Below, one piece after another: positions 1 to 64,000 of a stretch of 64,000 bases of DNA. Below the pieces are notes generated by a model. It made no database searches, was not told the DNA's origin, and worked only from the letters and a program-made list of their open reading frames with translations. How positions within the stretch are numbered: position 1 is the first letter of the stretch; each line of letters starts with the position of its first letter. This stretch comes from Rheinheimera sp. EpRS3. Lineage in GTDB: Bacteria; Pseudomonadota; Gammaproteobacteria; Enterobacterales; Alteromonadaceae. The position numbers and the translations under genes are program-made. The stretch is taken from NCBI RefSeq assembly GCF_001513785.1, contig NZ_LNQS01000007.1, positions 186,001 to 250,000 on the forward strand, read 5' to 3'.

Positions 1-1258
1 CAAAGCGCTGACTAAAGCTTTTAAGCAGTTTAAAACCGATGGCGGTGCCAGCTTACAGCAACTGGCACTATATGACGCCTTGCATGCATATTTGTATCAG
101 CAAGACAGCATGCACTGGGGTTGGCCAAACTGGCCGGAAGAATACCGCGATCCGCAATCGGACGCTGTGCAGGCGTTTGCCGTTAAACATCAGGCTGAAC
201 TGGATTTTTACTGTTACTTGCAGTTTATGGCCCAGCAGCAACTGGCACAAGCACAACAAGTAGCAAAGGATGCGGGTATGTTGCTGGGGCTGTACCGTGA
301 TTTAGCGGTAGGTGTCAGTGAAGCCTCAACCGAGATTTGGGGCAACCCGGATTTATACTGCCGCGATGCCAGTGTGGGAGCGCCGCCGGATCCGCTGGGG
401 CCTGCCGGGCAAAACTGGGGCTTGCCGCCGATGTATCCGTATCAGCTGTATAAACAGGGCTATCAACCGATGATTGATCTGCTGCGTGCCAATATGCAGC
501 ATGCCGGTGCACTGCGTATCGACCATGTTATGGCACTGCTGCGTTTATGGTGGGTGCCCAAAACAGCCGAAAACGCCGGTGGTGGCGCTTATGTGTATTA
601 CCCGATCATGGACTTACTCGGTATACTGGCGCTGGAAAGCCAGCGTAACCAGGCGGTGATTATCGGTGAAGATTTAGGTACCGTGCCTGACGGTATCCGC
701 GAGTTATTGGCACAGTACAATGTGTATTCTTACCGGGTGTTCTTTTTTGAAACCGCAGCCGATGGCGGCTATATCTCGCCAAAGCATTACCCGGTGCAGG
801 CCATGGCCACGCTGACAACCCATGATTTACCTACGTTAATTGGTTTTTGGCATTGCGAAGATTTACGTCTGGGTAAAGAGTTGGGCCTGTATAAAGATAA
901 AGCCCAGTTCCAGGACCTGTATGCACAGCGCCATGCCAATAAACAGCGTATTCTTGATTCATTACACGGCCACCAAAGCTTACCCGGTGATTACAGCCGC
1001 AGCGCCGAGAACCTCGGTATGGATCAAACGCTGAACTACGCCATGCAGCGGCATCTGGCGGCGACATCCAGCCAGCTATTATGTTTACAACTGGAAGATG
1101 CATTGCAAATGACACAGCCGGTAAATATTCCCGGTACCAGCAACGAATACCCGAACTGGCGGCGTAAGCTGTCTGAGCCGATAGAGCAGTGGAGCCAGAA
1201 CCACGATATCAGGCAGTTGTTTACAGAGATCAGCAAGCAGCGTAAAGCTGCAAACTAA
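1..1258 (+). CDS. malQ: 4-alpha-glucanotransferase (amylomaltase), 5'-truncated
   Basis: C-terminal part of a GH77 amylomaltase, which moves alpha-1,4-glucan segments between maltodextrins in the cytoplasm. The frame is open from base 2, so the start lies left of the window; the visible part is about 418 codons. The GH77 catalytic signature is complete: the nucleophile Asp in ALRIDHVMALLRLWW (codon 521-523), the acid/base Glu in IIGEDLGTVP (668-670) and the third carboxylate Asp in LTTHDLPT (824-826). The C-terminal SNEYPNWRRKL segment is also typical. It lies 76 bp upstream of glgB and reads the same way, so it probably forms one glycogen/maltodextrin operon with glgB and glgX. The identification is secure; only the N-terminus is unseen. 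Confidence 0.95.
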   Translation, partial: KALTKAFKQFKTDGGASLQQLALYDALHAYLYQQDSMHWGWPNWPEEYRDPQSDAVQAFAVKHQAELDFYCYLQFMAQQQLAQAQQVAKDAGMLLGLYRDLAVGVSEASTEIWGNPDLYCRDASVGAPPDPLGPAGQNWGLPPMYPYQLYKQGYQPMIDLLRANMQHAGALRIDHVMALLRLWWVPKTAENAGGGAYVYYPIMDLLGILALESQRNQAVIIGEDLGTVPDGIRELLAQYNVYSYRVFFFETAADGGYISPKHYPVQAMATLTTHDLPTLIGFWHCEDLRLGKELGLYKDKAQFQDLYAQRHANKQRILDSLHGHQSLPGDYSRSAENLGMDQTLNYAMQRHLAATSSQLLCLQLEDALQMTQPVNIPGTSNEYPNWRRKLSEPIEQWSQNHDIRQLFTEISKQRKAAN

Positions 1259-1334
1259 GCTTTGGCGTAAAAAGCCATAGCCTTTGTGGCTGTGGCTGTT
1301 AAGGTAGAGACAGAAAAACTAAAAAGGACAGGCG

Positions 1335-3527
1335 ATGAGTTTAGCGTTATTACAACAGGTTAGCTGTGCAGAACCCTTTTCGTTATTAGGCTGGCAACCT
1401 CTGAAAGATGACAGCAGCGCAGGGTTGTTGCTGCGGGTATATCTGCCACAGGCTACTGCTGTGAGCGCATACTCTGTTAAAACCGGTAAATTACTGGGTG
1501 AACTGACAGCAAACAGCGATTATCCGGGCGTATTTGAGCTGGTGCTGAGCAAAAAGCGCAAAACCGAAGCTTATCGTCTGACAGTAAAACACGGCGAGCA
1601 TCAATACCCGTTGTTTGACCCTTACCAGTTTACCGATGAAGCTTTTTACGCCGTGCACTATGTTGCCAATGAGCCGGAAAACCTGTACCGCCAGTTGGGT
1701 GCCCAGTTAATTACGCTGGATTTAGCCGGTAAAAGTGTTAATGCCACCCGTTTTGCGGTGTTTGCGCCCGATGCCTCCAGTGTTAGCCTGATTGGTGATA
1801 TGAACAGCTGGGATGGCCGGATACACCCAATGCAGCGCACATACTGTGGCCACTGGGTATTAGTGGTGCCAGAGGTGGCTGCCGGGGTACGCTATAAATT
1901 TGAAATTAAAGACCGCAACGGCCATTTGCTGCCGCATAAGGCTGATCCTATGGCATTTTATGCCGAGCAGTATCCGTCGCATGCCTCTTTAGTATATGAC
2001 CACAGCCGTTACCAGTGGCAGGACGATAGCTGGCGCAGCCGTAAACTAACCAATCCGCTTAACAGCCCGATGAGTATCTACGAGCTGCAGGCTGGCTCCT
2101 GGCGCCGCAGCGATGACAACCAGCCAGTGAGTTATCGTGAACTGGCCGCCCAGCTTATTCCTTACATTCAGGATATGGGCTACACCCATATTGAATTGTT
2201 GCCGGTAATGGAGCATCCGTTTGATGGTTCCTGGGGCTATCAGCCGCTAGGGTTATTTGCACCTACGTCACGCTTTGGTACACCGGATGATTTTAAATAC
2301 TTTGTTGACGCCTGCCACCAGGCCGGTATTGGCGTTATTCTGGACTGGGTTCCGGCGCATTTCCCGGAAGACGGCCACGGCTTAGCCCGGTTCGATGGCA
2401 GCCATCTGTATGAATATGCCGATCCGCGTCGCGGCTGGCACCCGGACTGGAACTCCTGTATTTATGATTACGGCAAAGACTATGTGCGTCAGTTTCTGGT
2501 GGCCAGCGCACTGTACTGGCTGGAGCATTTCCATATCGACGGCCTGCGCGTTGATGCCGTAGCCTCAATGCTGTACTGGGATTATTCGCGTAAAGAAGGC
2601 GAGTGGATCCCCAATGTTGATGGTGGCAACCATAATTACGAGGCGATCAGCTTTTTCCGCTGGTTTAACAGCGAGGTGTACCGCAAGTTTCCGCATACGA
2701 TGACTATTGCAGAAGAATCTACCTCCTTTCCTATGGTGTCGCGCCCGGTTGATATGGGTGGGCTGGGCTTTGGCTTTAAATGGAATATGGGCTGGATGAA
2801 CGACAGCCTGCGTTATATCAGTAAAGATCCGGCGTACCGGCGTTATCACCATAACGATCTGACGTTTTCTATGGTGTACGCCTACAACGAAAACTTTATT
2901 TTGCCGCTATCGCACGACGAAGTGGTGCACGGCAAAGGCAGTTTACTGAATAAAATGCCCGGCGATGAATGGCAGCAGGCAGCAAACCTGCGCGCTTATT
3001 ACGCTTTTATGTTTGCGCATCCAGGCAAAAAACTGAATTTTATGGGTAACGAGTTTGCTCAGGGACGCGAGTGGAGCCATACCCAAAGCCTGGACTGGCA
3101 CTTGCTGGATTATGATAAACACCGTGGCATGCAGCAACTGCTGCGCGATTTAAACCACACCTACCGGCGCTGTGCACCGCTGTATGAACTGGATTATGCG
3201 CACGACGGTTTCCGCTGGCTGGATCATCAGGACGCCGATAACAGCACCCTGAGTTTTTTACGCCGCGACAGCAGTGGCAATGCGGTGTATGTGGTGTGTA
3301 ACTTTACCCCGTTGCCGCGTAACAACTTTTTACTGGGAGTAGAACAGGGCGGCGAGTACGAGGTGATTCTGAATACCGATAGCAGTTATTACTGGGGTAG
3401 TAACTACACAGTGGGAGCAGCCTTACACAGTATCGCCATGCCATATCATGGTTTGGCGCAGCATATTTGTTTGCAATTGCCGCCGCTGGCCACCCTGTAT
3501 TTGCGTAAAAAGGGCCAGGCCGGTTAG
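1335..3527 (+). CDS. glgB: 1,4-alpha-glucan branching enzyme
   Basis: GlgB (GH13), 730 aa, the usual length for the proteobacterial form. It cuts alpha-1,4 chains and re-attaches them as alpha-1,6 branches in glycogen. An N-terminal region of about 110 aa is followed by a CBM48 module (VSLIGDMNSWDGRIHPMQR, about residues 155-173) and the catalytic barrel. Active-site residues visible: nucleophile Asp407 in GLRVDAVASMLYWDY, acid/base Glu460 in TIAEEST and Asp528 in LSHDEVVHGKGS. The ATG is preceded by an AAGGACAG ribosome-binding stretch. glgX starts 35 bp after its stop, so co-transcription is likely. Nothing looks broken. Confidence 0.97.
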   Translation: MSLALLQQVSCAEPFSLLGWQPLKDDSSAGLLLRVYLPQATAVSAYSVKTGKLLGELTANSDYPGVFELVLSKKRKTEAYRLTVKHGEHQYPLFDPYQFTDEAFYAVHYVANEPENLYRQLGAQLITLDLAGKSVNATRFAVFAPDASSVSLIGDMNSWDGRIHPMQRTYCGHWVLVVPEVAAGVRYKFEIKDRNGHLLPHKADPMAFYAEQYPSHASLVYDHSRYQWQDDSWRSRKLTNPLNSPMSIYELQAGSWRRSDDNQPVSYRELAAQLIPYIQDMGYTHIELLPVMEHPFDGSWGYQPLGLFAPTSRFGTPDDFKYFVDACHQAGIGVILDWVPAHFPEDGHGLARFDGSHLYEYADPRRGWHPDWNSCIYDYGKDYVRQFLVASALYWLEHFHIDGLRVDAVASMLYWDYSRKEGEWIPNVDGGNHNYEAISFFRWFNSEVYRKFPHTMTIAEESTSFPMVSRPVDMGGLGFGFKWNMGWMNDSLRYISKDPAYRRYHHNDLTFSMVYAYNENFILPLSHDEVVHGKGSLLNKMPGDEWQQAANLRAYYAFMFAHPGKKLNFMGNEFAQGREWSHTQSLDWHLLDYDKHRGMQQLLRDLNHTYRRCAPLYELDYAHDGFRWLDHQDADNSTLSFLRRDSSGNAVYVVCNFTPLPRNNFLLGVEQGGEYEVILNTDSSYYWGSNYTVGAALHSIAMPYHGLAQHICLQLPPLATLYLRKKGQAG

Positions 3528-3562
3528 CATAAACAATATTAATACCTAAACAGAGCAACGCG

Positions 3563-5623
3563 ATGAGTAACCATATTCCCTTGTTAAAGCTGTCATTTGG
3601 TACCGCATCGCCACTGGGCGCAACTTACACTACCGACCAAGAGGGCTCTGGCAGCTGGAACTTTGCTGTCTTTGCCCCTGACGCCCGCAGCTTAATACTC
3701 TGCTTATACCAGCCCGACACTGAGGAGTTACTGGGCGAGCTGAACTTTAGCGGCCGCACCGGTGATATCTGGCACATAGCGGTGGCCGGTATTGAAGCGG
3801 GCACCTTGTATGCGTTAAAAGCAGATGGCCCGAACGACACTGATTTAGGGCTGGTATTTGATAAAGACCGCCTGTTGCTCGACCCTTACGTAAAGCAGCT
3901 AAACCGTACCTTGAGTTTTAACGAGCGGTTATATAACGCTAAAAGCCATTATATGCTGGCCAAAGGCGTACTGGCGCAACAGCAGTTTGACTGGCAAGAC
4001 AGCGTAAAACCGAAAATTCCGCGGGAAAAAACGGTCATCTATGAAGCCCATGTCAGGGGCATGACTATGCAACACCCTGAGGTGCCAGAAGAGTTACGCG
4101 GAACCTATCTGGGTTTATGTCATCCTTCAGTTATCAAGCACTTACAAAAACTGGGCATTACCACCTTACAGTTACTGCCGGTAGCGGCATTTTTAAGTGA
4201 GCCGCGGTTAAACAAGTTACAGCTGAGTAATTACTGGGGTTATAACCCGATAAGTTTTTTTGCCCCAGAGCCACGCTATCAATATCAGGACTCTGTAACT
4301 GAGTTTAAAACCCTGGTGCGTAGCTATCATCAGGCTGGCATCGAAGTTATTTTAGATGTGGTGTTTAACCACTCGGCAGAAGCCGGCGAAGACGGCCCGG
4401 TATTAAGCTTACGCGGGCTGGCTAATAAGCACTATTACCTGTTTGAAAGCCATGCTGATATTACCGATTTTAGCCAGCATTGTAATTACACCGGCTGTGG
4501 CAATACCTTAAACGTGGCGCACCCGGCAACACAAAAGCTGGTGATGGATGCACTGCGTTACTGGGTTGTTGAGATGCAGGTAGACGGTTTTCGCTTTGAC
4601 TTAGCCACGACGCTGGCGCGCGAGCATAAACGCTTTAACCCTTATGCCGCGTTTTTTCAAATTATTGCGCAAGACCCGGTATTATCGCAGGTAAAACTGA
4701 TTGCCGAGCCGTGGGATGTTGGCCCCGGTGGTTATCAGTTAGGGCAGTTTCCGGCGCATTGGTCTGAATTAAATGATAAATGCCGTGATACCTTTCGTGC
4801 CTTCTGGCGTGGTGATAAAGGTGTACTGCCGGAATTTACCACCCGTTTACTGGGCTCGCGCGATATCTTCCAGAAACACCATAAACCGGCCTGCTGCAGT
4901 GTTAACTATTTAACCTACCATGATGGTTTTACCCTGCACGATGTGGTTAGCTATAAAGATAAACATAACTGGCTAAACGGCGAAGAAAACCGCGATGGTC
5001 ATAACCACAATTTAAGTTGTAACCACGGCGTGGAAGGCCCCAGTAAAGACGCGTCAGTGCGTGCCAGCCGCTACTTACACAAACGTAATCTGGTTGCCAC
5101 CTTACTGCTTAGCCAGGGCATGATCCACTGGCTCGGTGGTGACGAGCTAAGCCACACACAACGTGGCAATAATAATGCGTATTGTCAGGATAACGATATC
5201 AGCTGGCTCGACTGGCACCTTGACAGCGACGAAGAAGATTTCCTGCATTTTGTTCAGCAAATGCTGGTGTTTCGCCGAAAGTTTCGCTGTTTACAGCAAT
5301 TATCGCTGCTGGACGACAGCTATCAGCTGCACGGCGATAAACATCAGATCCAGTGGTATTTGCCTGATGGCACTGAGAAACAACAGCACGACTGGCATGA
5401 TCCTGAGCGCTCCGGTTGTATTTTCCGCATCACAAATAAAGCTAATCAGGCCAGCTTGTTGTTTGTCTTTAATGCCGAAGCCAAAGTGCAGCCATTAACC
5501 CTGCCGGAGCACAGCTGGCAGTTACTGTTCGACACCAGTGTAGACAAAGGTTTGCTGCAAAACCGCAGCACAAAGCTTACAGAATATGAGCAGAATGCGC
5601 ACAGTATCTCGGTGTGGCAGTAG
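3563..5623 (+). CDS. glgX: glycogen debranching enzyme (isoamylase type)
   Basis: GlgX-type GH13 debranching enzyme, 686 aa, hydrolysing alpha-1,6 branches of phosphorylase-trimmed limit dextrins. An N-terminal CBM48-like domain (FAVFAPDARSLILCLY) precedes the barrel. Catalytic residues: Asp346 in DGFRFDLATTL, Glu382 in KLIAEPWDVGPGGYQLG and Asp454 in LTYHDGFTLHD; the VILDVVFNHSAE strand is also present. GNNNAYCQDNDISWLDW near the C-terminal third is characteristic of GlgX/isoamylases. Last gene of the malQ-glgB-glgX cluster. No clear terminator follows it before gnd, so some read-through is possible. Confidence 0.95.
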   Translation: MSNHIPLLKLSFGTASPLGATYTTDQEGSGSWNFAVFAPDARSLILCLYQPDTEELLGELNFSGRTGDIWHIAVAGIEAGTLYALKADGPNDTDLGLVFDKDRLLLDPYVKQLNRTLSFNERLYNAKSHYMLAKGVLAQQQFDWQDSVKPKIPREKTVIYEAHVRGMTMQHPEVPEELRGTYLGLCHPSVIKHLQKLGITTLQLLPVAAFLSEPRLNKLQLSNYWGYNPISFFAPEPRYQYQDSVTEFKTLVRSYHQAGIEVILDVVFNHSAEAGEDGPVLSLRGLANKHYYLFESHADITDFSQHCNYTGCGNTLNVAHPATQKLVMDALRYWVVEMQVDGFRFDLATTLAREHKRFNPYAAFFQIIAQDPVLSQVKLIAEPWDVGPGGYQLGQFPAHWSELNDKCRDTFRAFWRGDKGVLPEFTTRLLGSRDIFQKHHKPACCSVNYLTYHDGFTLHDVVSYKDKHNWLNGEENRDGHNHNLSCNHGVEGPSKDASVRASRYLHKRNLVATLLLSQGMIHWLGGDELSHTQRGNNNAYCQDNDISWLDWHLDSDEEDFLHFVQQMLVFRRKFRCLQQLSLLDDSYQLHGDKHQIQWYLPDGTEKQQHDWHDPERSGCIFRITNKANQASLLFVFNAEAKVQPLTLPEHSWQLLFDTSVDKGLLQNRSTKLTEYEQNAHSISVWQ

Positions 5624-5643
5624 GTTTATCAGCATGTTTTCAG

Positions 5644-5649
5644 TATAAT
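5644..5649 (+). promoter_or_regulatory. candidate -10 box upstream of gnd
   Basis: A perfect TATAAT lies 71 bases upstream of the chosen gnd start, inside the 97-bp glgX-gnd gap. The best hexamer at 17-bp spacing (5621-5626, TAGGTT) is a poor -35, so this is only a candidate. Confidence 0.35.
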
Positions 5650-5720
5650 GCGCGCCGTTTACAAGCTACTGCTGGCGAGCTGGCAGCACGCAAAAATGAA
5701 AAATAATGAAGGAATGTCAG

Positions 5721-7250
5721 ATGACAGACACAGCTGCACTTTGTGATATTGGTTTTGTCGGCGCCGGTGTAATGGGTAAAAACCTGATCCTGAACCTGGC
5801 AGACAACGGCTACCGCGTTGCCGCCTTTGATCTGGACCATCAGAAGCTGGAAGCCGTGCTGGCGCAGGACAAAGCCGAACGTGGCGACAAACCGGCCCGC
5901 GTTATTGCCTGCAGCTCGTACACTGAATTACTGTCACGTTTATCGGCACCGCATTTGGTGGTGTTATCCGTACCCGCCGGTAAACCGGTGGATGATGTCT
6001 GTCATAAATTAATCGATGCCGGCATTCAGGCCGATGACATTATTGTTGATACCGGCAACAGCCTGTGGACAGATACCGTTGCGCGGGAAAAAGATTTTGA
6101 AGGTAAGTTTATTTTCTTCTCTACTGCCGTATCGGGTGGCGAAGTAGGCGCACGGTTTGGCCCGTCGTTAATGCCAAGTGGCGATCCATACGCCTGGACC
6201 CGCATTAAACCACTGTGGGAAGCCATCGCCGCCAAGGTCGACCCGGCCACCGGCAAACCGATAGAACGCTTTGAGCCGGGTAACCCGGTTACCGAAGGAG
6301 ATCCATGCGCCACCTATATTGGCCCCAGCGGCTCGGGCCACTATGTCAAAATGGTGCACAATGGTATTGAATACGCTGATATGCAGCTGATTTGCGAAGC
6401 CTATCAGGTTATGCGTGACATTCTTGGCATGCCTGCTGCTGAAATTGCCGGGGTGTTTAAGCACTGGAATGAAGGGCTGCTCAACAGCTATTTAATTGGC
6501 ATCAGCGCCGATGTGCTGGCCACCAAAGACTCAGAAACCGGCCTGCCGCTGGTAGATGTTATTATGGACAAAGCCGGCCAAAAGGGCACCGGCTTGTGGA
6601 CAGCCGTAAGCAGCCTGCAACTTGGCAGCCCATCGCCAACTATTGCTGAGGCCGTATATGCCCGCTCTTTATCTGCGCTAAAAAGCGAACGGGTGAAAGC
6701 CGCTACGGTATTGGCTGGCCCGGCGCAAAATTTAATTTCGCCAGAGCAAAAAGACGAGATTATTCAGGCCCTGCATGATGCGTTGTACTGCGCCAAAATC
6801 TGTGTGTATGCTCAGGGGTTCCATTTAATGAAAACCGCGGCCGATGAACATGGCTGGCAGCTAAACTTTGCTGAAATTGCCAAAATCTGGCGCGCCGGCT
6901 GTATTATCCGCGCGGTATTTTTGCAATCTATTACCGGCGCGTACGAGCGCAACGACGAGCTGGAAAACCTGCTGCTTGACCCGTTTTTCGCCAAACAAAT
7001 TTCGGTTTACCAGCAAAACTGGCGTAAAGCCGTTGCCAACGCTACGTTGTCGGGTATTCCGGTAGCGGCACTTAGCTCCGCACTCAGTTACTACGATTCT
7101 TACCGCACTGCGGTATTACCGGCAAACCTGTTACAGGGCCAGCGCGACTATTTTGGCGCCCACACCTTTGAACGTACCGACAAAGCCAAAGGTAAAATGT
7201 TCCATGTCGACTGGAGCAACCCGAAACGGCCAATGGTGAAAGTAAAATGA
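5721..7250 (+). CDS. gnd: 6-phosphogluconate dehydrogenase, decarboxylating
   Basis: Oxidative decarboxylation of 6-phosphogluconate to ribulose-5-phosphate with NADP+ (pentose phosphate pathway). An in-frame ATG exists at 5706, but the ATG at 5721 has AAGGA at 5709-5713 with 7-base spacing, so 5721 is preferred (509 aa). A Rossmann motif [25 protein letters not shown] is at the N-terminus; the substrate-binding [18 protein letters not shown] and the family signature [17 protein letters not shown] follow. The protein is about 40 aa longer than E. coli Gnd, partly through an insertion (about [19 protein letters not shown]) just before the GDPCATYIG strand. The stop overlaps the purT start as ATGA, implying translational coupling of pentose-phosphate and purine synthesis genes. 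Confidence 0.95.
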
Positions 7251-8449
7251 CCACTCAACATAACATACAACACATAGGTACCCCGGGTACTGCCAGCAGC
7301 ACTAAAGTACTGTTATTAGGTGCCGGCGAACTGGGTAAAGAGCTGTGTATTGAACTTAAACGTTACGGTTGTGAAGTCATAGCCGTAGACCGTTACCCCA
7401 ATGCACCGGCAATGCAGGTAGCCGATAAAGCGGTAGTGATGTCGATGCTGGATAACGCTGCGCTGCGCCAACTGGTGATCAGCGAAAAGCCAGCCTTAAT
7501 TGTGCCGGAGCTGGAAGCGATAGCTACCTCAGTATTAATTGAACTGGAAGACTGCGGCTTCAATGTGGTGCCCAGCGCCAAAGCAGTTAACCTGACGATG
7601 AACCGCGAAGGCATCCGCCGCTTAGCGGCCGAGGAGCTAAAACTGGCGACCTCGCCATTTCAGTTTGCCAGCGACAAAGACAGCTTTACCGCGGCAGTAA
7701 ACGCCGTTGGTTACCCTTGCGTAGTAAAACCGATCATGTCATCCAGTGGCAAAGGCCAGAGTGTATTGCGCTCAGATGCAGATCTTGGCGCCGCCTGGCT
7801 TTATGCCCAGGAAGGTGGCCGTGCCGGTAAGGGCAGGGTTATCGTGGAAGGTTTTATCGACTTTGATTACGAAATTACCTTATTAACGGTAAATTCGCTG
7901 TTCGGTATTCAATATTGTGCACCTATTGGTCATCGCCAGGAAAAAGGCGATTACCGCGAAAGCTGGCAGCCACAAGCCATGAGCGACAAGGCTTTTGAAA
8001 CGGCCAAAAGCTACGCTAAAGCGGTAGTAGAGGCTTTAGGCGGGCGCGGTTTATTTGGCGTAGAACTGTTTATTAAAGGCGATACAGTGTGGTTTTCTGA
8101 AGTATCACCACGGCCACACGATACCGGTATGGTAACGCTGATTTCACAGCAACTAAGCGAATTTTCGCTGCACGCCCGCGCCATTTTAGGCCTGCCGATT
8201 CCGCATATTAAACAATACGGCCCGGCGGCATCTGCCGTGCTACTGGTGCCCGGCAATAGCGCTGATATTCAGTACCATGGCCTGGCAGAAGCCTTAGCCG
8301 AGCCCGATACCGAGTTACGTATCTTCGCCAAACCCGAAGTTCAGGGCGAGCGCCGTATGGGTGTGGCGCTGGCGTTAAGTGATACGGTAGAAGCCGCTAC
8401 GCAAAAAGCACTTAACGTGATTAACAAGCTTAGCGTCACACTTAAGTAA
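7247..8449 (+). CDS. purT: formate-dependent phosphoribosylglycinamide formyltransferase 2
   Basis: PurT, an ATP-grasp enzyme of 400 aa (E. coli 392 aa), makes N-formyl-GAR from GAR, formate and ATP in de novo purine synthesis. Near-colinear with the E. coli protein as I know it: [19 protein letters not shown] at the N-terminus, [18 protein letters not shown], the ATP-grasp strand [46 protein letters not shown] and [16 protein letters not shown]. The start ATG overlaps the gnd stop by four bases. A strong terminator follows at 8468-8492, ending the gnd-purT unit. Confidence 0.97.
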
Positions 8450-8467
8450 GGCTGCAAAGCGTTTTAG

Positions 8468-8492
8468 AAAAACCACCTGCGGGTGGTTTTTT
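8468..8492 (+). terminator. Rho-independent terminator of gnd-purT
   Basis: AAAAACCACC, loop TGCG, then GGTGGTTTTTT: a 10-bp stem ending in a T-run, 19 bases after the purT stop. Confidence 0.9.
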
Positions 8493-8602
8493 AATGCCGG
8501 CCTGAGAAACACCATTAACATTTTGATACCAAATACCGCCACCTGCTTGCTAAGTCTGTGCTAACGTTTTAGCTCATAAATAATATGAGCAGGAGCTTAG
8601 TT

Positions 8603-9271
8603 ATGGCCATTGATGCCAGTGGAGTAAAAATAGAAGATCGGCCGTTTGACCAGGTGCGGCAGGAAGCAATAGATCAGCTGATTATGAATTACAGCCACGG
8701 CATTATATCGGCAGAAGCCTTTGAGCGACGACTGGATATTGCTACTGACGCCAAAAGCCACCAGGAACTGATAGACGTAGTGGCCGATTTAACCTTGCTG
8801 CCAGACAGTCAGTATCAACAGCAGCGAGAGCGTAGTTTTTCTCCCCGTTATCAATCCGGCAATGATACCCGCAACGAGAAGATGTTATGTGTGCTGTCAT
8901 CCAATCAGCAGCGTGGCCAGTGGCTGGTGCCTGCAGAAATCAATATTATCAATGTGCTGGGTTCGGTTGAACTGGACTTTACCGAAGCGGTTTTCCAGCA
9001 CCAGCATATTGTTATCCGGGTAAATAACTGGATTGGCAGCCTGAATATTCTGGTACCCGAGCAGGTTAATGTGGTATCGAATATGTTTAATATTATCGGC
9101 AGTACCAATAACCAGGCGCAATCTATGGGGGAGCGTCAGGCGCCGCAGATTGTAATAGAAGGCTACTCCATTCTGGGTTCATTGGATGTGAAGCTAAAGC
9201 AGACGATGAAAGAAAAATTCAGCAGTTTTGCCAACCAGTTTCGTCAAATGTTTGGTTTTGATAAAAAGTAA
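8603..9271 (+). CDS. DUF1707/LiaF-like domain protein
   Basis: Soluble protein of 222 aa with no membrane segment. An earlier in-frame ATG (8585) exists, but AGGAG at 8591-8595 points to the ATG at 8603. The N-terminal 70 aa (RQEAIDQLIMNYSHGIISAEAFERRLDIATDAKSHQELIDVVADL) match the DUF1707/SHOCT-like helical pattern. The C-terminal half (NVLGSVELDFTEAVF, IRVNNWIGSLNILVPEQVNV, GYSILGSLDVKL) is the repeating beta pattern of the LiaF C-terminal domain (cell-wall-active antibiotic response family). In other bacteria such domains accompany envelope-stress systems; here there is no linked two-component system, so the role is unknown. Preceded by a terminator, so it has its own promoter. Confidence 0.75.
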   Translation: MAIDASGVKIEDRPFDQVRQEAIDQLIMNYSHGIISAEAFERRLDIATDAKSHQELIDVVADLTLLPDSQYQQQRERSFSPRYQSGNDTRNEKMLCVLSSNQQRGQWLVPAEINIINVLGSVELDFTEAVFQHQHIVIRVNNWIGSLNILVPEQVNVVSNMFNIIGSTNNQAQSMGERQAPQIVIEGYSILGSLDVKLKQTMKEKFSSFANQFRQMFGFDKK

Positions 9272-9301
9272 GCTGGATGATTGTAAGGATAGGGAGATCA
9301 G

Positions 9302-9727
9302 ATGCAGGAAATAACCCTCAGCGATGATAAATCGCGGCTGGATATCGGAAAAATTCATCATTTTCTTAGTACAGAAAGCTCCTGGGCCAAAGGCATTTCG
9401 CTCGATACTGTGCGCCGCAGCATTGCGCATTCAATATGTCTTGGGGCTTATACCACAAACCAACAAGTGGGCTTTTGCCGCATTATTACCGATCAGGCCA
9501 CCTTTGCGAATTTGGTCGACGTTATTGTCTGGCCGGAGTATCGCGGCCACGGCATCGCCGCAAAGTTAATGGCAGCAGTGCTGCAGCACCCCAACGTAGC
9601 GAGCGTGCGCCGCTTTACGCTGGCCACCTCAAATGCACACGGTTTATACGCCAAATACGGTTTTACCGCGCTGAATAAACCCGAGACTTTTATGGAAATT
9701 TACCGGCCGGATATTTATGCCACTTAA
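9302..9727 (+). CDS. GNAT-family N-acetyltransferase
   Basis: Small acetyltransferase of 141 aa. The acetyl-CoA pyrophosphate-binding motif A is clear (VIVWPEYRGHGIAAKLMAAVL, with R-G-H-G-I-A), followed by the beta-5/alpha-4 region NAHGLYAKYGFTALNKPETFM. The start has a GGGAG at 9292-9296. The stop lies only 10 bp before the FosA-like gene, so the two are probably co-transcribed. The length and layout resemble small GNATs annotated as acting on amines or peptides, but the substrate cannot be read from the sequence. Confidence 0.85.
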   Translation: MQEITLSDDKSRLDIGKIHHFLSTESSWAKGISLDTVRRSIAHSICLGAYTTNQQVGFCRIITDQATFANLVDVIVWPEYRGHGIAAKLMAAVLQHPNVASVRRFTLATSNAHGLYAKYGFTALNKPETFMEIYRPDIYAT

Positions 9728-9736
9728 GAAGCTACT

Positions 9737-10135
9737 ATGTTGCAGGGACTAAACCATATCACCATCGCTGTTAGTGACTTAGAGCGCTCACTGGCGTTTT
9801 ACACTGAGTTGCTTGGTATGAAAGCGCATGTGCGCTGGGATGGCGGGGCTTATGTTAGCCTTGGCGGTGTTTGGTTTTGTTTATCCTGCGATAAACCGTC
9901 ACCAAGCCTGGATTATTCGCATATTGCTTTAGATATTGCAGAGCAGAACTTCGCTGAATTTGCAACAAAACAGCGTAAAGCAGGTGTACCAGAGTGGCAG
10001 CAAAACAGCAGTGAAGGGCAATCGGTTTATTTTCTCGATCCAGACGGGCATAGACTGGAAGCTCATTGCGGTAATCTGCAAACGCGGTTAGAGGCATTAA
10101 AGCATAAGCCGTATGCAGGCTTGGTATGGTTGTAA
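9737..10135 (+). CDS. FosA-like VOC-family thiol transferase homologue
   Basis: Vicinal-oxygen-chelate protein of 132 aa, colinear with the fosfomycin:glutathione transferase FosA. Predicted metal ligands His7 (GLNHITIAV), His62 (DYSHIAL) and Glu108 (HRLEAH) are kept, as are Thr9, the K+-loop SEGxS (92-96), Tyr98 and Arg117. Two positions that contact the phosphonate in FosA differ: the Lys of EWKQN is Gln88 (EWQQN) and the following Arg is Ser91. The fold and metal site are therefore secure, but fosfomycin resistance is not; it may act on another electrophile. Its start follows the GNAT stop by 10 bp without a strong ribosome-binding site. Confidence 0.8.
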   Translation: MLQGLNHITIAVSDLERSLAFYTELLGMKAHVRWDGGAYVSLGGVWFCLSCDKPSPSLDYSHIALDIAEQNFAEFATKQRKAGVPEWQQNSSEGQSVYFLDPDGHRLEAHCGNLQTRLEALKHKPYAGLVWL

Positions 10136-10255
10136 CTCACAGAGCTATTCAAGTTAACTATCCGGCTTTAACCTGAGTCGTATCAATATGGTGGCGCTAT
10201 AGAGAAACAGCGATTATACCTATGACATTGTTGGCACTTTGCAGGCTTGTCATTA

Positions 10256-10780
10256 ATGAGCAGAATAGAGCAGTACCATACGGTTACCCGGCGTTTAATT
10301 ATAATGACGCTGATTTGTGTACTACTTTTTGCCTCGATATTTGCTGTCAGCTATGTGCTACAGCAACGGTTTTTGCTCACCAGTGCCTGTTTTCTTTGCG
10401 GTATAGTGGGTGGCTTTGTCAGTATCCAGCAGCGGCTGCCTAAAGTGAGCAATGCCGAGCTTGGTATGTTAACAAAGTCCTGGTTCCAGATTTTATTGGT
10501 GCCGATCTTCGGCGGGGTATTTGCACTGGTGCTATATTGCGTATTTCTGTCCGGTATTGTTTCAGGCCATTTATTTCCGGAGTTTTTTGTACCACAAGCC
10601 GGTAACAATGGGCCGGATGATCAGTTTATGTGGGATATTTTTAGTAAAACCTACCCAAAAACTACAGAAGACTTTGCTAAGTTGTTGTTCTGGTGTTTTG
10701 TTGCAGGTTTCTCTGAGCGCTTTGTGCCGCAAATTATTAATAAAACGCTAAATGGCACTGCAGATGGAAAAAACGGCTAG
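10256..10780 (+). CDS. small inner-membrane protein of unknown function
   Basis: Hypothetical protein of 174 aa from ATG 10256; an in-frame TTG at 10247 is the alternative start. Three hydrophobic segments can be seen: about residues 16-36 (LIIMTLICVLLFASIFAVSY), 42-58 (LLTSACFLCGIVGGFVS) and 80-105 (FQILLVPIFGGVFALVLYCV). The C-terminal part ends with DFAKLLFWCFVAGFSERFVPQII, a fourth, amphipathic or re-entrant stretch. No catalytic motif is recognised. It sits alone, 120 bp after the FosA-like gene and 54 bp before the lipoprotein gene. Confidence 0.65.
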   Translation: MSRIEQYHTVTRRLIIMTLICVLLFASIFAVSYVLQQRFLLTSACFLCGIVGGFVSIQQRLPKVSNAELGMLTKSWFQILLVPIFGGVFALVLYCVFLSGIVSGHLFPEFFVPQAGNNGPDDQFMWDIFSKTYPKTTEDFAKLLFWCFVAGFSERFVPQIINKTLNGTADGKNG

Positions 10781-10834
10781 CACTATTAAATAACGCTATG
10801 ATATCCAGCCACTTCGCCAATAACGGAGATTAAG

Positions 10835-11278
10835 GTGACGTTACGCAAACACCATACACTGCAGCTGTGGCTGGCTTTGGCCTTGTTGCTGCTATCCGGC
10901 TGCACAGTAAAACTGATTAGCAGCTATGACGAAAAAACCGACAACGCGGTTACCGCATTGCAGCAAAATGTTGAAATGTTTTTTGTTACTGCAGAAAGCC
11001 AGGCTGGTTTGCCTGAATGTGCTTATAGCAACCATATTAGCTTTTATCAGCAGTCTAAAGTTGCTGTAAGCTCTATTGCTGTGCGGGCAAGGGCTATTCC
11101 TGATAACGACATTACTGTAGAGCAGGTAGAGTTATTGAAAAGCAGCCTTACTATGCTGGAGCAACTGCACCAACTGGGTTGCTTTACGCCGGCGCAGATA
11201 GAGAACCTGCGCACCAGTTTTAATAGTAGCATTACGGCTATTTTAAAGCTTGAACTGGCGAAACGCCGTGGCAGCTAG
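10835..11278 (+). CDS. predicted lipoprotein of unknown function
   Basis: 147 aa from a GTG start with GGAG at 10824-10827 (7-base spacing). The N-terminus is a lipoprotein signal: basic LRKHH, hydrophobic LWLALALLLL, lipobox L-S-G-C. The mature part is helical, with KTDNAVTALQQNVEMFF, a conserved-looking RARAIPDNDITVEQVELLKSS and a C-terminal SITAILKLELAKRRG. I recognise the overall pattern as a widely distributed uncharacterised lipoprotein, but know no function. The next gene (109 aa) starts 36 bp downstream and probably belongs with it. Confidence 0.75.
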   Translation: MTLRKHHTLQLWLALALLLLSGCTVKLISSYDEKTDNAVTALQQNVEMFFVTAESQAGLPECAYSNHISFYQQSKVAVSSIAVRARAIPDNDITVEQVELLKSSLTMLEQLHQLGCFTPAQIENLRTSFNSSITAILKLELAKRRGS

Positions 11279-11314
11279 AGTTTACCGTAAAGGATTTAAT
11301 ATAAAGGGCATAGC

Positions 11315-11644
11315 ATGAGCTTAGATGTAGCAGAACTTACAGCAACAATGCTGCAGGTTTTTAAAGGCGAATTGTCTGACAAATGGCCGGCAATAAAAGG
11401 CTATGCTGAAACAGAAGCGCAAAAGCTGGCTGAAAATTTTGCCATGATAGAGCGCTTAAGGCTTGCTGGTGATATTACGCCGGAACAAGCCAGGCTACAC
11501 CATGAGATCCAGCGCAATGCCTCGCGCACTGTCTTGCTGGCTGTTAAAGGCCTGAGCCTGGTGGCGGTAGAGCAGGCAATAAATGCCGCTATGAATGCAC
11601 TAAAAGACAGCGTAAACGGCGCGCTGAATTTTACCTTACTGTAA
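11315..11644 (+). CDS. conserved helical hypothetical protein (109 aa)
   Basis: Cytosolic-looking all-helical protein without a signal peptide: an N-terminal helix (ELTATMLQVFKGELSDKWPAIKGYAE), a middle LAENFAMIERLRLAGDITPEQARLHHEIQRNASRTVL and an Ala-rich C-terminal helix (VAVEQAINAAMNALKDSVN) that could be weakly membrane-associated. It lies between a lipoprotein gene (36 bp before) and the putative effector nuclease (8 bp after), so all three may form one operon. No known domain recognised; it could serve as a chaperone or immunity partner of the downstream protein, but that is only inferred from position. Confidence 0.65.
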   Translation: MSLDVAELTATMLQVFKGELSDKWPAIKGYAETEAQKLAENFAMIERLRLAGDITPEQARLHHEIQRNASRTVLLAVKGLSLVAVEQAINAAMNALKDSVNGALNFTLL

Positions 11645-11652
11645 GGAGCAGC

Positions 11653-12612
11653 ATGAAAACGCACTCTGAAAAACAACATGAACGTAGCGTAAATCAGCAG
11701 CCTGCAGTATGTAGCAAGCCGTCATTGCAATTTGTTGATCAGCGCCGGGAAACCAGCCAACTTAAAAAATTACAGCAAATAGTAAACAACAGCCAAAACA
11801 ATAAAAACCTGTTACAGCCTGCGCAGTTACAGAAAAATATTATTCAGCGTGAAGAGGAAACATTGGCAGAAAACATTCTGCGTATTCTTGCCAACAGAAA
11901 AATTCACATTGGATATGAAGACGCTGATGCGTATGCCCAAAAATTAGAAGAAAGCCCATGGAATACTGAAATCCAGGTGTTTGGCCACCACCGTGCATTA
12001 AAACTGAATAGTGCCGGCAGATTGTCGAGTGTTAAACGCCGCCCACCCGTCAGTGCTACTCATATGAGAGCCGATGCGATGTATGGCCCTATGGAAGAGA
12101 AAAATATCAGTATGATAGATGAAGGCCGCTTTCCGATTAGCGGCGGTATTCAGGAGCAGGACGTCACTATCAGGGCTGCTGATTTGGCTAAAATTGCACC
12201 AAGAAGTAATTTAGGTACTGTGATGGGGGGCAGTGCAGCACAAATAAGTAAAATTGAGCACTCAGAATGGTTGCATGCTATCGCGCACTCGCTTGGCGGG
12301 GCTGATCAAAGTCTTAACCTTGCTGCCGGGCCACACTCTTTAAATACCGCAATGATCCCTTTTGAGACGGCAGTTAAACAATTGGTTTATGACGGTAAAG
12401 TAGTTGATTACTCCGTTATCTTTTTTACGAACTACACAGAGCACAATGTGCTGTATATAACGCATGTAGAAATTGGTATTCAGGTTAATAACGGTGGTCG
12501 CAAGTACTGGACATTGCACGTGGATGAATCAAGAGCCAACCTGTTTATTAATGGTGGCGTGTTGCATGAGATTCAGAATGTGGCTAAAGAATTTGTCTCT
12601 GGTTACGTGTAA
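11653..12612 (+). CDS. putative effector-type nuclease with an eCIS-like N-terminal tag
   Basis: 319 aa, AAGGAG 6 bases before the ATG. The N-terminus is polar and Gln/Asn-rich and carries a pattern (FVDQRRE...KKLQQIVNNS...LLQPAQLQKN, about residues 27-62) like the leader-type tract of proteins linked to extracellular contractile injection systems (FVDNRPEA...KLQE..NNS...LQ). The middle is unassigned. Residues 206-238 (WLHAIAHSLGG, then NLAAGPHSLNTAMIPFE) follow the H...GG...NL.....LN..M...E pattern of Endonuclea_NS_2-like beta-beta-alpha metal nucleases; His208, Asn222, Asn231 and Glu238 would be the key positions. No contractile apparatus and no obvious immunity gene follow. Nuclease function is an inference from this motif. 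Confidence 0.55.
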   Translation: MKTHSEKQHERSVNQQPAVCSKPSLQFVDQRRETSQLKKLQQIVNNSQNNKNLLQPAQLQKNIIQREEETLAENILRILANRKIHIGYEDADAYAQKLEESPWNTEIQVFGHHRALKLNSAGRLSSVKRRPPVSATHMRADAMYGPMEEKNISMIDEGRFPISGGIQEQDVTIRAADLAKIAPRSNLGTVMGGSAAQISKIEHSEWLHAIAHSLGGADQSLNLAAGPHSLNTAMIPFETAVKQLVYDGKVVDYSVIFFTNYTEHNVLYITHVEIGIQVNNGGRKYWTLHVDESRANLFINGGVLHEIQNVAKEFVSGYV

Positions 12613-12676
12613 ATTAAGTTAGCTATAGCTGAATGTATCCTTGAGTTAAATCTGTTATGTATTGGTAAGGAGTATT

Positions 12677-13084
12677 ATGTATCAGGGCGCCTGTTTGTGC
12701 GGTGAAGTAGCAATTGAAATTAACGGGCCTATCAGCAGTATTATTCATTGCCATTGCTCATTGTGCCGTAAATCAAGTGGTACGGCTTTTGCCACTAATG
12801 GCTTTGTGCAAAGTGCGGATTTTTCAGTAGTAAAAGGTGCTAACCGGCTCAGCCAGTTTGCCTTTAAACCAGGGCGTTTACGGCATTTTTGCAGTAACTG
12901 CGGCTCCCCCGTATACAGCAGTAACGAACAAGACCCGGCCCGTATCCGCATCCGGCTGGGTATTTTAAGCAGCGATATCAGCGAGCGGCCGATATCGCAT
13001 AATTTTTACAGCTCTAAAGCCAATTGGGAGGATTTAGACGCCAATCTGCCGCGTTCTGATGGCTTTGAACCGGGGCGCAATTAA
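12677..13084 (+). CDS. GFA family (CENP-V/GFA domain) zinc protein
   Basis: 135 aa from ATG 12677 with AAGGAG at 12667-12672; an in-frame TTG at 12662 is less likely. Zinc-binding cysteines are arranged as in the GFA (glutathione-dependent formaldehyde-activating-like) domain: GACLCGEV near the start, HCHCSLCRKSSGTAF, and FCSNCGSPVY. The C-terminus (RIRLGILSSDI) matches the family's ARVRAGSLDD-type strand. The family includes S-hydroxymethylglutathione synthase-like proteins, but most members are uncharacterised. No obvious functional link with its neighbours. Confidence 0.9.
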   Translation: MYQGACLCGEVAIEINGPISSIIHCHCSLCRKSSGTAFATNGFVQSADFSVVKGANRLSQFAFKPGRLRHFCSNCGSPVYSSNEQDPARIRIRLGILSSDISERPISHNFYSSKANWEDLDANLPRSDGFEPGRN

Positions 13085-13354
13085 TCTCTGCCAGTGGGTA
13101 ATAAACACAATAACCAATTGCAAGTTGCCACAAGGGATAGCAGGCAGTTTGAAATTGTCGCCAGAGAACCTTGGTATTATGTTATGTTAACAATTGTACC
13201 CAACGCCAATTTGACACTACCGGTAGCTATCACAATTAATGTTTGATTTCAGCCAGGTAAAGCCCGGTGGTTTTAACGCTGCTTGCGTTATCGCCAGCGT
13301 CGGTTGCGGTTTTAGCCGCTTTGTCAGCAGTGTTCTCATTTACCAAGGATTTGC

Positions 13355-14155
13355 ATGTCCGTAAAACCTCAACCTCATCCGCAGCAGAATCATCTGTTGG
13401 CGGCGTTGTCGCCAGAAGTACAGGCCCGGCTGTTTCCGCATTTAGAGTTGGTGCCGCTGCCGCTACGTGCGCTGATGTACGAGTCTGGCAGCGCTATGGA
13501 ACATGTGTATTTTCCAACTGACTCAATAGTGTCACTGCAGTACATGATGGAAAATGGTGCATCAACCGCCATTCTGGTAGTGGGGAATGAAGGCTTACTT
13601 GGCATCACTTTATTTATGGGCGGTGAAAGTACGCCAAGCCGGTCTGTGGTGCAAAGCGCAGGTTACGCTTATCGTCTGCCAAGACCGCGGGTGAAAGAAG
13701 AATTTAACCGCCATGGCCAGTTGTTGTTGCTAATGCTGCGTTATACCCAGGCGCTGATCACGCAGGTGGCACAAACAGCTGTGTGCAACCGGCATCATTC
13801 GATAGACCAACAGCTGTGCCGCTGGCTGTTGCTGTCGATGGATCGCTTGTCGCACAATCATCTGACGATGACGCAGGAGTTTATTGGCAATATGCTGGGG
13901 GTAAGGCGCGAAGGCGTTACGCAGGCGGCAGCTAAATTGCAGCAATTGGGCGTTATTTCCTACTCGCGTGGTTTAATAAAAGTGCTGGATCGGCAAAAGC
14001 TTGAAGCGCTTAGCTGTGAATGCTACGGCGTGGTAAAAAAAGAAACAGATTTGCTGTTGCCCTACCTAAAACAACGGCAGGTGATAACTAATGTAGCTGA
14101 TATTCCGCTGGCAACGCTGCCAACACTGGACACAGCTAAGCCGACGGCTAAGTAA
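13355..14155 (+). CDS. Crp/Fnr-family transcriptional regulator
   Basis: 266 aa. ATG 13355 is preceded by AAGGAT. The N-terminal cyclic-nucleotide-binding-type beta-roll (about residues 14-125; YESGSAMEHVYFPTDSIVSLQYMMENG) is followed by a long dimerisation helix and a winged helix-turn-helix (LTMTQEFIGNMLGVRREGVTQAAAKL, about 170-195). No Fe-S cysteine cluster of the Fnr type is present. The C-terminal tail (LSCECYGVVKKETDLLLPYL) is typical of a large uncharacterised Crp subfamily. The upstream 270-bp gap (13085-13354) holds no gene that I can support. Targets unknown. Confidence 0.88.
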   Translation: MSVKPQPHPQQNHLLAALSPEVQARLFPHLELVPLPLRALMYESGSAMEHVYFPTDSIVSLQYMMENGASTAILVVGNEGLLGITLFMGGESTPSRSVVQSAGYAYRLPRPRVKEEFNRHGQLLLLMLRYTQALITQVAQTAVCNRHHSIDQQLCRWLLLSMDRLSHNHLTMTQEFIGNMLGVRREGVTQAAAKLQQLGVISYSRGLIKVLDRQKLEALSCECYGVVKKETDLLLPYLKQRQVITNVADIPLATLPTLDTAKPTAK

Positions 14156-14276
14156 GACTGCCCGGCGAGAGTGGTCAGGTTGTTGGACAGTGATCAAGTT
14201 CTGGATAGCTAAGTTCTGAACAACTAGGCAGGGCCAATATCCGTGGCCCGAGTAAGATAATATTACAGGAAGATAT

Positions 14277-15431
14277 ATGCGTTACCCGTTAGTTTGTGCC
14301 TTATTACTGAGTGTTAATGCCGTAGCTGCTGAACACTATTTTCCGCCCGCCGGCCATTGGCAGCAAGCCACACCACAAAGCCTGGGGGTTAACGCTGAAA
14401 AACTGCAACAGGCAGTAGATTATGCCATTGCCAGTGAAAACCCAGCAGCAAAGGATCAAGCCATAGTGCAGGCAACAACTTTTGGTGCGCGCGAGCCCTA
14501 TGATCAGATTATTGGCCCGATGTCGGTGCGCGCTGCGACTAACGGGCTGATTGTGTACCGGGGTAAGGTGATTGCACAGTGGGGTGATACCCAAAGTGTG
14601 GACATGACACACAGTATCAGTAAAACCTTTCTTACTACAGTTACCGGGCTGGCACTGCAGGATGGTTTAATCCGCAGCGCAGATGATCTAGTCTGGCCTT
14701 ATGCAGTGCCAGATGGCAGCTTGTTTGCTACTGAGCATAACCGGCAAATCCGCTGGGATCATTTATTACGCCAAACCAGTGACTGGCAGGGAACCTTGTG
14801 GGGAAAACCCGACTGGGCAGATCGCCCCGAAGGTGAGCCAAAAAACTGGCCCAACCGGCCATTACATGCACCGGGTAGTAAATACAAATATAATGATGTG
14901 CGTGTTAATTTGTTGGCACTGGTAACCACCTATGTTTGGCGTAAACCCTTACCTGTGGTACTGAACGAGCGGATTATGCAACCTATTGGTGCCAGTGCTG
15001 GCTGGCGCTGGTATGGTTACGACAATAGCTGGATAGAACTTGATGGCCAGAAAATTCAAAGCGTATCAGGCGGCGGGCACTGGGGCGGTGGCATGTTTAT
15101 TAATGCCTGGGATCTGGCCCGCTTTGGTTACCTGTTTTTACGTGATGGCCAGTGGCAGGGGCAGCAACTGGTAAGTCGCGAGTTTATTAAACAGGCACGC
15201 ACCGGCATTGCTGCAAAAGCCGATTACGGCTATGCCAACTGGTTTTTAAACCCTGGCCGCAAAGCCTTGCCCGCCGCACCGGAAACTGCGGTTACTTTTC
15301 AGGGCGCCGGGCGTAATATTATTTATATTGACCAGCAAAACGATGTTTTGCTGGTGGCACGCTGGATCGGTAACGGGGATGAATTAAACCAACTGGTAGC
15401 AAAAGTATTGGCGGCTTTACCGGCACAATAG
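14277..15431 (+). CDS. periplasmic serine hydrolase, beta-lactamase/PBP-like fold
   Basis: 384 aa with a cleavable signal peptide (MRYPLVCALLLSVNAVAA, cut before EHYF). The class C beta-lactamase/DD-peptidase fold is indicated by the SxxK motif in HSISKTFLTTVTGLAL, the YxN-like motif in KYNDVRVNLLAL and a GGGHWGGG loop in place of KTG. The family is mostly esterases and peptidases rather than true beta-lactamases. An ATG follows AGGAAGAT. It stands alone; a separate secreted protein lies 105 bp downstream. Substrate unknown. Confidence 0.85.
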   Translation: MRYPLVCALLLSVNAVAAEHYFPPAGHWQQATPQSLGVNAEKLQQAVDYAIASENPAAKDQAIVQATTFGAREPYDQIIGPMSVRAATNGLIVYRGKVIAQWGDTQSVDMTHSISKTFLTTVTGLALQDGLIRSADDLVWPYAVPDGSLFATEHNRQIRWDHLLRQTSDWQGTLWGKPDWADRPEGEPKNWPNRPLHAPGSKYKYNDVRVNLLALVTTYVWRKPLPVVLNERIMQPIGASAGWRWYGYDNSWIELDGQKIQSVSGGGHWGGGMFINAWDLARFGYLFLRDGQWQGQQLVSREFIKQARTGIAAKADYGYANWFLNPGRKALPAAPETAVTFQGAGRNIIYIDQQNDVLLVARWIGNGDELNQLVAKVLAALPAQ

Positions 15432-15536
15432 CTCACTGCTTTATTGAACGCCTGGTTATTTACATCTATAACTAATGTCTGCACTGCGTGTTTATGCCGT
15501 AGCTGTTCAATAATGTTGTCACGAAGCGGAGAGGTT

Positions 15537-16061
15537 ATGCCGGTAATACAAAGAGCCTGCCATTATGCTGTGCTGGGTTTAGCCTTGATAACCTCTACCG
15601 TGCTGGCAAATTCGCCGGTTGATTTTTCAACTGAACAAAACAAAGCCTGTTTAAAATTGATCGAGCAAAAAACGACAGGCCACTGTCGTTTACATTTTAC
15701 CCATGCCGGTAATGCTGAGCTGGCTTTTGCCGCTACAGACGAAGCCTCCCGGGCATTTAGCCGCTATTTGTCAGCCCGGTCAGAGTTTCCTACTTCTTTT
15801 CAGCAGCAAGAATTTGCGCTGCAGTTTTTTAACTACAGCCTTGAGCGTTACCGGGTGCGTGATAGCCTGAACTTTATCCGTTCCGATGATGGCAGCAGCC
15901 GGCTTAGCATGACTATTTTAACATCCGCTAGCGGCGGTTACGCCTTTACACTGGCAGACACCGATACACACGCCCGGCAGATAATTAGTGCATTGCAGCA
16001 GCCTAAACCCAGACCTGCCACGCATTACCATCGCAACATTGCTAAATTATTTGCCCAATAG
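15537..16061 (+). CDS. secreted hypothetical protein
   Basis: 174 aa from ATG 15537, chosen because GGAGAGG (15528-15534) precedes it and because the protein then begins with a good signal peptide (MPVIQRACHYAVLGLALIT..VLANS). A longer frame from a TTG at 15444 is open but would bury the signal. Two cysteines (CLKLIEQKTTGHC) near the mature N-terminus could form a disulfide. The mature domain has alternating strands and helices and ends in a basic tail. No family recognised. Confidence 0.65.
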   Translation: MPVIQRACHYAVLGLALITSTVLANSPVDFSTEQNKACLKLIEQKTTGHCRLHFTHAGNAELAFAATDEASRAFSRYLSARSEFPTSFQQQEFALQFFNYSLERYRVRDSLNFIRSDDGSSRLSMTILTSASGGYAFTLADTDTHARQIISALQQPKPRPATHYHRNIAKLFAQ

Positions 16062-16153
16062 CGTCATCGCGTATTTTCACCCAGGGCGTTATGCTGACAC
16101 CTTCTGTCAGTAGAGCAGGTTATACTGAAAAAAACACTGATAAAAATGCTGCT

Positions 16154-16852
16154 ATGGATAAAACTGAACGCTTGTTTCGTTTAATGGACAAACTACGTCA
16201 TTACCGCCACCCGGTAACGGCAGCGATACTGGCCGCACAATTACAGGTATCAGTGCGTACTGTGTATCGTGATATTCAAACACTGATCACCCTGGGCGCC
16301 GGTATTGATGGCGAAGCCGGTATTGGTTATTTACTGCGCAGCGGTTTTTTTCTGCCACCGTTAATGTTTGATGAAGCCGAGCTTGAGGCATTGGCTCTGG
16401 GCTTACGCTGGGTAGAGGTGCAGGGCGATGACGAGCTGGTAATAGCTGCGCGTAACGTGTTGGCAAAAGTAGCGGCCGCAGCACCAACAGATTTACGTGA
16501 CCGTATTAATGACATTGGTTTGCTGGCTTTTCCTGCCCTTGCTGACAAAGGTGCGGCATTTTTGCGCCAGGTGCGCGAGGCTATTCGCCGCGAACGGCGC
16601 TTGCATATAAGCTATATCCGGGAGGATGGTACCGCCAGCGAGCGTATTGTCTGGCCTATTATGCTGGCATTTTTCGATAGCCGCCGTATGCTGGTGGCCT
16701 GGTGCGAGCTACGCAATGAATTTCGCCACTTCAGGCTGGACAGAATTGGCAGCCTGATTGTACCCGGTGATCCTTATCCACGCCGGCGTATGCAATTAAC
16801 CCGTGAATGGCGGCTGGAAATGAAACAACAGCAGCGAGAGGAGCGACAATGA
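16154..16852 (+). CDS. YafY-like HTH/WYL-domain transcriptional regulator
   Basis: 232 aa. The start is placed at [15 protein letters not shown], the usual beginning of this family, although an in-frame ATG at 16091 exists. An N-terminal DeoR-type winged helix-turn-helix ([25 protein letters not shown]) is followed by the [15 protein letters not shown] linker and a WYL domain ([22 protein letters not shown]...[17 protein letters not shown]). WYL domains sense ligands or nucleic acids in regulators of stress and DNA damage. The stop overlaps the msrB start as ATGA, so it may control or be co-translated with msrB. Confidence 0.88.
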
Positions 16853-17247
16853 AACTAACCGAGCAATTAACAGATCAGCAATGGCGCGAGCGCTTAACCG
16901 ACGAGCAATACCGGGTTACCAGGCTTAAAGGTACAGAATATCCGTTTAGTGGTGAGCTGCTGCATAATGAACAAGCCGGCAGTTATCACTGTGTTTGTTG
17001 TGGGGCTGAGCTGTTTTCATCAACAACTAAATTTGATGCCGGTTGTGGCTGGCCCAGCTTTTATCAAGCGCTGGAGGGTAGGGTAAAATACCAGAGTGAC
17101 ACCAGCCATGGCATGGTACGCACCGAAATTATGTGCGCCAACTGCGATGCGCATTTAGGCCATGTATTTACAGATGGCCCGGCACCTACCGGCAACCGTT
17201 ACTGCGTTAACTCCGTGTCTTTAACCTTCAGTGACAAAACAGAATAA
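16849..17247 (+). CDS. msrB: peptide-methionine (R)-S-oxide reductase
   Basis: MsrB, 132 aa, reduces methionine-R-sulfoxide in proteins. The start ATG overlaps the regulator stop and has AGGAG 5 bases upstream. Zinc-site CxxC pairs ([21 protein letters not shown]), the CGWPSF loop and the catalytic Cys in [10 protein letters not shown] are all present. No signal peptide, so cytosolic. In E. coli msrB neighbours gapA and yeaC; here a GAPDH gene follows and yeaC lies 5 kb further on, an eroded version of that neighbourhood. Confidence 0.96.
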
Positions 17248-17261
17248 AATTTTTGTAACTG

Positions 17262-17291
17262 TTGTCGTAAGCTTTCAACTTCTATTACAAT
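17262..17291 (+). promoter_or_regulatory. candidate sigma-70 promoter of the GAPDH gene
   Basis: TTGTCG (17262-17267), an 18-bp spacer and TACAAT (17286-17291), about 85 bases before the start codon. Both hexamers deviate by one or two bases from consensus. Confidence 0.5.
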
Positions 17292-17376
17292 ACGCGCCGT
17301 TAGAGCAATCAGCGGCGCAGACCGTGCTTTGGCATCACCGATTAATTCATCTTACTGAAGTAAAAGGCCTCTACAC

Positions 17377-18828
17377 ATGACCCTATCGCACGCAGAGCAG
17401 TATCAGAAGAGCTGGCAGGAACGCCAGGAATATGCCGAAAACATGCAGCCCATTATTGGCCGCTTATACCGTAATAAAGGTATTGAAGTGGTGGTATATG
17501 GCCGCCCGCTGGTAAACGCCACCACTATCGACATTATTAAAGCGCATAAAAGCGTTGAGCGGTTCGAAGGGCAAAAACTGCGTTTACGCGAAAGTTTTCC
17601 GCTGCTTGAAGCAATCAGCAAAATGAATCTGGCTCCGGGACGGGTGGATATTGGTAAGCTGGCATACGGCTATATTTATAAAAATGCCGCTAACGGCACT
17701 GAGCTGGAGCAGTATTTAGCCCGTGAACTGACCGAGCTGCTGGATCACGAAGATCAGGTTAAACCGGTTGATGTGGTGCTGTACGGTTTTGGCCGTATTG
17801 GTCGTTTGTTAGCCCGCCTAATGCTGGAACGCTCTGGCCCGAGTACTAAACTGCGTTTACGTGCCATAGTAGTGCGCGGCGGTAAAAAAGGTGATTTGGA
17901 AAAACGTGCCAGCCTGCTGCGCCGCGATTCTATCCACGGCCCTTTTAACGGCAGCATCACGGTAGATGAAGAAAACCAGGGTATTAAAGCCAACGGCACC
18001 TTTATTAAAGTGATTTACGCTAATTCACCCGAGCTGGTTGATTATACCCAATACGGTATCAGCGATGCGCTGGTGGTAGATAACACCGGTATCTGGAAAG
18101 ACGACAAAGAGCTGAGCATTCACTTTAGCAGTAAAGGTGCGGCCAAGGTATTGCTGACAGCGCCGGCCAAAGGCGATGTGCCTAATATCGTTTATGGTGT
18201 AAACCAGCATATGATTTTGCCAGAGCACAAAATTGTTTCTGCCGCCAGTTGCACCACCAATGCCATTACACCAGTGTTAAAAGCGCTGGAAGATGAGTTT
18301 GGTATCCGTAACGGCCATGTGGAAACCGTACACTCGTATACAAATGACCAAAACCTGATCGATAACTTCCACAGTGCCGAGCGCCGTGGCCGTGCTGCAC
18401 CGCTGAACATGGTGTTAACCTCTACCGGTGCTGCCAGCGCTGTCGCCAAGGCGTTACCGCAATTAAAAGGTAAGCTAACCGGTAATGCTATTCGTGTGCC
18501 TACACCAAATGTGTCTATGGCTATTTTATCGCTGAATTTAAAGCGTGAAACCAGCCGTGACGAGATGAACAACTTTTTACAACGTACGTCTCTGTTTTCT
18601 GAACTGCAGGATCAGATTGATTTTACCGCTTCTACCGAAATTGTATCGTCAGATTTGGTCGGCTCACGCTACGCCGGCGTAGTTGACTCGCAGGCCACTA
18701 TTGTTGATGGTGATCGTTGTGTGTTGTACGTTTGGTATGACAACGAGTTCGGTTACAGCACTCAGGTTATCCGGGTAATGAATGATATGGCAGGAATTAA
18801 GTATCCAACCCTGCCGGTAGCGCGTTAA
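17377..18828 (+). CDS. glyceraldehyde-3-phosphate dehydrogenase, long form
   Basis: 483 aa, about 150 residues longer than classical GapA. The extra N-terminal region (residues 1 to about 127) is helical and contains HAEQYQKSWQERQEYAENM and KLAYGYIYKNA. The Rossmann start DVVLYGFGRIGRLLARLM is at about residue 130. Catalytic Cys292 in SAASCTTNAITPVLK and His319 in VETVHSYTNDQN are conserved, as is the C-terminal WYDNEFGYSTQV. This long type is common in Vibrionaceae and Alteromonadales beside a classical GAPDH. Whether it serves glycolysis or gluconeogenesis cannot be read here. Own promoter and terminator. Confidence 0.92.
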   Translation: MTLSHAEQYQKSWQERQEYAENMQPIIGRLYRNKGIEVVVYGRPLVNATTIDIIKAHKSVERFEGQKLRLRESFPLLEAISKMNLAPGRVDIGKLAYGYIYKNAANGTELEQYLARELTELLDHEDQVKPVDVVLYGFGRIGRLLARLMLERSGPSTKLRLRAIVVRGGKKGDLEKRASLLRRDSIHGPFNGSITVDEENQGIKANGTFIKVIYANSPELVDYTQYGISDALVVDNTGIWKDDKELSIHFSSKGAAKVLLTAPAKGDVPNIVYGVNQHMILPEHKIVSAASCTTNAITPVLKALEDEFGIRNGHVETVHSYTNDQNLIDNFHSAERRGRAAPLNMVLTSTGAASAVAKALPQLKGKLTGNAIRVPTPNVSMAILSLNLKRETSRDEMNNFLQRTSLFSELQDQIDFTASTEIVSSDLVGSRYAGVVDSQATIVDGDRCVLYVWYDNEFGYSTQVIRVMNDMAGIKYPTLPVAR

Positions 18829-18843
18829 TCTGTGTCTTTATCG

Positions 18844-18868
18844 AAAAGCCGCTTTTTAGCGGCTTTTT
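18844..18868 (+). terminator. Rho-independent terminator after the GAPDH gene
   Basis: AAAAGCCGCT, loop TTTT, AGCGGCTTTTT: a 10-bp perfect stem with a T tail, 16 bases after the stop. Confidence 0.92.
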
Positions 18869-18972
18869 CTTTGCGCTTAACCTGTTAGAATCCTTTACAC
18901 TGTAGCTCAGGTCAGTTGCACCAGGCAGCACCTGTGTTAGTCTTTCACTCTTTACGCCTACGGACCCGATTT

Positions 18973-20100
18973 ATGAAAATTACCAGCAACTTTGACAGCG
19001 GTAACATTGAAGTACTACAGGCTGATTCTCCCGATAATATTCAGCTGGCCATTCGCAAAGACAATCAATCCGACTTTTACCAGTGGTTTCATTTTCGTTT
19101 AAGCACTGAACATGCGCAATTGCATACGCTGACTATTACCAATGCCGGTGATTCTGCTTATCCTGATGGCTGGAAAGATTATCAGGCCGTAGCCTCGTAC
19201 GACCGCCAAACCTGGTTTCGGGTAGACACCGAATATGACGGTAAAGCGCTAACCATTAAGCACTTCCCGGAAGCACAATCTGTTTATTTTGCCTACTTTG
19301 CACCATACAGCTACGAGCGCCACATGGATTTACTGCATCAGGCACAGTCTGACTACAACTGTCAGTTGGTTGAGCTGGGCGAAACCTTAGACGGCCGTGA
19401 TATGAGCCTGTTAATTGTCGGTGAGCCGGAAGAAGGCAAAAAGAAAATCTGGATCACGGCGCGCCAGCACCCTGGTGAAACCATGGCCGAGTGGCTGATT
19501 GAAGGTTTGCTCGATCGTTTACTGGACGAAGATGACGGTGTATCCCGCGCGCTGCTGAACAAAGCAGTGTTTTACATAGTGCCGAATATGAACCCGGATG
19601 GCTCGGTACGCGGCCATTTACGTACTAACGCTGCCGGCATGAACCTAAACCGCGAGTGGCTGAACCCGTCAATGGAAAAAAGCCCGGAAGTGTATCTGGT
19701 ACGGCAAAAAATGCTGGAAACCGGCGTCGATTTATTCCTTGATATGCACGGCGATGAAAACCTGCCATATAACTTTGTTGCCGGCAGCGAAGGTGTGCCG
19801 TCGTACGATGAGCGGATAAAAAATCTGGAAAACCTGTTTAAACAAACCTTGCTGGCAGTAACGCCTGAGTTTCAAACCGAGTTTGGCTATGATTTAGACG
19901 AGCCGGGTAAAGCCAATATGACAGTTGCTACCGCCTGGGTCGGTGAGCAATTTAACTGCCTGGCGTACACCGTAGAAATGCCGTTTAAAGATAATGCCAA
20001 CCTGCCGGATGATGCCTATGGCTGGTCTGATATACGCTCGATGAAGCTGGGGCAGGATATGCTGCCAGCTATTCTGGCCGTTGCCGATAAGCTGCGTTAA
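18973..20100 (+). CDS. M14-family zinc carboxypeptidase (cytosolic CCP-like)
   Basis: 375 aa from ATG 18973; the frame extends upstream to 18916 but MKITSNFDSGNIEVL is the usual family start. An N-terminal beta domain of about 110 aa (QWFHFRLS, YERHMDLL) typical of the cytosolic carboxypeptidase subfamily precedes the catalytic domain. Zinc ligands are the His and Glu of ARQHPGETMAEW and the His of DMHGDE; the catalytic Glu lies in YTVEMPFKDN, and NMNPDGSVRGHLRTNAAGMNLNREW is the substrate-binding strand. No signal peptide. Eukaryotic relatives remove C-terminal glutamates from proteins; the bacterial substrate is unknown. The next gene begins 9 bp downstream. Confidence 0.9.
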   Translation: MKITSNFDSGNIEVLQADSPDNIQLAIRKDNQSDFYQWFHFRLSTEHAQLHTLTITNAGDSAYPDGWKDYQAVASYDRQTWFRVDTEYDGKALTIKHFPEAQSVYFAYFAPYSYERHMDLLHQAQSDYNCQLVELGETLDGRDMSLLIVGEPEEGKKKIWITARQHPGETMAEWLIEGLLDRLLDEDDGVSRALLNKAVFYIVPNMNPDGSVRGHLRTNAAGMNLNREWLNPSMEKSPEVYLVRQKMLETGVDLFLDMHGDENLPYNFVAGSEGVPSYDERIKNLENLFKQTLLAVTPEFQTEFGYDLDEPGKANMTVATAWVGEQFNCLAYTVEMPFKDNANLPDDAYGWSDIRSMKLGQDMLPAILAVADKLR

Positions 20101-20109
20101 GTTTTGCCT

Positions 20110-21798
20110 ATGTATTTAGCTGCTAAACCTTTGCTGCTGGCGTCAGTTCTGCTGACGCTAAGCAGTTGTGTTGCGGTGTATCAGCCTGCGATGCCGGCGT
20201 CGGCATTACATAGCCAAAATGCAACTCAACTTGCTGCACTTAGCCAGAGCAATGGGCTTAACAAGAGGAATGCGCTGGGCCAACTGGATGTGCTGTGGCC
20301 AGAAACGGCAAGCCAGCGGGCCTGGGTAAATAACCGGCGCAGTTTTATCGGCTATCAGGGCCAGGGTGAACTGCTGCTGGAGCTGGGGACAACCACAGCG
20401 TTAACGCTCAGTGTTAACGGCAAAATATTACATTTACGCCCGGATGCTAAGCTGGGGCAACATTTGGCTTTGGATATCAGCGCCGTTACGCGTAATGGTA
20501 TAAACCAGCTGGAACTTGTTGATATAGAACCACTTGGTGCTAAAGTGCGTGTGGTGCTGCCTTACCCGGTGCTGCAGGATAATACCGCTAAGGCTGCGCA
20601 TAATGCGGGGTTTTCAGCAGCCGTGCTGGCTGAACTGGACCAGCTTATTCAGCGTGAAGTCGAACAGGGTTTTCCCGGTGCGGTGTTACTGATTGCCAAA
20701 GATGGCAAAATTATTAAGGAAACTGCCTATGGTTATGCCAGCCGCTATGCCAGTGATGGCACTGAGCTGAGTCAGCCCGAGCCGATGCAAACCGATACGG
20801 TGTTTGACCTGGCGTCTAACACTAAAATGTACGCCACCAACTATGCCATTATGCAGTTGGTCAGTGCAGGCAAACTGGACATCAATCTGCCGCTGCAACA
20901 TTACCTTACAGAGTATCAGGGTAACGGCCGTGAGCAGCGTCTGGTCAGCGATTTGTTGTATCACAGTGCAGGTTATGCGCCTGAGGTGCATTTTCACCGG
21001 CCGGACAACCGTCACGGGCCAGCGTTTTACTCGCTCGACAGGGCGCGCAGCATGCAGCTGATTGCCAGCGAAGTGCCATTTGAGCGCGAGCGTGGCGGTA
21101 AAGCGGTATACAGTGATATTGACTATATGCTGCTTGGCCTGCTGATTGAGCGTATTACCGGCCAGGCTCAGGATGAGTATCTGGAACAGCAGCTATACCG
21201 GCCGATGGGACTAAACAGCACAGTATTTAACCCGTTGCGTAAAGGCATAGCCCAAAGCCGTATCGCGGCCACAGAGCTTGATGGTAACAGCCGTGGCGGG
21301 CGGGTAAGCTTTCCGGCAGATATACGCGGTGTGGTGCGGGGCAATGTGCACGATGAGAAAGCCCGTTATGCCTTTGATGGCGTAGCGGGGCATGCTGGTT
21401 TGTTCTCCACTGCGCGTGAAACTGCCACCCTGGCGATGCTGGCGCTGCATGGCGGTTATGGTTTAACACCGGTATTCAGCCAGGCAGTTATTCAGCAGTT
21501 TGTCCGGCCTTCAGTGACAGATCATACTGTTGGCCTGGGGTGGCGCACCGCTGTGGGTGGCGATTTAAACTGGCACTTTGGCCCCTATGCCAGTCCTTAT
21601 GCGTTTGGTCATACCGGCTGGACCGGAACCGCTACGCTGGTCGACCCGTATTACGGTTTGGTAGTGGTACTGCTAACCAATAAAAAACATAGCCCGGTGC
21701 TGGCCGAAGGTGAAAATAGTTATTATTTTGCCGGTGATCGGTTTGAAACTGGTATGTATGGCAGCATCATGAGTAAAATATACCAGGCAATGCAGTAG
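20110..21798 (+). CDS. PBP4B-like serine hydrolase lipoprotein
   Basis: 562 aa from ATG 20110. A lipoprotein signal (LLLASVLLTLSSC) places it at the envelope. Residues about 60-165 form a beta-rich module (LLLELGTTTALTLSVNGKIL, NGINQLELVDIEPLGAKV) resembling a sugar-binding jelly roll. The rest is a beta-lactamase/DD-peptidase domain: SxxK as LASNTKMYATN, a YSD triad-like element in KAVYSDIDYMLLG, and HTGWTG as the third motif. Overall it recalls E. coli YfeW (PBP4B) but carries the extra N-terminal module. Probably a peptidoglycan or ester hydrolase; nearly contiguous with the M14 peptidase gene. Confidence 0.82.
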   Translation: MYLAAKPLLLASVLLTLSSCVAVYQPAMPASALHSQNATQLAALSQSNGLNKRNALGQLDVLWPETASQRAWVNNRRSFIGYQGQGELLLELGTTTALTLSVNGKILHLRPDAKLGQHLALDISAVTRNGINQLELVDIEPLGAKVRVVLPYPVLQDNTAKAAHNAGFSAAVLAELDQLIQREVEQGFPGAVLLIAKDGKIIKETAYGYASRYASDGTELSQPEPMQTDTVFDLASNTKMYATNYAIMQLVSAGKLDINLPLQHYLTEYQGNGREQRLVSDLLYHSAGYAPEVHFHRPDNRHGPAFYSLDRARSMQLIASEVPFERERGGKAVYSDIDYMLLGLLIERITGQAQDEYLEQQLYRPMGLNSTVFNPLRKGIAQSRIAATELDGNSRGGRVSFPADIRGVVRGNVHDEKARYAFDGVAGHAGLFSTARETATLAMLALHGGYGLTPVFSQAVIQQFVRPSVTDHTVGLGWRTAVGGDLNWHFGPYASPYAFGHTGWTGTATLVDPYYGLVVVLLTNKKHSPVLAEGENSYYFAGDRFETGMYGSIMSKIYQAMQ

Positions 21799-21834
21799 GC
21801 GGTATCTGGCCGTCCGAATTAAGGTTGGAGTGTT

Positions 21835-22161
21835 ATGGCTATTATTTCCTGTCCGTTTTGTGGGCACAAAATTTCTGATAAAAGCGCGCAGTGCAATAAA
21901 TGTAACGGCGATATCGCCGGATTAACGCCGGAAAAACGCGAATCTCTGGAGCGCAGCAAGGCGTTGGATCAGGCGCAAAGTCTGGTTAACCATTCAATGT
22001 TTGCGCTGGTATTATTTCTGGCCGGTTTTGGCTTGATGTACTGGTGGGACCCACAGGCAGGCAGCCCGCAACAATATATTGCCGGCGCCGCTATCGGCCT
22101 GGGCTTTTGCTGGTATATTGTCAGCCGCGCCCGTATTATGTTTATGAGAAAGCGTAAATAA
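21835..22161 (+). CDS. zinc-ribbon membrane protein
   Basis: 108 aa. An N-terminal zinc ribbon (CPFCGHKISDKSAQCNKCNGDI, two CxxC pairs) is followed by a charged helix and two transmembrane helices (MFALVLFLAGFGLMYWW; YIAGAAIGLGFCWYIVS), ending in a basic RKRK tail. GGAG lies 5 bases before the ATG. yeaC begins one base after the stop, indicating co-transcription. Function unknown. Confidence 0.78.
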   Translation: MAIISCPFCGHKISDKSAQCNKCNGDIAGLTPEKRESLERSKALDQAQSLVNHSMFALVLFLAGFGLMYWWDPQAGSPQQYIAGAAIGLGFCWYIVSRARIMFMRKRK

Positions 22162-22162
22162 G

Positions 22163-22444
22163 ATGAATTTCAATGCTTTAGTGCAGGCTATGACGCCAGA
22201 CACTTATGAAAAGCTCTCAGATGCTGTTGCCACTGGCCGCTGGGCAGACGGTAACCCGATGAGCGAAGCACAGCGGGCGCACAGTTTACAACTGGTGATG
22301 GCGTATCAGGCACAGGTTTTAAAGTCAGATGAGCTTTTTACCATCGGCGCCGATGGCCAAATGGTGCATAAATCCAAAGCCGAACTTAAAAAACAATTCG
22401 AAACTCAGCCGTCTATTGCAAGGTTCTCGCACGATGATCTTTAA
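22163..22444 (+). CDS. yeaC: DUF1315 family protein YeaC
   Basis: 93 aa, colinear with E. coli YeaC: MTPDTYEKLSDAVATGRWADG near the start, AHSLQLVMAYQAQ in the middle and the C-terminal GADGQMVHKSKAELKKQF. Function unknown. It is tightly packed: one base after the zinc-ribbon gene, and its last 11 bases overlap the start of the DUF349 gene. In E. coli yeaC lies beside msrB-gapA. Confidence 0.9.
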   Translation: MNFNALVQAMTPDTYEKLSDAVATGRWADGNPMSEAQRAHSLQLVMAYQAQVLKSDELFTIGADGQMVHKSKAELKKQFETQPSIARFSHDDL

Positions 22445-25139
22445 ACGTTTTTTTAAACCCAAATGGCAGCATCCCGACGTTGCTGTGCGTCAACAGGCAA
22501 TTAACGAACTAAATAGCGAGGATCAGGCACATAAAAGCGTGTTGCATGAACTGGCCTTTAACGACGGCGCCGAAGCAGTGCGCAAAGCGGCCCTGATTAA
22601 GCTGAATGATTTTTCACTTTGGTGGCAAGCCAGTAAACATGACAGCGCCGAGCGTTTACAGCAGCTGGCCGAGCAAACACTGATTCGCCAGTTGTTGCAA
22701 AATCAGGTTGAGCCGAAGCTAAAACAACAGTTTATTGCTCAGTGCAACCGCAGCAGTATTTTGGAGCAATTGGCACAAACTGAAACTGATGCCGGTATTA
22801 AATTTAGCCTGCTACAGCGCTTAAACAAAATCGAGCTTAACCTCAAAGCCTTGCAAGATCCTGTGTTGCAACCTGTACAAAAGCAGCAGTTGCTGGCGCA
22901 AATTGACGATGAAAAAACACTGGAAAAGCTCAGCAAACAGCTCAATGGGGATATGCTGGTTCAGGTGCAGCAAAAACTGGCCGTGCTTAGCGAGCAAAAG
23001 CAAAAACCGCTGCAGTTGCGTAAACAGCTTACCCTGATGCTGTCAAAATTAAATGCCGCGCGCGATCGCAGCAGCGTAGAGGCTTTGCCTGCTTTACTTG
23101 CTGATTACCAGACACAGTGGCAGCAACTTGAAGGCGAGCTACATTACCTGGGCGATGAAGCTGCAGAATTCCGGGCGAAATATCAGAAAATTACCAGCCA
23201 GATTGAGCAGTGGTTAGCCCCCCGTTTGGAAGAGCTAAGCAAACTACAGGCCGAGCAGGCACTGCGTGAGGCCAGAGCAGAAAGAACAATGGCGTTGCAG
23301 CAACAGTTTAATCAACTGGAACAAGCGTTGCAGCAGGCATTGTTAACTACAGATATCAGTGCGGCGCAACAACTTGAACAGCAAATAACAACGCTCAGTG
23401 ACACCCTGACAAACGCGGATATTACCGACAAAGCCGGGCTAACCAAACGCCTTGCCCAGTTACAGCAACAGCTAAACCGCTTACCGGAACTGGCCGAGCA
23501 GCTCACCCGGCTAACCCGTATTGTGGCAGATTGGGCGGCCCAGCCGGTGCCAGATAATGCCACCGATTATCAGCAGTTATCTGCCCAGCTAAAGCAGTGG
23601 CAGCAAGATTTCCGTGAGATCAGCAAAGCGATGGTGATTGCCGTGCCGGCAAGCTTGTTGGAGGCTAAAAATGCTCTGCAGCAACAGTGGCAAGAGCTGG
23701 CCAAAAGCTTTACTGCACAGAGTGATAAAATTCAAAGGCAATGTCGTAGCAAACTGGCGCAATACCGGCGCCTCTATAATGCCGGTAAATACAAAGTGCT
23801 ATTTGGCCTGTTTAAAGGCATAGAGCAGGATTATCAGCAATTAAGCACACAGCAGCAGTTAGCGCTGGCGAAAGATTACGAGTTTGCCCGCGACAAACTG
23901 GCCGAGCTGGCAGACTGGCAGGAATATATCGCCACGCCGCGCAAACAACAATTGCTGCAACAGATGCAGCAACTGGACAGCGTAGTGCCGGATAACCTGA
24001 TGCGCCAGCGTGCCGATGAGGTAAAACAGGCCAGAGCGCAGTGGAACAGCCTGGGCAAGGCTGATCCGGCGCAGGAAGAACAGCTTAATGCTGCTTTTGA
24101 TCTGGCGTGCGAGCAGGCATTTGTGCCGTGTCGGGTTTATTTTGCCGCACAGGATGCACTGCGTGCAGAGCATGTAATACAACGCGAACAGATTATTACT
24201 CAGGCGCTGGAGTTTACACCAAGCAGTGATGCCAAAGCACTGGATACCCGCCTGCAGCAGCTTAAGCAAGCCTGGCAGCAGGCTGGTGCCGTTGATAAAC
24301 AGCAGTTTACTGCCTTGAATGAGCGCTTTAATCAGGCGCTTTCGCCACTGCGTGAGCAGTTAAAAGCCTTACAACAGCATGCAGCCGATGCCAAGCAGCA
24401 GCTTGTGGATAAAGCTCAGGCTGCATTGGGTTTGGCTGATGCTAACCTGACGGCGAAAGTGTTAAAGGAATGCCAGCAACAGTGGAAAACAACAGGCAAT
24501 GCCGCCCGTAAGCAGGATCAGGCGCTGTGGCTGCAGTTCCGTGCCATCTGTGATGGTTTCTTTAATGCACGCTCTGAGCAGTTTGAACAGCAAAAGCAAG
24601 CCGAGCAGGCAGAACTGAAGCAGTTTGAAATGCAACTGACTGAGCTGTCCGCGCAGTTGGATGCGGCAACAGAGCTTACAGCACTGGCTGAACTGCAACA
24701 GCAGCTGCAGACATTGCAACCTGACAGCAGCGCTGCACAGCAAGCGGTGCGCCAGTTACAGGATAAACTGAAGCAAAAACAACAGCAGTGGCAACAGCAA
24801 CAGCAGCAACGTGAATTTAGCCAGATGTTTGAGCTGCTGGCCAGCCCAGATATAAGTGCAGAGCAGCTACCGGCAGGATACCGTGATTGCTTTAACAAGC
24901 AGCAGGAACAACAGTTCAGCCGCGCTCAACTGACACTGGCACTGGAGTTGATAGCCGATGCGCCATCGCCGCAAAGTGAACAAAGTGCGCGCCAGCAGGT
25001 ACAGTTGCTACTGCTATCCGATAAGCACAATCAGGGTAGTACACTGGACAAACACAGCCTGCTAAAACGCTGGTTGCAGTTTGGTGCGCTGACAGAAGCG
25101 GAATTGCCATTGCTGGCACGGGTTAAAACACTGTTTTAA
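22434..25139 (+). CDS. large coiled-coil DUF349-domain protein
   Basis: 901 aa from ATG 22434 (MIFKRFFKPKWQHPD), overlapping yeaC by 11 bases. The N-terminus is HEAT-like (QHPDVAVRQQAINEL, DGAEAVRKAALIKL); the rest is long Gln/Leu/Ala-rich helices. Repeats of the DUF349 type occur, for example around ARAQWNSLGKADPAQEEQLNAAFDLACE and QQWKTTGNAARKQDQALWLQFRAICDGFF. Predicted to be an elongated cytosolic coiled-coil protein. DUF349 proteins are uncharacterised scaffolds in many proteobacteria. Ends in a convergent terminator with ansA. Confidence 0.88.
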   Translation: MIFKRFFKPKWQHPDVAVRQQAINELNSEDQAHKSVLHELAFNDGAEAVRKAALIKLNDFSLWWQASKHDSAERLQQLAEQTLIRQLLQNQVEPKLKQQFIAQCNRSSILEQLAQTETDAGIKFSLLQRLNKIELNLKALQDPVLQPVQKQQLLAQIDDEKTLEKLSKQLNGDMLVQVQQKLAVLSEQKQKPLQLRKQLTLMLSKLNAARDRSSVEALPALLADYQTQWQQLEGELHYLGDEAAEFRAKYQKITSQIEQWLAPRLEELSKLQAEQALREARAERTMALQQQFNQLEQALQQALLTTDISAAQQLEQQITTLSDTLTNADITDKAGLTKRLAQLQQQLNRLPELAEQLTRLTRIVADWAAQPVPDNATDYQQLSAQLKQWQQDFREISKAMVIAVPASLLEAKNALQQQWQELAKSFTAQSDKIQRQCRSKLAQYRRLYNAGKYKVLFGLFKGIEQDYQQLSTQQQLALAKDYEFARDKLAELADWQEYIATPRKQQLLQQMQQLDSVVPDNLMRQRADEVKQARAQWNSLGKADPAQEEQLNAAFDLACEQAFVPCRVYFAAQDALRAEHVIQREQIITQALEFTPSSDAKALDTRLQQLKQAWQQAGAVDKQQFTALNERFNQALSPLREQLKALQQHAADAKQQLVDKAQAALGLADANLTAKVLKECQQQWKTTGNAARKQDQALWLQFRAICDGFFNARSEQFEQQKQAEQAELKQFEMQLTELSAQLDAATELTALAELQQQLQTLQPDSSAAQQAVRQLQDKLKQKQQQWQQQQQQREFSQMFELLASPDISAEQLPAGYRDCFNKQQEQQFSRAQLTLALELIADAPSPQSEQSARQQVQLLLLSDKHNQGSTLDKHSLLKRWLQFGALTEAELPLLARVKTLF

Positions 25140-25153
25140 CCGTTATCTGTTAG

Positions 25154-25177
25154 AACCGGCTTAAACTTAAGCCGGTT
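25154..25177. terminator. bidirectional terminator between the DUF349 gene and ansA
   Basis: AACCGGCTTAA, AC, TTAAGCCGGTT: an 11-bp perfect inverted repeat in the 57-bp gap between convergent genes. T-runs are weak on both sides. Confidence 0.7.
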
Positions 25178-25196
25178 GTTATCTTAAGAAACAGCC

Positions 25197-26213
25197 TTAG
25201 CCTGCGGTTAATTCTCCGCGTAAATCCTGCTGCATTTGCTGGCGAATTTGTTCTGCATTAAGCGGCTTACTGAGCAAATAGTGCAGTTTGGTCAGTGCAG
25301 CTTCCAGTGTCATGTCGTAACCGCTTATTACACCTGATTGCTTTAACGCATTACCGGTGGCATAGCCCTGCATATTTACCGTGCCTTTAAAGCACTGGGT
25401 GCAGTTAACGATAATTAACCCGCGTTCGCTGGCATCTCGCAGAATTTGCAGTAACTCCGGCCGCTGTGGTGCATTACCCACACCAAAAGACTTAATAATC
25501 AAAGCCCGCACCGGTGTGGCTGTCATATTACGGATCACATCAGTGCTGATCCCAGGATAAAGCGTTACTACGCTGATAGGTTGCGGCACGACAGAAGCCA
25601 GCGTCAGCGGCGCTGCCAGCTTAGTTTGGCTCAGGCGGCCGGCCACCAGATTAATATGAATACCGGCTTCGAGCAGCGGCGGGAAATTGGGTGAGGCAAA
25701 AGCGTTAAAGCCATTAGCATCGGCTTTGGTCGCCCGGTTGCCACGAAACAGCTGATTATTAAAAAACAGTGCTACCTCTGCAATAGGGTAGTTAGCCGCC
25801 AGATAAAGTGCGTTAAGCAGATTAACCTGACCATCTGAGCGCATTTGCGCCAACGGGATTTGTGAGCCGGTAATAATCACCGGCTTTTGCAGGTTTTCCA
25901 GCATAAATGATAAGGCAGATGCGGTGTAAGCCATGGTGTCGGTGCCATGTAGCACCACAAAGCCGTCATATCGGGCATATTGCTGCTGAATATCTTCGGC
26001 GATATTACGCCAGTGATCGGGCGTCATATCAGAGGAGTCTATAACAGGGTGATACTCATGGATATCAAACTCCGGCATTTCTGCCCGGTAAAACTCAGGC
26101 ATGCGCTTTACAGTATCAGTTAAAAAGCCCGGCACTGGTACATAGCCCTGTGCGGAATGTTGCATACCAATAGTACCGCCGGTGTAGGCGACATAAATAC
26201 GTTTTCTGCTCAT
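25197..26213 (-). CDS. ansA: L-asparaginase I, cytoplasmic
   Basis: 338 aa from the ATG at 26213 (the same length as E. coli AnsA); an in-frame TTG at 26222 is less likely. Hydrolyses asparagine to aspartate and ammonia. Active-site Thr motifs are clear: YVAYTGGTIGM at the N-terminus and VVLHGTDTMAYTASALSF; GSQIPLAQMRSDGQVNL also matches. No signal peptide, consistent with the type I cytosolic enzyme. Lies downstream of sppA as in E. coli, where the two are also adjacent. The start codon has no clear Shine-Dalgarno and sits directly after the T tract of a hairpin (26221-26251). Confidence 0.95.
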   Translation of the reverse strand: MSRKRIYVAYTGGTIGMQHSAQGYVPVPGFLTDTVKRMPEFYRAEMPEFDIHEYHPVIDSSDMTPDHWRNIAEDIQQQYARYDGFVVLHGTDTMAYTASALSFMLENLQKPVIITGSQIPLAQMRSDGQVNLLNALYLAANYPIAEVALFFNNQLFRGNRATKADANGFNAFASPNFPPLLEAGIHINLVAGRLSQTKLAAPLTLASVVPQPISVVTLYPGISTDVIRNMTATPVRALIIKSFGVGNAPQRPELLQILRDASERGLIIVNCTQCFKGTVNMQGYATGNALKQSGVISGYDMTLEAALTKLHYLLSKPLNAEQIRQQMQQDLRGELTAG

Positions 26214-26220
26214 AAATTTC

Positions 26221-26251
26221 AAATAAAAATGCCCGGTAGTAGCCGGGCATT
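26221..26251 (-). terminator. terminator hairpin between sppA and ansA
   Basis: Read on the minus strand: AATGCCCGG, loop CTACTA, CCGGGCATT followed by TTTATTT. It lies 22 bases after the sppA stop, and its T tract ends 7 bases before the ansA start codon. Confidence 0.88.
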
Positions 26252-26273
26252 GTAATAGACTTAGCTATTGCTG

Positions 26274-28154
26274 TCAGTTAATGCTGCAACTGACACAGTA
26301 TGAATAAACACCGTTTGGATCATTAAACTGGTTTAGCAATACAAAATCCTGCTTCAGCTGTTTTGTCAGCTTGCCAAGCAGTTTTTGTTCGGCGCTTACG
26401 CTACCCTGTGGTAACCAGCCCTGTGCTTTTGCCTCACCCAGCAAGTCTTTAATCATCTGCTCACTTGGTGTCAGTTGTTGTTTAACGACTTTTACGTCGT
26501 ACTGGCTAAGGCCGGCTTTGTCTGCGGCGGCTTTAATGGCATCATCAATGTTGCCCAGTTTATCGACCAGACCAAGCTCCAGTGCCTTGGTGCCAGTCCA
26601 TACCCGGCCTTGTGCCACAGCATCAACTTCAGTGTTGGTCATATTACGGTTTTCGCCGACCATGGTTAAAAACTCTGTATAGCCACGTTCAATCAGTAAC
26701 TGAAATAAGTCTTTAGCTCTTGGATCCAGGCCTTTAAACAACGGCAAGCCTGCTGATAATCCGGCCAGTTCGGTTGTGCCAACACCATCGACATTTAAGC
26801 CCAGCGCCGGCAGAGCGTCTTCTGCGGTATGTAATAAACCGAAGATACCAATAGAGCCGGTGATGGTGGTAGGAGCGGCCCAAATTTCATTGGCTGGCGC
26901 GGCAATCCAGTAACCGCCTGAAGCTGCAACTGAACCCATAGAGGCAATAACAGGTTTACCTGCTTCGCGCAGTAAACGAATTTCCTGGCCGATAATTTCA
27001 GAGGCATAAGCACTGCCGCCTGGGCTGTCTATGCGCAATACCACGGCTTTTACCTTATCGTCATGGCGGGCCTGGCGCAGAAGCGCTGCAGTTGAATCAC
27101 CGCCAATAGAGCCGGCTTTGGCTACACCGTCAACAATAACACCGCGGGCAACCACTATGGCGACTTTGTCTGTCAGCGGGTTATCAAATTGCTGTGAGGG
27201 GATCACTAAATCGGCGTAGTCGCCAAAGGTCACGTGGTTGTAAGTGTGCTCGTCATTTTCGCCGACTATAGCAATAAGATCCCGGCGGAAAGCCTCACGG
27301 GTTTTAATGTTATCCACCAGACCGGCATTAACAGCATACTGGCTTAAATCACCTTCAGCGGCCTGCAGTTTTTCCAGCAAAGCAGCATAGGTTTCATCAA
27401 AGTTGTCTGCGGCGAAACCACGGCGGGCAGCAACCTGCTGTTTGTAATCAGACCACAGCTCATTTAACCAGGCAACGTTGGCCTCTTTGGCTTCGTCTGA
27501 CATATCGTTACGCAGGAAAGGCTCTACGGCAGATTTATAGGTACCAACACGGAACACATGAGTATTAATTTTCAGTTTTTCCAACGCATTTTTGTAATAC
27601 ATCGGATAGCTGCCATAACCTTCTAAAATAACTGCGCCCATCGGGCTTAAGCTGATTTCATCGGCGTAACTGGCCAGATAATATTGGCCCTGGCCATAGT
27701 AACCACCGTATGCCAGTACTTTTTTACCACTGGCTTTAAATTCTTCAATGGCAGCGCCAATCAGTTGCATTTTATCCAGTGAGCCACTGCCCAGCATAGA
27801 TAAGTCCAGCACCAGCGCCTGAATGCGATTGTCGCTGGTGGCGTTTTTAATTACGCTAACAACATCGCTTACCAGTACTTCAGGTGCATCTTCCTGGCCA
27901 CCCAGGCTTTCGTTTATTGCTGTAGCGATAGGATCTGTCCAGCGCTTTTCCTCTACCAGATCGCCGGTAAGATTAAGCACCAGCGCGGCGGTAGGGGGCA
28001 CGTCAACTTTATCGTCACCGCTGAAAATGGAGACAGCAATCAGCACAACAATACAAATAAACAGCAAATTAAGAATTACCGAGCGAAAACCGCGGTAAAC
28101 CCGGGCAATCGCCCCAAATAACCGGCGGATCAGGCCGGGTTTTTTATCAGTCAT
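26274..28154 (-). CDS. sppA: signal peptide peptidase SppA, 67K type
   Basis: 626 aa from the ATG at 28154 with AGGAT upstream. Inner-membrane serine protease that degrades cleaved signal peptides. One N-terminal membrane anchor (VILNLLFICIVVLIAVSIF, about residues 26-44), then two tandem S49 domains. The catalytic dyad matches E. coli Lys209/Ser409: Lys207 in GTYKSAVEPFLRNDM and Ser412 in SVAASGGYWIAAP. IDSPGGSAYASE is the conserved strand before the serine. The neighbourhood is as in E. coli (ydjA-sppA-ansA), though ydjA is now 5 kb away. Confidence 0.96.
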   Translation of the reverse strand: MTDKKPGLIRRLFGAIARVYRGFRSVILNLLFICIVVLIAVSIFSGDDKVDVPPTAALVLNLTGDLVEEKRWTDPIATAINESLGGQEDAPEVLVSDVVSVIKNATSDNRIQALVLDLSMLGSGSLDKMQLIGAAIEEFKASGKKVLAYGGYYGQGQYYLASYADEISLSPMGAVILEGYGSYPMYYKNALEKLKINTHVFRVGTYKSAVEPFLRNDMSDEAKEANVAWLNELWSDYKQQVAARRGFAADNFDETYAALLEKLQAAEGDLSQYAVNAGLVDNIKTREAFRRDLIAIVGENDEHTYNHVTFGDYADLVIPSQQFDNPLTDKVAIVVARGVIVDGVAKAGSIGGDSTAALLRQARHDDKVKAVVLRIDSPGGSAYASEIIGQEIRLLREAGKPVIASMGSVAASGGYWIAAPANEIWAAPTTITGSIGIFGLLHTAEDALPALGLNVDGVGTTELAGLSAGLPLFKGLDPRAKDLFQLLIERGYTEFLTMVGENRNMTNTEVDAVAQGRVWTGTKALELGLVDKLGNIDDAIKAAADKAGLSQYDVKVVKQQLTPSEQMIKDLLGEAKAQGWLPQGSVSAEQKLLGKLTKQLKQDFVLLNQFNDPNGVYSYCVSCSIN

Positions 28155-28299
28155 GGAAGTATCCTGTTTTAGATCAGCGTATGTGCATGTTGGTATGCTA
28201 ACCAATTTGGCTATAAAGGCTAAGTGGAATTTGTAAGTAAATGTGTAACACTTGCAGGCATAGTGTGGGTGGCTTGCTATCGGCTGACAAAGCAGCTAA

Positions 28300-30357
<2,058 letters not shown>

Positions 30358-30421
30358 ACCCATTTAAACACTGGCACTTATCTGGTGCCGGTACTGCACC
30401 TCATTAGCAACCGCTGCTAAC

Positions 30422-30444
30422 AAAGGCACCATTTTGGTGCCTTT
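30422..30444 (+). terminator. terminator-like hairpin after fadH
   Basis: AAAGGCACCA, loop TTT, TGGTGCCTTT: 10-bp perfect stem, 64 bases after the fadH stop; the following T tract is interrupted (GGTCTGTTT). Confidence 0.7.
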
Positions 30445-30600
30445 GGTCTGTTTAACACATTTACTGTTTTTATCTTGTGCTGGCGCAAAGTGTTATGCAT
30501 ATTGACTGCTAGTCTTTTCATCATGCAGGCTGCTATTCTGGTATCAGCTTTGCAAATTGCATAAAAAAAGCACACACAGCAATCACAACAGGGAGTTTCT

Positions 30601-31842
30601 ATGTCCGGGGTATTAACCATGATTCTGGCTGGCGGTGAAGGTACACGTTTGGCACCTTTAACCGGCATCAGAGCAAAACCAGCGGTACCGTTTGGCGGTA
30701 ATTACCGCATTATTGACTTTGTTATGAATAACTTTGTTAACTCAGATTTACTGCAGATTTTTGTTATTACACAGTTTAAGTCGCATTCTCTGATGAAGCA
30801 TTTAAGCCGGGCCTGGCGTGTAACCGGCCTGACAAACCGCTTTATTGACCCGATACCGGCACAAATGCAGACCGGTAAACACTGGTATTTGGGCACGGCA
30901 GATGCTATTTATCAAAACCTGCACTTAATTCAGGGCTTAGATCCTGAGCATGTCTGTGTGTTTGGTGGCGACCACATTTATAAAATGGATGTGCGCCAGA
31001 TGCTGGATTATCACCGCCATCATAATGCTAAGCTTACTGTTGCAGCTATTCCGGTACCGGTAGAGCAGGCACATGAGTTTGGTGTGATAGAAGTAGACGC
31101 CAGTGGCCGCATGATCGGCTTTGAAGAAAAACCCAAAACTAACCCTAAAACCATTCCGGGTAGGCCGGGTTTTGTACTGGCGTCTATGGGAAATTACATT
31201 TTTGAAGCCAAAACGCTGGTAGATGTATTGGAAGAAGATGCAAAGCAAGCTGATTCAAAGCATGATTTTGGTCACAACATTATTCCTGGCCTTTATCCGT
31301 CGGGAGATGTTTATGTTTATGATTTTTCATCTAACGTTATTCGTGGTGAAAGCCAGAGCAGCAGTGGGTACTGGCGCGATGTGGGTACGATAGATTCTTA
31401 CTACGAAGCCAATATGGATCTGATCTCAGTAGAGCCACCATTTGATTTATATAATAAGTACTGGCCGTTACGTGGCTATACCCCCCCGGTACCGCCGGCA
31501 AAATTTGTTCATGATGAAGCAAACCGCACCGGCCAGGCGATAAGCTCTATGGTGGCGTCAGGCTGTATTGTCAGTGGTTCTATCGTGTATCAGTCTATTT
31601 TGGGCTATAACGTGCATGTACACAGCCACAGCTATATTGAAAAATGTGTGCTGATGGGCAACAACGATATTGGCCGTGGTTGTCGCATCCGCCGCGCCAT
31701 TATTGATAAAGATGTGAAAATTGCGCCAGGTACTATCATTGGTGAAGATCCGGTGTTGGATAAACAACGCTTTCATGTCTCTGCAAGTGGCGTTATTGTG
31801 ATCCCCAAAGGCGCGATGATTGGTTTTGATAAAGCTGAGTAA
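30601..31842 (+). CDS. glgC: glucose-1-phosphate adenylyltransferase
   Basis: ADP-glucose pyrophosphorylase, 413 aa, the committed step of glycogen synthesis (glucose-1-P + ATP to ADP-glucose). Nucleotide-binding start LAGGEGTRLAPLTGIRAKPAVPFGG, substrate strands HWYLGTADAIYQN and FGGDHIYKMD, and FEEKPK are present. The C-terminal left-handed beta-helix with hexad repeats (SGCIVSGSIVYQSILGYNV...GRGCRIRRAIIDKDVKI) is complete. GGGAG lies 6 bases before the ATG. glgA follows after 9 bp, so glgC-glgA form an operon apart from malQ-glgB-glgX and pgm-glgP. Confidence 0.97.
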   Translation: MSGVLTMILAGGEGTRLAPLTGIRAKPAVPFGGNYRIIDFVMNNFVNSDLLQIFVITQFKSHSLMKHLSRAWRVTGLTNRFIDPIPAQMQTGKHWYLGTADAIYQNLHLIQGLDPEHVCVFGGDHIYKMDVRQMLDYHRHHNAKLTVAAIPVPVEQAHEFGVIEVDASGRMIGFEEKPKTNPKTIPGRPGFVLASMGNYIFEAKTLVDVLEEDAKQADSKHDFGHNIIPGLYPSGDVYVYDFSSNVIRGESQSSSGYWRDVGTIDSYYEANMDLISVEPPFDLYNKYWPLRGYTPPVPPAKFVHDEANRTGQAISSMVASGCIVSGSIVYQSILGYNVHVHSHSYIEKCVLMGNNDIGRGCRIRRAIIDKDVKIAPGTIIGEDPVLDKQRFHVSASGVIVIPKGAMIGFDKAE

Positions 31843-31851
31843 GGATAAGTA

Positions 31852-33264
31852 GTGCGGATACTGTTTATATGTAGTGAGTATGAAGGCCTGATTAAAACCG
31901 GTGGCCTGGCTGATGCCTGTCGTGGTCTGGCACAAAGCCTGGTTACACAGGGCCATCAGGTAACAGTGATATTACCGCGTTATGGTGTTTTGTATCAGCA
32001 GCCTACTACAGAGCTGCAACCGGTTTATTTCCAGTTGGCGGGGCGCGGTTTTGGTTGTGCGGTGCATCAGCTTGCACTGGATAACGTCAATATTGCGCTG
32101 GTAGAGCATCACGACTTTTTCCGCCGTGAGCGGCCTTATGACGATGGAGAGCACGGCTACACGGATAACCCGTTGCGGTTTGCTTTTCTGTGTAAAGCCG
32201 CGCTGGAGTGGGCGCTGCAAAGCGGGCAACAGTTTGATTTGATCCACGGCCATGACTGGCAAAGTGCAGCGGCAGCCTATTATCTGAAACAGCATTATGC
32301 TGCAACTGAGCTGGCAAAGGTGCCGTTTATCTTTAGCATTCACAACGGTGCTTATCAGGAAAAATGCGCACCTCACTGGCATCAGGAGCTGGACATTGAA
32401 CCGCAGCGCCATGATGAGCTTAATTTTCTGGCCATAGCACTGCAATATGCCGATAAACTTAACACCGTAAGCCGTGGTTACCGCGATGAGTTAATGCATG
32501 AACCGGAAGCCGCCGGGTTGTCAGCACTGTATCAGCAGCGCGCAGCTGATTTTATCGGTATTTTAAATGGCTGTGATTACAATATCTGGCATCCGGCAAC
32601 GGATGTATATTTACCTGCTAATTATGACGCCGACAACCTCACTGGCAAAGCACAGTGTAAAGCCATAATCCGCACTCAGCTGGAGCTGGCATCCAGCAAA
32701 GCCCCCTTGTTTGTTGCAGTAAGCCGCTTAACCGGACAAAAAGGTTATGATTATCTGATCCCCGCGCTTAAACACTGGCTTGGCACAACACAGGCTCAGG
32801 TCGTTGTTATGGGCACTGGTGAAGGCCGTTATTGCCGTGCACTGGCGCAGTTGCAACAGCAGTATCCTGAGCAGTTTCGTTTTGTGCAGGGCTTTAGTGA
32901 TGCAATGGCGCATCAGTTGGAAGCTGCCGGAGACTTTTTCCTGATGCCATCGTTGTTCGAGCCTTGTGGGCTAAACCAGCTATACAGTCTGCGCTATGGC
33001 ACTGTTCCGTTGGTGCGTTTAACCGGCGGCTTAAAAGACACGGTAAAACCCTGGCCAACCCGCAGTGCAACCGGTATAGGTTTTGCTGAACCTGATATTG
33101 CTGCAGTGGATGCAGCATTAAAACAGGCCGAACAGCTGTTTGCTAAAACGGCCAGTTATAAAAGAGTGCAACAAAATGGTATGGCACAAAACTTTAGCTG
33201 GCGCAGAGCTGCAGAGCAGTATCAGGCGTTGTATCAGCAAGCGCTGTGGGCAAAAGCGCATTAA
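31852..33264 (+). CDS. glgA: glycogen synthase (ADP-glucose)
   Basis: GT5 glycogen synthase, 470 aa from a GTG start with AAGGA 6 bases upstream (overlapping the glgC stop region). Transfers glucose from ADP-glucose to the growing alpha-1,4 chain. The N-terminal KTGGLADACRGLA motif binds ADP-glucose; the C-terminal domain has LMPSLFEPCGLNQLYSLRYGTVPLVRLTGGLKDTV with the conserved EPCG Glu. The N-terminal motif is KTGGLAD, as in typical GlgA. Operon with glgC. Confidence 0.96.
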   Translation: MRILFICSEYEGLIKTGGLADACRGLAQSLVTQGHQVTVILPRYGVLYQQPTTELQPVYFQLAGRGFGCAVHQLALDNVNIALVEHHDFFRRERPYDDGEHGYTDNPLRFAFLCKAALEWALQSGQQFDLIHGHDWQSAAAAYYLKQHYAATELAKVPFIFSIHNGAYQEKCAPHWHQELDIEPQRHDELNFLAIALQYADKLNTVSRGYRDELMHEPEAAGLSALYQQRAADFIGILNGCDYNIWHPATDVYLPANYDADNLTGKAQCKAIIRTQLELASSKAPLFVAVSRLTGQKGYDYLIPALKHWLGTTQAQVVVMGTGEGRYCRALAQLQQQYPEQFRFVQGFSDAMAHQLEAAGDFFLMPSLFEPCGLNQLYSLRYGTVPLVRLTGGLKDTVKPWPTRSATGIGFAEPDIAAVDAALKQAEQLFAKTASYKRVQQNGMAQNFSWRRAAEQYQALYQQALWAKAH

Positions 33265-33378
33265 AAATCAGCAGAATGGTTGAAAGGCGGTCATACGGGC
33301 GTGACCTTGCCATAATCTGATGTAAAGGTTACTGTTAATTTGCTAGGCTGCTCACAGCTAACACCATCGGGGTTTTTT

Positions 33379-33936
33379 ATGGATGCATTGACTTTACTCA
33401 CCAGCCGTTTTTCTTCAGCCCGTTTAACTGAACCTGCACCTGCAGGTGAGGTACTGGATAACATTAAACGCGCAGCATTGCAGGTGCCGGATCATGGTAA
33501 TTTGCGGCCCTGGCGTTTTGTTATTGCCGAGGGGCGTCAGGCGTTATGCCGCTTAGGCGATATTTTTGCAGAAGCTGCTGTAGAAGATGATCCTGCCATC
33601 GCTAACGAACTGTTAGAACGTGCCCGCCAGTTACCTTTACGAGCGCCTATGGTGGTGGTGTGTATTGCCAAAGCTGTAACACACGCTAAGGTACCGTTAA
33701 CTGAGCAACAGCAATCAGCTGCCTGCGCAGTCATGGCGATGCAGCAGGCTGCATTTGCTCAGGGGTTTGGCGGAATTTGGCGTACTGGTACCTACGCTCA
33801 GCTTGATTTTGTTAAACAAGCACTGGAGCTGGGGGAGGACGACGAGATAGTGGGCTTTTTATACCTGGGTACACCCAGTGGAGAACCAGCCAAAAGACAT
33901 ACACCCGATCCGGCAGAGTACTTTTCGTATCTTTAA
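33379..33936 (+). CDS. ydjA: NAD(P)H nitroreductase YdjA-like
   Basis: 185 aa from ATG 33379 (MDALTLLTSRFSSARLTEPAP), starting as E. coli YdjA does; an earlier frame extension to 33340 lacks support. FMN-binding nitroreductase fold: the LRPWRFVIAEG strand, the SAACAVMAMQQAAFAQGFGGIWRTG helix and the GFLYLGTPSGEP loop. Minimal-type nitroreductase; physiological substrate unknown. In E. coli ydjA is adjacent to sppA-ansA, so it looks like a displaced member of that group. Confidence 0.9.
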   Translation: MDALTLLTSRFSSARLTEPAPAGEVLDNIKRAALQVPDHGNLRPWRFVIAEGRQALCRLGDIFAEAAVEDDPAIANELLERARQLPLRAPMVVVCIAKAVTHAKVPLTEQQQSAACAVMAMQQAAFAQGFGGIWRTGTYAQLDFVKQALELGEDDEIVGFLYLGTPSGEPAKRHTPDPAEYFSYL

Positions 33937-33982
33937 GCTGAGTAGGGCACCAGTAATACTGGATTATATCGCAGGTATCTGA

Positions 33983-34016
33983 AGCTAATGGCAGTCAGCA
34001 TTGACTGCCATTAGCT
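33983..34016. repeat. perfect 15-bp inverted repeat between ydjA and fur
   Basis: AGCTAATGGCAGTCA, loop GCAT, TGACTGCCATTAGCT: a perfect 15-bp stem in the gap between convergent ydjA and fur. It probably acts as a bidirectional terminator, although neither side has a strong T-run. Confidence 0.75.
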
Positions 34017-34033
34017 ATTAACTGATTAATTTG

Positions 34034-34474
34034 TTAATTCATTTCACTGTTTTTCTTACACTGCACCGTGTCTTTACATTCACCATACAGGTACAAACTG
34101 TGATGTGTCAGCTTAATACCATTCTTTTGCGCAATCTCAAGTTGTTTTGCTTCAATCACATCGTCTTCAAACTCAATGACTTTGCCGCATTTTAAGCACA
34201 CCAGATGGTCGTGGTGACTGCCGCCGGTTAACTCAAACACCGACTTACCACCTTCGAAATGGTGGCGGGTTAAAATGCCAGCATCATCAAATTGGTTCAG
34301 TACCCGGTAAACCGTGGCCAGGCCAATATCTTCACCCAGCTCCAGCAGCAATTTGTACACGTCTTCCGCACTGATATGCTGGTGCTTTGGATCCTGCAGG
34401 ATCTCAAGGATTTTTACCCGTGGCAGGGTAACCTTCAGGCCGGCTTTACGTAATTCGCTATTGTGATCTGACAT
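34034..34474 (-). CDS. fur: ferric uptake regulator Fur
   Basis: 146 aa. Fe(II)-dependent repressor of iron-uptake genes. N-terminal winged helix (LKVTLPRVKILEILQDPKHQHISAEDVYKLL; LATVYRVLNQFDDAGILTRHHFEGG), C-terminal metal-binding domain with HHDHLVCLKCGKVIEFED and a second cysteine pair (YGECKDTVQC). Follows the E. coli order fur-fldA-ybfE-ybfF-seqA-pgm, interrupted by one DUF4442 gene on the opposite strand. No convincing Fur box is visible in the 154-bp upstream gap. Confidence 0.97.
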   Translation of the reverse strand: MSDHNSELRKAGLKVTLPRVKILEILQDPKHQHISAEDVYKLLLELGEDIGLATVYRVLNQFDDAGILTRHHFEGGKSVFELTGGSHHDHLVCLKCGKVIEFEDDVIEAKQLEIAQKNGIKLTHHSLYLYGECKDTVQCKKNSEMN

Positions 34475-34628
34475 AAAAACTCTAACTCTGGCTTATATAT
34501 GCAAAGGATTATAAAGACATTGGCCCGAGAATGAAATGGCAATATTCCGCTGTTGTGCGTAAAGCAAAGCTTGTACTTGGCAAACAGCGAAGTACAATAG
34601 CTCAAACAGGTCATACCAGAGTGTATTT

Positions 34629-35099
34629 ATGAAATGGGCATTTAATCCGGCGGTGATGCGCCACTTACTGAATTTTTGGCCGCCGTTTTTATTTCCGGGT
34701 ATTAAGGTTGCTGCGCTAAGCAGCGATTATCGCTACTGCCGTGTTGAGTTAAAATCGCGGCCGTGGACCCGGAATATTAATAATACCCAATTTGGCGGCA
34801 CCATGTTTGCTATGACTGATCCTATTTACCCGCTGATGCTGATGGGAGCTTTAGGTAAAGAGTATCTGGTATGGGATAAACAGGCAGATATTGATTTTAT
34901 TACACCGGGCAAGGGCAGGCTAACAGCAGAGTTTTGGTTGTCAGACGATACCGTTAATACCATCAAGGTCGCAACAGAGAGTGGCGACAAGCATTTTCCT
35001 CAGTTTAGTGTGCATATTAAAGACAGCCAGAACAACATTGTGGCAGAGGTAAACCGTACTGTTTATGTGCGTAAAAAAGCCAAATACCGGCCGGTTTAA
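34629..35099 (+). CDS. DUF4442 (hotdog-fold) protein
   Basis: 156 aa, no signal peptide. The pattern FPGIKVAALSSDYRYCRVELKSRPWTRN, NNTQFGGTMFAMTDPIYPLMLM and DIDFITPGKGRLTAEFWLSDD matches DUF4442, a family with the hotdog thioesterase fold. It is transcribed divergently from fur and convergently with fldA and thereby splits the usual fur-fldA pair. Enzymatic activity on acyl-CoA is possible but not shown by any motif here. Confidence 0.85.
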   Translation: MKWAFNPAVMRHLLNFWPPFLFPGIKVAALSSDYRYCRVELKSRPWTRNINNTQFGGTMFAMTDPIYPLMLMGALGKEYLVWDKQADIDFITPGKGRLTAEFWLSDDTVNTIKVATESGDKHFPQFSVHIKDSQNNIVAEVNRTVYVRKKAKYRPV

Positions 35100-35114
35100 A
35101 TTTTGCAGCATAAA

Positions 35115-35138
35115 AAAACCGGCTGTAAAGCCGGTTTT
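35115..35138. terminator. bidirectional terminator between the DUF4442 gene and fldA
   Basis: AAAACCGGCT, loop GTAA, AGCCGGTTTT: a 10-bp perfect stem with A-run on the left and T-run on the right, usable from both convergent genes. Confidence 0.88.
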
Positions 35139-35152
35139 GCTGTGGTGATTAT

Positions 35153-35683
35153 TTATAGACCTTCAAACTCTTTTAAGCTCATTTCTTCATAAATCTGCTT
35201 ACACCACTGCTTAACCCGTGGCTCTGTCAGTTCTGGCTGGCGATCTTCATCTACGCCCAGGCCAACAAAGTGGTTGCTATCAACCAGAGCTTTAGAGGCA
35301 ACAAAATTGTAGCCGGCAGTTGGCCAGTGCCCGACGATAATGGCGCCTTTTGGCTCGATAATATCGCGCAGGGTACCCATGGCATCAAGGAAGTACTCTG
35401 CGTAGTCTTCCTGATCACCGCAGCCAAAAATAGCCACTAATTTGTTGTTGAAGTCGATGTTTTCCAGCTCAGGGAAAAAATCATCCCAGTCGCACTGTGC
35501 TTCGCCGTAATACCAGGTCGGAATACCCAGTAACAGCAAATCAAAGGCTGCAATGTCCTCTTTGCTGCTTTTGGCGATATCACGCACGTCGAACAAGTGT
35601 TTGCCCAGTTCTTTCTGGATCATCTTGGCGATATGTTCAGTGTTACCGGTATCGCTACCGAAAAAAATGCCTACAGTTGCCAT
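35153..35683 (-). CDS. fldA: flavodoxin I
   Basis: 176 aa. FMN-binding electron carrier, here with the P-loop GSDTGNTEHIAKMI for the phosphate, PTWYYGEAQCDWDDF and FGCGDQEDYAEYFLDAMG for the isoalloxazine ring, typical of long-chain flavodoxins. Used with ferredoxin/flavodoxin reductase in biosynthetic reactions. First strand starts right after the ATG. ybfE lies 13 bp upstream in the same direction, so the order ybfF-DUF2788-ybfE-fldA is probably one minus-strand operon. Confidence 0.96.
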   Translation of the reverse strand: MATVGIFFGSDTGNTEHIAKMIQKELGKHLFDVRDIAKSSKEDIAAFDLLLLGIPTWYYGEAQCDWDDFFPELENIDFNNKLVAIFGCGDQEDYAEYFLDAMGTLRDIIEPKGAIIVGHWPTAGYNFVASKALVDSNHFVGLGVDEDRQPELTEPRVKQWCKQIYEEMSLKEFEGL

Positions 35684-35696
35684 TAATCTAACCTTC

Positions 35697-35969
35697 TTAC
35701 CTGGTTAACGCTTGTGTCAAAATATGTTCGATATACGCACTGCGTGTCATCTCAGCCTGATCTGCCTGCTGACTCAGCGCTGCGTATAGCTGGTCAGACA
35801 CTTTAAATTCAATGCGTTTTAAACCTTTACTGCGATCACGTTTGATTTGATTACGTTTGTTTAGTTTCAGCTGTTCTTCCCGGGGCAGCGGATTGGTTTT
35901 CGGCCGGCCAGGGCGCTTTTCCTGGGCAAATAAATCAATCGTGGTGCGATCAGTGGCTATCTTCGCCAT
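35697..35969 (-). CDS. ybfE: LexA-regulated protein YbfE, CopB-like
   Basis: 90 aa. Very basic N-terminal half (RPGRPKTNPLPREEQLKLNKRNQIKRDRS) and a C-terminal ribbon-helix-helix-like segment (LKRIEFKVSDQLYAALSQQADQAEMTRSAYIEHIL), as in E. coli YbfE. Probably binds DNA. Immediately upstream of fldA, matching the E. coli arrangement. A LexA box could not be confirmed by eye in the short 14-bp gap to DUF2788. Confidence 0.9.
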   Translation of the reverse strand: MAKIATDRTTIDLFAQEKRPGRPKTNPLPREEQLKLNKRNQIKRDRSKGLKRIEFKVSDQLYAALSQQADQAEMTRSAYIEHILTQALTR

Positions 35970-35983
35970 TAATCCTAACCTTA

Positions 35984-36181
35984 CTACTCAATAAAATAGG
36001 GCACTACGCTTTTGATAATAAATACCGCCGGCGACAAAAACAGCACCAGCCAGACAAAAAACTGTCCAAGCTTCGGTGCGTTACTTTTTTTCAGCACGTC
36101 TCGTATGGCCATTATAATAAACAGGTACAAAATACCAAGCCCAAGCCACAAACCTATCGCTTCAAACTGCTCTATAGCCAT
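35984..36181 (-). CDS. DUF2788 small membrane protein
   Basis: 65 aa with two transmembrane helices (AIGLWLGLGILYLFIIMAI; LGQFFVWLVLFLSPAVFIIK). The pattern matches DUF2788, found in Alteromonadales and Vibrionales beside the fldA/ybfE/ybfF genes. Absent from the E. coli version of this cluster. Function unknown. Confidence 0.85.
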   Translation of the reverse strand: MAIEQFEAIGLWLGLGILYLFIIMAIRDVLKKSNAPKLGQFFVWLVLFLSPAVFIIKSVVPYFIE

Positions 36182-36247
36182 AGCACGTTACCTGACCTGC
36201 AAAAAAAGTGCGCGCACTATAGCATAACTTCACCAAAATTTAGTGCG

Positions 36248-37021
36248 TTAGCTCAATAAAAAGTCCTTCACCAGCTTGGTAAAGGCTGCCGGTTTTTCAG
36301 CATGCAGCCAATGGCCGGTGCCCTGGATAATTTTCGCCTGCGCTGCCGGAAACACTTTTGTAATTGTGGCTTTATGTTCTGGTAGGATGTAATCAGAATC
36401 GCCACCTTTAATAAAGAGTACCGGCCCATGGTAACTGCCGCTGTCAATTGGATTACCAATTAACGCGGCATAGTTGTCGTAAAGTGCGCTGAGGTTAAAG
36501 CGCCACTGAAACGTGTCATTCTCTTTTATCAGGCTTTTTAGCAAAAATTGACATACGCCACTTTCTTTAACGTGTTGTGCCAGTTGCTTATCGGCGTCGG
36601 CCCGGTTTTCAATCTGTGTTAAATCAACTGAATTTAAGCCGGTAAAAATGCTGTTGTGCCGCGGCGGATACCCTACTGGCGCAATATCAGCCAAAATAAG
36701 CCTGGTTACACGCTCAGGGTAGGTAACGGCATAGGCCATGGCGAGCTTGCCCCCCATAGAGTGGCCGAGTATTGCTGCTTTTCTAACGCTAAGAGAATCC
36801 AGCGTTTGTGCAAGGTCTTCAGCCATCATTTGATAATTCATGTCGGCACTATGGCCGGAGCGGCCGTGATTGCGCACATCAACATTAATTACCTGGTATT
36901 GCTCACTTAAACTGCGTTCGATAACGCCGAGGTTCTCATAACTGCCAAATAAGCCATGAATAAGCACTACCGGCTCTTTGCTGCTATCTTGCAGGCCGCT
37001 GATATGGGTATGTAAAAGCAT
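36248..37021 (-). CDS. ybfF: alpha/beta hydrolase YbfF (esterase)
   Basis: 257 aa. Alpha/beta hydrolase with the oxyanion strand [15 protein letters not shown], nucleophile elbow GHSMGG, a late acidic strand [14 protein letters not shown] and the catalytic His in [12 protein letters not shown]. coli YbfF is an esterase with acyl-CoA/thioester activity; the substrate here is not evident. Divergent from seqA, with a 108-bp gap that must hold promoters for both directions. Confidence 0.92.
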
Positions 37022-37129
37022 AGAAAGCTCATTTGGTTAACGGGCAGGCTAGTCTACCAAATCATGCCGCTGGCGTCAGTCGATAAGGCTTTATATAATG
37101 AGGTCACTTTTAGCGCGCGGAATAAATAT

Positions 37130-37636
37130 ATGAAAACCATCGAAATAGATGACGAGCTATACCAATACATTGCCGGTCAGACTCAAAAAATTGGTGAGAG
37201 TGCCTCAGAGATCTTAAGGCGCTTATTACTTGGTGACGATACTGCTACTGTAGTACAGGCCGTTGAGCCTGCTGCATCAGCACCTGCATCGCCAGTCAGC
37301 AGTAGTATTTTCGACTTAATAAATAAGCAGGACTTACCGGCTGAATCGAGTGTCGTCGGCCGCTTTTTGTTTATTTTGTCAGCGCTGGCCCGGGCGCATA
37401 AAAAGCAGTTCAACAAAGTGCTGGATATTAAGGGCCGTAACCGGCTGTATTTTGGCCGCAGTGCAGAAGAGCTGTCAGAGGCTGGCAGCAGCACCAACCC
37501 AAAACAAATTCCTAATACTGAATTTTGGGTGATCACTAACTCCAATACCACACGCAAAAAAATGATGCTGACTGAGACAGCCATTAAACTCGGCTATAGT
37601 GAACAGGATGCAGAACGTATTCGCGATTTGTTATAA
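37130..37636 (+). CDS. seqA: negative modulator of replication initiation SeqA
   Basis: 168 aa from ATG 37130 ([19 protein letters not shown]), the standard SeqA N-terminus; the frame is open upstream but lacks support. N-terminal oligomerisation domain ([10 protein letters not shown]), a Pro/Ala linker, and the C-terminal hemimethylated-GATC-binding domain ([40 protein letters not shown]). SeqA implies Dam methylation in this organism. pgm begins 11 bp after the stop, as in E. coli. Confidence 0.95.
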
Positions 37637-37647
37637 AAGGAAAAGTT

Positions 37648-39297
37648 ATGTCTTTACACCCACTGGCCGGGCAGCAGGTGCCCACATCGTTAGTGCCTAA
37701 TATCAGCCGTCTGATGACGGCGTACTATGTGCTGGAACCCGATGTGCATACGCAACCTGAGCATAAAGTCAGTTTTGGTACCTCGGGCCATCGCGGCAGT
37801 GCACTGAACTGCTCGTTTAATGAACCACATGTGCTGGCAATCTGTCAGGCTGTAGCCGATTACCGTAAAAAAAATGCGATTACCGGGCCATTATTTTTGG
37901 GTAAAGACACCCACGCTTTATCTGAAGCGGCATTTGCCACGGCGCTTGAGGTGCTGATTGCCAATAAAATTCAGGTATGCATCCAAAAAGATTTGGGCTA
38001 CACGCCAACGCCTGTTATTTCGCACGCTATTTTGACACAAAATAAAGGTGCAACCAGCCAACTGGCAGACGGTATTGTGATTACGCCATCACATAATCCA
38101 CCACAGGATGGCGGCATTAAGTACAACCCGCCACACGGCGGCCCGGCGGATACCGATGTCACTAACTGGATAGAGCAACGCGCCAATGAATTGCTAGCCA
38201 AAGATCTGGAAGGCGTAAAAATGATGCCTTATGCTCTGGCGCTGCAATCTGGCTATTGTCAGCATATTGATTATATTCAGCACTATGTTGATGATTTAGC
38301 AAACGTTATCGATATGGCCGCGATAGCCAAAGCAGGCATAAAAATTGGTGTTGACCCGCTTGGTGGCTCTGGTATTGCGTATTGGCCACGTATTGCTGAG
38401 CGCTATGGCCTGAACATTACTGTGGTAAATGAAAAGGTTGACCCGGCGTTTGCCTTTATGCCGTTGGATAAAGACGGGCAAATTCGTATGGATTGCTCCT
38501 CTGCCTATGCCATGGCTAATCTGATACAGCTAAAAGATCAGTTCGATATTGCCATTGGTAATGACCCGGATTTCGATCGCCACGGCATAGTTACCCGTAG
38601 TGGCGGCCTGATGAACCCTAATCATTATCTGGCAGTGGCGATTAATTATTTACTTGCTAACCGGCCAGATTGGGCTGCAGAGCTGGCAATTGGTAAAACG
38701 CTGGTATCCAGCGCTTTAATTGACAGAGTTGTTGCTGCACGCGGCCGTAATTTACTGGAAGTACCGGTAGGTTTTAAATGGTTTGTAGAGGGTTTGCATA
38801 ACGGCAGCGTTGCTTTTGGTGGCGAAGAAAGTGCAGGGGCTAGTTTTTTACGGTTTGATGGAAGCGCCTGGTCTACCGATAAAGACGGTATTATTTTGGG
38901 GTTATTAGCAGCAGAAATGCTGGCAAAAACCGGCGTAGACCCTTATCAGCAGTATCAGGCACTTACACGAGAGCTTGGTTCGCCATTGTATCGCCGTTTA
39001 GATGCCCCAGCCAGCAGTGAGCAAAAAGCCGCCCTGAAAAAACTCGATGTAAAAAGTGTTAAGCAAACCACCTTAGCCGGTGATGATATTTTAGCGGTGC
39101 TAACCAAAGCGCCCGGAAATAATGCTGATATAGGCGGGGTAAAAGTGGTCACCCGCAATGGTTGGTTTGCTGCCCGGCCATCAGGCACGGAAAACTCGTA
39201 TAAAATTTATCTGGAGAGCTTTGTTGATCAGGGCCACCTGTTGCAACTGGAGCACGATGCTAAGGCATTTGTTGAATACGTATTCAGTCAGATATAA
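37648..39297 (+). CDS. pgm: phosphoglucomutase (alpha-D-glucose phosphate-specific)
   Basis: 549 aa (E. coli 546). Interconverts glucose-1-P and glucose-6-P, linking glycogen to glycolysis. The phosphoserine loop is [15 protein letters not shown], with N-terminal [16 protein letters not shown], the metal loop [11 protein letters not shown], sugar-binding [10 protein letters not shown] and the C-terminal phosphate site [18 protein letters not shown] precedes the ATG. Operon with seqA, and immediately upstream of glgP, which consumes or supplies the same sugar phosphate. Confidence 0.97.
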
Positions 39298-39306
39298 GGC
39301 GCTGAA

Positions 39307-39349
39307 AAGGCTATGATCTACATTGTAATTAAATTACATTTATAGCCTT
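39307..39349. repeat. nested inverted repeats between pgm and glgP
   Basis: Outer arms AAGGCTAT (39307-39314) and ATAGCCTT (39342-39349) are perfect complements. Inside lies a second palindrome TGTAATTAAATTACA (39324-39338), a 7-1-7 inverted repeat. It could be a pgm terminator, an operator ahead of glgP, or both; there is no strong T-run. Confidence 0.65.
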
Positions 39350-39384
39350 CGATTTTGCCTTGAGCACTGTGATAGGGTATTTTT

Positions 39385-39414
39385 TTGTAATAATTCTACG
39401 CTTGGCGATATTAT
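39385..39414 (+). promoter_or_regulatory. candidate sigma-70 promoter of glgP
   Basis: TTGTAA (39385-39390), 18-bp spacer, TATTAT (39409-39414), 37 bases before the start codon and downstream of the nested palindrome. Confidence 0.5.
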
Positions 39415-39450
39415 GTAGCTATCACAGGCAGAAAACTATCAGGATTTGTA

Positions 39451-41937
39451 ATGAAAAAACATACCTCAACTGCCAGTACTGGTGTAACACAAATTAACAC
39501 CGAACAGCTGAAAGATCAGATCATCCGTCATCTACATTCCACCTTAGGTACCGATGTAAATAAAGCCAGCCCACAGGCATGGTGGCGTGCTACCTGTGCT
39601 GCGGTAAACGAGCAGGTATACGATGGTCTGCGCAATACTCAGCGTACGCACTATGAAAACAATACCCGCGCTTTGCATTATTTCAGCCTGGAATACCTGA
39701 TGGGCCGTTTGTTCAGCAATAACCTGCATAACCTGGGGTTGTATGAGCAAGCCAAGCAGGCACTGTCCGAGCTGGGGCTGAATATTGCTGATCTGGAAGA
39801 TCAGGAAGAAGACATGGCGCTGGGTAATGGTGGCCTTGGGCGTTTAGCGGCATGTTTTATTGATTCTCTGGCCACACTGAATTATCCGGCAATTGGCTAC
39901 GGTATTCATTACGAGCATGGTCTGTTTCAACAAAGTTTTCAGGACGGCCGTCAGATAGAGCGGCCAGATAGCTGGCGCGAATATGCTAACCCCTGGGAGA
40001 TTTGTCGGCCGGAATCTGTGCAGGAAATTTCAGTATACGGTTATGTTGAAACGGTATACGACCTGCAGGGTAAAATGAAGAAAGTATGGCACCCTGGTCG
40101 TATTATTAAAGGTGTGCCATGGGATATTCCGATTGTAGGCTATAACGGCAGCTCAGTGAATGTGTTGCGATTATGGGAAAGTCGGGCCAGTGACTTTTTT
40201 AACTGGGACGTATTTAACTCTGGTGGTTATATCGACGCTTCGCGCGAGAATATCGAAGCAGAAACTATTTCCAAAGTGCTGTACCCGAATGATGAAACCG
40301 AGGCCGGCAAAGAACTACGCTTAATTCAGCAGTACTTTTTTGTTTCCTGTTCATTAAAAGATATTATTCGCCGCTATAAACGCACTCATGCTGACGACTG
40401 GAGCGACTTTGCCAAACAGGTGGTTATTCAGCTGAATGACACACACCCGGCAGTGTCGATTCCGGAGCTGATGCGTATTCTGGTTGACCGTGCTGAAATG
40501 CAATGGGATCAAGCCTGGAATATCTGCCAGCAGGTCTTTGCTTACACTAACCATACCCTGTTGCCCGAAGCTCTGGAGAAATGGCCGGTACGGTTGTTCG
40601 AAAAAGTACTGCCGCGCCATCTGGAAATTATCTACGAAATTAACCGTCGCTTCCTGGTAGAACAGGTTGATGTGTTATGGCCGGGCGATAACGATAAAAA
40701 GCGTAAATTGTCGATTATCGAAGAAGGCCATGATCCTATGGTACGGATGGGCCACTTATCAGTAGTGGGGTCGTTCCGGGTGAATGGTGTGGCTGAAATT
40801 CACTCAAAACTGGTTAAGTCAGATTTATTCCCGGAAATGGTGGCCTTGTGGCCGGATAAATTTACTAATGTAACCAATGGTGTTACGCCAAGACGCTGGT
40901 TAAAAGCCTGTAACCCGAAACTGGCAAAATTACTGGACGACAATATTGGCACTGAATGGCCAACTGATTTAAAGCAACTGTCTAAATTTGCTGCCTTTGC
41001 TGATGACGCCAAAATTCAGGACGCCTTTATGGCGATTAAGCAACAGAATAAAGCTGACCTGGCAACGGTGGTGAAAAAGCTGACGCATATTGATATTGAT
41101 CCGCATGCCATCTTTGATATCCAGATTAAGCGGCTGCATGAGTATAAGCGTCAGCACCTGAACCTGTTACATATACTGGCATTGTACCGCCGTATTCTGC
41201 AGGAGCCGGATTACGACATGGTGCCGCGCGTATTTTTGTTTGGTGCCAAGGCTGCGCCGGGTTATAAGCTAGCCAAAGAAATTATTTATGCCATTAATAA
41301 AGTCGCTGAGAAAATTAACCACGATAAGCGGGTGAAAAACCGCTTAAAAGTGGTGTTTATGCCTAATTATCGGGTAACTCTGGCCGAGAAAATGATACCG
41401 GCTGCTGACGTATCTGAGCAAATTTCTACTGCAGGTAAAGAGGCATCAGGCACCGGTAATATGAAGCTGGCATTGAACGGCGCTATTACGGTGGGTACTT
41501 TGGATGGTGCCAATATCGAAATTGCTGAGGAAGTGGGCGACGATAATATCGCCATCTTTGGTTTAACGGTAGATGAAGTAAAAGCCTTACATGCCGATGG
41601 CTACAACAGTATGGATTACTACTATGCTAATCCGGAAATTAAAGCCATTCTGGACTGGCTGGAAACAGACTATTTCACACCCGGTAAACCTGGCGAGTTA
41701 GCGGCCATTAAACGTAGTTTGCTGGAGGGTGGTGACCCTTATCTGGTGCTGGCAGATTTTGAAAGCTACGTTAAAGCCCAGCAGAAAATAGATCAGTGGT
41801 ATCGCGATAAATCACTGTGGGCTAAAAAAGCCATACTCAATACAGCCTCGGTAGGTAAGTTTACCTCTGATCGTTCCATCGAGGACTATGTAAGCCGGGT
41901 ATGGCATTTAGAGAAGTGTAATATCAGACGCGATTAA
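39451..41937 (+). CDS. glgP: glycogen phosphorylase
   Basis: GT35 phosphorylase, 828 aa. Releases glucose-1-P from glycogen ends. Conserved regions: [67 protein letters not shown] and the pyridoxal-phosphate site [15 protein letters not shown] with Lys672. No extra regulatory domain. Downstream of pgm and with its own promoter candidate; closed by a strong terminator. Completes the degradation branch begun by glgX and malQ elsewhere in the window. Confidence 0.97.
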
Positions 41938-41947
41938 GCTATTGTTG

Positions 41948-41974
41948 AAAAGCCTGTCAGTGACAGGCTTTTTT
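41948..41974 (+). terminator. Rho-independent terminator after glgP
   Basis: AAAAGCCTGTCA and TGACAGGCTTTTTT flank one G: a perfect stem with T-run, 10 bases after the stop. Confidence 0.92.
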
Positions 41975-41991
41975 ATGGCTGCAATATAGGC

Positions 41992-42021
41992 TTGCCAGCA
42001 AAGCTAGCAACGCCTTATAGT
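41992..42021 (+). promoter_or_regulatory. candidate promoter of the borosin-like locus
   Basis: TTGCCA (41992-41997), 18-bp spacer, TATAGT (42016-42021), directly after the glgP terminator and 26 bases before the methyltransferase start. Confidence 0.55.
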
Positions 42022-42047
42022 GTAAAAAAAGTATCAAGGACGTAATT

Positions 42048-42836
42048 TTGCAAACAGGTAGTTTAGTTTGTGTCGGCACAGGCATGACTCTGGGCTCGCA
42101 TATCAGCCCACTTTCCCGCAGCTATATCGAACAGGCTGATGTGGTGTTTGTATTGGTGGCCGATGGCATCACCGAAAAGTGGATAGAGCAGATGAATGCT
42201 GATGTGCGTTCACTCCAGCCTTACTATCTGGAAGGCAAATCCCGCATGCTTACTTATCGCGAGATGGTTGCTGCTATGCTGGTTGAAGTTAAAGCAGGCA
42301 AAAAGGTGGTAGGGGCCTTTTACGGTCATCCGGGCGTATTTGCCTGGGTGCCGCACAATGCCATCAAGCAAGCCCGTGAACTGGGTTTTACCGCCCATAT
42401 GGAGCCGGGTATTTCTGCAGAAGATTGTTTGTATGCCGATTTAGGCATCGACCCCGGTACTTACGGCTGCCAGCACTATGAAGCCAGCCAGTTTATGTTT
42501 TATAAACGTAATATCGATACTGCTGCTTATCTGATCTTATGGCAAATTGGTGTGGCAGGCGACAGATCGCTGGCAAAGTTCTCAACCAGCGCGGCTTACA
42601 GGCAAATACTGGTCGAGTTACTGAGGCAATATTATCCGGCAGAGCATCAGGTCATTTTGTACGAGGCTGTTACTTTACCAATTCAACAAACACGTATCGA
42701 GCAGATGCCGTTATCAGCTTTACCTGACGCGCTAATGGATTTGAAAACTACTTTAGTAATTCCCCCTGCAATGTCGATGCAACTCAACGATGCTCTGTTG
42801 GAACGTCTGGAAAAATTATCAGCAAGGCAGCAATAA
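42048..42836 (+). CDS. borosin-type peptide alpha-N-methyltransferase (SonM-like)
   Basis: 262 aa from a TTG start with AAGGA 7 bases upstream. The tetrapyrrole-methylase (TP-methylase) fold is indicated by GSLVCVGTGMTLGSHIS and FYGHPGVFAWVPHNAI, EPGISAEDCLYADLGIDPG and EASQFMFYKRNID. The sequence follows Shewanella SonM, the SAM-dependent enzyme that methylates backbone amides of the separate peptide SonA, almost block by block. Candidate catalytic residues correspond to the borosin Tyr/Arg set: Tyr60, Arg66 and Tyr70 (YYLEGKSRMLTY) and Tyr92. It lacks a fused precursor tail, so it is a split system; precursor-like genes follow at 43471 and 45653. General annotation might call it a SAM-dependent methyltransferase; porphyrin function is not supported. 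Confidence 0.88.
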   Translation: MQTGSLVCVGTGMTLGSHISPLSRSYIEQADVVFVLVADGITEKWIEQMNADVRSLQPYYLEGKSRMLTYREMVAAMLVEVKAGKKVVGAFYGHPGVFAWVPHNAIKQARELGFTAHMEPGISAEDCLYADLGIDPGTYGCQHYEASQFMFYKRNIDTAAYLILWQIGVAGDRSLAKFSTSAAYRQILVELLRQYYPAEHQVILYEAVTLPIQQTRIEQMPLSALPDALMDLKTTLVIPPAMSMQLNDALLERLEKLSARQQ

Positions 42837-42837
42837 G

Positions 42838-43398
42838 GTGCAACAAGGTGAGGATGTTACCAAACTACAGGCTATTTGTAGCAGCTCTGTGCGATTACAC
42901 ATGACGTTGTTGTCTGAAGGCGATAGAACATTGTACTGTTCGCTGATGACGGATAAAGCAAGTATGAGTTATGTCAGCAGCCCGTTAAGTGAAGACAAAG
43001 CTCACCGTAGCTTTGAAGCTGCACTTAAGTCTAACCAACAAAGGCATATTCAACGTTGTTATTTCAGGGTAGCTTTAAAAAGTAATAATCAGAGTATTGG
43101 TATTGCTTCTGTTAATCAGCTGGATTTGGAAAAAAAATACGCAGAAATTGGCCGGATGTTACTACCAAAGTGGCATAGTAAAGGCCTGGGCACAGAGCTT
43201 AGTGGCATGCTTATCCGCTGGCTGGCAGCTAAGTGGGGCATTACGACAATCACTAAACAGATCCAGGCTGGTAATCTTGCCGCAGTTTGCTCTGCTCAAA
43301 AATTAGGTTTTACTAAAGCCGTATCGCAGTCCTGTCCGGCTACATTAACAGAGCAATATCAGTTGAAATTAGCCACCCGCGTTTTGGACGCGAAGTAA
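42838..43398 (+). CDS. GNAT acetyltransferase in the borosin-like locus
   Basis: 186 aa from a GTG one base after the methyltransferase stop; ATG 42901 is a possible later start. A RimJ/RimL-like GNAT: SVRLHMTLLSEGDRTLYCSLMTDKASMSYVSSPLSEDKAHRSFEAAL, then VNQLDLEKKYAEIGRMLLPKWHSKGLGTELSGMLIRWL (the acetyl-CoA loop is SKGLGT) and NLAAVCSAQKLGFTKA. The tight spacing suggests co-translation with the methyltransferase. RimJ/L relatives acetylate N-termini or side chains, so the peptide product is one possible substrate; this is inference from position only. Confidence 0.8.
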   Translation: MQQGEDVTKLQAICSSSVRLHMTLLSEGDRTLYCSLMTDKASMSYVSSPLSEDKAHRSFEAALKSNQQRHIQRCYFRVALKSNNQSIGIASVNQLDLEKKYAEIGRMLLPKWHSKGLGTELSGMLIRWLAAKWGITTITKQIQAGNLAAVCSAQKLGFTKAVSQSCPATLTEQYQLKLATRVLDAK

Positions 43399-43470
43399 AG
43401 TTGCGTCTTTATCGGTTTCAGCTTATTTTGGCAAGGTAATACTTAAACCTAATAACAACAAGGATGGGAA

Positions 43471-43740
43471 ATGGACAACATTATCAGTTTAATTGAGCGG
43501 TTGGGAGCAGACAGTAAACTACGCTACAGCGCTAAATCTGCATTTGATGAGACTAGCTTGGCATTATCAGAAGCCAAAACGTTAATTAGCCAGGGGAACA
43601 TTGAAGAGCTGGAAATGCTGCTCAATGTAAGGCATAAAATTGTTTGTATGGTTTTTCCTGTTGAAGAGCCTAAAGATCAACCTAACCAACCAGCTGACGA
43701 TGACGAGCCGGGTGATGTAAAAATGCGTGTAGCTGTTTGA
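43471..43740 (+). CDS. borosin precursor-like peptide 1
   Basis: 89 aa with AAGGATGGGA before the ATG. The N-terminus (MDNIISLIERLGADSKL) and the central helix (EAKTLISQGNIEELEMLLN) match the two helical blocks of the SonA-type borosin leader, where an LGQDA-like turn and a ...GDMEKLKTL helix occur at the same places. A hydrophobic, Cys-containing stretch follows (VRHKIVCMVFPVEEP, residues 53-67), then an acidic, Pro-rich tail ending RVAV. The stretch is the likely methylated core. It shares layout with the second peptide at 45653 and stands 13 bp before a cyclase gene. A role as precursor is inferred; no modification site is proven. Confidence 0.72.
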   Translation: MDNIISLIERLGADSKLRYSAKSAFDETSLALSEAKTLISQGNIEELEMLLNVRHKIVCMVFPVEEPKDQPNQPADDDEPGDVKMRVAV

Positions 43741-43753
43741 TTCGATCAGATTT

Positions 43754-45517
43754 ATGGTCTTTTTTTTGCGAAAAATGTTCTTGGGGGCAATGTTATTGCT
43801 TGCCCCTAATTTTCTTTATGCGACAGAGCCTCCTCCCGAGAATGGGTATCTGCCCCAGCTTGAGAAAGTTGATGATTTAAGACTATCAAATTTTAGAGCC
43901 TTTCAGCATGAACTAAAGAGACTAGATAAATATAGTTCCAGGTTTGATGCAGATGAATCTGATTATCTGAACTTACTAAAAGCCAGCGAAGCGACATTGC
44001 TTAGCAATTATCATGAAACGCCGGCCTTACTACAAAACCTGCTTTACCGTCCTGCGAACGATGTACTTCGGGTTCGAGCTCTGGCATTGTTGGTAAATTC
44101 TTATGTTCTTGCTCAGAACTACGCTAATGCTTTTGAGTATTTTGAAATCTTACAGGCTGAAGGACATCAGCTAACTGATGAAAAAGCACTGGTGCAGCGT
44201 CTTGGCGTAATTGCGCTGCTATACATTAAGTTAGAAAAGTTTGATTTAGCCCAGTATTACTTGCGTGATATCCACTCCTTAGCTTTATCTGACATCAACC
44301 TTTGTCGTTTGTATACGCAAAAAATTGAAGCAATGTCTGCTCAGGCTAAACAGCAGGATTTTGATAAAGAATCTGAGTTTGGTTTTAGTCTTTGCCAACG
44401 TACCGGTGAGAAAATAGCTGCTGGTTTTATTGTTGCCGAAATCGTTCGTTACAATATTAATCAAAAGCAGTTTACAGCTGCAATAAACAGCTATGAGAAC
44501 TATCGCGAAACACTTAATACAACAAATTACTCTTTCCTTATAGCCAAGGTAAATGCGTTAGTATCACAAGCCTACTTTGCTGAGAACAATATGCCAAAAG
44601 CAGAGTCGTTGGCAAAAGAAGCGCTGCTATTTTCAGATACCCACCCCTTTAGTTTGCCTGTTATTTTGGCTGCTAAGTCGCTGTATGAAATAGCTAAATC
44701 TCAAAACAGATTTCAAGAATCACTAAAATATCTGGAGTTGTTAAACGCAGCTAAAACGTCGTATGAAAAAGAGTTATCTTCACAGCTTCTGGCTTATCAC
44801 CTGGCTCGGGGAGAAATTGAAGTTAAGAATCAACGCATAGCGCTGTTAGATAAAGACAACGAGTTACTATCATTACAAAGAAACATATACGCGCAAGAGG
44901 TTCGGCAACACAGGTTACTTATGTTATTGCTATTTGTCGTGCTGCTTATCGCTAGTTTTATAGCCTATCGCGGTATGAGCGGTCGTAAACGCTTTAAAAA
45001 AATTGCTGAGTTTGACCAATTAACCGGTATCAGCAACCGTTATCATTTTAACAATTTGGCTAAAGTCGCGCTGGATTACTGCGAGCTTAACGCTAAGCCC
45101 GCTGCACTAATTCTGTTTGACCTGGATTACTTTAAAACTATTAATGACAACTATGGTCATGCTACCGGAGACTGGGCGCTGCAACAGGTGGTAAAAACCT
45201 GTCGTAACTTTATGCGCAACAATGATGTATTTGGCCGTATTGGCGGTGAAGAGTTCGCTGTGGTGTTGCCGGGCTGCCACGCCGATAAAGCCGCACTACT
45301 GGCGGAGATATGCCGTGATGCTATTGCTACTATAGATACGACAGAAAGCGGTTATACGTTCCCGCTTAGTGCCAGTTTTGGTGTCAGCTCTTCCGATATA
45401 TCGGGCTATCAGCTTAAACAGTTGTTAGCTGATGCAGATCTGGCAATGTACAGAGCCAAGCAATCAGGACGGGATCAGATTGCAACTTATACCCACCTTA
45501 TGGATAAAGCAGACTAA
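43754..45517 (+). CDS. periplasmic helical-repeat sensor diguanylate cyclase 1
   Basis: 587 aa. Signal/anchor at the N-terminus (FLRKMFLGAMLLLAPNFLYA), a long periplasmic helical-repeat (TPR-like) region to about residue 350, a coiled-coil (EIEVKNQRIALLDKDNELLSLQ), one transmembrane helix (about 386-405) and a cytosolic GGDEF domain. The active-site signature is GGEEF (497-501), which is catalytically competent in this family, and an allosteric I-site RNND (488-491) lies five residues before it. It therefore probably makes c-di-GMP with product inhibition. Starts 13 bp after precursor 1 with a weak ribosome-binding site, suggesting coupling. Its sensor part is visibly AT-rich (18/60 GC at 43921-43980). 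Confidence 0.88.
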   Translation: MVFFLRKMFLGAMLLLAPNFLYATEPPPENGYLPQLEKVDDLRLSNFRAFQHELKRLDKYSSRFDADESDYLNLLKASEATLLSNYHETPALLQNLLYRPANDVLRVRALALLVNSYVLAQNYANAFEYFEILQAEGHQLTDEKALVQRLGVIALLYIKLEKFDLAQYYLRDIHSLALSDINLCRLYTQKIEAMSAQAKQQDFDKESEFGFSLCQRTGEKIAAGFIVAEIVRYNINQKQFTAAINSYENYRETLNTTNYSFLIAKVNALVSQAYFAENNMPKAESLAKEALLFSDTHPFSLPVILAAKSLYEIAKSQNRFQESLKYLELLNAAKTSYEKELSSQLLAYHLARGEIEVKNQRIALLDKDNELLSLQRNIYAQEVRQHRLLMLLLFVVLLIASFIAYRGMSGRKRFKKIAEFDQLTGISNRYHFNNLAKVALDYCELNAKPAALILFDLDYFKTINDNYGHATGDWALQQVVKTCRNFMRNNDVFGRIGGEEFAVVLPGCHADKAALLAEICRDAIATIDTTESGYTFPLSASFGVSSSDISGYQLKQLLADADLAMYRAKQSGRDQIATYTHLMDKAD

Positions 45518-45652
45518 AAATTTATTGTCGTTCTGTATTATAACGTTACTGTAGTAGTTGTAATTCGTTACGGCCGGGTGCAGGATGGTATTTAAATTCT
45601 GATTTAATTTAAAACCTTTCACCGTGATATAACAACTATACAGGGACTAACA

Positions 45653-45928
45653 ATGAATAAAGTGATTAGCTTGCTTGAAACTTTAGGCCAGAATGCTGCG
45701 TTACACAGCCTGGATACTGCAGCTTTACAAAAAGTATTTAACCCGTTAGATATGGATGTTCAGGTGCAGCAGGCTATCTTGAGCAGGGATCACGTTCAGT
45801 TAGAAGCCTTGTTACAGGTGCGGAACAAAGTGATATGTGCAATTTGCCCGGCAGAAGAACCGCCACAAGATGTGCCCGAGAATGACGACGAGACTGAGGA
45901 AAAGTCATCGGTTGCCGCTAACTTTTAG
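45653..45928 (+). CDS. borosin precursor-like peptide 2
   Basis: 91 aa with AGGGA 6 bases before the ATG. MNKVISLLETLGQNAAL at the N-terminus and VQVQQAILSRDHVQLEALL in the middle parallel the SonA-type leader and precursor 1. The core-like stretch VRNKVICAICPAEEP (residues 56-70) aligns with that of precursor 1 with 8 of 15 residues identical; it has two Cys where the first has one. A DDE-rich acidic tail (PENDDETEEK) ends in VAANF. Followed at once by the second cyclase gene. A 136-bp gap after the first module may hold its own promoter. Confidence 0.72.
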   Translation: MNKVISLLETLGQNAALHSLDTAALQKVFNPLDMDVQVQQAILSRDHVQLEALLQVRNKVICAICPAEEPPQDVPENDDETEEKSSVAANF

Positions 45929-45929
45929 A

Positions 45930-47675
45930 TTGGCTCAGCCACTGCTAATTAAACTTATAAAACCAGCATTGATAATCTTTGCTGGTTTCGTTGCTATTGC
46001 ACCAGCCAGTGAAATGACCGAGCGACTGGACGCACTGGATGATCTTAAAGTCGTTGATGTAGCACAGTTTAGTGAAAAACTGGCAGCTATTGCTGAAAGC
46101 CCCGGGAAGCTGACACAGTATGAACAAGACTATGTAGAGTTACTGCAAAGCTATGAAATGTCGCTGCGTGGTGATTTCGGCGGAGCAGCAGCGATGCTGG
46201 AGTCAATGCTTGCCCGTGATACTGAAGCGGAAATTGTTTTTCGGGTTAAAGCACTGTTGGTGAATGTGTTTGCAGTAACCAGAAATTACCGCAATGCGTT
46301 TTCTTATCTTGAACAAATAAGCCGCGAAGTTCAGTCTGTAACATCAACCCGGGCAAAAGAGCACGGCCTGAGCGTGCTGGCTTATACTTATAATCAGCTG
46401 TCAGAGTTTGATATTGCCAGGTTTTATGCTCAGGTATTGATCGATAGCGCAACATCAGAAAAAACACTGTGCCATGGCAGGCATCATTTAATCGAATCGT
46501 TGTACGGGTTAGGGCAATGGGAGCTTTTCAGCACTACGGTGGAATCATCAGTAAGTCATTGTGTTAATAACCGGGAGCTGATTTTTGCTAACCTTATCCG
46601 CCTTAAATACTTTAACTATTTATTACAGACAGAACAGTACCAGCAGGCTGACAAGTATTATGATTCATTCATAGATTCAGTTACTAAAACAAATTACCCA
46701 TTTCTGCTAGCAGGAGTTTTAGGCGCAGGGGCGCAAAACAGTCTGGCACTGGCAGAATACGACATTGCAGAAGAGCGGGCTAATCGCACCTTACAGCACT
46801 CGGGCGCCTCAGAGTTTAGTTTACCGGTGTTAAATGCTTATTATGTGTTATATCAGGTTAACTATACACGGCAAAATTTCAATAAGGCATTGGAATATCA
46901 TGTAAAGTATACTTCTGCTCTAAAAGCGAATAGCGATGACCGCTTTGTAAGACAACAAGCCTATCATGTTGCTAAAGCGGAAATAGAAGTGAAAGATCAG
47001 CGCTTAGCCTTACTCGATAAAGATAACGAATTACTTTTTTTACAAAAAAACCTGTATCAGCAAGAAGTAAAACAAAACCGTCTTATTATGCTGTTGCTAC
47101 TGCTAATCGTAGCTTTGGCCAGTTTTATGGCTTACCGCGGTATGTCCGGGCGTAGTCGCTTTAAAAAAATTGCCGAATATGATCAGTTAACCGGTATTAG
47201 TAACCGTTATCACTTTAACAACCAGGCCAAAGTAGCGCTGGACTATTGTGAGCTTGATGCGAAACCTGCAGCACTGATTTTGTTTGACCTGGACCACTTT
47301 AAAAATATAAACGATCAATGCGGCCACGCCACAGGCGATTGGGCCCTGCAACAGGTGGTAAAAACCTGTCGTAATTTTATGCGCAATAATGATGTATTTG
47401 GCCGCATTGGCGGGGAAGAGTTTGCTGTGGTGTTACCGGGCTGCCATGCTGATAAAGCTGCATTGATGGCCGAAATATGCCGTGATGCCATTGCTACTAT
47501 CGATACAAAAGCCAGCGGTTGTACGTTTCCTCTTAGTGCCAGTTTTGGTGTCAGCTCTTCCGATACGTCTGGCTATCAGCTTAAACAGTTACTGGCTGAT
47601 GCTGATCTTGCAATGTACAAAGCGAAGCAGTCCGGGCGGGATCAGGTATCAATGTATACAGAAGAGCTGGGCTGA
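45930..47675 (+). CDS. periplasmic helical-repeat sensor diguanylate cyclase 2
   Basis: 581 aa if translation begins at the TTG at 45930, one base after the precursor stop. This start gives a signal peptide (LLIKLIKPALIIFAGFVAIAPA) that aligns with the first cyclase; ATG 45882, inside the precursor gene in another frame, is the alternative. Architecture as in cyclase 1: periplasmic helical-repeat sensor, coiled-coil, TM helix (LIMLLLLLIVALASFMAYRG) and a GGDEF domain with GGEEF (from residue 494) and the RNND I-site. The GGDEF domains of the two proteins are about 90% identical by eye, the sensors only distantly similar. Sensor base composition is normal here (33/60 GC at 46141-46200). Confidence 0.85.
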   Translation: MAQPLLIKLIKPALIIFAGFVAIAPASEMTERLDALDDLKVVDVAQFSEKLAAIAESPGKLTQYEQDYVELLQSYEMSLRGDFGGAAAMLESMLARDTEAEIVFRVKALLVNVFAVTRNYRNAFSYLEQISREVQSVTSTRAKEHGLSVLAYTYNQLSEFDIARFYAQVLIDSATSEKTLCHGRHHLIESLYGLGQWELFSTTVESSVSHCVNNRELIFANLIRLKYFNYLLQTEQYQQADKYYDSFIDSVTKTNYPFLLAGVLGAGAQNSLALAEYDIAEERANRTLQHSGASEFSLPVLNAYYVLYQVNYTRQNFNKALEYHVKYTSALKANSDDRFVRQQAYHVAKAEIEVKDQRLALLDKDNELLFLQKNLYQQEVKQNRLIMLLLLLIVALASFMAYRGMSGRSRFKKIAEYDQLTGISNRYHFNNQAKVALDYCELDAKPAALILFDLDHFKNINDQCGHATGDWALQQVVKTCRNFMRNNDVFGRIGGEEFAVVLPGCHADKAALMAEICRDAIATIDTKASGCTFPLSASFGVSSSDTSGYQLKQLLADADLAMYKAKQSGRDQVSMYTEELG

Positions 47676-47699
47676 TTTACTGTGTAACAAGCGTCAGGT

Positions 47700-47728
47700 T
47701 TGGCTGAGTGCGTTAACTGCGGTAGAAT
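47700..47728 (+). promoter_or_regulatory. candidate promoter of astE
   Basis: TTGGCT (47700-47705), 17-bp spacer, TAGAAT (47723-47728), 31 bases before the chosen astE start. Confidence 0.45.
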
Positions 47729-47758
47729 CAGTGCATTATGACAATCCGGAGCTGGCGC

Positions 47759-48829
47759 ATGGCGCAATTATCTACCCAACACGCCCAACTGCTGCAACAT
47801 GGCGAATTTCTGCAACTGACTCTTTCAAACCCTGATGGCTTGCCGTCATCACAGTTTACTTTACCTGATGGCACGGCCGTCAGTATTTTCGATACCGGCG
47901 TAATATGCTTTGAGCCGGTACTCTGTGAAAGCAATACCAAAGATATCGTTCTGTCCTGTGGTGTGCACGGCAATGAAACGGCGCCGATAGAGATTTGCGC
48001 TGAGCTGGTAAAAGACCTGCTAACCGGCCAACTTCAACTTAAACACCGTCTGTTAGTGCTGTTTGGCAACCCTGCGGCTATCAACGCCGGTACACGCGAA
48101 ATTAGCGAAAACCTGAACAGGCTGTTTTCCGGCCACTACAGCATGGGGGCAGGCCTGATTAACGCCGAACGCAAGCGCGCTAAGGCGTTGGAGGTGTATG
48201 TCAGCCGTTTCTATCAAGAGGCACGCGTAACTAATTCGGTGCCGCGTAACCGCTATTTATATGATTTACACACCGCTATTCGCGGCTCCCGTTTTGAGAA
48301 ATTCGCGGTTTACCCGTTTTTGCATAATAAACCGTGGCAAAAGGCTGAGTTTGAGTTTTTACAGGCCTGTGATGTCACGACAGTGCTGTTAATGCAAACC
48401 CCGGCTTCTACTTTTAGCTATTACGCTTCTAATACGCATGGTGCCAATGCCTTTACCATTGAGCTGGGCAAGGTGCAGCCGTTTGGCCAGAACAATATGC
48501 GCCGCTTTAGCAAAGCACGTGCCGCGCTGCGCCAATTGGTTAGCGAAGCAGCGGTGAGCACAGTAGATTTTGATGAGCAACAATTTCAGCTGTATCAGGT
48601 GTATCGCGCAATCAATAAACAAACGCAGGAGTTTAAACTGCACTTTGCCGATGACGTAGAAAACTTCACGGCTTATCCGCAAGGCACCTTACTGGCAACA
48701 GACGGTGATATTGAGTACAGAGTAGAGCGCGAAGGTGAAGCCATTATTTTCCCCAATGCCAAAGTGGCCATAGGCCAGCGCGCTATGTTGATGGTAGTGC
48801 CCACTACAGTGGCGCACAATATCGCTTAA
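47759..48829 (+). CDS. astE: succinylglutamate desuccinylase
   Basis: 356 aa from ATG 47759, chosen because GGAG lies 7 bases upstream; ATG 47738 in frame is the alternative. Last step of the arginine succinyltransferase pathway: N-succinylglutamate to succinate and glutamate. Zinc-peptidase-like fold with GVHGNETAPIEI (zinc His and Glu), the substrate loop SENLNRLFSG and the third zinc ligand in LYDLHTAIRGS. Other ast genes are not in this window. It stands alone between the borosin-like locus and bkdA1. Confidence 0.94.
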   Translation: MAQLSTQHAQLLQHGEFLQLTLSNPDGLPSSQFTLPDGTAVSIFDTGVICFEPVLCESNTKDIVLSCGVHGNETAPIEICAELVKDLLTGQLQLKHRLLVLFGNPAAINAGTREISENLNRLFSGHYSMGAGLINAERKRAKALEVYVSRFYQEARVTNSVPRNRYLYDLHTAIRGSRFEKFAVYPFLHNKPWQKAEFEFLQACDVTTVLLMQTPASTFSYYASNTHGANAFTIELGKVQPFGQNNMRRFSKARAALRQLVSEAAVSTVDFDEQQFQLYQVYRAINKQTQEFKLHFADDVENFTAYPQGTLLATDGDIEYRVEREGEAIIFPNAKVAIGQRAMLMVVPTTVAHNIA

Positions 48830-48931
48830 CGGCTGATTACCGCAGTAATAAACTGCTGTAAAGAGTAAATTTAAGCTGACAGTCGTCGACGCTGCCAGCC
48901 GGGCCAAACCCGGCCGGCGGTTGCAATGCAG

Positions 48932-48947
48932 TTTACGTAAAGGTAAA
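48932..48947. promoter_or_regulatory. candidate LiuR-type operator ahead of bkdA1
   Basis: TTTACGTAAAGGTAAA is a 7-2-7 inverted repeat with one mismatch. LiuR, a MerR-family regulator of branched-chain amino-acid degradation in gammaproteobacteria, is known to bind sites of this general TTTACGTnnACGTAAA kind; the bkd genes downstream fit. Assignment is by resemblance. Confidence 0.4.
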
Positions 48948-49048
48948 GTTGCCGCCGATAATAATCAGAACACACCGGTGCCAGCTAACGCCAGGCACAA
49001 AACGGGGAGAGCGGTTAAAGCCGCTATACTGGACGGTAGAAGCTAAGT

Positions 49049-49082
49049 TCCGCCAGCCTGATACCAAGGCCGGGCTGGCGGA
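49049..49082 (+). promoter_or_regulatory. hairpin in the leader region of bkdA1
   Basis: TCCGCCAGCC (49049-49058) and GGCTGGCGGA (49073-49082) form a 10-bp perfect stem around a 14-base loop, 42 bases before the bkdA1 start. No T-run follows. The rest of the 295-bp gap 48830-49124 contains a short GCCGGG/CCCGGC hairpin (48898-48914) and no gene that I can support. Confidence 0.55.
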
Positions 49083-49124
49083 GCTGCCACCTGTCTGACA
49101 CGTATAACAAACAAGAGACACCCT

Positions 49125-50309
49125 ATGACTAACCCAAATAACGCCACCATTACCACGGTGCACACTGCGGAGTTTACCGCCGGTGATGCGTTAAAAATTC
49201 CTACACTACGCATTCTACGTGACGATGGCAGCCTGTACGAAGGAGCGGTAGCGCCGGAGTTGGATAAAGCCACCGCCATTAAAATGTACGATACGATGGT
49301 GTTTACCCGTGTACTGGATGAACGCATGTTAGCTGCCCAGCGTCAGGGCCGCATCAGCTTCTATATGCAGTGTTTAGGCGAAGAGGCTACTACGGTAGGC
49401 AGCGCCGCGGCATTGGCAGAGCAAGATATGATCATGGCGCAGTATCGCGAACAGGGCGCGTTGCGTTATCGTGGCTTTACGCTGGAGCAGTTTATGAACC
49501 AGCTGTTTTCCAATGAAAAGGATTTGGGTAAAGGCCGGCAGATGCCGGTGCATTACGGCAGTAAAGACATTTACTATATGACCATTTCGTCACCGCTGGG
49601 CACACAGATCCCCCAGGCCAGTGGTTATGCCTATGCACAAAAGCTGCGCGGTTTACCTAACACCACTATTTGTTACTTCGGTGAAGGTGCGGCCTCAGAA
49701 GGCGATTTCCACGCCGGCTTAAATATGGCCGCGGTACACAAGGCTCCGGTGATTTTCTTCTGTCGCAACAATGGCTATGCCATTTCCACGCCGGCCAGTG
49801 AGCAATTTGTCGGCGATGGTATTGCCTGTCGTGCAGTCGGTTACGGTATGAAAGCACTGCGGGTAGATGGTGCCGACATTTTAGCGGTGTACCAGGCCAC
49901 TAAGATGGCGCGTGACCATGCACTTAAGCATAACGAGCCGGTGTTAATTGAATCTATTGCTTATCGCCTGGGCGCGCATTCTTCGTCTGACGATCCAAGT
50001 GGCTATCGCTCAAAAGAAGAAGAAGAAAAGTGGCGTCAGAACGACCCTATCGCCCGTTTCCGTTTATGGCTGGTAGAAAAAGGCTGGCTGAACGAAGCCG
50101 ACGATAAAGCCACTATTGAAGCGCTGCGTACCGAAATTCTCGATGCGTTAAAAGTGGCGGAAAAAGTGGCTAAGCCCGGCATAGAGCACCTTATTTCTGA
50201 CGTATACGCCGAGCCAATACCAGCATTACAACAACAATTAGATGAATTAAAAGCGCATATCCGTAATTACCCGGAAGCGTATCCGGTAACGGCGGGGAGA
50301 CTAGACTAA
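49125..50309 (+). CDS. bkdA1: branched-chain 2-oxoacid dehydrogenase E1 alpha subunit
   Basis: 394 aa. Thiamine-pyrophosphate subunit that decarboxylates the 2-oxo acids of Leu, Ile and Val. TPP motif [23 protein letters not shown] ending at [10 protein letters not shown]; phosphorylation-loop-like region [23 protein letters not shown] is typical of branched-chain rather than pyruvate E1. The N-terminal half has [18 protein letters not shown]. The E1 beta start overlaps its stop by one base (TAATG). Part of bkdA1-bkdA2-bkdB; no E3 gene is included, so a shared lipoamide dehydrogenase must serve it. Confidence 0.95.
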
Positions 50310-51286
50310 TGGCAAAGATAAACATGTTGCAGGCCATTAATAATGCGCTTGATTTAGCCATGGCCAAAGACGACAGCGTAGTGTGTTTTGGTGAAGACGT
50401 GGGCCACTTTGGCGGCGTGTTTCGTGCTACCAGCAAACTGCAGGAAAAATACGGCAAAGCACGCTGCTTTAATACACCGTTAACCGAGCAGGGCATTGCC
50501 GGTTTTGCTAACGGTATGGCAGCGCAGGGCATGAAACCGGTAGCGGAAATTCAGTTTGCCGACTATATCTTCCCGGCCTTTGACCAGATCGTTAACGAGA
50601 CCGCCAAGTTCCGCTACCGCTCAGGTAATGAATTTAATGTCGGTGGTTTGGTGTTCAGAAGCCCATACGGCGGCGGTATTGCCGGTGGTCATTATCACAG
50701 CCAGTCACCGGAGGCGTATTTTGCTCATACGCCGGGTTTAAAAGTGGTGATCCCGCGTGACCCGTATCAGGCCAAAGGCCTGCTGTTAGCCTCTATTGCC
50801 TGCCCGGATCCGGTTATTTTCTTTGAACCGAAAAAGCTGTACCGTGCCTCCACCGGCGAAGTGCCGGAAGAGTACTACGAAATTGAACTGGGCAAAGCCG
50901 AGGTAACACAGCAAGGTAAAGACATTACCGTGCTGGCCTGGGGCGCGCAGATGGAAATTGTGCAAAAAGCGGTTGAGATGGCCGAAAAAGACGGCATTTC
51001 CTGTGAAGTGATAGACCTGCGCAGCATCTTGCCGTGGGATGCAGATACCGTAGCGGCGTCGGTGAAGAAAACCGGCCGTTTGCTGATTAACCATGAAGCG
51101 CCGTTAACCGGTGGTTTTGCCGGTGAAATTGCTGCCACTATCCAAAAAATGTGCTTCCTGCACCTGGAAAGTCCGATTGAACGGGTCTGTGGTATGGACA
51201 CGCCGTACCCGCTGGCGCTGGAAAAAGAGTATGTGGCGGATCATTTAAAAACCTATGAAGCGATAAAACGCTCAGTTAACTTTTAA
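50309..51286 (+). CDS. bkdA2: branched-chain 2-oxoacid dehydrogenase E1 beta subunit
   Basis: 325 aa. Forms the E1 heterotetramer with BkdA1. Transketolase-like pyrimidine domain ([64 protein letters not shown]) and C-terminal domain ([32 protein letters not shown]). Full length; GGAGG before the E2 start lies in its last bases' downstream gap of 11 bp. One-base overlap with bkdA1 keeps the subunits in balance by coupled translation. Confidence 0.96.
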
Positions 51287-51297
51287 CGGAGGCAGCA

Positions 51298-52872
51298 ATG
51301 AAAAAAGATTTTATTCTGCCGGATATCGGTGAAGGTATAGTTGAGTGTGAAATTGTTGACTGGCTGGTTGCTGAAGGTGACACCATCAGCGAAGATCAAC
51401 CGGTATGCGATGTGATGACCGATAAAGCTCTGGTGCAAATTCCGGCCGTGCATAACGGTGTGGTGTCTAAGCTGTATTACGCCAAAGGCGATATTGCCAA
51501 AGTGCATGCGCCGCTGTTTGAAATGCAACTGGCCGGCACTGACGACACAGCGGTTATCGCGCAGCCGGAAGCTGTTGCTGCGCCCGTAGCTGCTGCCGGT
51601 AGCGAAGATTTTATTTTGCCGGATATCGGCGAAGGCATTGTTGAGTGTGAAATTGTCGACTGGTTAGTTAAAGAAGGCGACGACATCGCAGAAGACCAGC
51701 CGGTATGCGATGTGATGACCGACAAAGCGCTGGTACAAATTCCGGCCAAGTACTCAGGTAAAGTGACTAAGCTGTATTACGCCAAAGGCGAGATTGCCAA
51801 GGTGCATGCGCCGCTGTTTGCTATGCAACATGCCGGCCTGGCATCAGCGCCGCAAGCAGCTGCTGTTACTGCAACGGCAACTGCTGCGCCGGCTAAAGCT
51901 GCCTGTGCACTACAGCAAAAAAATGACGCTGTTAGCGCTAATGCCAGCTCTAATGGTAAAGCACTGGCCAGCCCGGCAGTACGCCGTTTGGCCCGTGAGC
52001 TGAGTATTGATATCAGCAAAGTACCGGGCACTGGTGACAAAGGCCGCGTATATAAAGACGATGTCCGTGCTTTTGCCGATGGCAAAGTACAAACTGCACC
52101 TGCGCAGAATGGATCAATCAATGTTGCAACAACTACAGTAACAGCCTCTGCAACTGTAACATCAGGCGGTAGCCGTACCGAGCCGATTAAAGGCATTAAA
52201 GCGGCGATGGCACGGCAGATGGTAGAGTCGGTTTCAACCATTCCGCATTTTACTTACTGTGAAGAGATTGATTTAACTGAACTGATAGCGCTGCGTGCCG
52301 GTTTAAAAGATCAGTACGCCAAACAGGGCGTCAAGCTGACCATGATGCCGTTTTTTATTAAGGCCTTGTCGCTGGCGATTAATCAGTTCCCGATTATGAA
52401 TGCCAAAGTGAACCAGGACTGCACTGAGTTGACCTATTTTGACGATCACAATATCGGCATAGCAGTAGACTCGAAAATTGGTTTACTGGTGCCGAATATC
52501 AAAGGTTGTCAGCGTAAATCTATTATTGATATTGCTAACGATTTAACCCGCTTAACCGAGCAAGCCCGTGAAGGCCGTGTCAGCCCGGCTGATTTAAAAG
52601 GCGGTACTATCAGTATCTCTAATATCGGCGCCATTGGCGGCACTGTTGCTACGCCCATTATCAATAAGCCGGAGCTGGCGATAGTAGCACTGGGTAAGGT
52701 GCAAACCTTGCCACGCTTTAATGCTAAAGGTGAGGTGGAAGCACGCCAACTAATGCAAATCAGCTGGTCGGGCGATCATCGGGTTATCGACGGTGGCACC
52801 ATAGCGCGCTTTACCAACCTGTGGAAACAGTATCTGGAGCAACCTTCAGCCATGCTGGTAGCAATGCGCTGA
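51298..52872 (+). CDS. bkdB: branched-chain 2-oxoacid dehydrogenase E2 (lipoamide acyltransferase), two lipoyl domains
   Basis: 524 aa. N-terminal lipoyl domain 1 (Lys43 in TDKALVQIPA) and lipoyl domain 2 (Lys143 in the same motif) are followed by an Ala/Pro/Thr linker, the peripheral subunit-binding domain (ASPAVRRLARELSIDISKVPGTGDKGRVYKDDV), a second linker and the acyltransferase core with SWSGDHRVIDGG. Most bacterial BkdB proteins have one lipoyl domain. The two here are almost identical and lie exactly 300 bp apart, which points to a recent in-frame duplication. Followed by a terminator. Confidence 0.95.
   Translation: MKKDFILPDIGEGIVECEIVDWLVAEGDTISEDQPVCDVMTDKALVQIPAVHNGVVSKLYYAKGDIAKVHAPLFEMQLAGTDDTAVIAQPEAVAAPVAAAGSEDFILPDIGEGIVECEIVDWLVKEGDDIAEDQPVCDVMTDKALVQIPAKYSGKVTKLYYAKGEIAKVHAPLFAMQHAGLASAPQAAAVTATATAAPAKAACALQQKNDAVSANASSNGKALASPAVRRLARELSIDISKVPGTGDKGRVYKDDVRAFADGKVQTAPAQNGSINVATTTVTASATVTSGGSRTEPIKGIKAAMARQMVESVSTIPHFTYCEEIDLTELIALRAGLKDQYAKQGVKLTMMPFFIKALSLAINQFPIMNAKVNQDCTELTYFDDHNIGIAVDSKIGLLVPNIKGCQRKSIIDIANDLTRLTEQAREGRVSPADLKGGTISISNIGAIGGTVATPIINKPELAIVALGKVQTLPRFNAKGEVEARQLMQISWSGDHRVIDGGTIARFTNLWKQYLEQPSAMLVAMR
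51307..51831 (+). repeat. tandem lipoyl-domain repeat within bkdB
   Basis: The stretches 51307-51531 and 51607-51831 encode near-identical lipoyl domains (both begin DFILPDIGEGIVECEIVDWL and end near YAKGxIAKVHAPLF). The offset is exactly 300 bp and most differences are silent third-position changes. Confidence 0.9.
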
Positions 52873-52913
52873 CAGACAACCGTTTGTACTTGGCAGCTAA
52901 GCTGCTTTCTGCT

Positions 52914-52942
52914 AAAACCCACTCATTGTAGTGGGTTTTTTT
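52914..52942 (+). terminator. Rho-independent terminator after bkdB
   Basis: AAAACCCACT, loop CATTGT, AGTGGGTTTT and a further T-run: 10-bp stem, about 40 bases after the stop. Confidence 0.9.
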
Positions 52943-52965
52943 ATTTTCTTTGCTCAGAGACAGCT

Positions 52966-54426
52966 ATGCACGAATTTGATGATTTACGGGTACTGGTGCA
53001 GGCACACAGCCCGCTGATTGTAATTGAAAGTTATGAAGAACCCCGCGCGCTGTTGCTGATAAAACGGCTGGCGGTAAATTTAATGCGCCCGGTGTTTAAA
53101 TGGACCATCACCGAAGGCCTGCAGCGGCTAGATACTGAGCACAGTGCCCAGGCCTTTAATGCGGATCCGACCAATTTGTTGGCGCAAATTAAAGCTACCC
53201 GCAACCCCGGCATCTTTGTGTTGTGCGATTTCCATCCGTTTTTAGTCGAGCCTAAGCATGTACGCTATATCAAGGAAATCGCTCAGGCGCATGAGCAACT
53301 GGGCCACACTATTATGCTGTTAAGCCACGCGATAGCGGTGCCGTCTGAGTTGGCCCGTTTATGTTATCGCTTTGAGCTAAGCTTGCCGTCAGATCAACAA
53401 ATCCGCCAGTTAGTGCATGAAATGGCCGATAGCTATACGGTTAAACAGGGCATAACGGCAGAGCTGACACCGGATAATCTGACGCTGTTGGTACAAAATC
53501 TGCGTGGTTTAACCTTTGAAGAGGTAAAGCGTTTAGCCTACAAAGCCATTGCTGATGATGGTGCTGTTACTGCCGCAGATATTCCGCGGATTAACCGTGC
53601 CAAGTTCAGCTTGCTACAAACCGACGGTGTGCTGTCGCAGGTATTTGACAGCGTTAGCTTTAACAACGTGATTGGCCTGGCCAGCCTTAAACATTGGATA
53701 GCGCAGCGCCATCAGGCCTTTGTGGCGCAGCAAGCCGACACGCCCAAAGGGCTGTTGCTAACCGGGGTGCAAGGCACCGGCAAAAGTCTGGCGGCCAAAG
53801 CCATTGCCGGCAGTTGGGGCTTGCCGCTGCTGCGGTTGGATATGGCCGGACTGTATAACAAATACATTGGCGAAACAGAGAAAAACCTCGCCCAGGCGCT
53901 GGCGCTGGCCGATGCGATGTCGCCCTGTGTGTTATGGATAGATGAAATTGAAAAAGGCTTGTCCGGTGGCGATAGCGATAACGGCGTTACCCGGCGTTTA
54001 CTGGGCAGTTTTCTGACCTGGTTATCTGAGCGTAAGTCGCAGGTTTTTCTGGTTGCCACGGCCAATAACATTCATGAACTGGCACCGGAGCTGCTGCGTA
54101 AAGGCCGCTTCGATGAAATTTTCTTTGTTGATTTACCCACTGAAGAAGAATGTTTACAGTTGCTTAAACTGCACCTGGCAAAACGTCAGCTTAACTTAAC
54201 TGACGAGGCGCTGCAGTCGGCGCTGGCGCTATGCCGTGGTTTCTCCGGCGCGGAACTGGAGCAGGCGGTAGTCGGTGCCGGTTTCCGTGCCCGTGCGGAT
54301 AATGCTGAATTCAGCCTGGTGCACTTAGTGGCAGAGCTGTCTGCTACCCAGCCGCTATCTGTGGTCATGGCAGAGCAGATAAATGCGCTGCGCCAATGGG
54401 CGCTTGAGCGCTGTGTTAAGGCCTAG
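52966..54426 (+). CDS. AAA ATPase (Ycf46/FtsH-like)
   Basis: 486 aa. The N-terminal 220 aa (LVQAHSPLIVIESYEEPRALLLIKRLA; CDFHPFLVEPKHVRYIKEIA) resemble the Ycf46-type regulatory region. The AAA module follows: Walker A GVQGTGKS (Lys273), pore-like GLYNKYIGETEKNL, Walker B VLWIDEIEKG (Asp326, Glu327), sensor VATANN and arginine-finger region LLRKGRFDEIFF. No membrane segment. The stop codon overlaps the start of the downstream kinase by one base (TAGTG). The two probably work together; relatives of this AAA type are linked to stress or CO2 responses in other groups, but no function is proven. Confidence 0.9.
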   Translation: MHEFDDLRVLVQAHSPLIVIESYEEPRALLLIKRLAVNLMRPVFKWTITEGLQRLDTEHSAQAFNADPTNLLAQIKATRNPGIFVLCDFHPFLVEPKHVRYIKEIAQAHEQLGHTIMLLSHAIAVPSELARLCYRFELSLPSDQQIRQLVHEMADSYTVKQGITAELTPDNLTLLVQNLRGLTFEEVKRLAYKAIADDGAVTAADIPRINRAKFSLLQTDGVLSQVFDSVSFNNVIGLASLKHWIAQRHQAFVAQQADTPKGLLLTGVQGTGKSLAAKAIAGSWGLPLLRLDMAGLYNKYIGETEKNLAQALALADAMSPCVLWIDEIEKGLSGGDSDNGVTRRLLGSFLTWLSERKSQVFLVATANNIHELAPELLRKGRFDEIFFVDLPTEEECLQLLKLHLAKRQLNLTDEALQSALALCRGFSGAELEQAVVGAGFRARADNAEFSLVHLVAELSATQPLSVVMAEQINALRQWALERCVKA

Positions 54427-56261
54427 TGCAGATGCAATATAAAAACCAGCTGCGAAACTTCTATATTCCGGAAGAGCAGTCAATTTATCTGCTTAACGCC
54501 AATGATGCCAAAAAGCTGAAAGATTGGGTGGCGCTGTGTATTTCTGAGCTGGAAAAATTGGGGTATCGCCAAATAGAGCTGATAGGCAAGGGCGCTTATG
54601 GTTTTGCCTTTGCCGGGTTGGATGGCAGCGGCCAGGCTTGTGTATTTAAGTTTTCACGCATTAATTTGCCGCAGCATATTCAGGATCGACTGGCCGATGA
54701 AGCCTATATGTTGTCACAGGTGCAACACCCGAATGTACCGCGCTATATCACCTATCAGGTGGTAAAGAAGCAGGGTATCCTGATGATGCAGCGCGGCAAG
54801 GGCATGGATTTGGAGCATTACAGCTTAAAGCACGGCCGTTTAACTGCCAGGCTGTTAATTAATATTGCCTGCCAGTTGGCAGACGTCCTGCTGGCGCTGC
54901 GCAGCCATGTTAAAGACGGCGAGCTAATACCAATAGTACACGGCGACGTTAAGCCGTCGAATTTGGTGTTTGACGAGCAAAGCGGCCTGGTCAGTTTAAT
55001 TGATTGGGGCTCGTCGGTGTTTGCCCAGCTTGATGCGCAGGGCCAGTATTTATCCAACAACGTGATGCAGCTGATGTCGGCCGACTTACAAAGCACTAAT
55101 GCCCGGATGGGCGATGTGTATTTTATCGGCCCGGAGCAGCGTGTCGGCGCACTGTCCAGCCCGCGCTTTGATGAGCAGGGCGTTGCTGGCACTTTGTATG
55201 CGCTGGCCTCCGGCCAGTCTTGCCGTTTTGGTAGCAAAGCGATACCTGCACGCAGCCTCGGCTTGCCGGTCGAGTTTGCTACGATGCTGGACAGTATGCT
55301 GTCAGACGATGCTCAGTTACGAGCCCAGGCTGGTGATTATTTTTTACAACATATGCCGCGGCTAAAGCATCTGGTATTGCCGGCTTTAGCGTTATTTGAC
55401 GATACTGCTCTGTTGCCGGTTTGGGTAAGCCCGCAGGTTCGGGAGCTGGATACCGTGGTTTATTCTTCGCGTAAGTCGTTTTTGCGTGAGCACAGCGAAG
55501 AAGAAGGCATTGCTTATGTCGACGATGTGCAACTGGAGCGCTATTACAAAAATTATTTGCAGGGCATGGGCGAAACAGAAAAAGCCTTTGTTGCAGCGGT
55601 AAGCCGGTTGGCGCGTTTTCCGGTGGTAGGAGGCCTGGCCATTCACTGGCAAGCCGGCGGGATCTATATAGATTCCAGTCTGAATTTGTATGACGAGCGT
55701 TTGGCGCAGTCTTTTGCTTTGTCGGTAAATAATGTGGTTACGCTGGCCCGTGCTATTGCCAAGGTGGGTATTTTCAAAGCCTGTTTATTTAATGCCCGCA
55801 ATACTATTCATATCAGCCGTAGCAGTGTTGCAGAGCCGTTTACGGCACCGGCAGATGCGGTTATTCCTTATCAGCTGGCGCCAGTGTTAAGTAATGAAGA
55901 TGCCAGTAAACAGCACTCATACTTTGAAGATGGCAGAGATCCTGACGAGCAGCTAGTGTTGCCCGATGCCATTATGGCTGACATTGCCCAGCTTAATTTA
56001 ATCCGCCATACCGGCTGTATTATTTTTGAAGTTACCGCCTTGTATATGAAAATCCATAGCTATTACCGTTTGCTGGATCCGGCAGCAGAGGCAGAATTTA
56101 ACCGCTTATTGCAAGGTATTCTGACAAAAGTAACGTTAATTGGTGGTGAAGGGGTTGGCGGCTTTATGAAGCTGCCTTATAAAGATACCCGTTTTTTCAG
56201 CCATCAGGCGCAGCAACCGGTGTGTTACTATCCGTCAAATCCACATAAAATAATGAGCTGA
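54426..56261 (+). CDS. Hanks-type Ser/Thr protein kinase with C-terminal extension
   Basis: 611 aa from a GTG overlapping the AAA stop. Eukaryotic-like kinase features: glycine loop IGKGAYGFAFAG, the ATP-lysine in CVFKFSR, catalytic loop HGDVKPSNLV (Asp174, with the usual Arg replaced by Gly as in RD-minus kinases) and DWG (Asp193) in place of DFG. FIGPEQRVG is the APE-like motif. The kinase core is about residues 45-300; the remaining 310 aa form an unrecognised domain without membrane helices. Kinase plus AAA ATPase in one unit suggests that one regulates the other by phosphorylation; substrates unknown. Confidence 0.88.
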   Translation: MQMQYKNQLRNFYIPEEQSIYLLNANDAKKLKDWVALCISELEKLGYRQIELIGKGAYGFAFAGLDGSGQACVFKFSRINLPQHIQDRLADEAYMLSQVQHPNVPRYITYQVVKKQGILMMQRGKGMDLEHYSLKHGRLTARLLINIACQLADVLLALRSHVKDGELIPIVHGDVKPSNLVFDEQSGLVSLIDWGSSVFAQLDAQGQYLSNNVMQLMSADLQSTNARMGDVYFIGPEQRVGALSSPRFDEQGVAGTLYALASGQSCRFGSKAIPARSLGLPVEFATMLDSMLSDDAQLRAQAGDYFLQHMPRLKHLVLPALALFDDTALLPVWVSPQVRELDTVVYSSRKSFLREHSEEEGIAYVDDVQLERYYKNYLQGMGETEKAFVAAVSRLARFPVVGGLAIHWQAGGIYIDSSLNLYDERLAQSFALSVNNVVTLARAIAKVGIFKACLFNARNTIHISRSSVAEPFTAPADAVIPYQLAPVLSNEDASKQHSYFEDGRDPDEQLVLPDAIMADIAQLNLIRHTGCIIFEVTALYMKIHSYYRLLDPAAEAEFNRLLQGILTKVTLIGGEGVGGFMKLPYKDTRFFSHQAQQPVCYYPSNPHKIMS

Positions 56262-56412
56262 CAGCTGGCTAACTGTATAAATCTCAGCCAAACAGGCTCA
56301 GTCCACAGCTAAAACAGCTCAGGCAGGGAAATCTTTGCCCTGAAGTGGTTTAAATTCTCGGGTAAAACGAGTAATGTACGGGTTTTGAGCATTAGTCAGA
56401 AACCTATACTTC

Positions 56413-56886
56413 ATGTCTACCGATAAAACCGCGTTATATCGTTTGCTAAACCAGCAGGCGCAGGCGTTGATCGACGGCGAAACCGATCTGATTGCCAATA
56501 TGGCAAACCTCAGTGCATTGTTATTTAATCAGCTACCGGATTTAAACTGGGCTGGCTTTTATATTATGCGTGCAGGTGAATTAGTATTAGGGCCATTTCA
56601 GGGCCAGGTTGCCTGTGTGCGTATTGCTGTGGGAAAGGGTGTTTGCGGCACAGCTGTGGCAACCGGGCAAGTGCAACTGGTAAAAGATGTGCACGAATTT
56701 CCTGGCCATATTGCCTGTGATGCCGCCAGTAATTCAGAGATTGTATTACCACTGCGCCACAACGGTGACATTATTGCTGTGCTGGATATAGACAGCCCCA
56801 GCCTGGAACGGTTTGACGCAGAAGATCAAGCCGGGCTGGAACAGTTAATTGAATTGTTTGAACAGCACCTGGCTGCAACACTATGA
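56413..56886 (+). CDS. msrC: free methionine-(R)-sulfoxide reductase
   Basis: 157 aa GAF-domain enzyme (E. coli YebR/MsrC). Reduces free Met-R-sulfoxide. Conserved cysteines are visible in VACVRIAVGKGVCGTAVATG and FPGHIACDAASNSEIVLPL, matching the three-Cys catalytic set; LNWAGFYIM is the family start strand. No clear Shine-Dalgarno precedes the ATG. The stop overlaps the next gene as ATGA. In E. coli msrC-proQ-prc is also the order; here a 102-aa gene is inserted. Together with msrB it gives free- and protein-Met repair in this window. Confidence 0.95.
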   Translation: MSTDKTALYRLLNQQAQALIDGETDLIANMANLSALLFNQLPDLNWAGFYIMRAGELVLGPFQGQVACVRIAVGKGVCGTAVATGQVQLVKDVHEFPGHIACDAASNSEIVLPLRHNGDIIAVLDIDSPSLERFDAEDQAGLEQLIELFEQHLAATL

Positions 56887-57191
56887 AAGATACAATTTCT
56901 ATTCACGACTATTTGTTCGACCAGGCAGATATCGGTGACTGGGAAGGTGAAGAAGAACTGGTAACTGATAAGATAAACGCTGTTTATCATGCTGTATGGC
57001 AAAGTTTACCCGAGGATATCAGCAGCACTCAGGTTGAGCAGTTATTACCCGCTATTTGGGATGAACTGCGCGGCGGCACTGTGCTGTTGGAAGCGGACGA
57101 AGATGAACTAATAGATTGGGCGTTGGCTTATGTTCGCCAACAGCTGGAAGAAGGCAAGCCGGATGCGGATGCCGCAGATGAAGAAGAGTGA
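56883..57191 (+). CDS. conserved acidic hypothetical protein between msrC and proQ
   Basis: 102 aa, strongly acidic (DYLFDQADIGDWEGEEELVTDKINAVYHAVW; C-terminal DADAADEEE). It starts inside the msrC stop (ATGA overlap) and ends 7 bp before the proQ start, so it is certainly co-transcribed. Helical; no known catalytic motif recognised. Absent from the E. coli version of the cluster. Confidence 0.75.
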   Translation: MKDTISIHDYLFDQADIGDWEGEEELVTDKINAVYHAVWQSLPEDISSTQVEQLLPAIWDELRGGTVLLEADEDELIDWALAYVRQQLEEGKPDADAADEEE

Positions 57192-57198
57192 AGCGTTA

Positions 57199-57897
57199 AT
57201 GACCACCCCAACTGAACAAAATGTAAAAGCGGCAACAGTAAAAGATGTACTGGCGTATCTGGCAACACAGTTTCCAGCATGTTTTAGCCTGACCGGCGAA
57301 GCCAAGCCTTTGAAAATTGGTATTTTTCAGGACCTGGCAGAGCGCTTGCAAAACGATGCTACTGTCAGTAAAACCCAGTTACGTCAGGCACTGAGAATTT
57401 ATACTTCCAGTTGGCGTTATCTGGAAGCGACTAAAGAGGGGGTTACCCGGGTAGATTTAGATGGTGTAGCCGGCGAACCGATTGACGCTTCTCAGGCCGA
57501 ACATGCCAGCAAATTACTGGATGAAAGTAAGGCTAAAGCGGCTGAAAAGCGTAAAGCCAAACTGGCTGAAGCTAAGGCCAAAAATCCTCAGCCAGTAACG
57601 ACAGACAAACCTGCTTACAAAAAAACACCGAACAAAAAAGCAATTCTTCCCTCTAAAAGCACTAAGGTTAATCAGAAACCTGTTTCTCAATCACAGACAG
57701 ACAAAACTCCTGCACCAGCAACTGCCTTGCAGCCGGTGGTAACGGGCCAGGTTATAGTTGGTAGTAAAGTGCTGATAAAACTTGGACAAAATCCAATGCC
57801 GGCAACGGTATTGGAAGTACACAAAGACGATGTGACTGTGCAACTGGGTTCTGGTATGGTTGTGAAAACACGTCAGGACAGTTTGTTTTTGGCCTGA
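57199..57897 (+). CDS. proQ: RNA chaperone ProQ
   Basis: 232 aa from ATG 57199, 7 bp after the preceding stop; the frame is open further upstream but overlaps that gene. The N-terminal FinO/ProQ domain contains AYLATQFPACFSLTGEAKPLKIGIFQDLAERL and KTQLRQALRIYTSSWRYLEATKEGVTRVDLDG. A basic, Lys/Ala/Pro-rich linker follows, then a small C-terminal beta domain (GSKVLIKLGQNPMPATVLEVHKDDVTVQLGSG), as in E. coli ProQ (232 aa). Binds structured sRNAs and mRNA 3' ends. Directly followed by prc. Confidence 0.95.
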   Translation: MTTPTEQNVKAATVKDVLAYLATQFPACFSLTGEAKPLKIGIFQDLAERLQNDATVSKTQLRQALRIYTSSWRYLEATKEGVTRVDLDGVAGEPIDASQAEHASKLLDESKAKAAEKRKAKLAEAKAKNPQPVTTDKPAYKKTPNKKAILPSKSTKVNQKPVSQSQTDKTPAPATALQPVVTGQVIVGSKVLIKLGQNPMPATVLEVHKDDVTVQLGSGMVVKTRQDSLFLA

Positions 57898-57914
57898 ACA
57901 ACACAGAGTAGCTT

Positions 57915-59939
57915 ATGAAAAAACATTCAGCACTAGCAATTGCACTTCTTATTGCCTTTGGCCTTAATGCCGCTCCTGATGCAGCGCAAGAGCCTTTGGT
58001 ACTGCCCACTATGGCGCAGGATACACAACATGCCACTGCCAGTAAGCGGATTTCCGCACTGTTCACCCGTGGCCATTACACAAATGTGCAATTGGATGAT
58101 GCACTGTCTTCCAGAATGTTTGATACCTATGTTAAAAACCTCGATTACTACCGTAACGTATTAACTAAAGCCGATGTTGATAGCTTTGAGAAATACCGCG
58201 ATCAGTTTGATGATGGTATTAATAAAGGTAACCTGAGTTTTGCTTTCGATATGTTTAACCTTACGTTAAAGCGGCGCTCAGAACGTTTCGACTACGCCCT
58301 GCAACTGCTTGATAAAGGCTTTGATTTTACCGTTGAAGATCAGTACGCCTATGATCGTGAAGACGCAGCCTGGCCAGCCAACGACGCTGAGCTAAATGAA
58401 ATTTGGCGGCAAAGAGTTAAATTCGATGCGCTGAACCTGAAATTGGCAGGCAAAGAAGCAGAGGAGATTAACACTATTCTGGCTAAGCGCTATCGCAACA
58501 CACAAAAGCGTCTGGCACAAACCGAGAGTGAAGATGTATTTCAGCTGGTAATGAATTCTTTTGCCCGCAGCATTGAAGCTCACACCTCTTATTTATCACC
58601 CAGAAACGCAGATCGTTTTCAGCAGGAGATGAACCTGTCTCTTGAAGGTATCGGTGCTGTGTTGCGTGCCGATGAAGACTACACTGTAATACAAAGCCTG
58701 GTACCCGGCGGCCCGGCTGATTTAACGCAAAAATTAAAACCGAAAGATAAAATTATTGGTGTGGCGCAGGATAAAACTGAATTTGTTGATGTTATCGGCT
58801 GGCGTCTGGATGATGTGGTTGATCTTATCAAAGGCCCCAAAGGTAGCACAGTGCGGCTGCAGGTGGTGGGTGCAAACGATATTGGTACCAGTCAGGCACA
58901 GGTTATTACCATAGTGCGCGACAAAATCCGGCTGGAGGATCGTGCAGCAAAAGCTGAAGTACTTAAGCCGGTGTTATCTGAGCTGGATCAGAAAATCGGC
59001 GTGATCAGCATCCCTGGTTTTTATAATAACCTTGCTGACGATGTTAAAAAGCTATTGGCTGAGTTAAATACAGAAAAAGTCGACGGCATTATTGTCGATT
59101 TACGCGGCAATGGCGGGGGCTCTTTACAGGAAGCTACCTTACTGACTGGGTTATTTATTGACCGGGGGCCGGTAGTACAAATACGCGAAGGCGATGGTAA
59201 GGTTTCAGTCTCGCAGGACAATGACGGTGTCAGTTACTATGATGGCCCGTTAACCGTGATGGTCGACCGTTACAGTGCTTCAGCTTCAGAGATTTTTGCT
59301 GCAGCTATGCAGGACTATGGCCGGGCGTTAATTGTTGGTGAGCAAACCTTTGGTAAAGGTACAGTGCAGCAACACCGTGGGCTGGGGCGTATTTACGATA
59401 TGTTTGAAAGCCCGCTGGGCAGCGTGCAGTACACTATTGCCAAGTTTTACCGTATTAACGGTGGCAGTACGCAGCACAAAGGCGTGATCCCCGATATTCA
59501 GTTCCCTACGGCCATAGATCCTGCCGAGTGGGGTGAGAGTAAAGAGGAATACGCTTTACCATGGGATTCGATTAATGCGGCAAACTACACCACAATGAAC
59601 GATATTTCTCAGCTGATACCTACATTGCAGCAAAAACATCAGGCCCGCATTAGTAAAGAAGTGGAATTTCAGTATCTGATGCAGGACATTACTGACTATA
59701 AGCAGCAGATGAACGATAAAACGGTATCTTTGCGTGAAGCTAACCGCGTTACAGAACGTGATGAGAATAAAGCAAAGCAGTTGGTACGCACGAACGAGCG
59801 GCTAAAACGTCTGGGCTTACCAGAAGTCACGTCACTGGATGATGTACCGGAGCAGGTAGAGAAAATAGACGCGTTTTTGGAAGAGGCTGCCAGCATTACT
59901 GCAGATTTTAAAGCTGCAACCCGGCTGGCTAAAAAATAA
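57915..59939 (+). CDS. prc: tail-specific carboxy-terminal protease Prc (Tsp)
   Basis: 674 aa periplasmic S41 protease with a signal peptide (MKKHSALAIALLIAFGLNA). A long N-terminal helical domain (about residues 30-235) precedes a PDZ domain (LEGIGAVLRADEDYTVIQSLVPGGPADL). The protease core has VDLRGNGGGSL, catalytic Ser in YSASASEIFAAAMQDYGRALIV and Lys in TFGKGTVQQHRGLG. C-terminal helical extension as in E. coli Prc (682 aa). Degrades misfolded or C-terminally tagged periplasmic proteins and peptidoglycan hydrolases. Terminator follows. Confidence 0.96.
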   Translation: MKKHSALAIALLIAFGLNAAPDAAQEPLVLPTMAQDTQHATASKRISALFTRGHYTNVQLDDALSSRMFDTYVKNLDYYRNVLTKADVDSFEKYRDQFDDGINKGNLSFAFDMFNLTLKRRSERFDYALQLLDKGFDFTVEDQYAYDREDAAWPANDAELNEIWRQRVKFDALNLKLAGKEAEEINTILAKRYRNTQKRLAQTESEDVFQLVMNSFARSIEAHTSYLSPRNADRFQQEMNLSLEGIGAVLRADEDYTVIQSLVPGGPADLTQKLKPKDKIIGVAQDKTEFVDVIGWRLDDVVDLIKGPKGSTVRLQVVGANDIGTSQAQVITIVRDKIRLEDRAAKAEVLKPVLSELDQKIGVISIPGFYNNLADDVKKLLAELNTEKVDGIIVDLRGNGGGSLQEATLLTGLFIDRGPVVQIREGDGKVSVSQDNDGVSYYDGPLTVMVDRYSASASEIFAAAMQDYGRALIVGEQTFGKGTVQQHRGLGRIYDMFESPLGSVQYTIAKFYRINGGSTQHKGVIPDIQFPTAIDPAEWGESKEEYALPWDSINAANYTTMNDISQLIPTLQQKHQARISKEVEFQYLMQDITDYKQQMNDKTVSLREANRVTERDENKAKQLVRTNERLKRLGLPEVTSLDDVPEQVEKIDAFLEEAASITADFKAATRLAKK

Positions 59940-59962
59940 GCTTAAGCTATAACACACCCTAT

Positions 59963-59987
59963 AAGGCGGTATTAATTACCGCCTTTT
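59963..59987 (+). terminator. Rho-independent terminator after prc
   Basis: AAGGCGGTA, loop TTAAT, TACCGCCTTTT: 9-bp stem with short T-run, 23 bases after the stop. Confidence 0.88.
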
Positions 59988-60025
59988 GTTAATTTGAAAA
60001 ACATAATAATTATAAAGGTTTAACT

Positions 60026-61357
60026 ATGAGTGCACGCGGTGAATTTTCATCGAGGATCGGCTTTGTTCTGGCGGCATCAGGCTCTGCCGTTGGGCTTGGT
60101 AATATATGGGGCTTTCCTTCTCAGGTTGCCAGCAATGGCGGTGCTGCTTTTGTATTGATGTATCTAATCCTGGCTTTTTTACTGGCCTATCCGGTACTGA
60201 TGGCCGAGTTATTGATTGGCCGTGCAACCAAGTCTAATGTAGTTGATGCGCTGGGGCAGATATCCAAAGGCCGGTCAGGCCGTTTTGTGGGTATCTGTGG
60301 CCTGATTACCGTATCACTAATCCTGGCTTTTTATGGCATAGTCGGTGGCTGGATGCTGGCCCATGCACTGGAGGCTCTTGCTAGCCTGGGGGGCTTTACT
60401 AGTCTAGCTCAGTGGCTTATTTCGTTTTCGCTAAGCCGCAATATCATTTTTTGTGCACTGTTTATGTTTCTCACTGTTGGTATTGTCAGTGGCGGGGTTG
60501 TTAACGGGATTGAGCGTTGGTCTGTAAGGCTGATGCCAACCCTGTTTGTTATTATGGTGCTGCTATTTGCCTATGTAATGACTCAGCAAGGCGCGATGGA
60601 AGGGCTGAAAGTTTATCTTTTACCTGATTTTGCAGAAGCGCTGAACCCAGATTTGCTGATTAGTGCGATGGGGCAGGCTTTTTTCTCCATGTCGCTGGGT
60701 GTTGGCACTATGCTGATTTATGGTTCTTATGTTAGCCAGAAAGAAAACCTACCCCGCTTAGGTGCTGCGGTATCTTTAGTTGATATTGGTGTGGCGGTAT
60801 TAGCAGGTTTGCTGATTATTCCGGCAATGTACGTTGCTTTGCATAACGGTGTGCAAATTTTCAGTGAAAGCGGGCAGTTATTGGCCGAAGATACGCTTAT
60901 CTTTACTGTGTTGCCGTCATTATTTAGTACCATGGGTATGGTTGGGTTGCTGGTATCACTGGCTTTTTTTCTACTTATGTCTATCGCTGCGCTGACTTCA
61001 TCTATCTCAATGCTGGAAGTTCCGGTGTCATACATGGTGGAGCACCGTAAAATTGCCAGGCAAAAGTCTGTTTGGTTAGTTGCTGCCATCATTTTTGCTG
61101 CCAGCCTTGTTATTATTTTCAACTTTGACAGCTTGTTTGGTTTCGTTATCACATTAACTACCCGTTACAGTCAGCCTTTACTTGGCTTGATGCTATGTAT
61201 ATTTGCCGGTTGGGTATGGAAGCGTAACGAAATTTTGCAAGAGCTGAAAAAAGCAGACGAACATGCGCAGTACCGCTGGTTCTGGCGGATCTGGCCATGG
61301 TACGTTAAGTTTGTCTGCCCACTGATTATAGTGGTGATGTTCTACCGGTCTTTGTAA
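60026..61357 (+). CDS. neurotransmitter:sodium symporter family transporter
   Basis: 443 aa, about 11 transmembrane helices. The signature N-terminus FSSRIGFVLAASGSAVGLGNIWGFP (TM1 with the unwound GSAVGLGN sodium/substrate segment) identifies the NSS (LeuT-like) family; TM6 contains AMGQAFFSMSLGVGTMLIYGSY. Substrates of bacterial NSS proteins are usually amino acids, but the specificity cannot be read. ATG preceded by AAGG. Monocistronic between two terminators; nhaC follows. Confidence 0.93.
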   Translation: MSARGEFSSRIGFVLAASGSAVGLGNIWGFPSQVASNGGAAFVLMYLILAFLLAYPVLMAELLIGRATKSNVVDALGQISKGRSGRFVGICGLITVSLILAFYGIVGGWMLAHALEALASLGGFTSLAQWLISFSLSRNIIFCALFMFLTVGIVSGGVVNGIERWSVRLMPTLFVIMVLLFAYVMTQQGAMEGLKVYLLPDFAEALNPDLLISAMGQAFFSMSLGVGTMLIYGSYVSQKENLPRLGAAVSLVDIGVAVLAGLLIIPAMYVALHNGVQIFSESGQLLAEDTLIFTVLPSLFSTMGMVGLLVSLAFFLLMSIAALTSSISMLEVPVSYMVEHRKIARQKSVWLVAAIIFAASLVIIFNFDSLFGFVITLTTRYSQPLLGLMLCIFAGWVWKRNEILQELKKADEHAQYRWFWRIWPWYVKFVCPLIIVVMFYRSL

Positions 61358-61397
61358 GTTTCAGCTGACTAACATTTACAACAATAATAAAAGTGGG

Positions 61398-61417
61398 AGG
61401 CGCTTCGGGCGCCTTTT
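61398..61417 (+). terminator. Rho-independent terminator after the NSS gene
   Basis: AGGCGC, loop TTCGG, GCGCCTTTT: compact hairpin 40 bases after the stop and 20 bases before the nhaC start region. Confidence 0.8.
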
Positions 61418-61437
61418 ACCAATGGGAGCCACAATTC

Positions 61438-62904
61438 ATGTCTGAAAAACAACCCAGCTTTCTCGATGCTGCCATTCCTCTGGTCGTGCTGATCGTGTTG
61501 CTGTCTGCATCGGTATATCTGTTTGCTGATAACTCATCTTACGGTCCTAACCAGATCGCTTTATTTATGGCAACAGCCGTCGCGGTTGTTATAGGTCTTA
61601 AAAACGGCTATCGCTGGTCAGTGATGGAAAAGGCCATGGTGAAGGGTATTTCACTGTCATTAGGTGCGGTACTGATCCTGTTGTCGGTCGGAGCATTAAT
61701 TGGCACCTGGATGCTGTCCGGTACCGTGCCCACGCTTATCTATTACGGTTTACAAATTTTAAGCCCAAGCTGGTTTTATGCTGCAAGCTGCTTGTTATGC
61801 GGCATAGTCGCAATGAGTATTGGTAGTTCCTGGACTACCGCAGCCACTATCGGTGTTGCTTTAATTGGTGTTGCCGGCGGTTTGGGGCTCTCTCCGGCGA
61901 TTACTGCAGGTGCCATAGTGTCTGGCGCATATTTTGGTGACAAATTATCGCCACTTAGTGAAACAACCAATCTGGCTCCAGCGGTTGCCGGTGCTGATTT
62001 ATTTGACCATATCAGGCATATGCTCTGGACAACTATTCCCAGTTTTGTGCTGGCGTTACTGCTGTTTACTATTATTGGTTTTAACTCTGATGTCAGCTCT
62101 GATTTAATGCGGATTGATCAAATCAGCAATGTGCTACAACAGAACTTTTCTATCAGCTTCGTATCGCTGGTGCCGCTGTTTGTGCTGTTAGTTATGGCTA
62201 TAAAGAAGGTGCCGGCGTTTCCAACCGTATTTATCGGTGCCTTGTTAGGTGGCTTGTGGGCTGTGTTTTTCCAATCTGAATTATTAAGCAGGCTGGTTGA
62301 GCAGGATATACCTGCTGCTTTAGGCATTACCAAATTGCTTTGGCATACCCTGCATGCGGGTTTTAGTATTGATACCGGCAATGCCAGTTTGAACGACCTA
62401 CTCAGCGGTGGTGGCATGTCCAGCATGCTTAACACCGTGTGGTTGGTTTTCAGTGCGATGATGTTTGGTGCCACTATTGAGAAAATAGGCCTGCTGCGCA
62501 AATTTGTTACATCAATCTTGTTTTTTGCCCGCAGTACTGGCTCATTAATTACCAGCACCATTGCCACCTGTTTTGTAACTAACGTACTAACGGCTGATCA
62601 ATATATGTCTATTGTTATGCCAGGACGGATGTTTAAAGAGGAATATGAGCGCCGTGGCCTGGCACCAGTGAATTTGTCCCGCACTCTGGAAGACGGCGGT
62701 ACTATTACCAGCCCGTTGATCCCATGGAATACCTGTGGTGCCTACATGCACAGTGTGCTGCAGGTTAGCCCGCTGGATTACGCATTTTATGCCTTCTTTA
62801 ACCTTATAAACCCGCTGTTAGCTATTATTTATGCTTATTGCGGTATTAAAATATTGCGCCTGACGCCTCCTGATTCAGTCAGGCCACAAACTGCTAAAGT
62901 TTAA
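61438..62904 (+). CDS. nhaC: Na+/H+ antiporter NhaC family
   Basis: 488 aa from ATG 61438 with GGGAGC 10 bases upstream; a longer frame to 61393 would run through the terminator. About 11-12 transmembrane helices. Conserved region GSSWTTAATIGVALIGVAGGLGLSPAITAGAIVSGAYFGDKLSPLSETTNLAPA is the family hallmark, together with GMSSMLNTVWLVFSAMMFG and ITSPLIPWNTCGAYMHSVL. Exports Na+ in exchange for H+. It follows an NSS Na+ symporter, which fits a sodium-based energetics in a halotolerant organism. Confidence 0.93.
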   Translation: MSEKQPSFLDAAIPLVVLIVLLSASVYLFADNSSYGPNQIALFMATAVAVVIGLKNGYRWSVMEKAMVKGISLSLGAVLILLSVGALIGTWMLSGTVPTLIYYGLQILSPSWFYAASCLLCGIVAMSIGSSWTTAATIGVALIGVAGGLGLSPAITAGAIVSGAYFGDKLSPLSETTNLAPAVAGADLFDHIRHMLWTTIPSFVLALLLFTIIGFNSDVSSDLMRIDQISNVLQQNFSISFVSLVPLFVLLVMAIKKVPAFPTVFIGALLGGLWAVFFQSELLSRLVEQDIPAALGITKLLWHTLHAGFSIDTGNASLNDLLSGGGMSSMLNTVWLVFSAMMFGATIEKIGLLRKFVTSILFFARSTGSLITSTIATCFVTNVLTADQYMSIVMPGRMFKEEYERRGLAPVNLSRTLEDGGTITSPLIPWNTCGAYMHSVLQVSPLDYAFYAFFNLINPLLAIIYAYCGIKILRLTPPDSVRPQTAKV

Positions 62905-62908
62905 CCGG

Positions 62909-62936
62909 AAAAAAGCCTGATTTGTTCAGGCTTTTT
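62909..62936 (+). terminator. Rho-independent terminator after nhaC
   Basis: AAAAAGCCTGA, loop TTTGT, TCAGGCTTTTT: an 11-bp stem with T-run, 6 bases after the stop. Confidence 0.92.
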
Positions 62937-62984
62937 CGTCATTATACTTAGCTGTATCGTTGTTTATTTTACCGGAAGCCTGCT

Positions 62985-64000
62985 ATGTCTCAGAATAGTT
63001 TACCGCGCACGGCCAAGCGCCTGGCAGATTACACTGCACCTGCCTTTAACATTAGCCACGTTGATTTGTGTTTTGAACTGGACGCAGAGGCCACCAGGGT
63101 AACTTCCGTACTGCAAATTAACCGCAATCAGCCTGATGTGCCATTAAAACTGGACGGACAGCAGCTAACGTTGATCAGTGTGGCAATTGACGGCCAGTTA
63201 CTGGGGGCAGCCGATTATCAGCTTGAAGCTGAAAGCTTAACCCTATTTACTGTTGGGCAGCAGTGCGAGCTGACAATCATTTGTGATATTGCACCGCTGC
63301 ACAATACTGCGCTTGAAGGCCTCTATATGGCTGGCGACACTTACTGCACACAATGTGAGGCAGAAGGCTTTCGCCGTATCAGTTATTTCCCCGATCGGCC
63401 AGATGTGCTGGCAGAATACAAAGTTACCATTAAAGCAGATGCCAAACGTTATCCGTATTTGTTATCTAATGGTAATAAGGTATCTGAGCATATCGATGAA
63501 CAAGGCTTAAGAGTAGTGCAGTGGCACGACCCTTTTCCCAAACCCTGCTATTTGTTTGCCTTGGTTGCCGGAGACTTTGATGTTCTGACGGATGAGTTTA
63601 TTACGCAATCCGGCCGTAAGGTGAGTTTACAGCTGTTTGTCGATAAAGGTGCGATAACCAAAGGCAGTTTTGCACTGGAGTCGTTAAAACGCGCCATGCA
63701 ATGGGATGAGCAGCGTTACGGTCTGGAATATGATCTGGATATCTACATGGTGGTCGCGGTGGATTTCTTTAACATGGGAGCCATGGAAAACAAAGGCCTG
63801 AACATTTTTAACAGTAAATATGTTTTAGCCGATGCCGCCAGTGCTACTGATCGCGACTACTTTAATATTGAGTCAATTATCGGCCATGAATATTTCCATA
63901 ACTGGACCGGCAATCGTGTTACCTGTCGTGATTGGTTTCAGCTTAGCCTGAAAGAAGGTTTAACGGTTTTTCGCGATCAGGAATTCAGCGCTGATATGGG
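62985..64000 (+). CDS. pepN: aminopeptidase N, 3'-truncated by the window
   Basis: First 338 codons of an M1 aminopeptidase; the frame is open to base 64000. ATG 62985 has GGAAG upstream (62974-62978). The N-terminal beta domain (DYTAPAFNISHVDLCFEL; EGFRRISYFPDRPDVLAEYKV) matches E. coli-type PepN. The substrate motif GAMEN (FFNMGAMENKGLNIF) and the zinc motif HExxH (IIGHEYFHNWTGNRV) are both present, so the catalytic site is intact as far as seen. Cytosolic; removes N-terminal residues from peptides. Confidence 0.95.
   Translation, partial: MSQNSLPRTAKRLADYTAPAFNISHVDLCFELDAEATRVTSVLQINRNQPDVPLKLDGQQLTLISVAIDGQLLGAADYQLEAESLTLFTVGQQCELTIICDIAPLHNTALEGLYMAGDTYCTQCEAEGFRRISYFPDRPDVLAEYKVTIKADAKRYPYLLSNGNKVSEHIDEQGLRVVQWHDPFPKPCYLFALVAGDFDVLTDEFITQSGRKVSLQLFVDKGAITKGSFALESLKRAMQWDEQRYGLEYDLDIYMVVAVDFFNMGAMENKGLNIFNSKYVLADAASATDRDYFNIESIIGHEYFHNWTGNRVTCRDWFQLSLKEGLTVFRDQEFSADM

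What the first reader, a model, noticed from the sequence alone, without database searches (positions are those of the whole stretch)
42048..47675. Split-borosin (RiPP) locus joined to two c-di-GMP sensor modules
A SonM-like peptide-backbone N-methyltransferase (42048-42836) and a GNAT (42838-43398) are followed by two repeats of the same module: small precursor-like peptide, then periplasmic-sensor GGDEF protein. Seen directly: gene order, spacing (1, 72, 13, 135 and 1 bp between genes), a promoter candidate right after the glgP terminator, and block-wise match of the enzyme to SonM and of the peptides to SonA as I remember them. Known: borosin enzymes methylate backbone amides, and Shewanella has a split enzyme/precursor pair. 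Inference: this is a two-precursor borosin pathway whose product or leader is linked to c-di-GMP signalling. I know of no characterised system coupling a borosin to diguanylate cyclases.
Basis: partly seen in the sequence, partly recalled or inferred. Interest (0 to 1): 0.93.

Follow-up and report, generated by a model that had tools for sequence, protein, structure and literature searches.

The report
Methylated-peptide signals paired with c-di-GMP receptors
A bacterium close to Rheinheimera carries a gene of the borosin family of peptide-methylating enzymes followed by two pairs of small precursor-like peptide plus c-di-GMP-making receptor; peptide and sensor differ together between close relatives while the output part stays the same, so each methylated peptide is likely the private signal that its neighbouring receptor would detect.

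Summary
The peptides are SonA-like precursors (a profile without SonA orthologues hits SonA's leader, E 7e-5; five-helix model). The link to a TPR sensor is conserved: 80 of 80 loci found through SonM alone, 78 of 80 more divergent ones. Conversely, 47 of 57 sensor matches of at least 100 bits in 118 genomes lie within 6 kb of a SonM. The output varies: GGDEF, histidine kinase or none. Against R. oceanensis, SonM is 96% and the first GGDEF domain 98% identical, but first sensor and first peptide only 35% and 46%; the adjacent second pair keeps 86% and 81%. Joint change of ligand and sensor with conserved output is the pattern of pheromone specificity types (ComX/ComP). Best reading: a borosin-derived peptide-signal system feeding c-di-GMP. 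Methylation, cleavage, export and binding are untested; the pepsin-like peptidase found near SonM in 22 genomes was not found in this one.

The parts
41950..41970 (+). glgP terminator hairpin upstream of the cluster
   Evidence: read in the sequence; not listed by the consensus scan
41992..42021 (+). sigma-70-like promoter candidate TTGCCA-18-TATAGT
   Evidence: such sites are not above chance in the region
42048..42836 (+). split-borosin peptide-backbone N-methyltransferase (SonM-like); Y60, R66, Y70 match SonM Y58, R67, Y71
   Evidence: PDB SonM E 8.8e-85 with alignment, residues counted by eye; catalytic residues named in PMC8429565
42838..43398 (+). GNAT acetyltransferase; predicted tailoring enzyme of the same peptide (in one open frame with SonM in L078, L080, L083)
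   Evidence: Pfam; fusions
43471..43740 (+). precursor peptide 1 (89 aa): five-helix leader 1-51, hydrophobic core IVCMVF 57-62, acidic tail
43639..43656 (+). predicted core of peptide 1 (residues 57-62), counterpart of SonA's methylated region
   Evidence: alignment; methylation itself untested
43440..44930 (+). exchange block: peptide 1 plus sensor 1 fall to about 45% nucleotide identity against R. oceanensis (L032), with about 80-96% on both sides
   Evidence: sliding identity
43754..45517 (+). receptor 1: signal-like N-terminus, predicted periplasmic TPR sensor, TM, GGDEF (GGEEF, I-site RNND)
43832..44911 (+). TPR sensor of receptor 1 (residues 27-386); conserved Cys184 and Cys214
   Evidence: AF2 mean pLDDT 90, pTM 0.60 for the whole protein; invariant cysteines
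44915..44965 (+). predicted transmembrane helix of receptor 1 (residues 388-404)
   Evidence: hydropathy
45005..45478 (+). GGDEF domain of receptor 1 (residues 418-575)
   Evidence: Pfam
45653..45928 (+). precursor peptide 2 (91 aa), hydrophobic core VICAIC 60-65, acidic tail
45930..47675 (+). receptor 2: TPR sensor, TM, GGDEF (start uncertain, 45837 possible)

Best explanation
This is a split-borosin-type gene cluster with two precursor-like peptides, each encoded directly before its own predicted membrane TPR-GGDEF protein, and it likely works as a pair of private peptide-signal circuits in which each backbone-methylated peptide would be the ligand of the neighbouring receptor and would set cellular c-di-GMP. 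Shown by sequence: a SonM-family enzyme with its active-site residues, two SonA-like precursors, receptors with an N-terminal hydrophobic segment, a TPR sensor, one predicted TM helix and an intact GGEEF site, conservation of the set, and joint change of peptide and sensor with the output kept. Inferred: SonM methylates the hydrophobic core of both peptides; a peptidase removes the leader; the GNAT modifies the freed peptide, possibly its N-terminus; the peptide reaches the periplasm or the outside by an unknown route; it binds its cognate TPR solenoid; the long helix from sensor through membrane to GGDEF carries the signal. One methyltransferase would serve both channels.
Against: No binding, methylation or c-di-GMP data. 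The peptides have no signal sequence, and among the neighbour clusters printed the only exporter recognised is an RND pump in 3 of 80 loci (Pfam). The pepsin-like peptidase seen near SonM elsewhere was not found in this genome. Peptide and sensor genes are adjacent, so any recombined block would move both. Pair counts are not independent; the clear cases come from a few lineages (Rheinheimera and Colwellia). The nearest neighbour by peptide and by sensor agrees in only 36 of 77 modules, against 25 of 77 for peptide and GGDEF, and L034/L037 keep peptides 74% alike with sensors at 48%. The 100-bit line was drawn by me; at E 1e-5 the sensor profile matches 102 of 118 genomes, four times in this genome (one weak match of 36.9 bits listed beside the two), so weak TPR relatives are common (at most 17 candidates per genome were scored). 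Eight of the ten distant sensor matches have no peptide beside them. TPR solenoids resemble each other generally: an APPBP2 and APC/C chains score higher than Rap. The histidine-kinase sensors score only about 26-72 bits and most lack the conserved cysteine pair, so their kinship to this sensor is weak. A GNAT is near SonM in only 14 of 80 divergent loci.
Confidence: 0.62

Rival explanations
1. Regulatory neighbour: the receptors sense some unrelated periplasmic cue and merely regulate, or are co-expressed with, a borosin whose product does something else (metal, nutrient or antagonism).
For: A SonM locus need not use GGDEF: in 28 of 80 divergent loci the sensor frame has none (26 if L112, cut by the contig end, and L148, with GGDEF in the next frame, are set aside). 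Sensor DGCs without a peptide exist (8 of 10 distant matches).
Against: Where GGDEF is missing a TPR protein is still there, and peptide and sensor change together while SonM and GGDEF do not.
Confidence: 0.17
2. Linkage artefact: conserved sonM/gnat on one side and conserved GGDEF on the other are recombination anchors, and whatever lies between is replaced as a block without functional pairing.
For: GGDEF parts of the two receptors are 88% identical, and L033's single GGDEF is 94-99% like module-2 GGDEF domains of four loci and the window while its sensor is 29-31%, so GGDEF domains seem to recombine.
Against: In R. oceanensis the block starts at the peptide, not in the GNAT; a peptide precedes the sensor gene across many genera; Colwellia arrays repeat peptide plus receptor as a unit.
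Confidence: 0.1
3. Antagonism and immunity: the methylated peptide acts on competitors and the polymorphic TPR sensor is a self-recognition or danger-sensing receptor for it.
For: Hypervariable paired genes are also typical of toxin-immunity pairs (general knowledge); TPR-only partners with signal-like N-termini exist.
Against: Cytoplasmic signalling outputs with GGEEF sites (148 of 155 receptors with a GGDEF match) are not needed for immunity; no recurrent exporter was recognised.
Confidence: 0.07

Closest known systems
Type IV split borosin SonM/SonA of Shewanella oneidensis (PMC8429565; abstract, three sections and passages read)
   Same: Separate methyltransferase of about 260 residues and short precursor with a five-helix binding domain; catalytic residues kept; precursors closely like SonA are themselves followed by a TPR-GGDEF gene (L132, L136, L141). 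S. oneidensis itself was not fetched.
   Different: Two different precursors for one enzyme, a GNAT, cores with a conserved Cys and Pro and a long acidic tail instead of SonA's short C-terminus.
ComQXPA and similar pheromone loci (PMC5385187, passages)
   Same: Variable modified peptide, variable N-terminal sensor half of the receptor, conserved C-terminal output half.
   Different: Gram-negative, backbone N-methylation rather than prenylation (recalled), TPR solenoid, c-di-GMP output, and the modifying enzyme is not part of the variable block in R. oceanensis.
Rap-Phr (RRNPP) peptide receptors
   Same: Predicted TPR solenoid aligns to Rap-pheromone structures; peptide gene beside receptor gene (for Rap-Phr recalled).
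   Different: Here the solenoid is predicted to be periplasmic and joined through a TM helix to GGDEF; identity about 10%.
RcbAB of Vibrio vulnificus (PMC12282931, abstract and outline)
   Same: A TPR domain controls a GGDEF domain of the same protein.
   Different: The partner is a TPR protein, not a modified peptide; the abstract names no SonM.

Membership tests
Split borosin (type IV) cluster | Discrete methyltransferase of the SonM/OphM family | tested here: met
   PDB search: SonM E 8.8e-85, OphM-type enzymes next; aligned 4-254
Split borosin (type IV) cluster | Active-site Tyr58, Arg67, Tyr71 of SonM | tested here: met
   Y60, R66, Y70 in the alignment; residues named
Split borosin (type IV) cluster | Separately encoded precursor with a borosin-binding (five-helix) leader | tested here: met
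Split borosin (type IV) cluster | Backbone N-methylation of the core | not testable with these tools
   needs co-expression and mass spectrometry
Diguanylate cyclase | GGDEF domain with intact active site and I-site | tested here: met
   GGEEF and RxxD in both window proteins; Pfam
Peptide-pheromone (specificity-type) system | Ligand gene beside receptor gene, conserved across lineages | tested here: met
Peptide-pheromone (specificity-type) system | Ligand and sensor polymorphic together, output conserved | tested here: met
   between species, not within one
Peptide-pheromone (specificity-type) system | Export of the peptide | tested here: inconclusive
   no recurrent exporter recognised within 6 kb; none sought genome-wide
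Peptide-pheromone (specificity-type) system | Specific binding and cell-density response | not testable with these tools
   bench assay needed
RRNPP/Rap receptor | Common ancestry with Rap proteins | tested here: inconclusive
   fold match only, about 10% identity; other TPR proteins score alike or higher

The most novel reading that the evidence does not exclude
Bacterial split borosins of this branch are a Gram-negative peptide-pheromone class: one backbone N-methyltransferase arms several private peptide signals, each read by a cognate TPR receptor whose sensor and ligand travel as an exchangeable specificity cassette, with interchangeable c-di-GMP or two-component outputs.
Probability: 0.5. 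Interest if true: 0.95.

Novelty: new variant of a known kind. Interest (0 to 1): 0.87.

Why it matters
The biological role of bacterial split borosins is open in what I could read: PMC8429565 (2021) says none of the pathways was yet tied to a final product, and a 2023 paper of which I saw only the title (reference list) reports one such product. If the pairing holds, it gives them a function (signalling), gives a ligand class for a group of orphan TPR diguanylate cyclases and perhaps kinases, and adds modified-peptide pheromones to Gram-negative bacteria. It is directly testable by exchanging sensors between two near-identical natural loci.

Tried and rejected
Rejected: cobalamin or siroheme methylase (those NCBIfam models are weak, far under cut-off). 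Rejected: chance adjacency of a common GGDEF gene (46 matches in the genome, only two with this sensor). No known RNA in the cluster (no Rfam match at gathering score, 39400-49200). Single-sequence PDB searches of the peptides found no SonA; only profiles did. The profile with SonA-like members scores E 1e-19 but is partly circular, so the one without SonA orthologues is relied on. A pepsin-like leader peptidase was sought in this genome and not found; itself warns that an empty answer shows nothing without a positive control. The structural comparison of the peptide covered 8 chains only. Foldseek on the receptor listed GGDEF structures in its first 50 rows.

Limits of the counts. Set A is the best 80 of 94 relatives. 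Set B is 80 places that I chose from those listed below the best-scoring ones, not all of them (SonM identity 37-68%, two with a stop inside). The window's own locus is not in these sets. L184, one of the two set B loci counted as lacking the sensor, has a GGDEF protein scoring just at the 25-bit line; L163 has none. In one search, 75 modules of set A passed (peptide found, sensor at least 330 and GGDEF at least 150 residues); both sets together have 193 sensor genes; set B was left out; two window modules were added. The peptide threshold is loose: 155 of 193 sensor genes got a peptide, and those of L080, L083, L094 and L110 look doubtful.

Literature. No paper in the held library has both 'borosin' and 'c-di-GMP'; one has 'borosin' and 'GGDEF'; five have 'borosin' and 'quorum sensing' (listing; one searched for passages); 'RiPP' with 'diguanylate cyclase' gave 45, of which 15 were listed, and none of those titles is about this; locus tags SO1478-SO1480 gave one paper. 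Two papers on split-borosin diversity and product are not held, so earlier discussion of the GGDEF neighbour cannot be excluded.
Full report
What is there. The nearest named loci are Rheinheimera hassiensis and R. oceanensis, both 96% identical in SonM. The six genes stand as described. The enzyme is a TP_methylase by Pfam, but its nearest solved relatives are SonM and then the fungal OphM-type borosin enzymes; SonM's Y58, R67 and Y71, named as active-site residues in PMC8429565 (discussion), are Y60, R66 and Y70 here. The GNAT is an Acetyltransf_3 protein; in three loci it is one open frame with the methyltransferase (L078, L080, L083), so it probably acts in the same pathway.

Conservation. 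Loci were collected by SonM alone. In set A (80 of 94 found) a protein with this sensor lies within 2.5 kb on the same strand in 80 of 80, with GGDEF in 79 (the contig of L070 ends inside the gene) and a GNAT in 74. The titles name Rheinheimera, Alkalimonas, Arsukibacterium, Colwellia, Shewanella, Alteromonas and relatives, Rhodanobacter, Dyella, Lysobacter and others. In set B (80 more divergent loci) the sensor is present in 78 of 80, a GNAT in 14, a recognised peptide before a sensor gene in 59. There the output varies: GGDEF in 50; none in the same frame in 28. Of the 15 longer frames without GGDEF, L112 is cut by its contig's end and the other 14 carry histidine-kinase domains: with receiver domains in L165, L168, L171, L189, the ATPase domain alone in L188, and both kinase domains in L170, L173, L174, L176, L177, L179, L183, L185, L190. 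Of the 13 shorter ones, the proteins examined of L120, L123, L147, L154, L178, L180 and L181 show TPR only; L148 has its GGDEF in the next frame. TPR-only proteins mostly keep a signal-like N-terminus, and those of L178, L180 and L181 end in a TM segment. So a TPR sensor, not c-di-GMP, is the constant partner of these genes; but the kinase sensors score low (about 26-72 bits) and most lack the cysteine pair, so common descent with this sensor is not secure for them. SonM itself occurs in 95 of 394 genomes of the order, 47 of 118 of the family and 12 of 369 of the class, three of these weakly.

The converse test. A profile of the sensor alone was searched in 118 genomes of the family. At E 1e-5 it matches 102 of them, because weak TPR relatives are common. 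Of the 57 matches of 100 bits or more (my threshold), 47 lie within 6 kb of a SonM start; of the ten others five are in genomes with SonM and five in genomes without. One distant locus (L226, two of the ten matches) has its own peptide and GNAT about 2 Mb from SonM; the other eight have no recognisable peptide.

Joint change of peptide and sensor. The two receptors of the window are 88% identical in GGDEF but 34% in the sensor; the peptides are 32%. Between the window and R. oceanensis (L032) the first pair shows GGDEF 98%, sensor 35%, peptide 46%, with SonM 96%; the second pair 96%, 86%, 81%. At nucleotide level identity is 90% in sonM and 88% in gnat, drops to about 45% at the start of peptide 1, stays there through the sensor, rises to 68% in the long helix and to 82-96% from the TM helix to the end of the GGDEF gene. 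In L036 and L067 the divergent block begins near the end of sonM and includes the GNAT. Against L031 no such block is seen. The R. oceanensis peptide and sensor share one nearest relative (L056, R. nanhaiensis: 56% and 60%, GGDEF only 75%). Colwellia L095/L101 show the same (SonM 97, GGDEF 91, sensor 35, peptide 45). Over 77 modules the partial Mantel correlation of peptide and sensor, given GGDEF and SonM, is 0.277 (0 of 1000 permutations as high); for the 38 cross-locus pairs with GGDEF of 90% or more the rank correlation is 0.94. Pairs are not independent, so these numbers describe and do not prove. Nearest-neighbour agreement is only moderate (36 of 77 against 25 of 77 for GGDEF). Three Colwellia loci hold four receptors for one SonM within the stretch fetched, not all with a recognised peptide.

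Interpretation. Variable ligand, variable sensor half, conserved output half is the pattern described for ComX/ComP (PMC5385187, passages). I infer that these are exchangeable specificity cassettes and that the mature methylated peptide is the ligand of the adjacent sensor. The chain of methylation, leader removal, GNAT modification, export, binding and c-di-GMP change is inferred at every step in this organism. Leader removal: a pepsin-like peptidase (PF00026) occurs in 43 of 394 genomes, 37 of them with SonM (Fisher p 5e-20), within 3.5 kb of a SonM start in 22; a gene of this kind is the most widely spread further neighbour in set A (25 of 80 loci, all same strand; Pfam on one). That such a peptidase, shewasin A, processes a borosin precursor is recalled, not read here. 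This genome has none by two searches, so another peptidase must act or cleavage differs.

Novelty. GGDEF is named in the legend of a borosin architecture figure (PMC11395268, legend only). I found no statement that a borosin is a signal, in the searches named under Tried and rejected; two relevant papers could not be read.

Noticed in passing
L063:4216-5511, L225:673-2112 and the cluster of 25 set A loci: Pepsin-like aspartic peptidase gene (PF00026) near SonM in several genera, same strand in 25 of 25; none in the Rheinheimera, Arsukibacterium and Alkalimonas members of that cluster, and none found in the window's genome.
   Followed up: partly
L078:5614-7029, L080:8905-10362, L083:8995-10353: SonM and GNAT domains in one open frame, probable natural fusions (Pfam).
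   Followed up: partly
L120, L123, L124, L125, L129, L147, L154, L155, L157: SonM loci with TPR-only proteins in place of the GGDEF receptor, most with a signal-like N-terminus; the two sensor cysteines are kept in those examined (L120, L123, L125, L147, L154, L155, L157).
   Followed up: partly
L226:3177-7952: Peptide, GNAT and two receptors about 2 Mb from the genome's SonM: possible substrate acting at a distance.
   Followed up: no
L035:8084-8938 and its cluster of 10 set A loci: A gene with a signal-like N-terminus and no Pfam match at 1e-5 ends shortly before SonM (median 38 bp) in Arsukibacterium, Rheinheimera and Alkalimonas.
   Followed up: partly
L047:12321-14129: Second receptor without a recognisable peptide before it.
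   Followed up: no
window 47738-48829: AstE/aspartoacylase-type gene downstream on the same strand; within 6 kb of SonM in 24 of 80 set A loci of the three related genera, probably plain synteny.
   Followed up: partly
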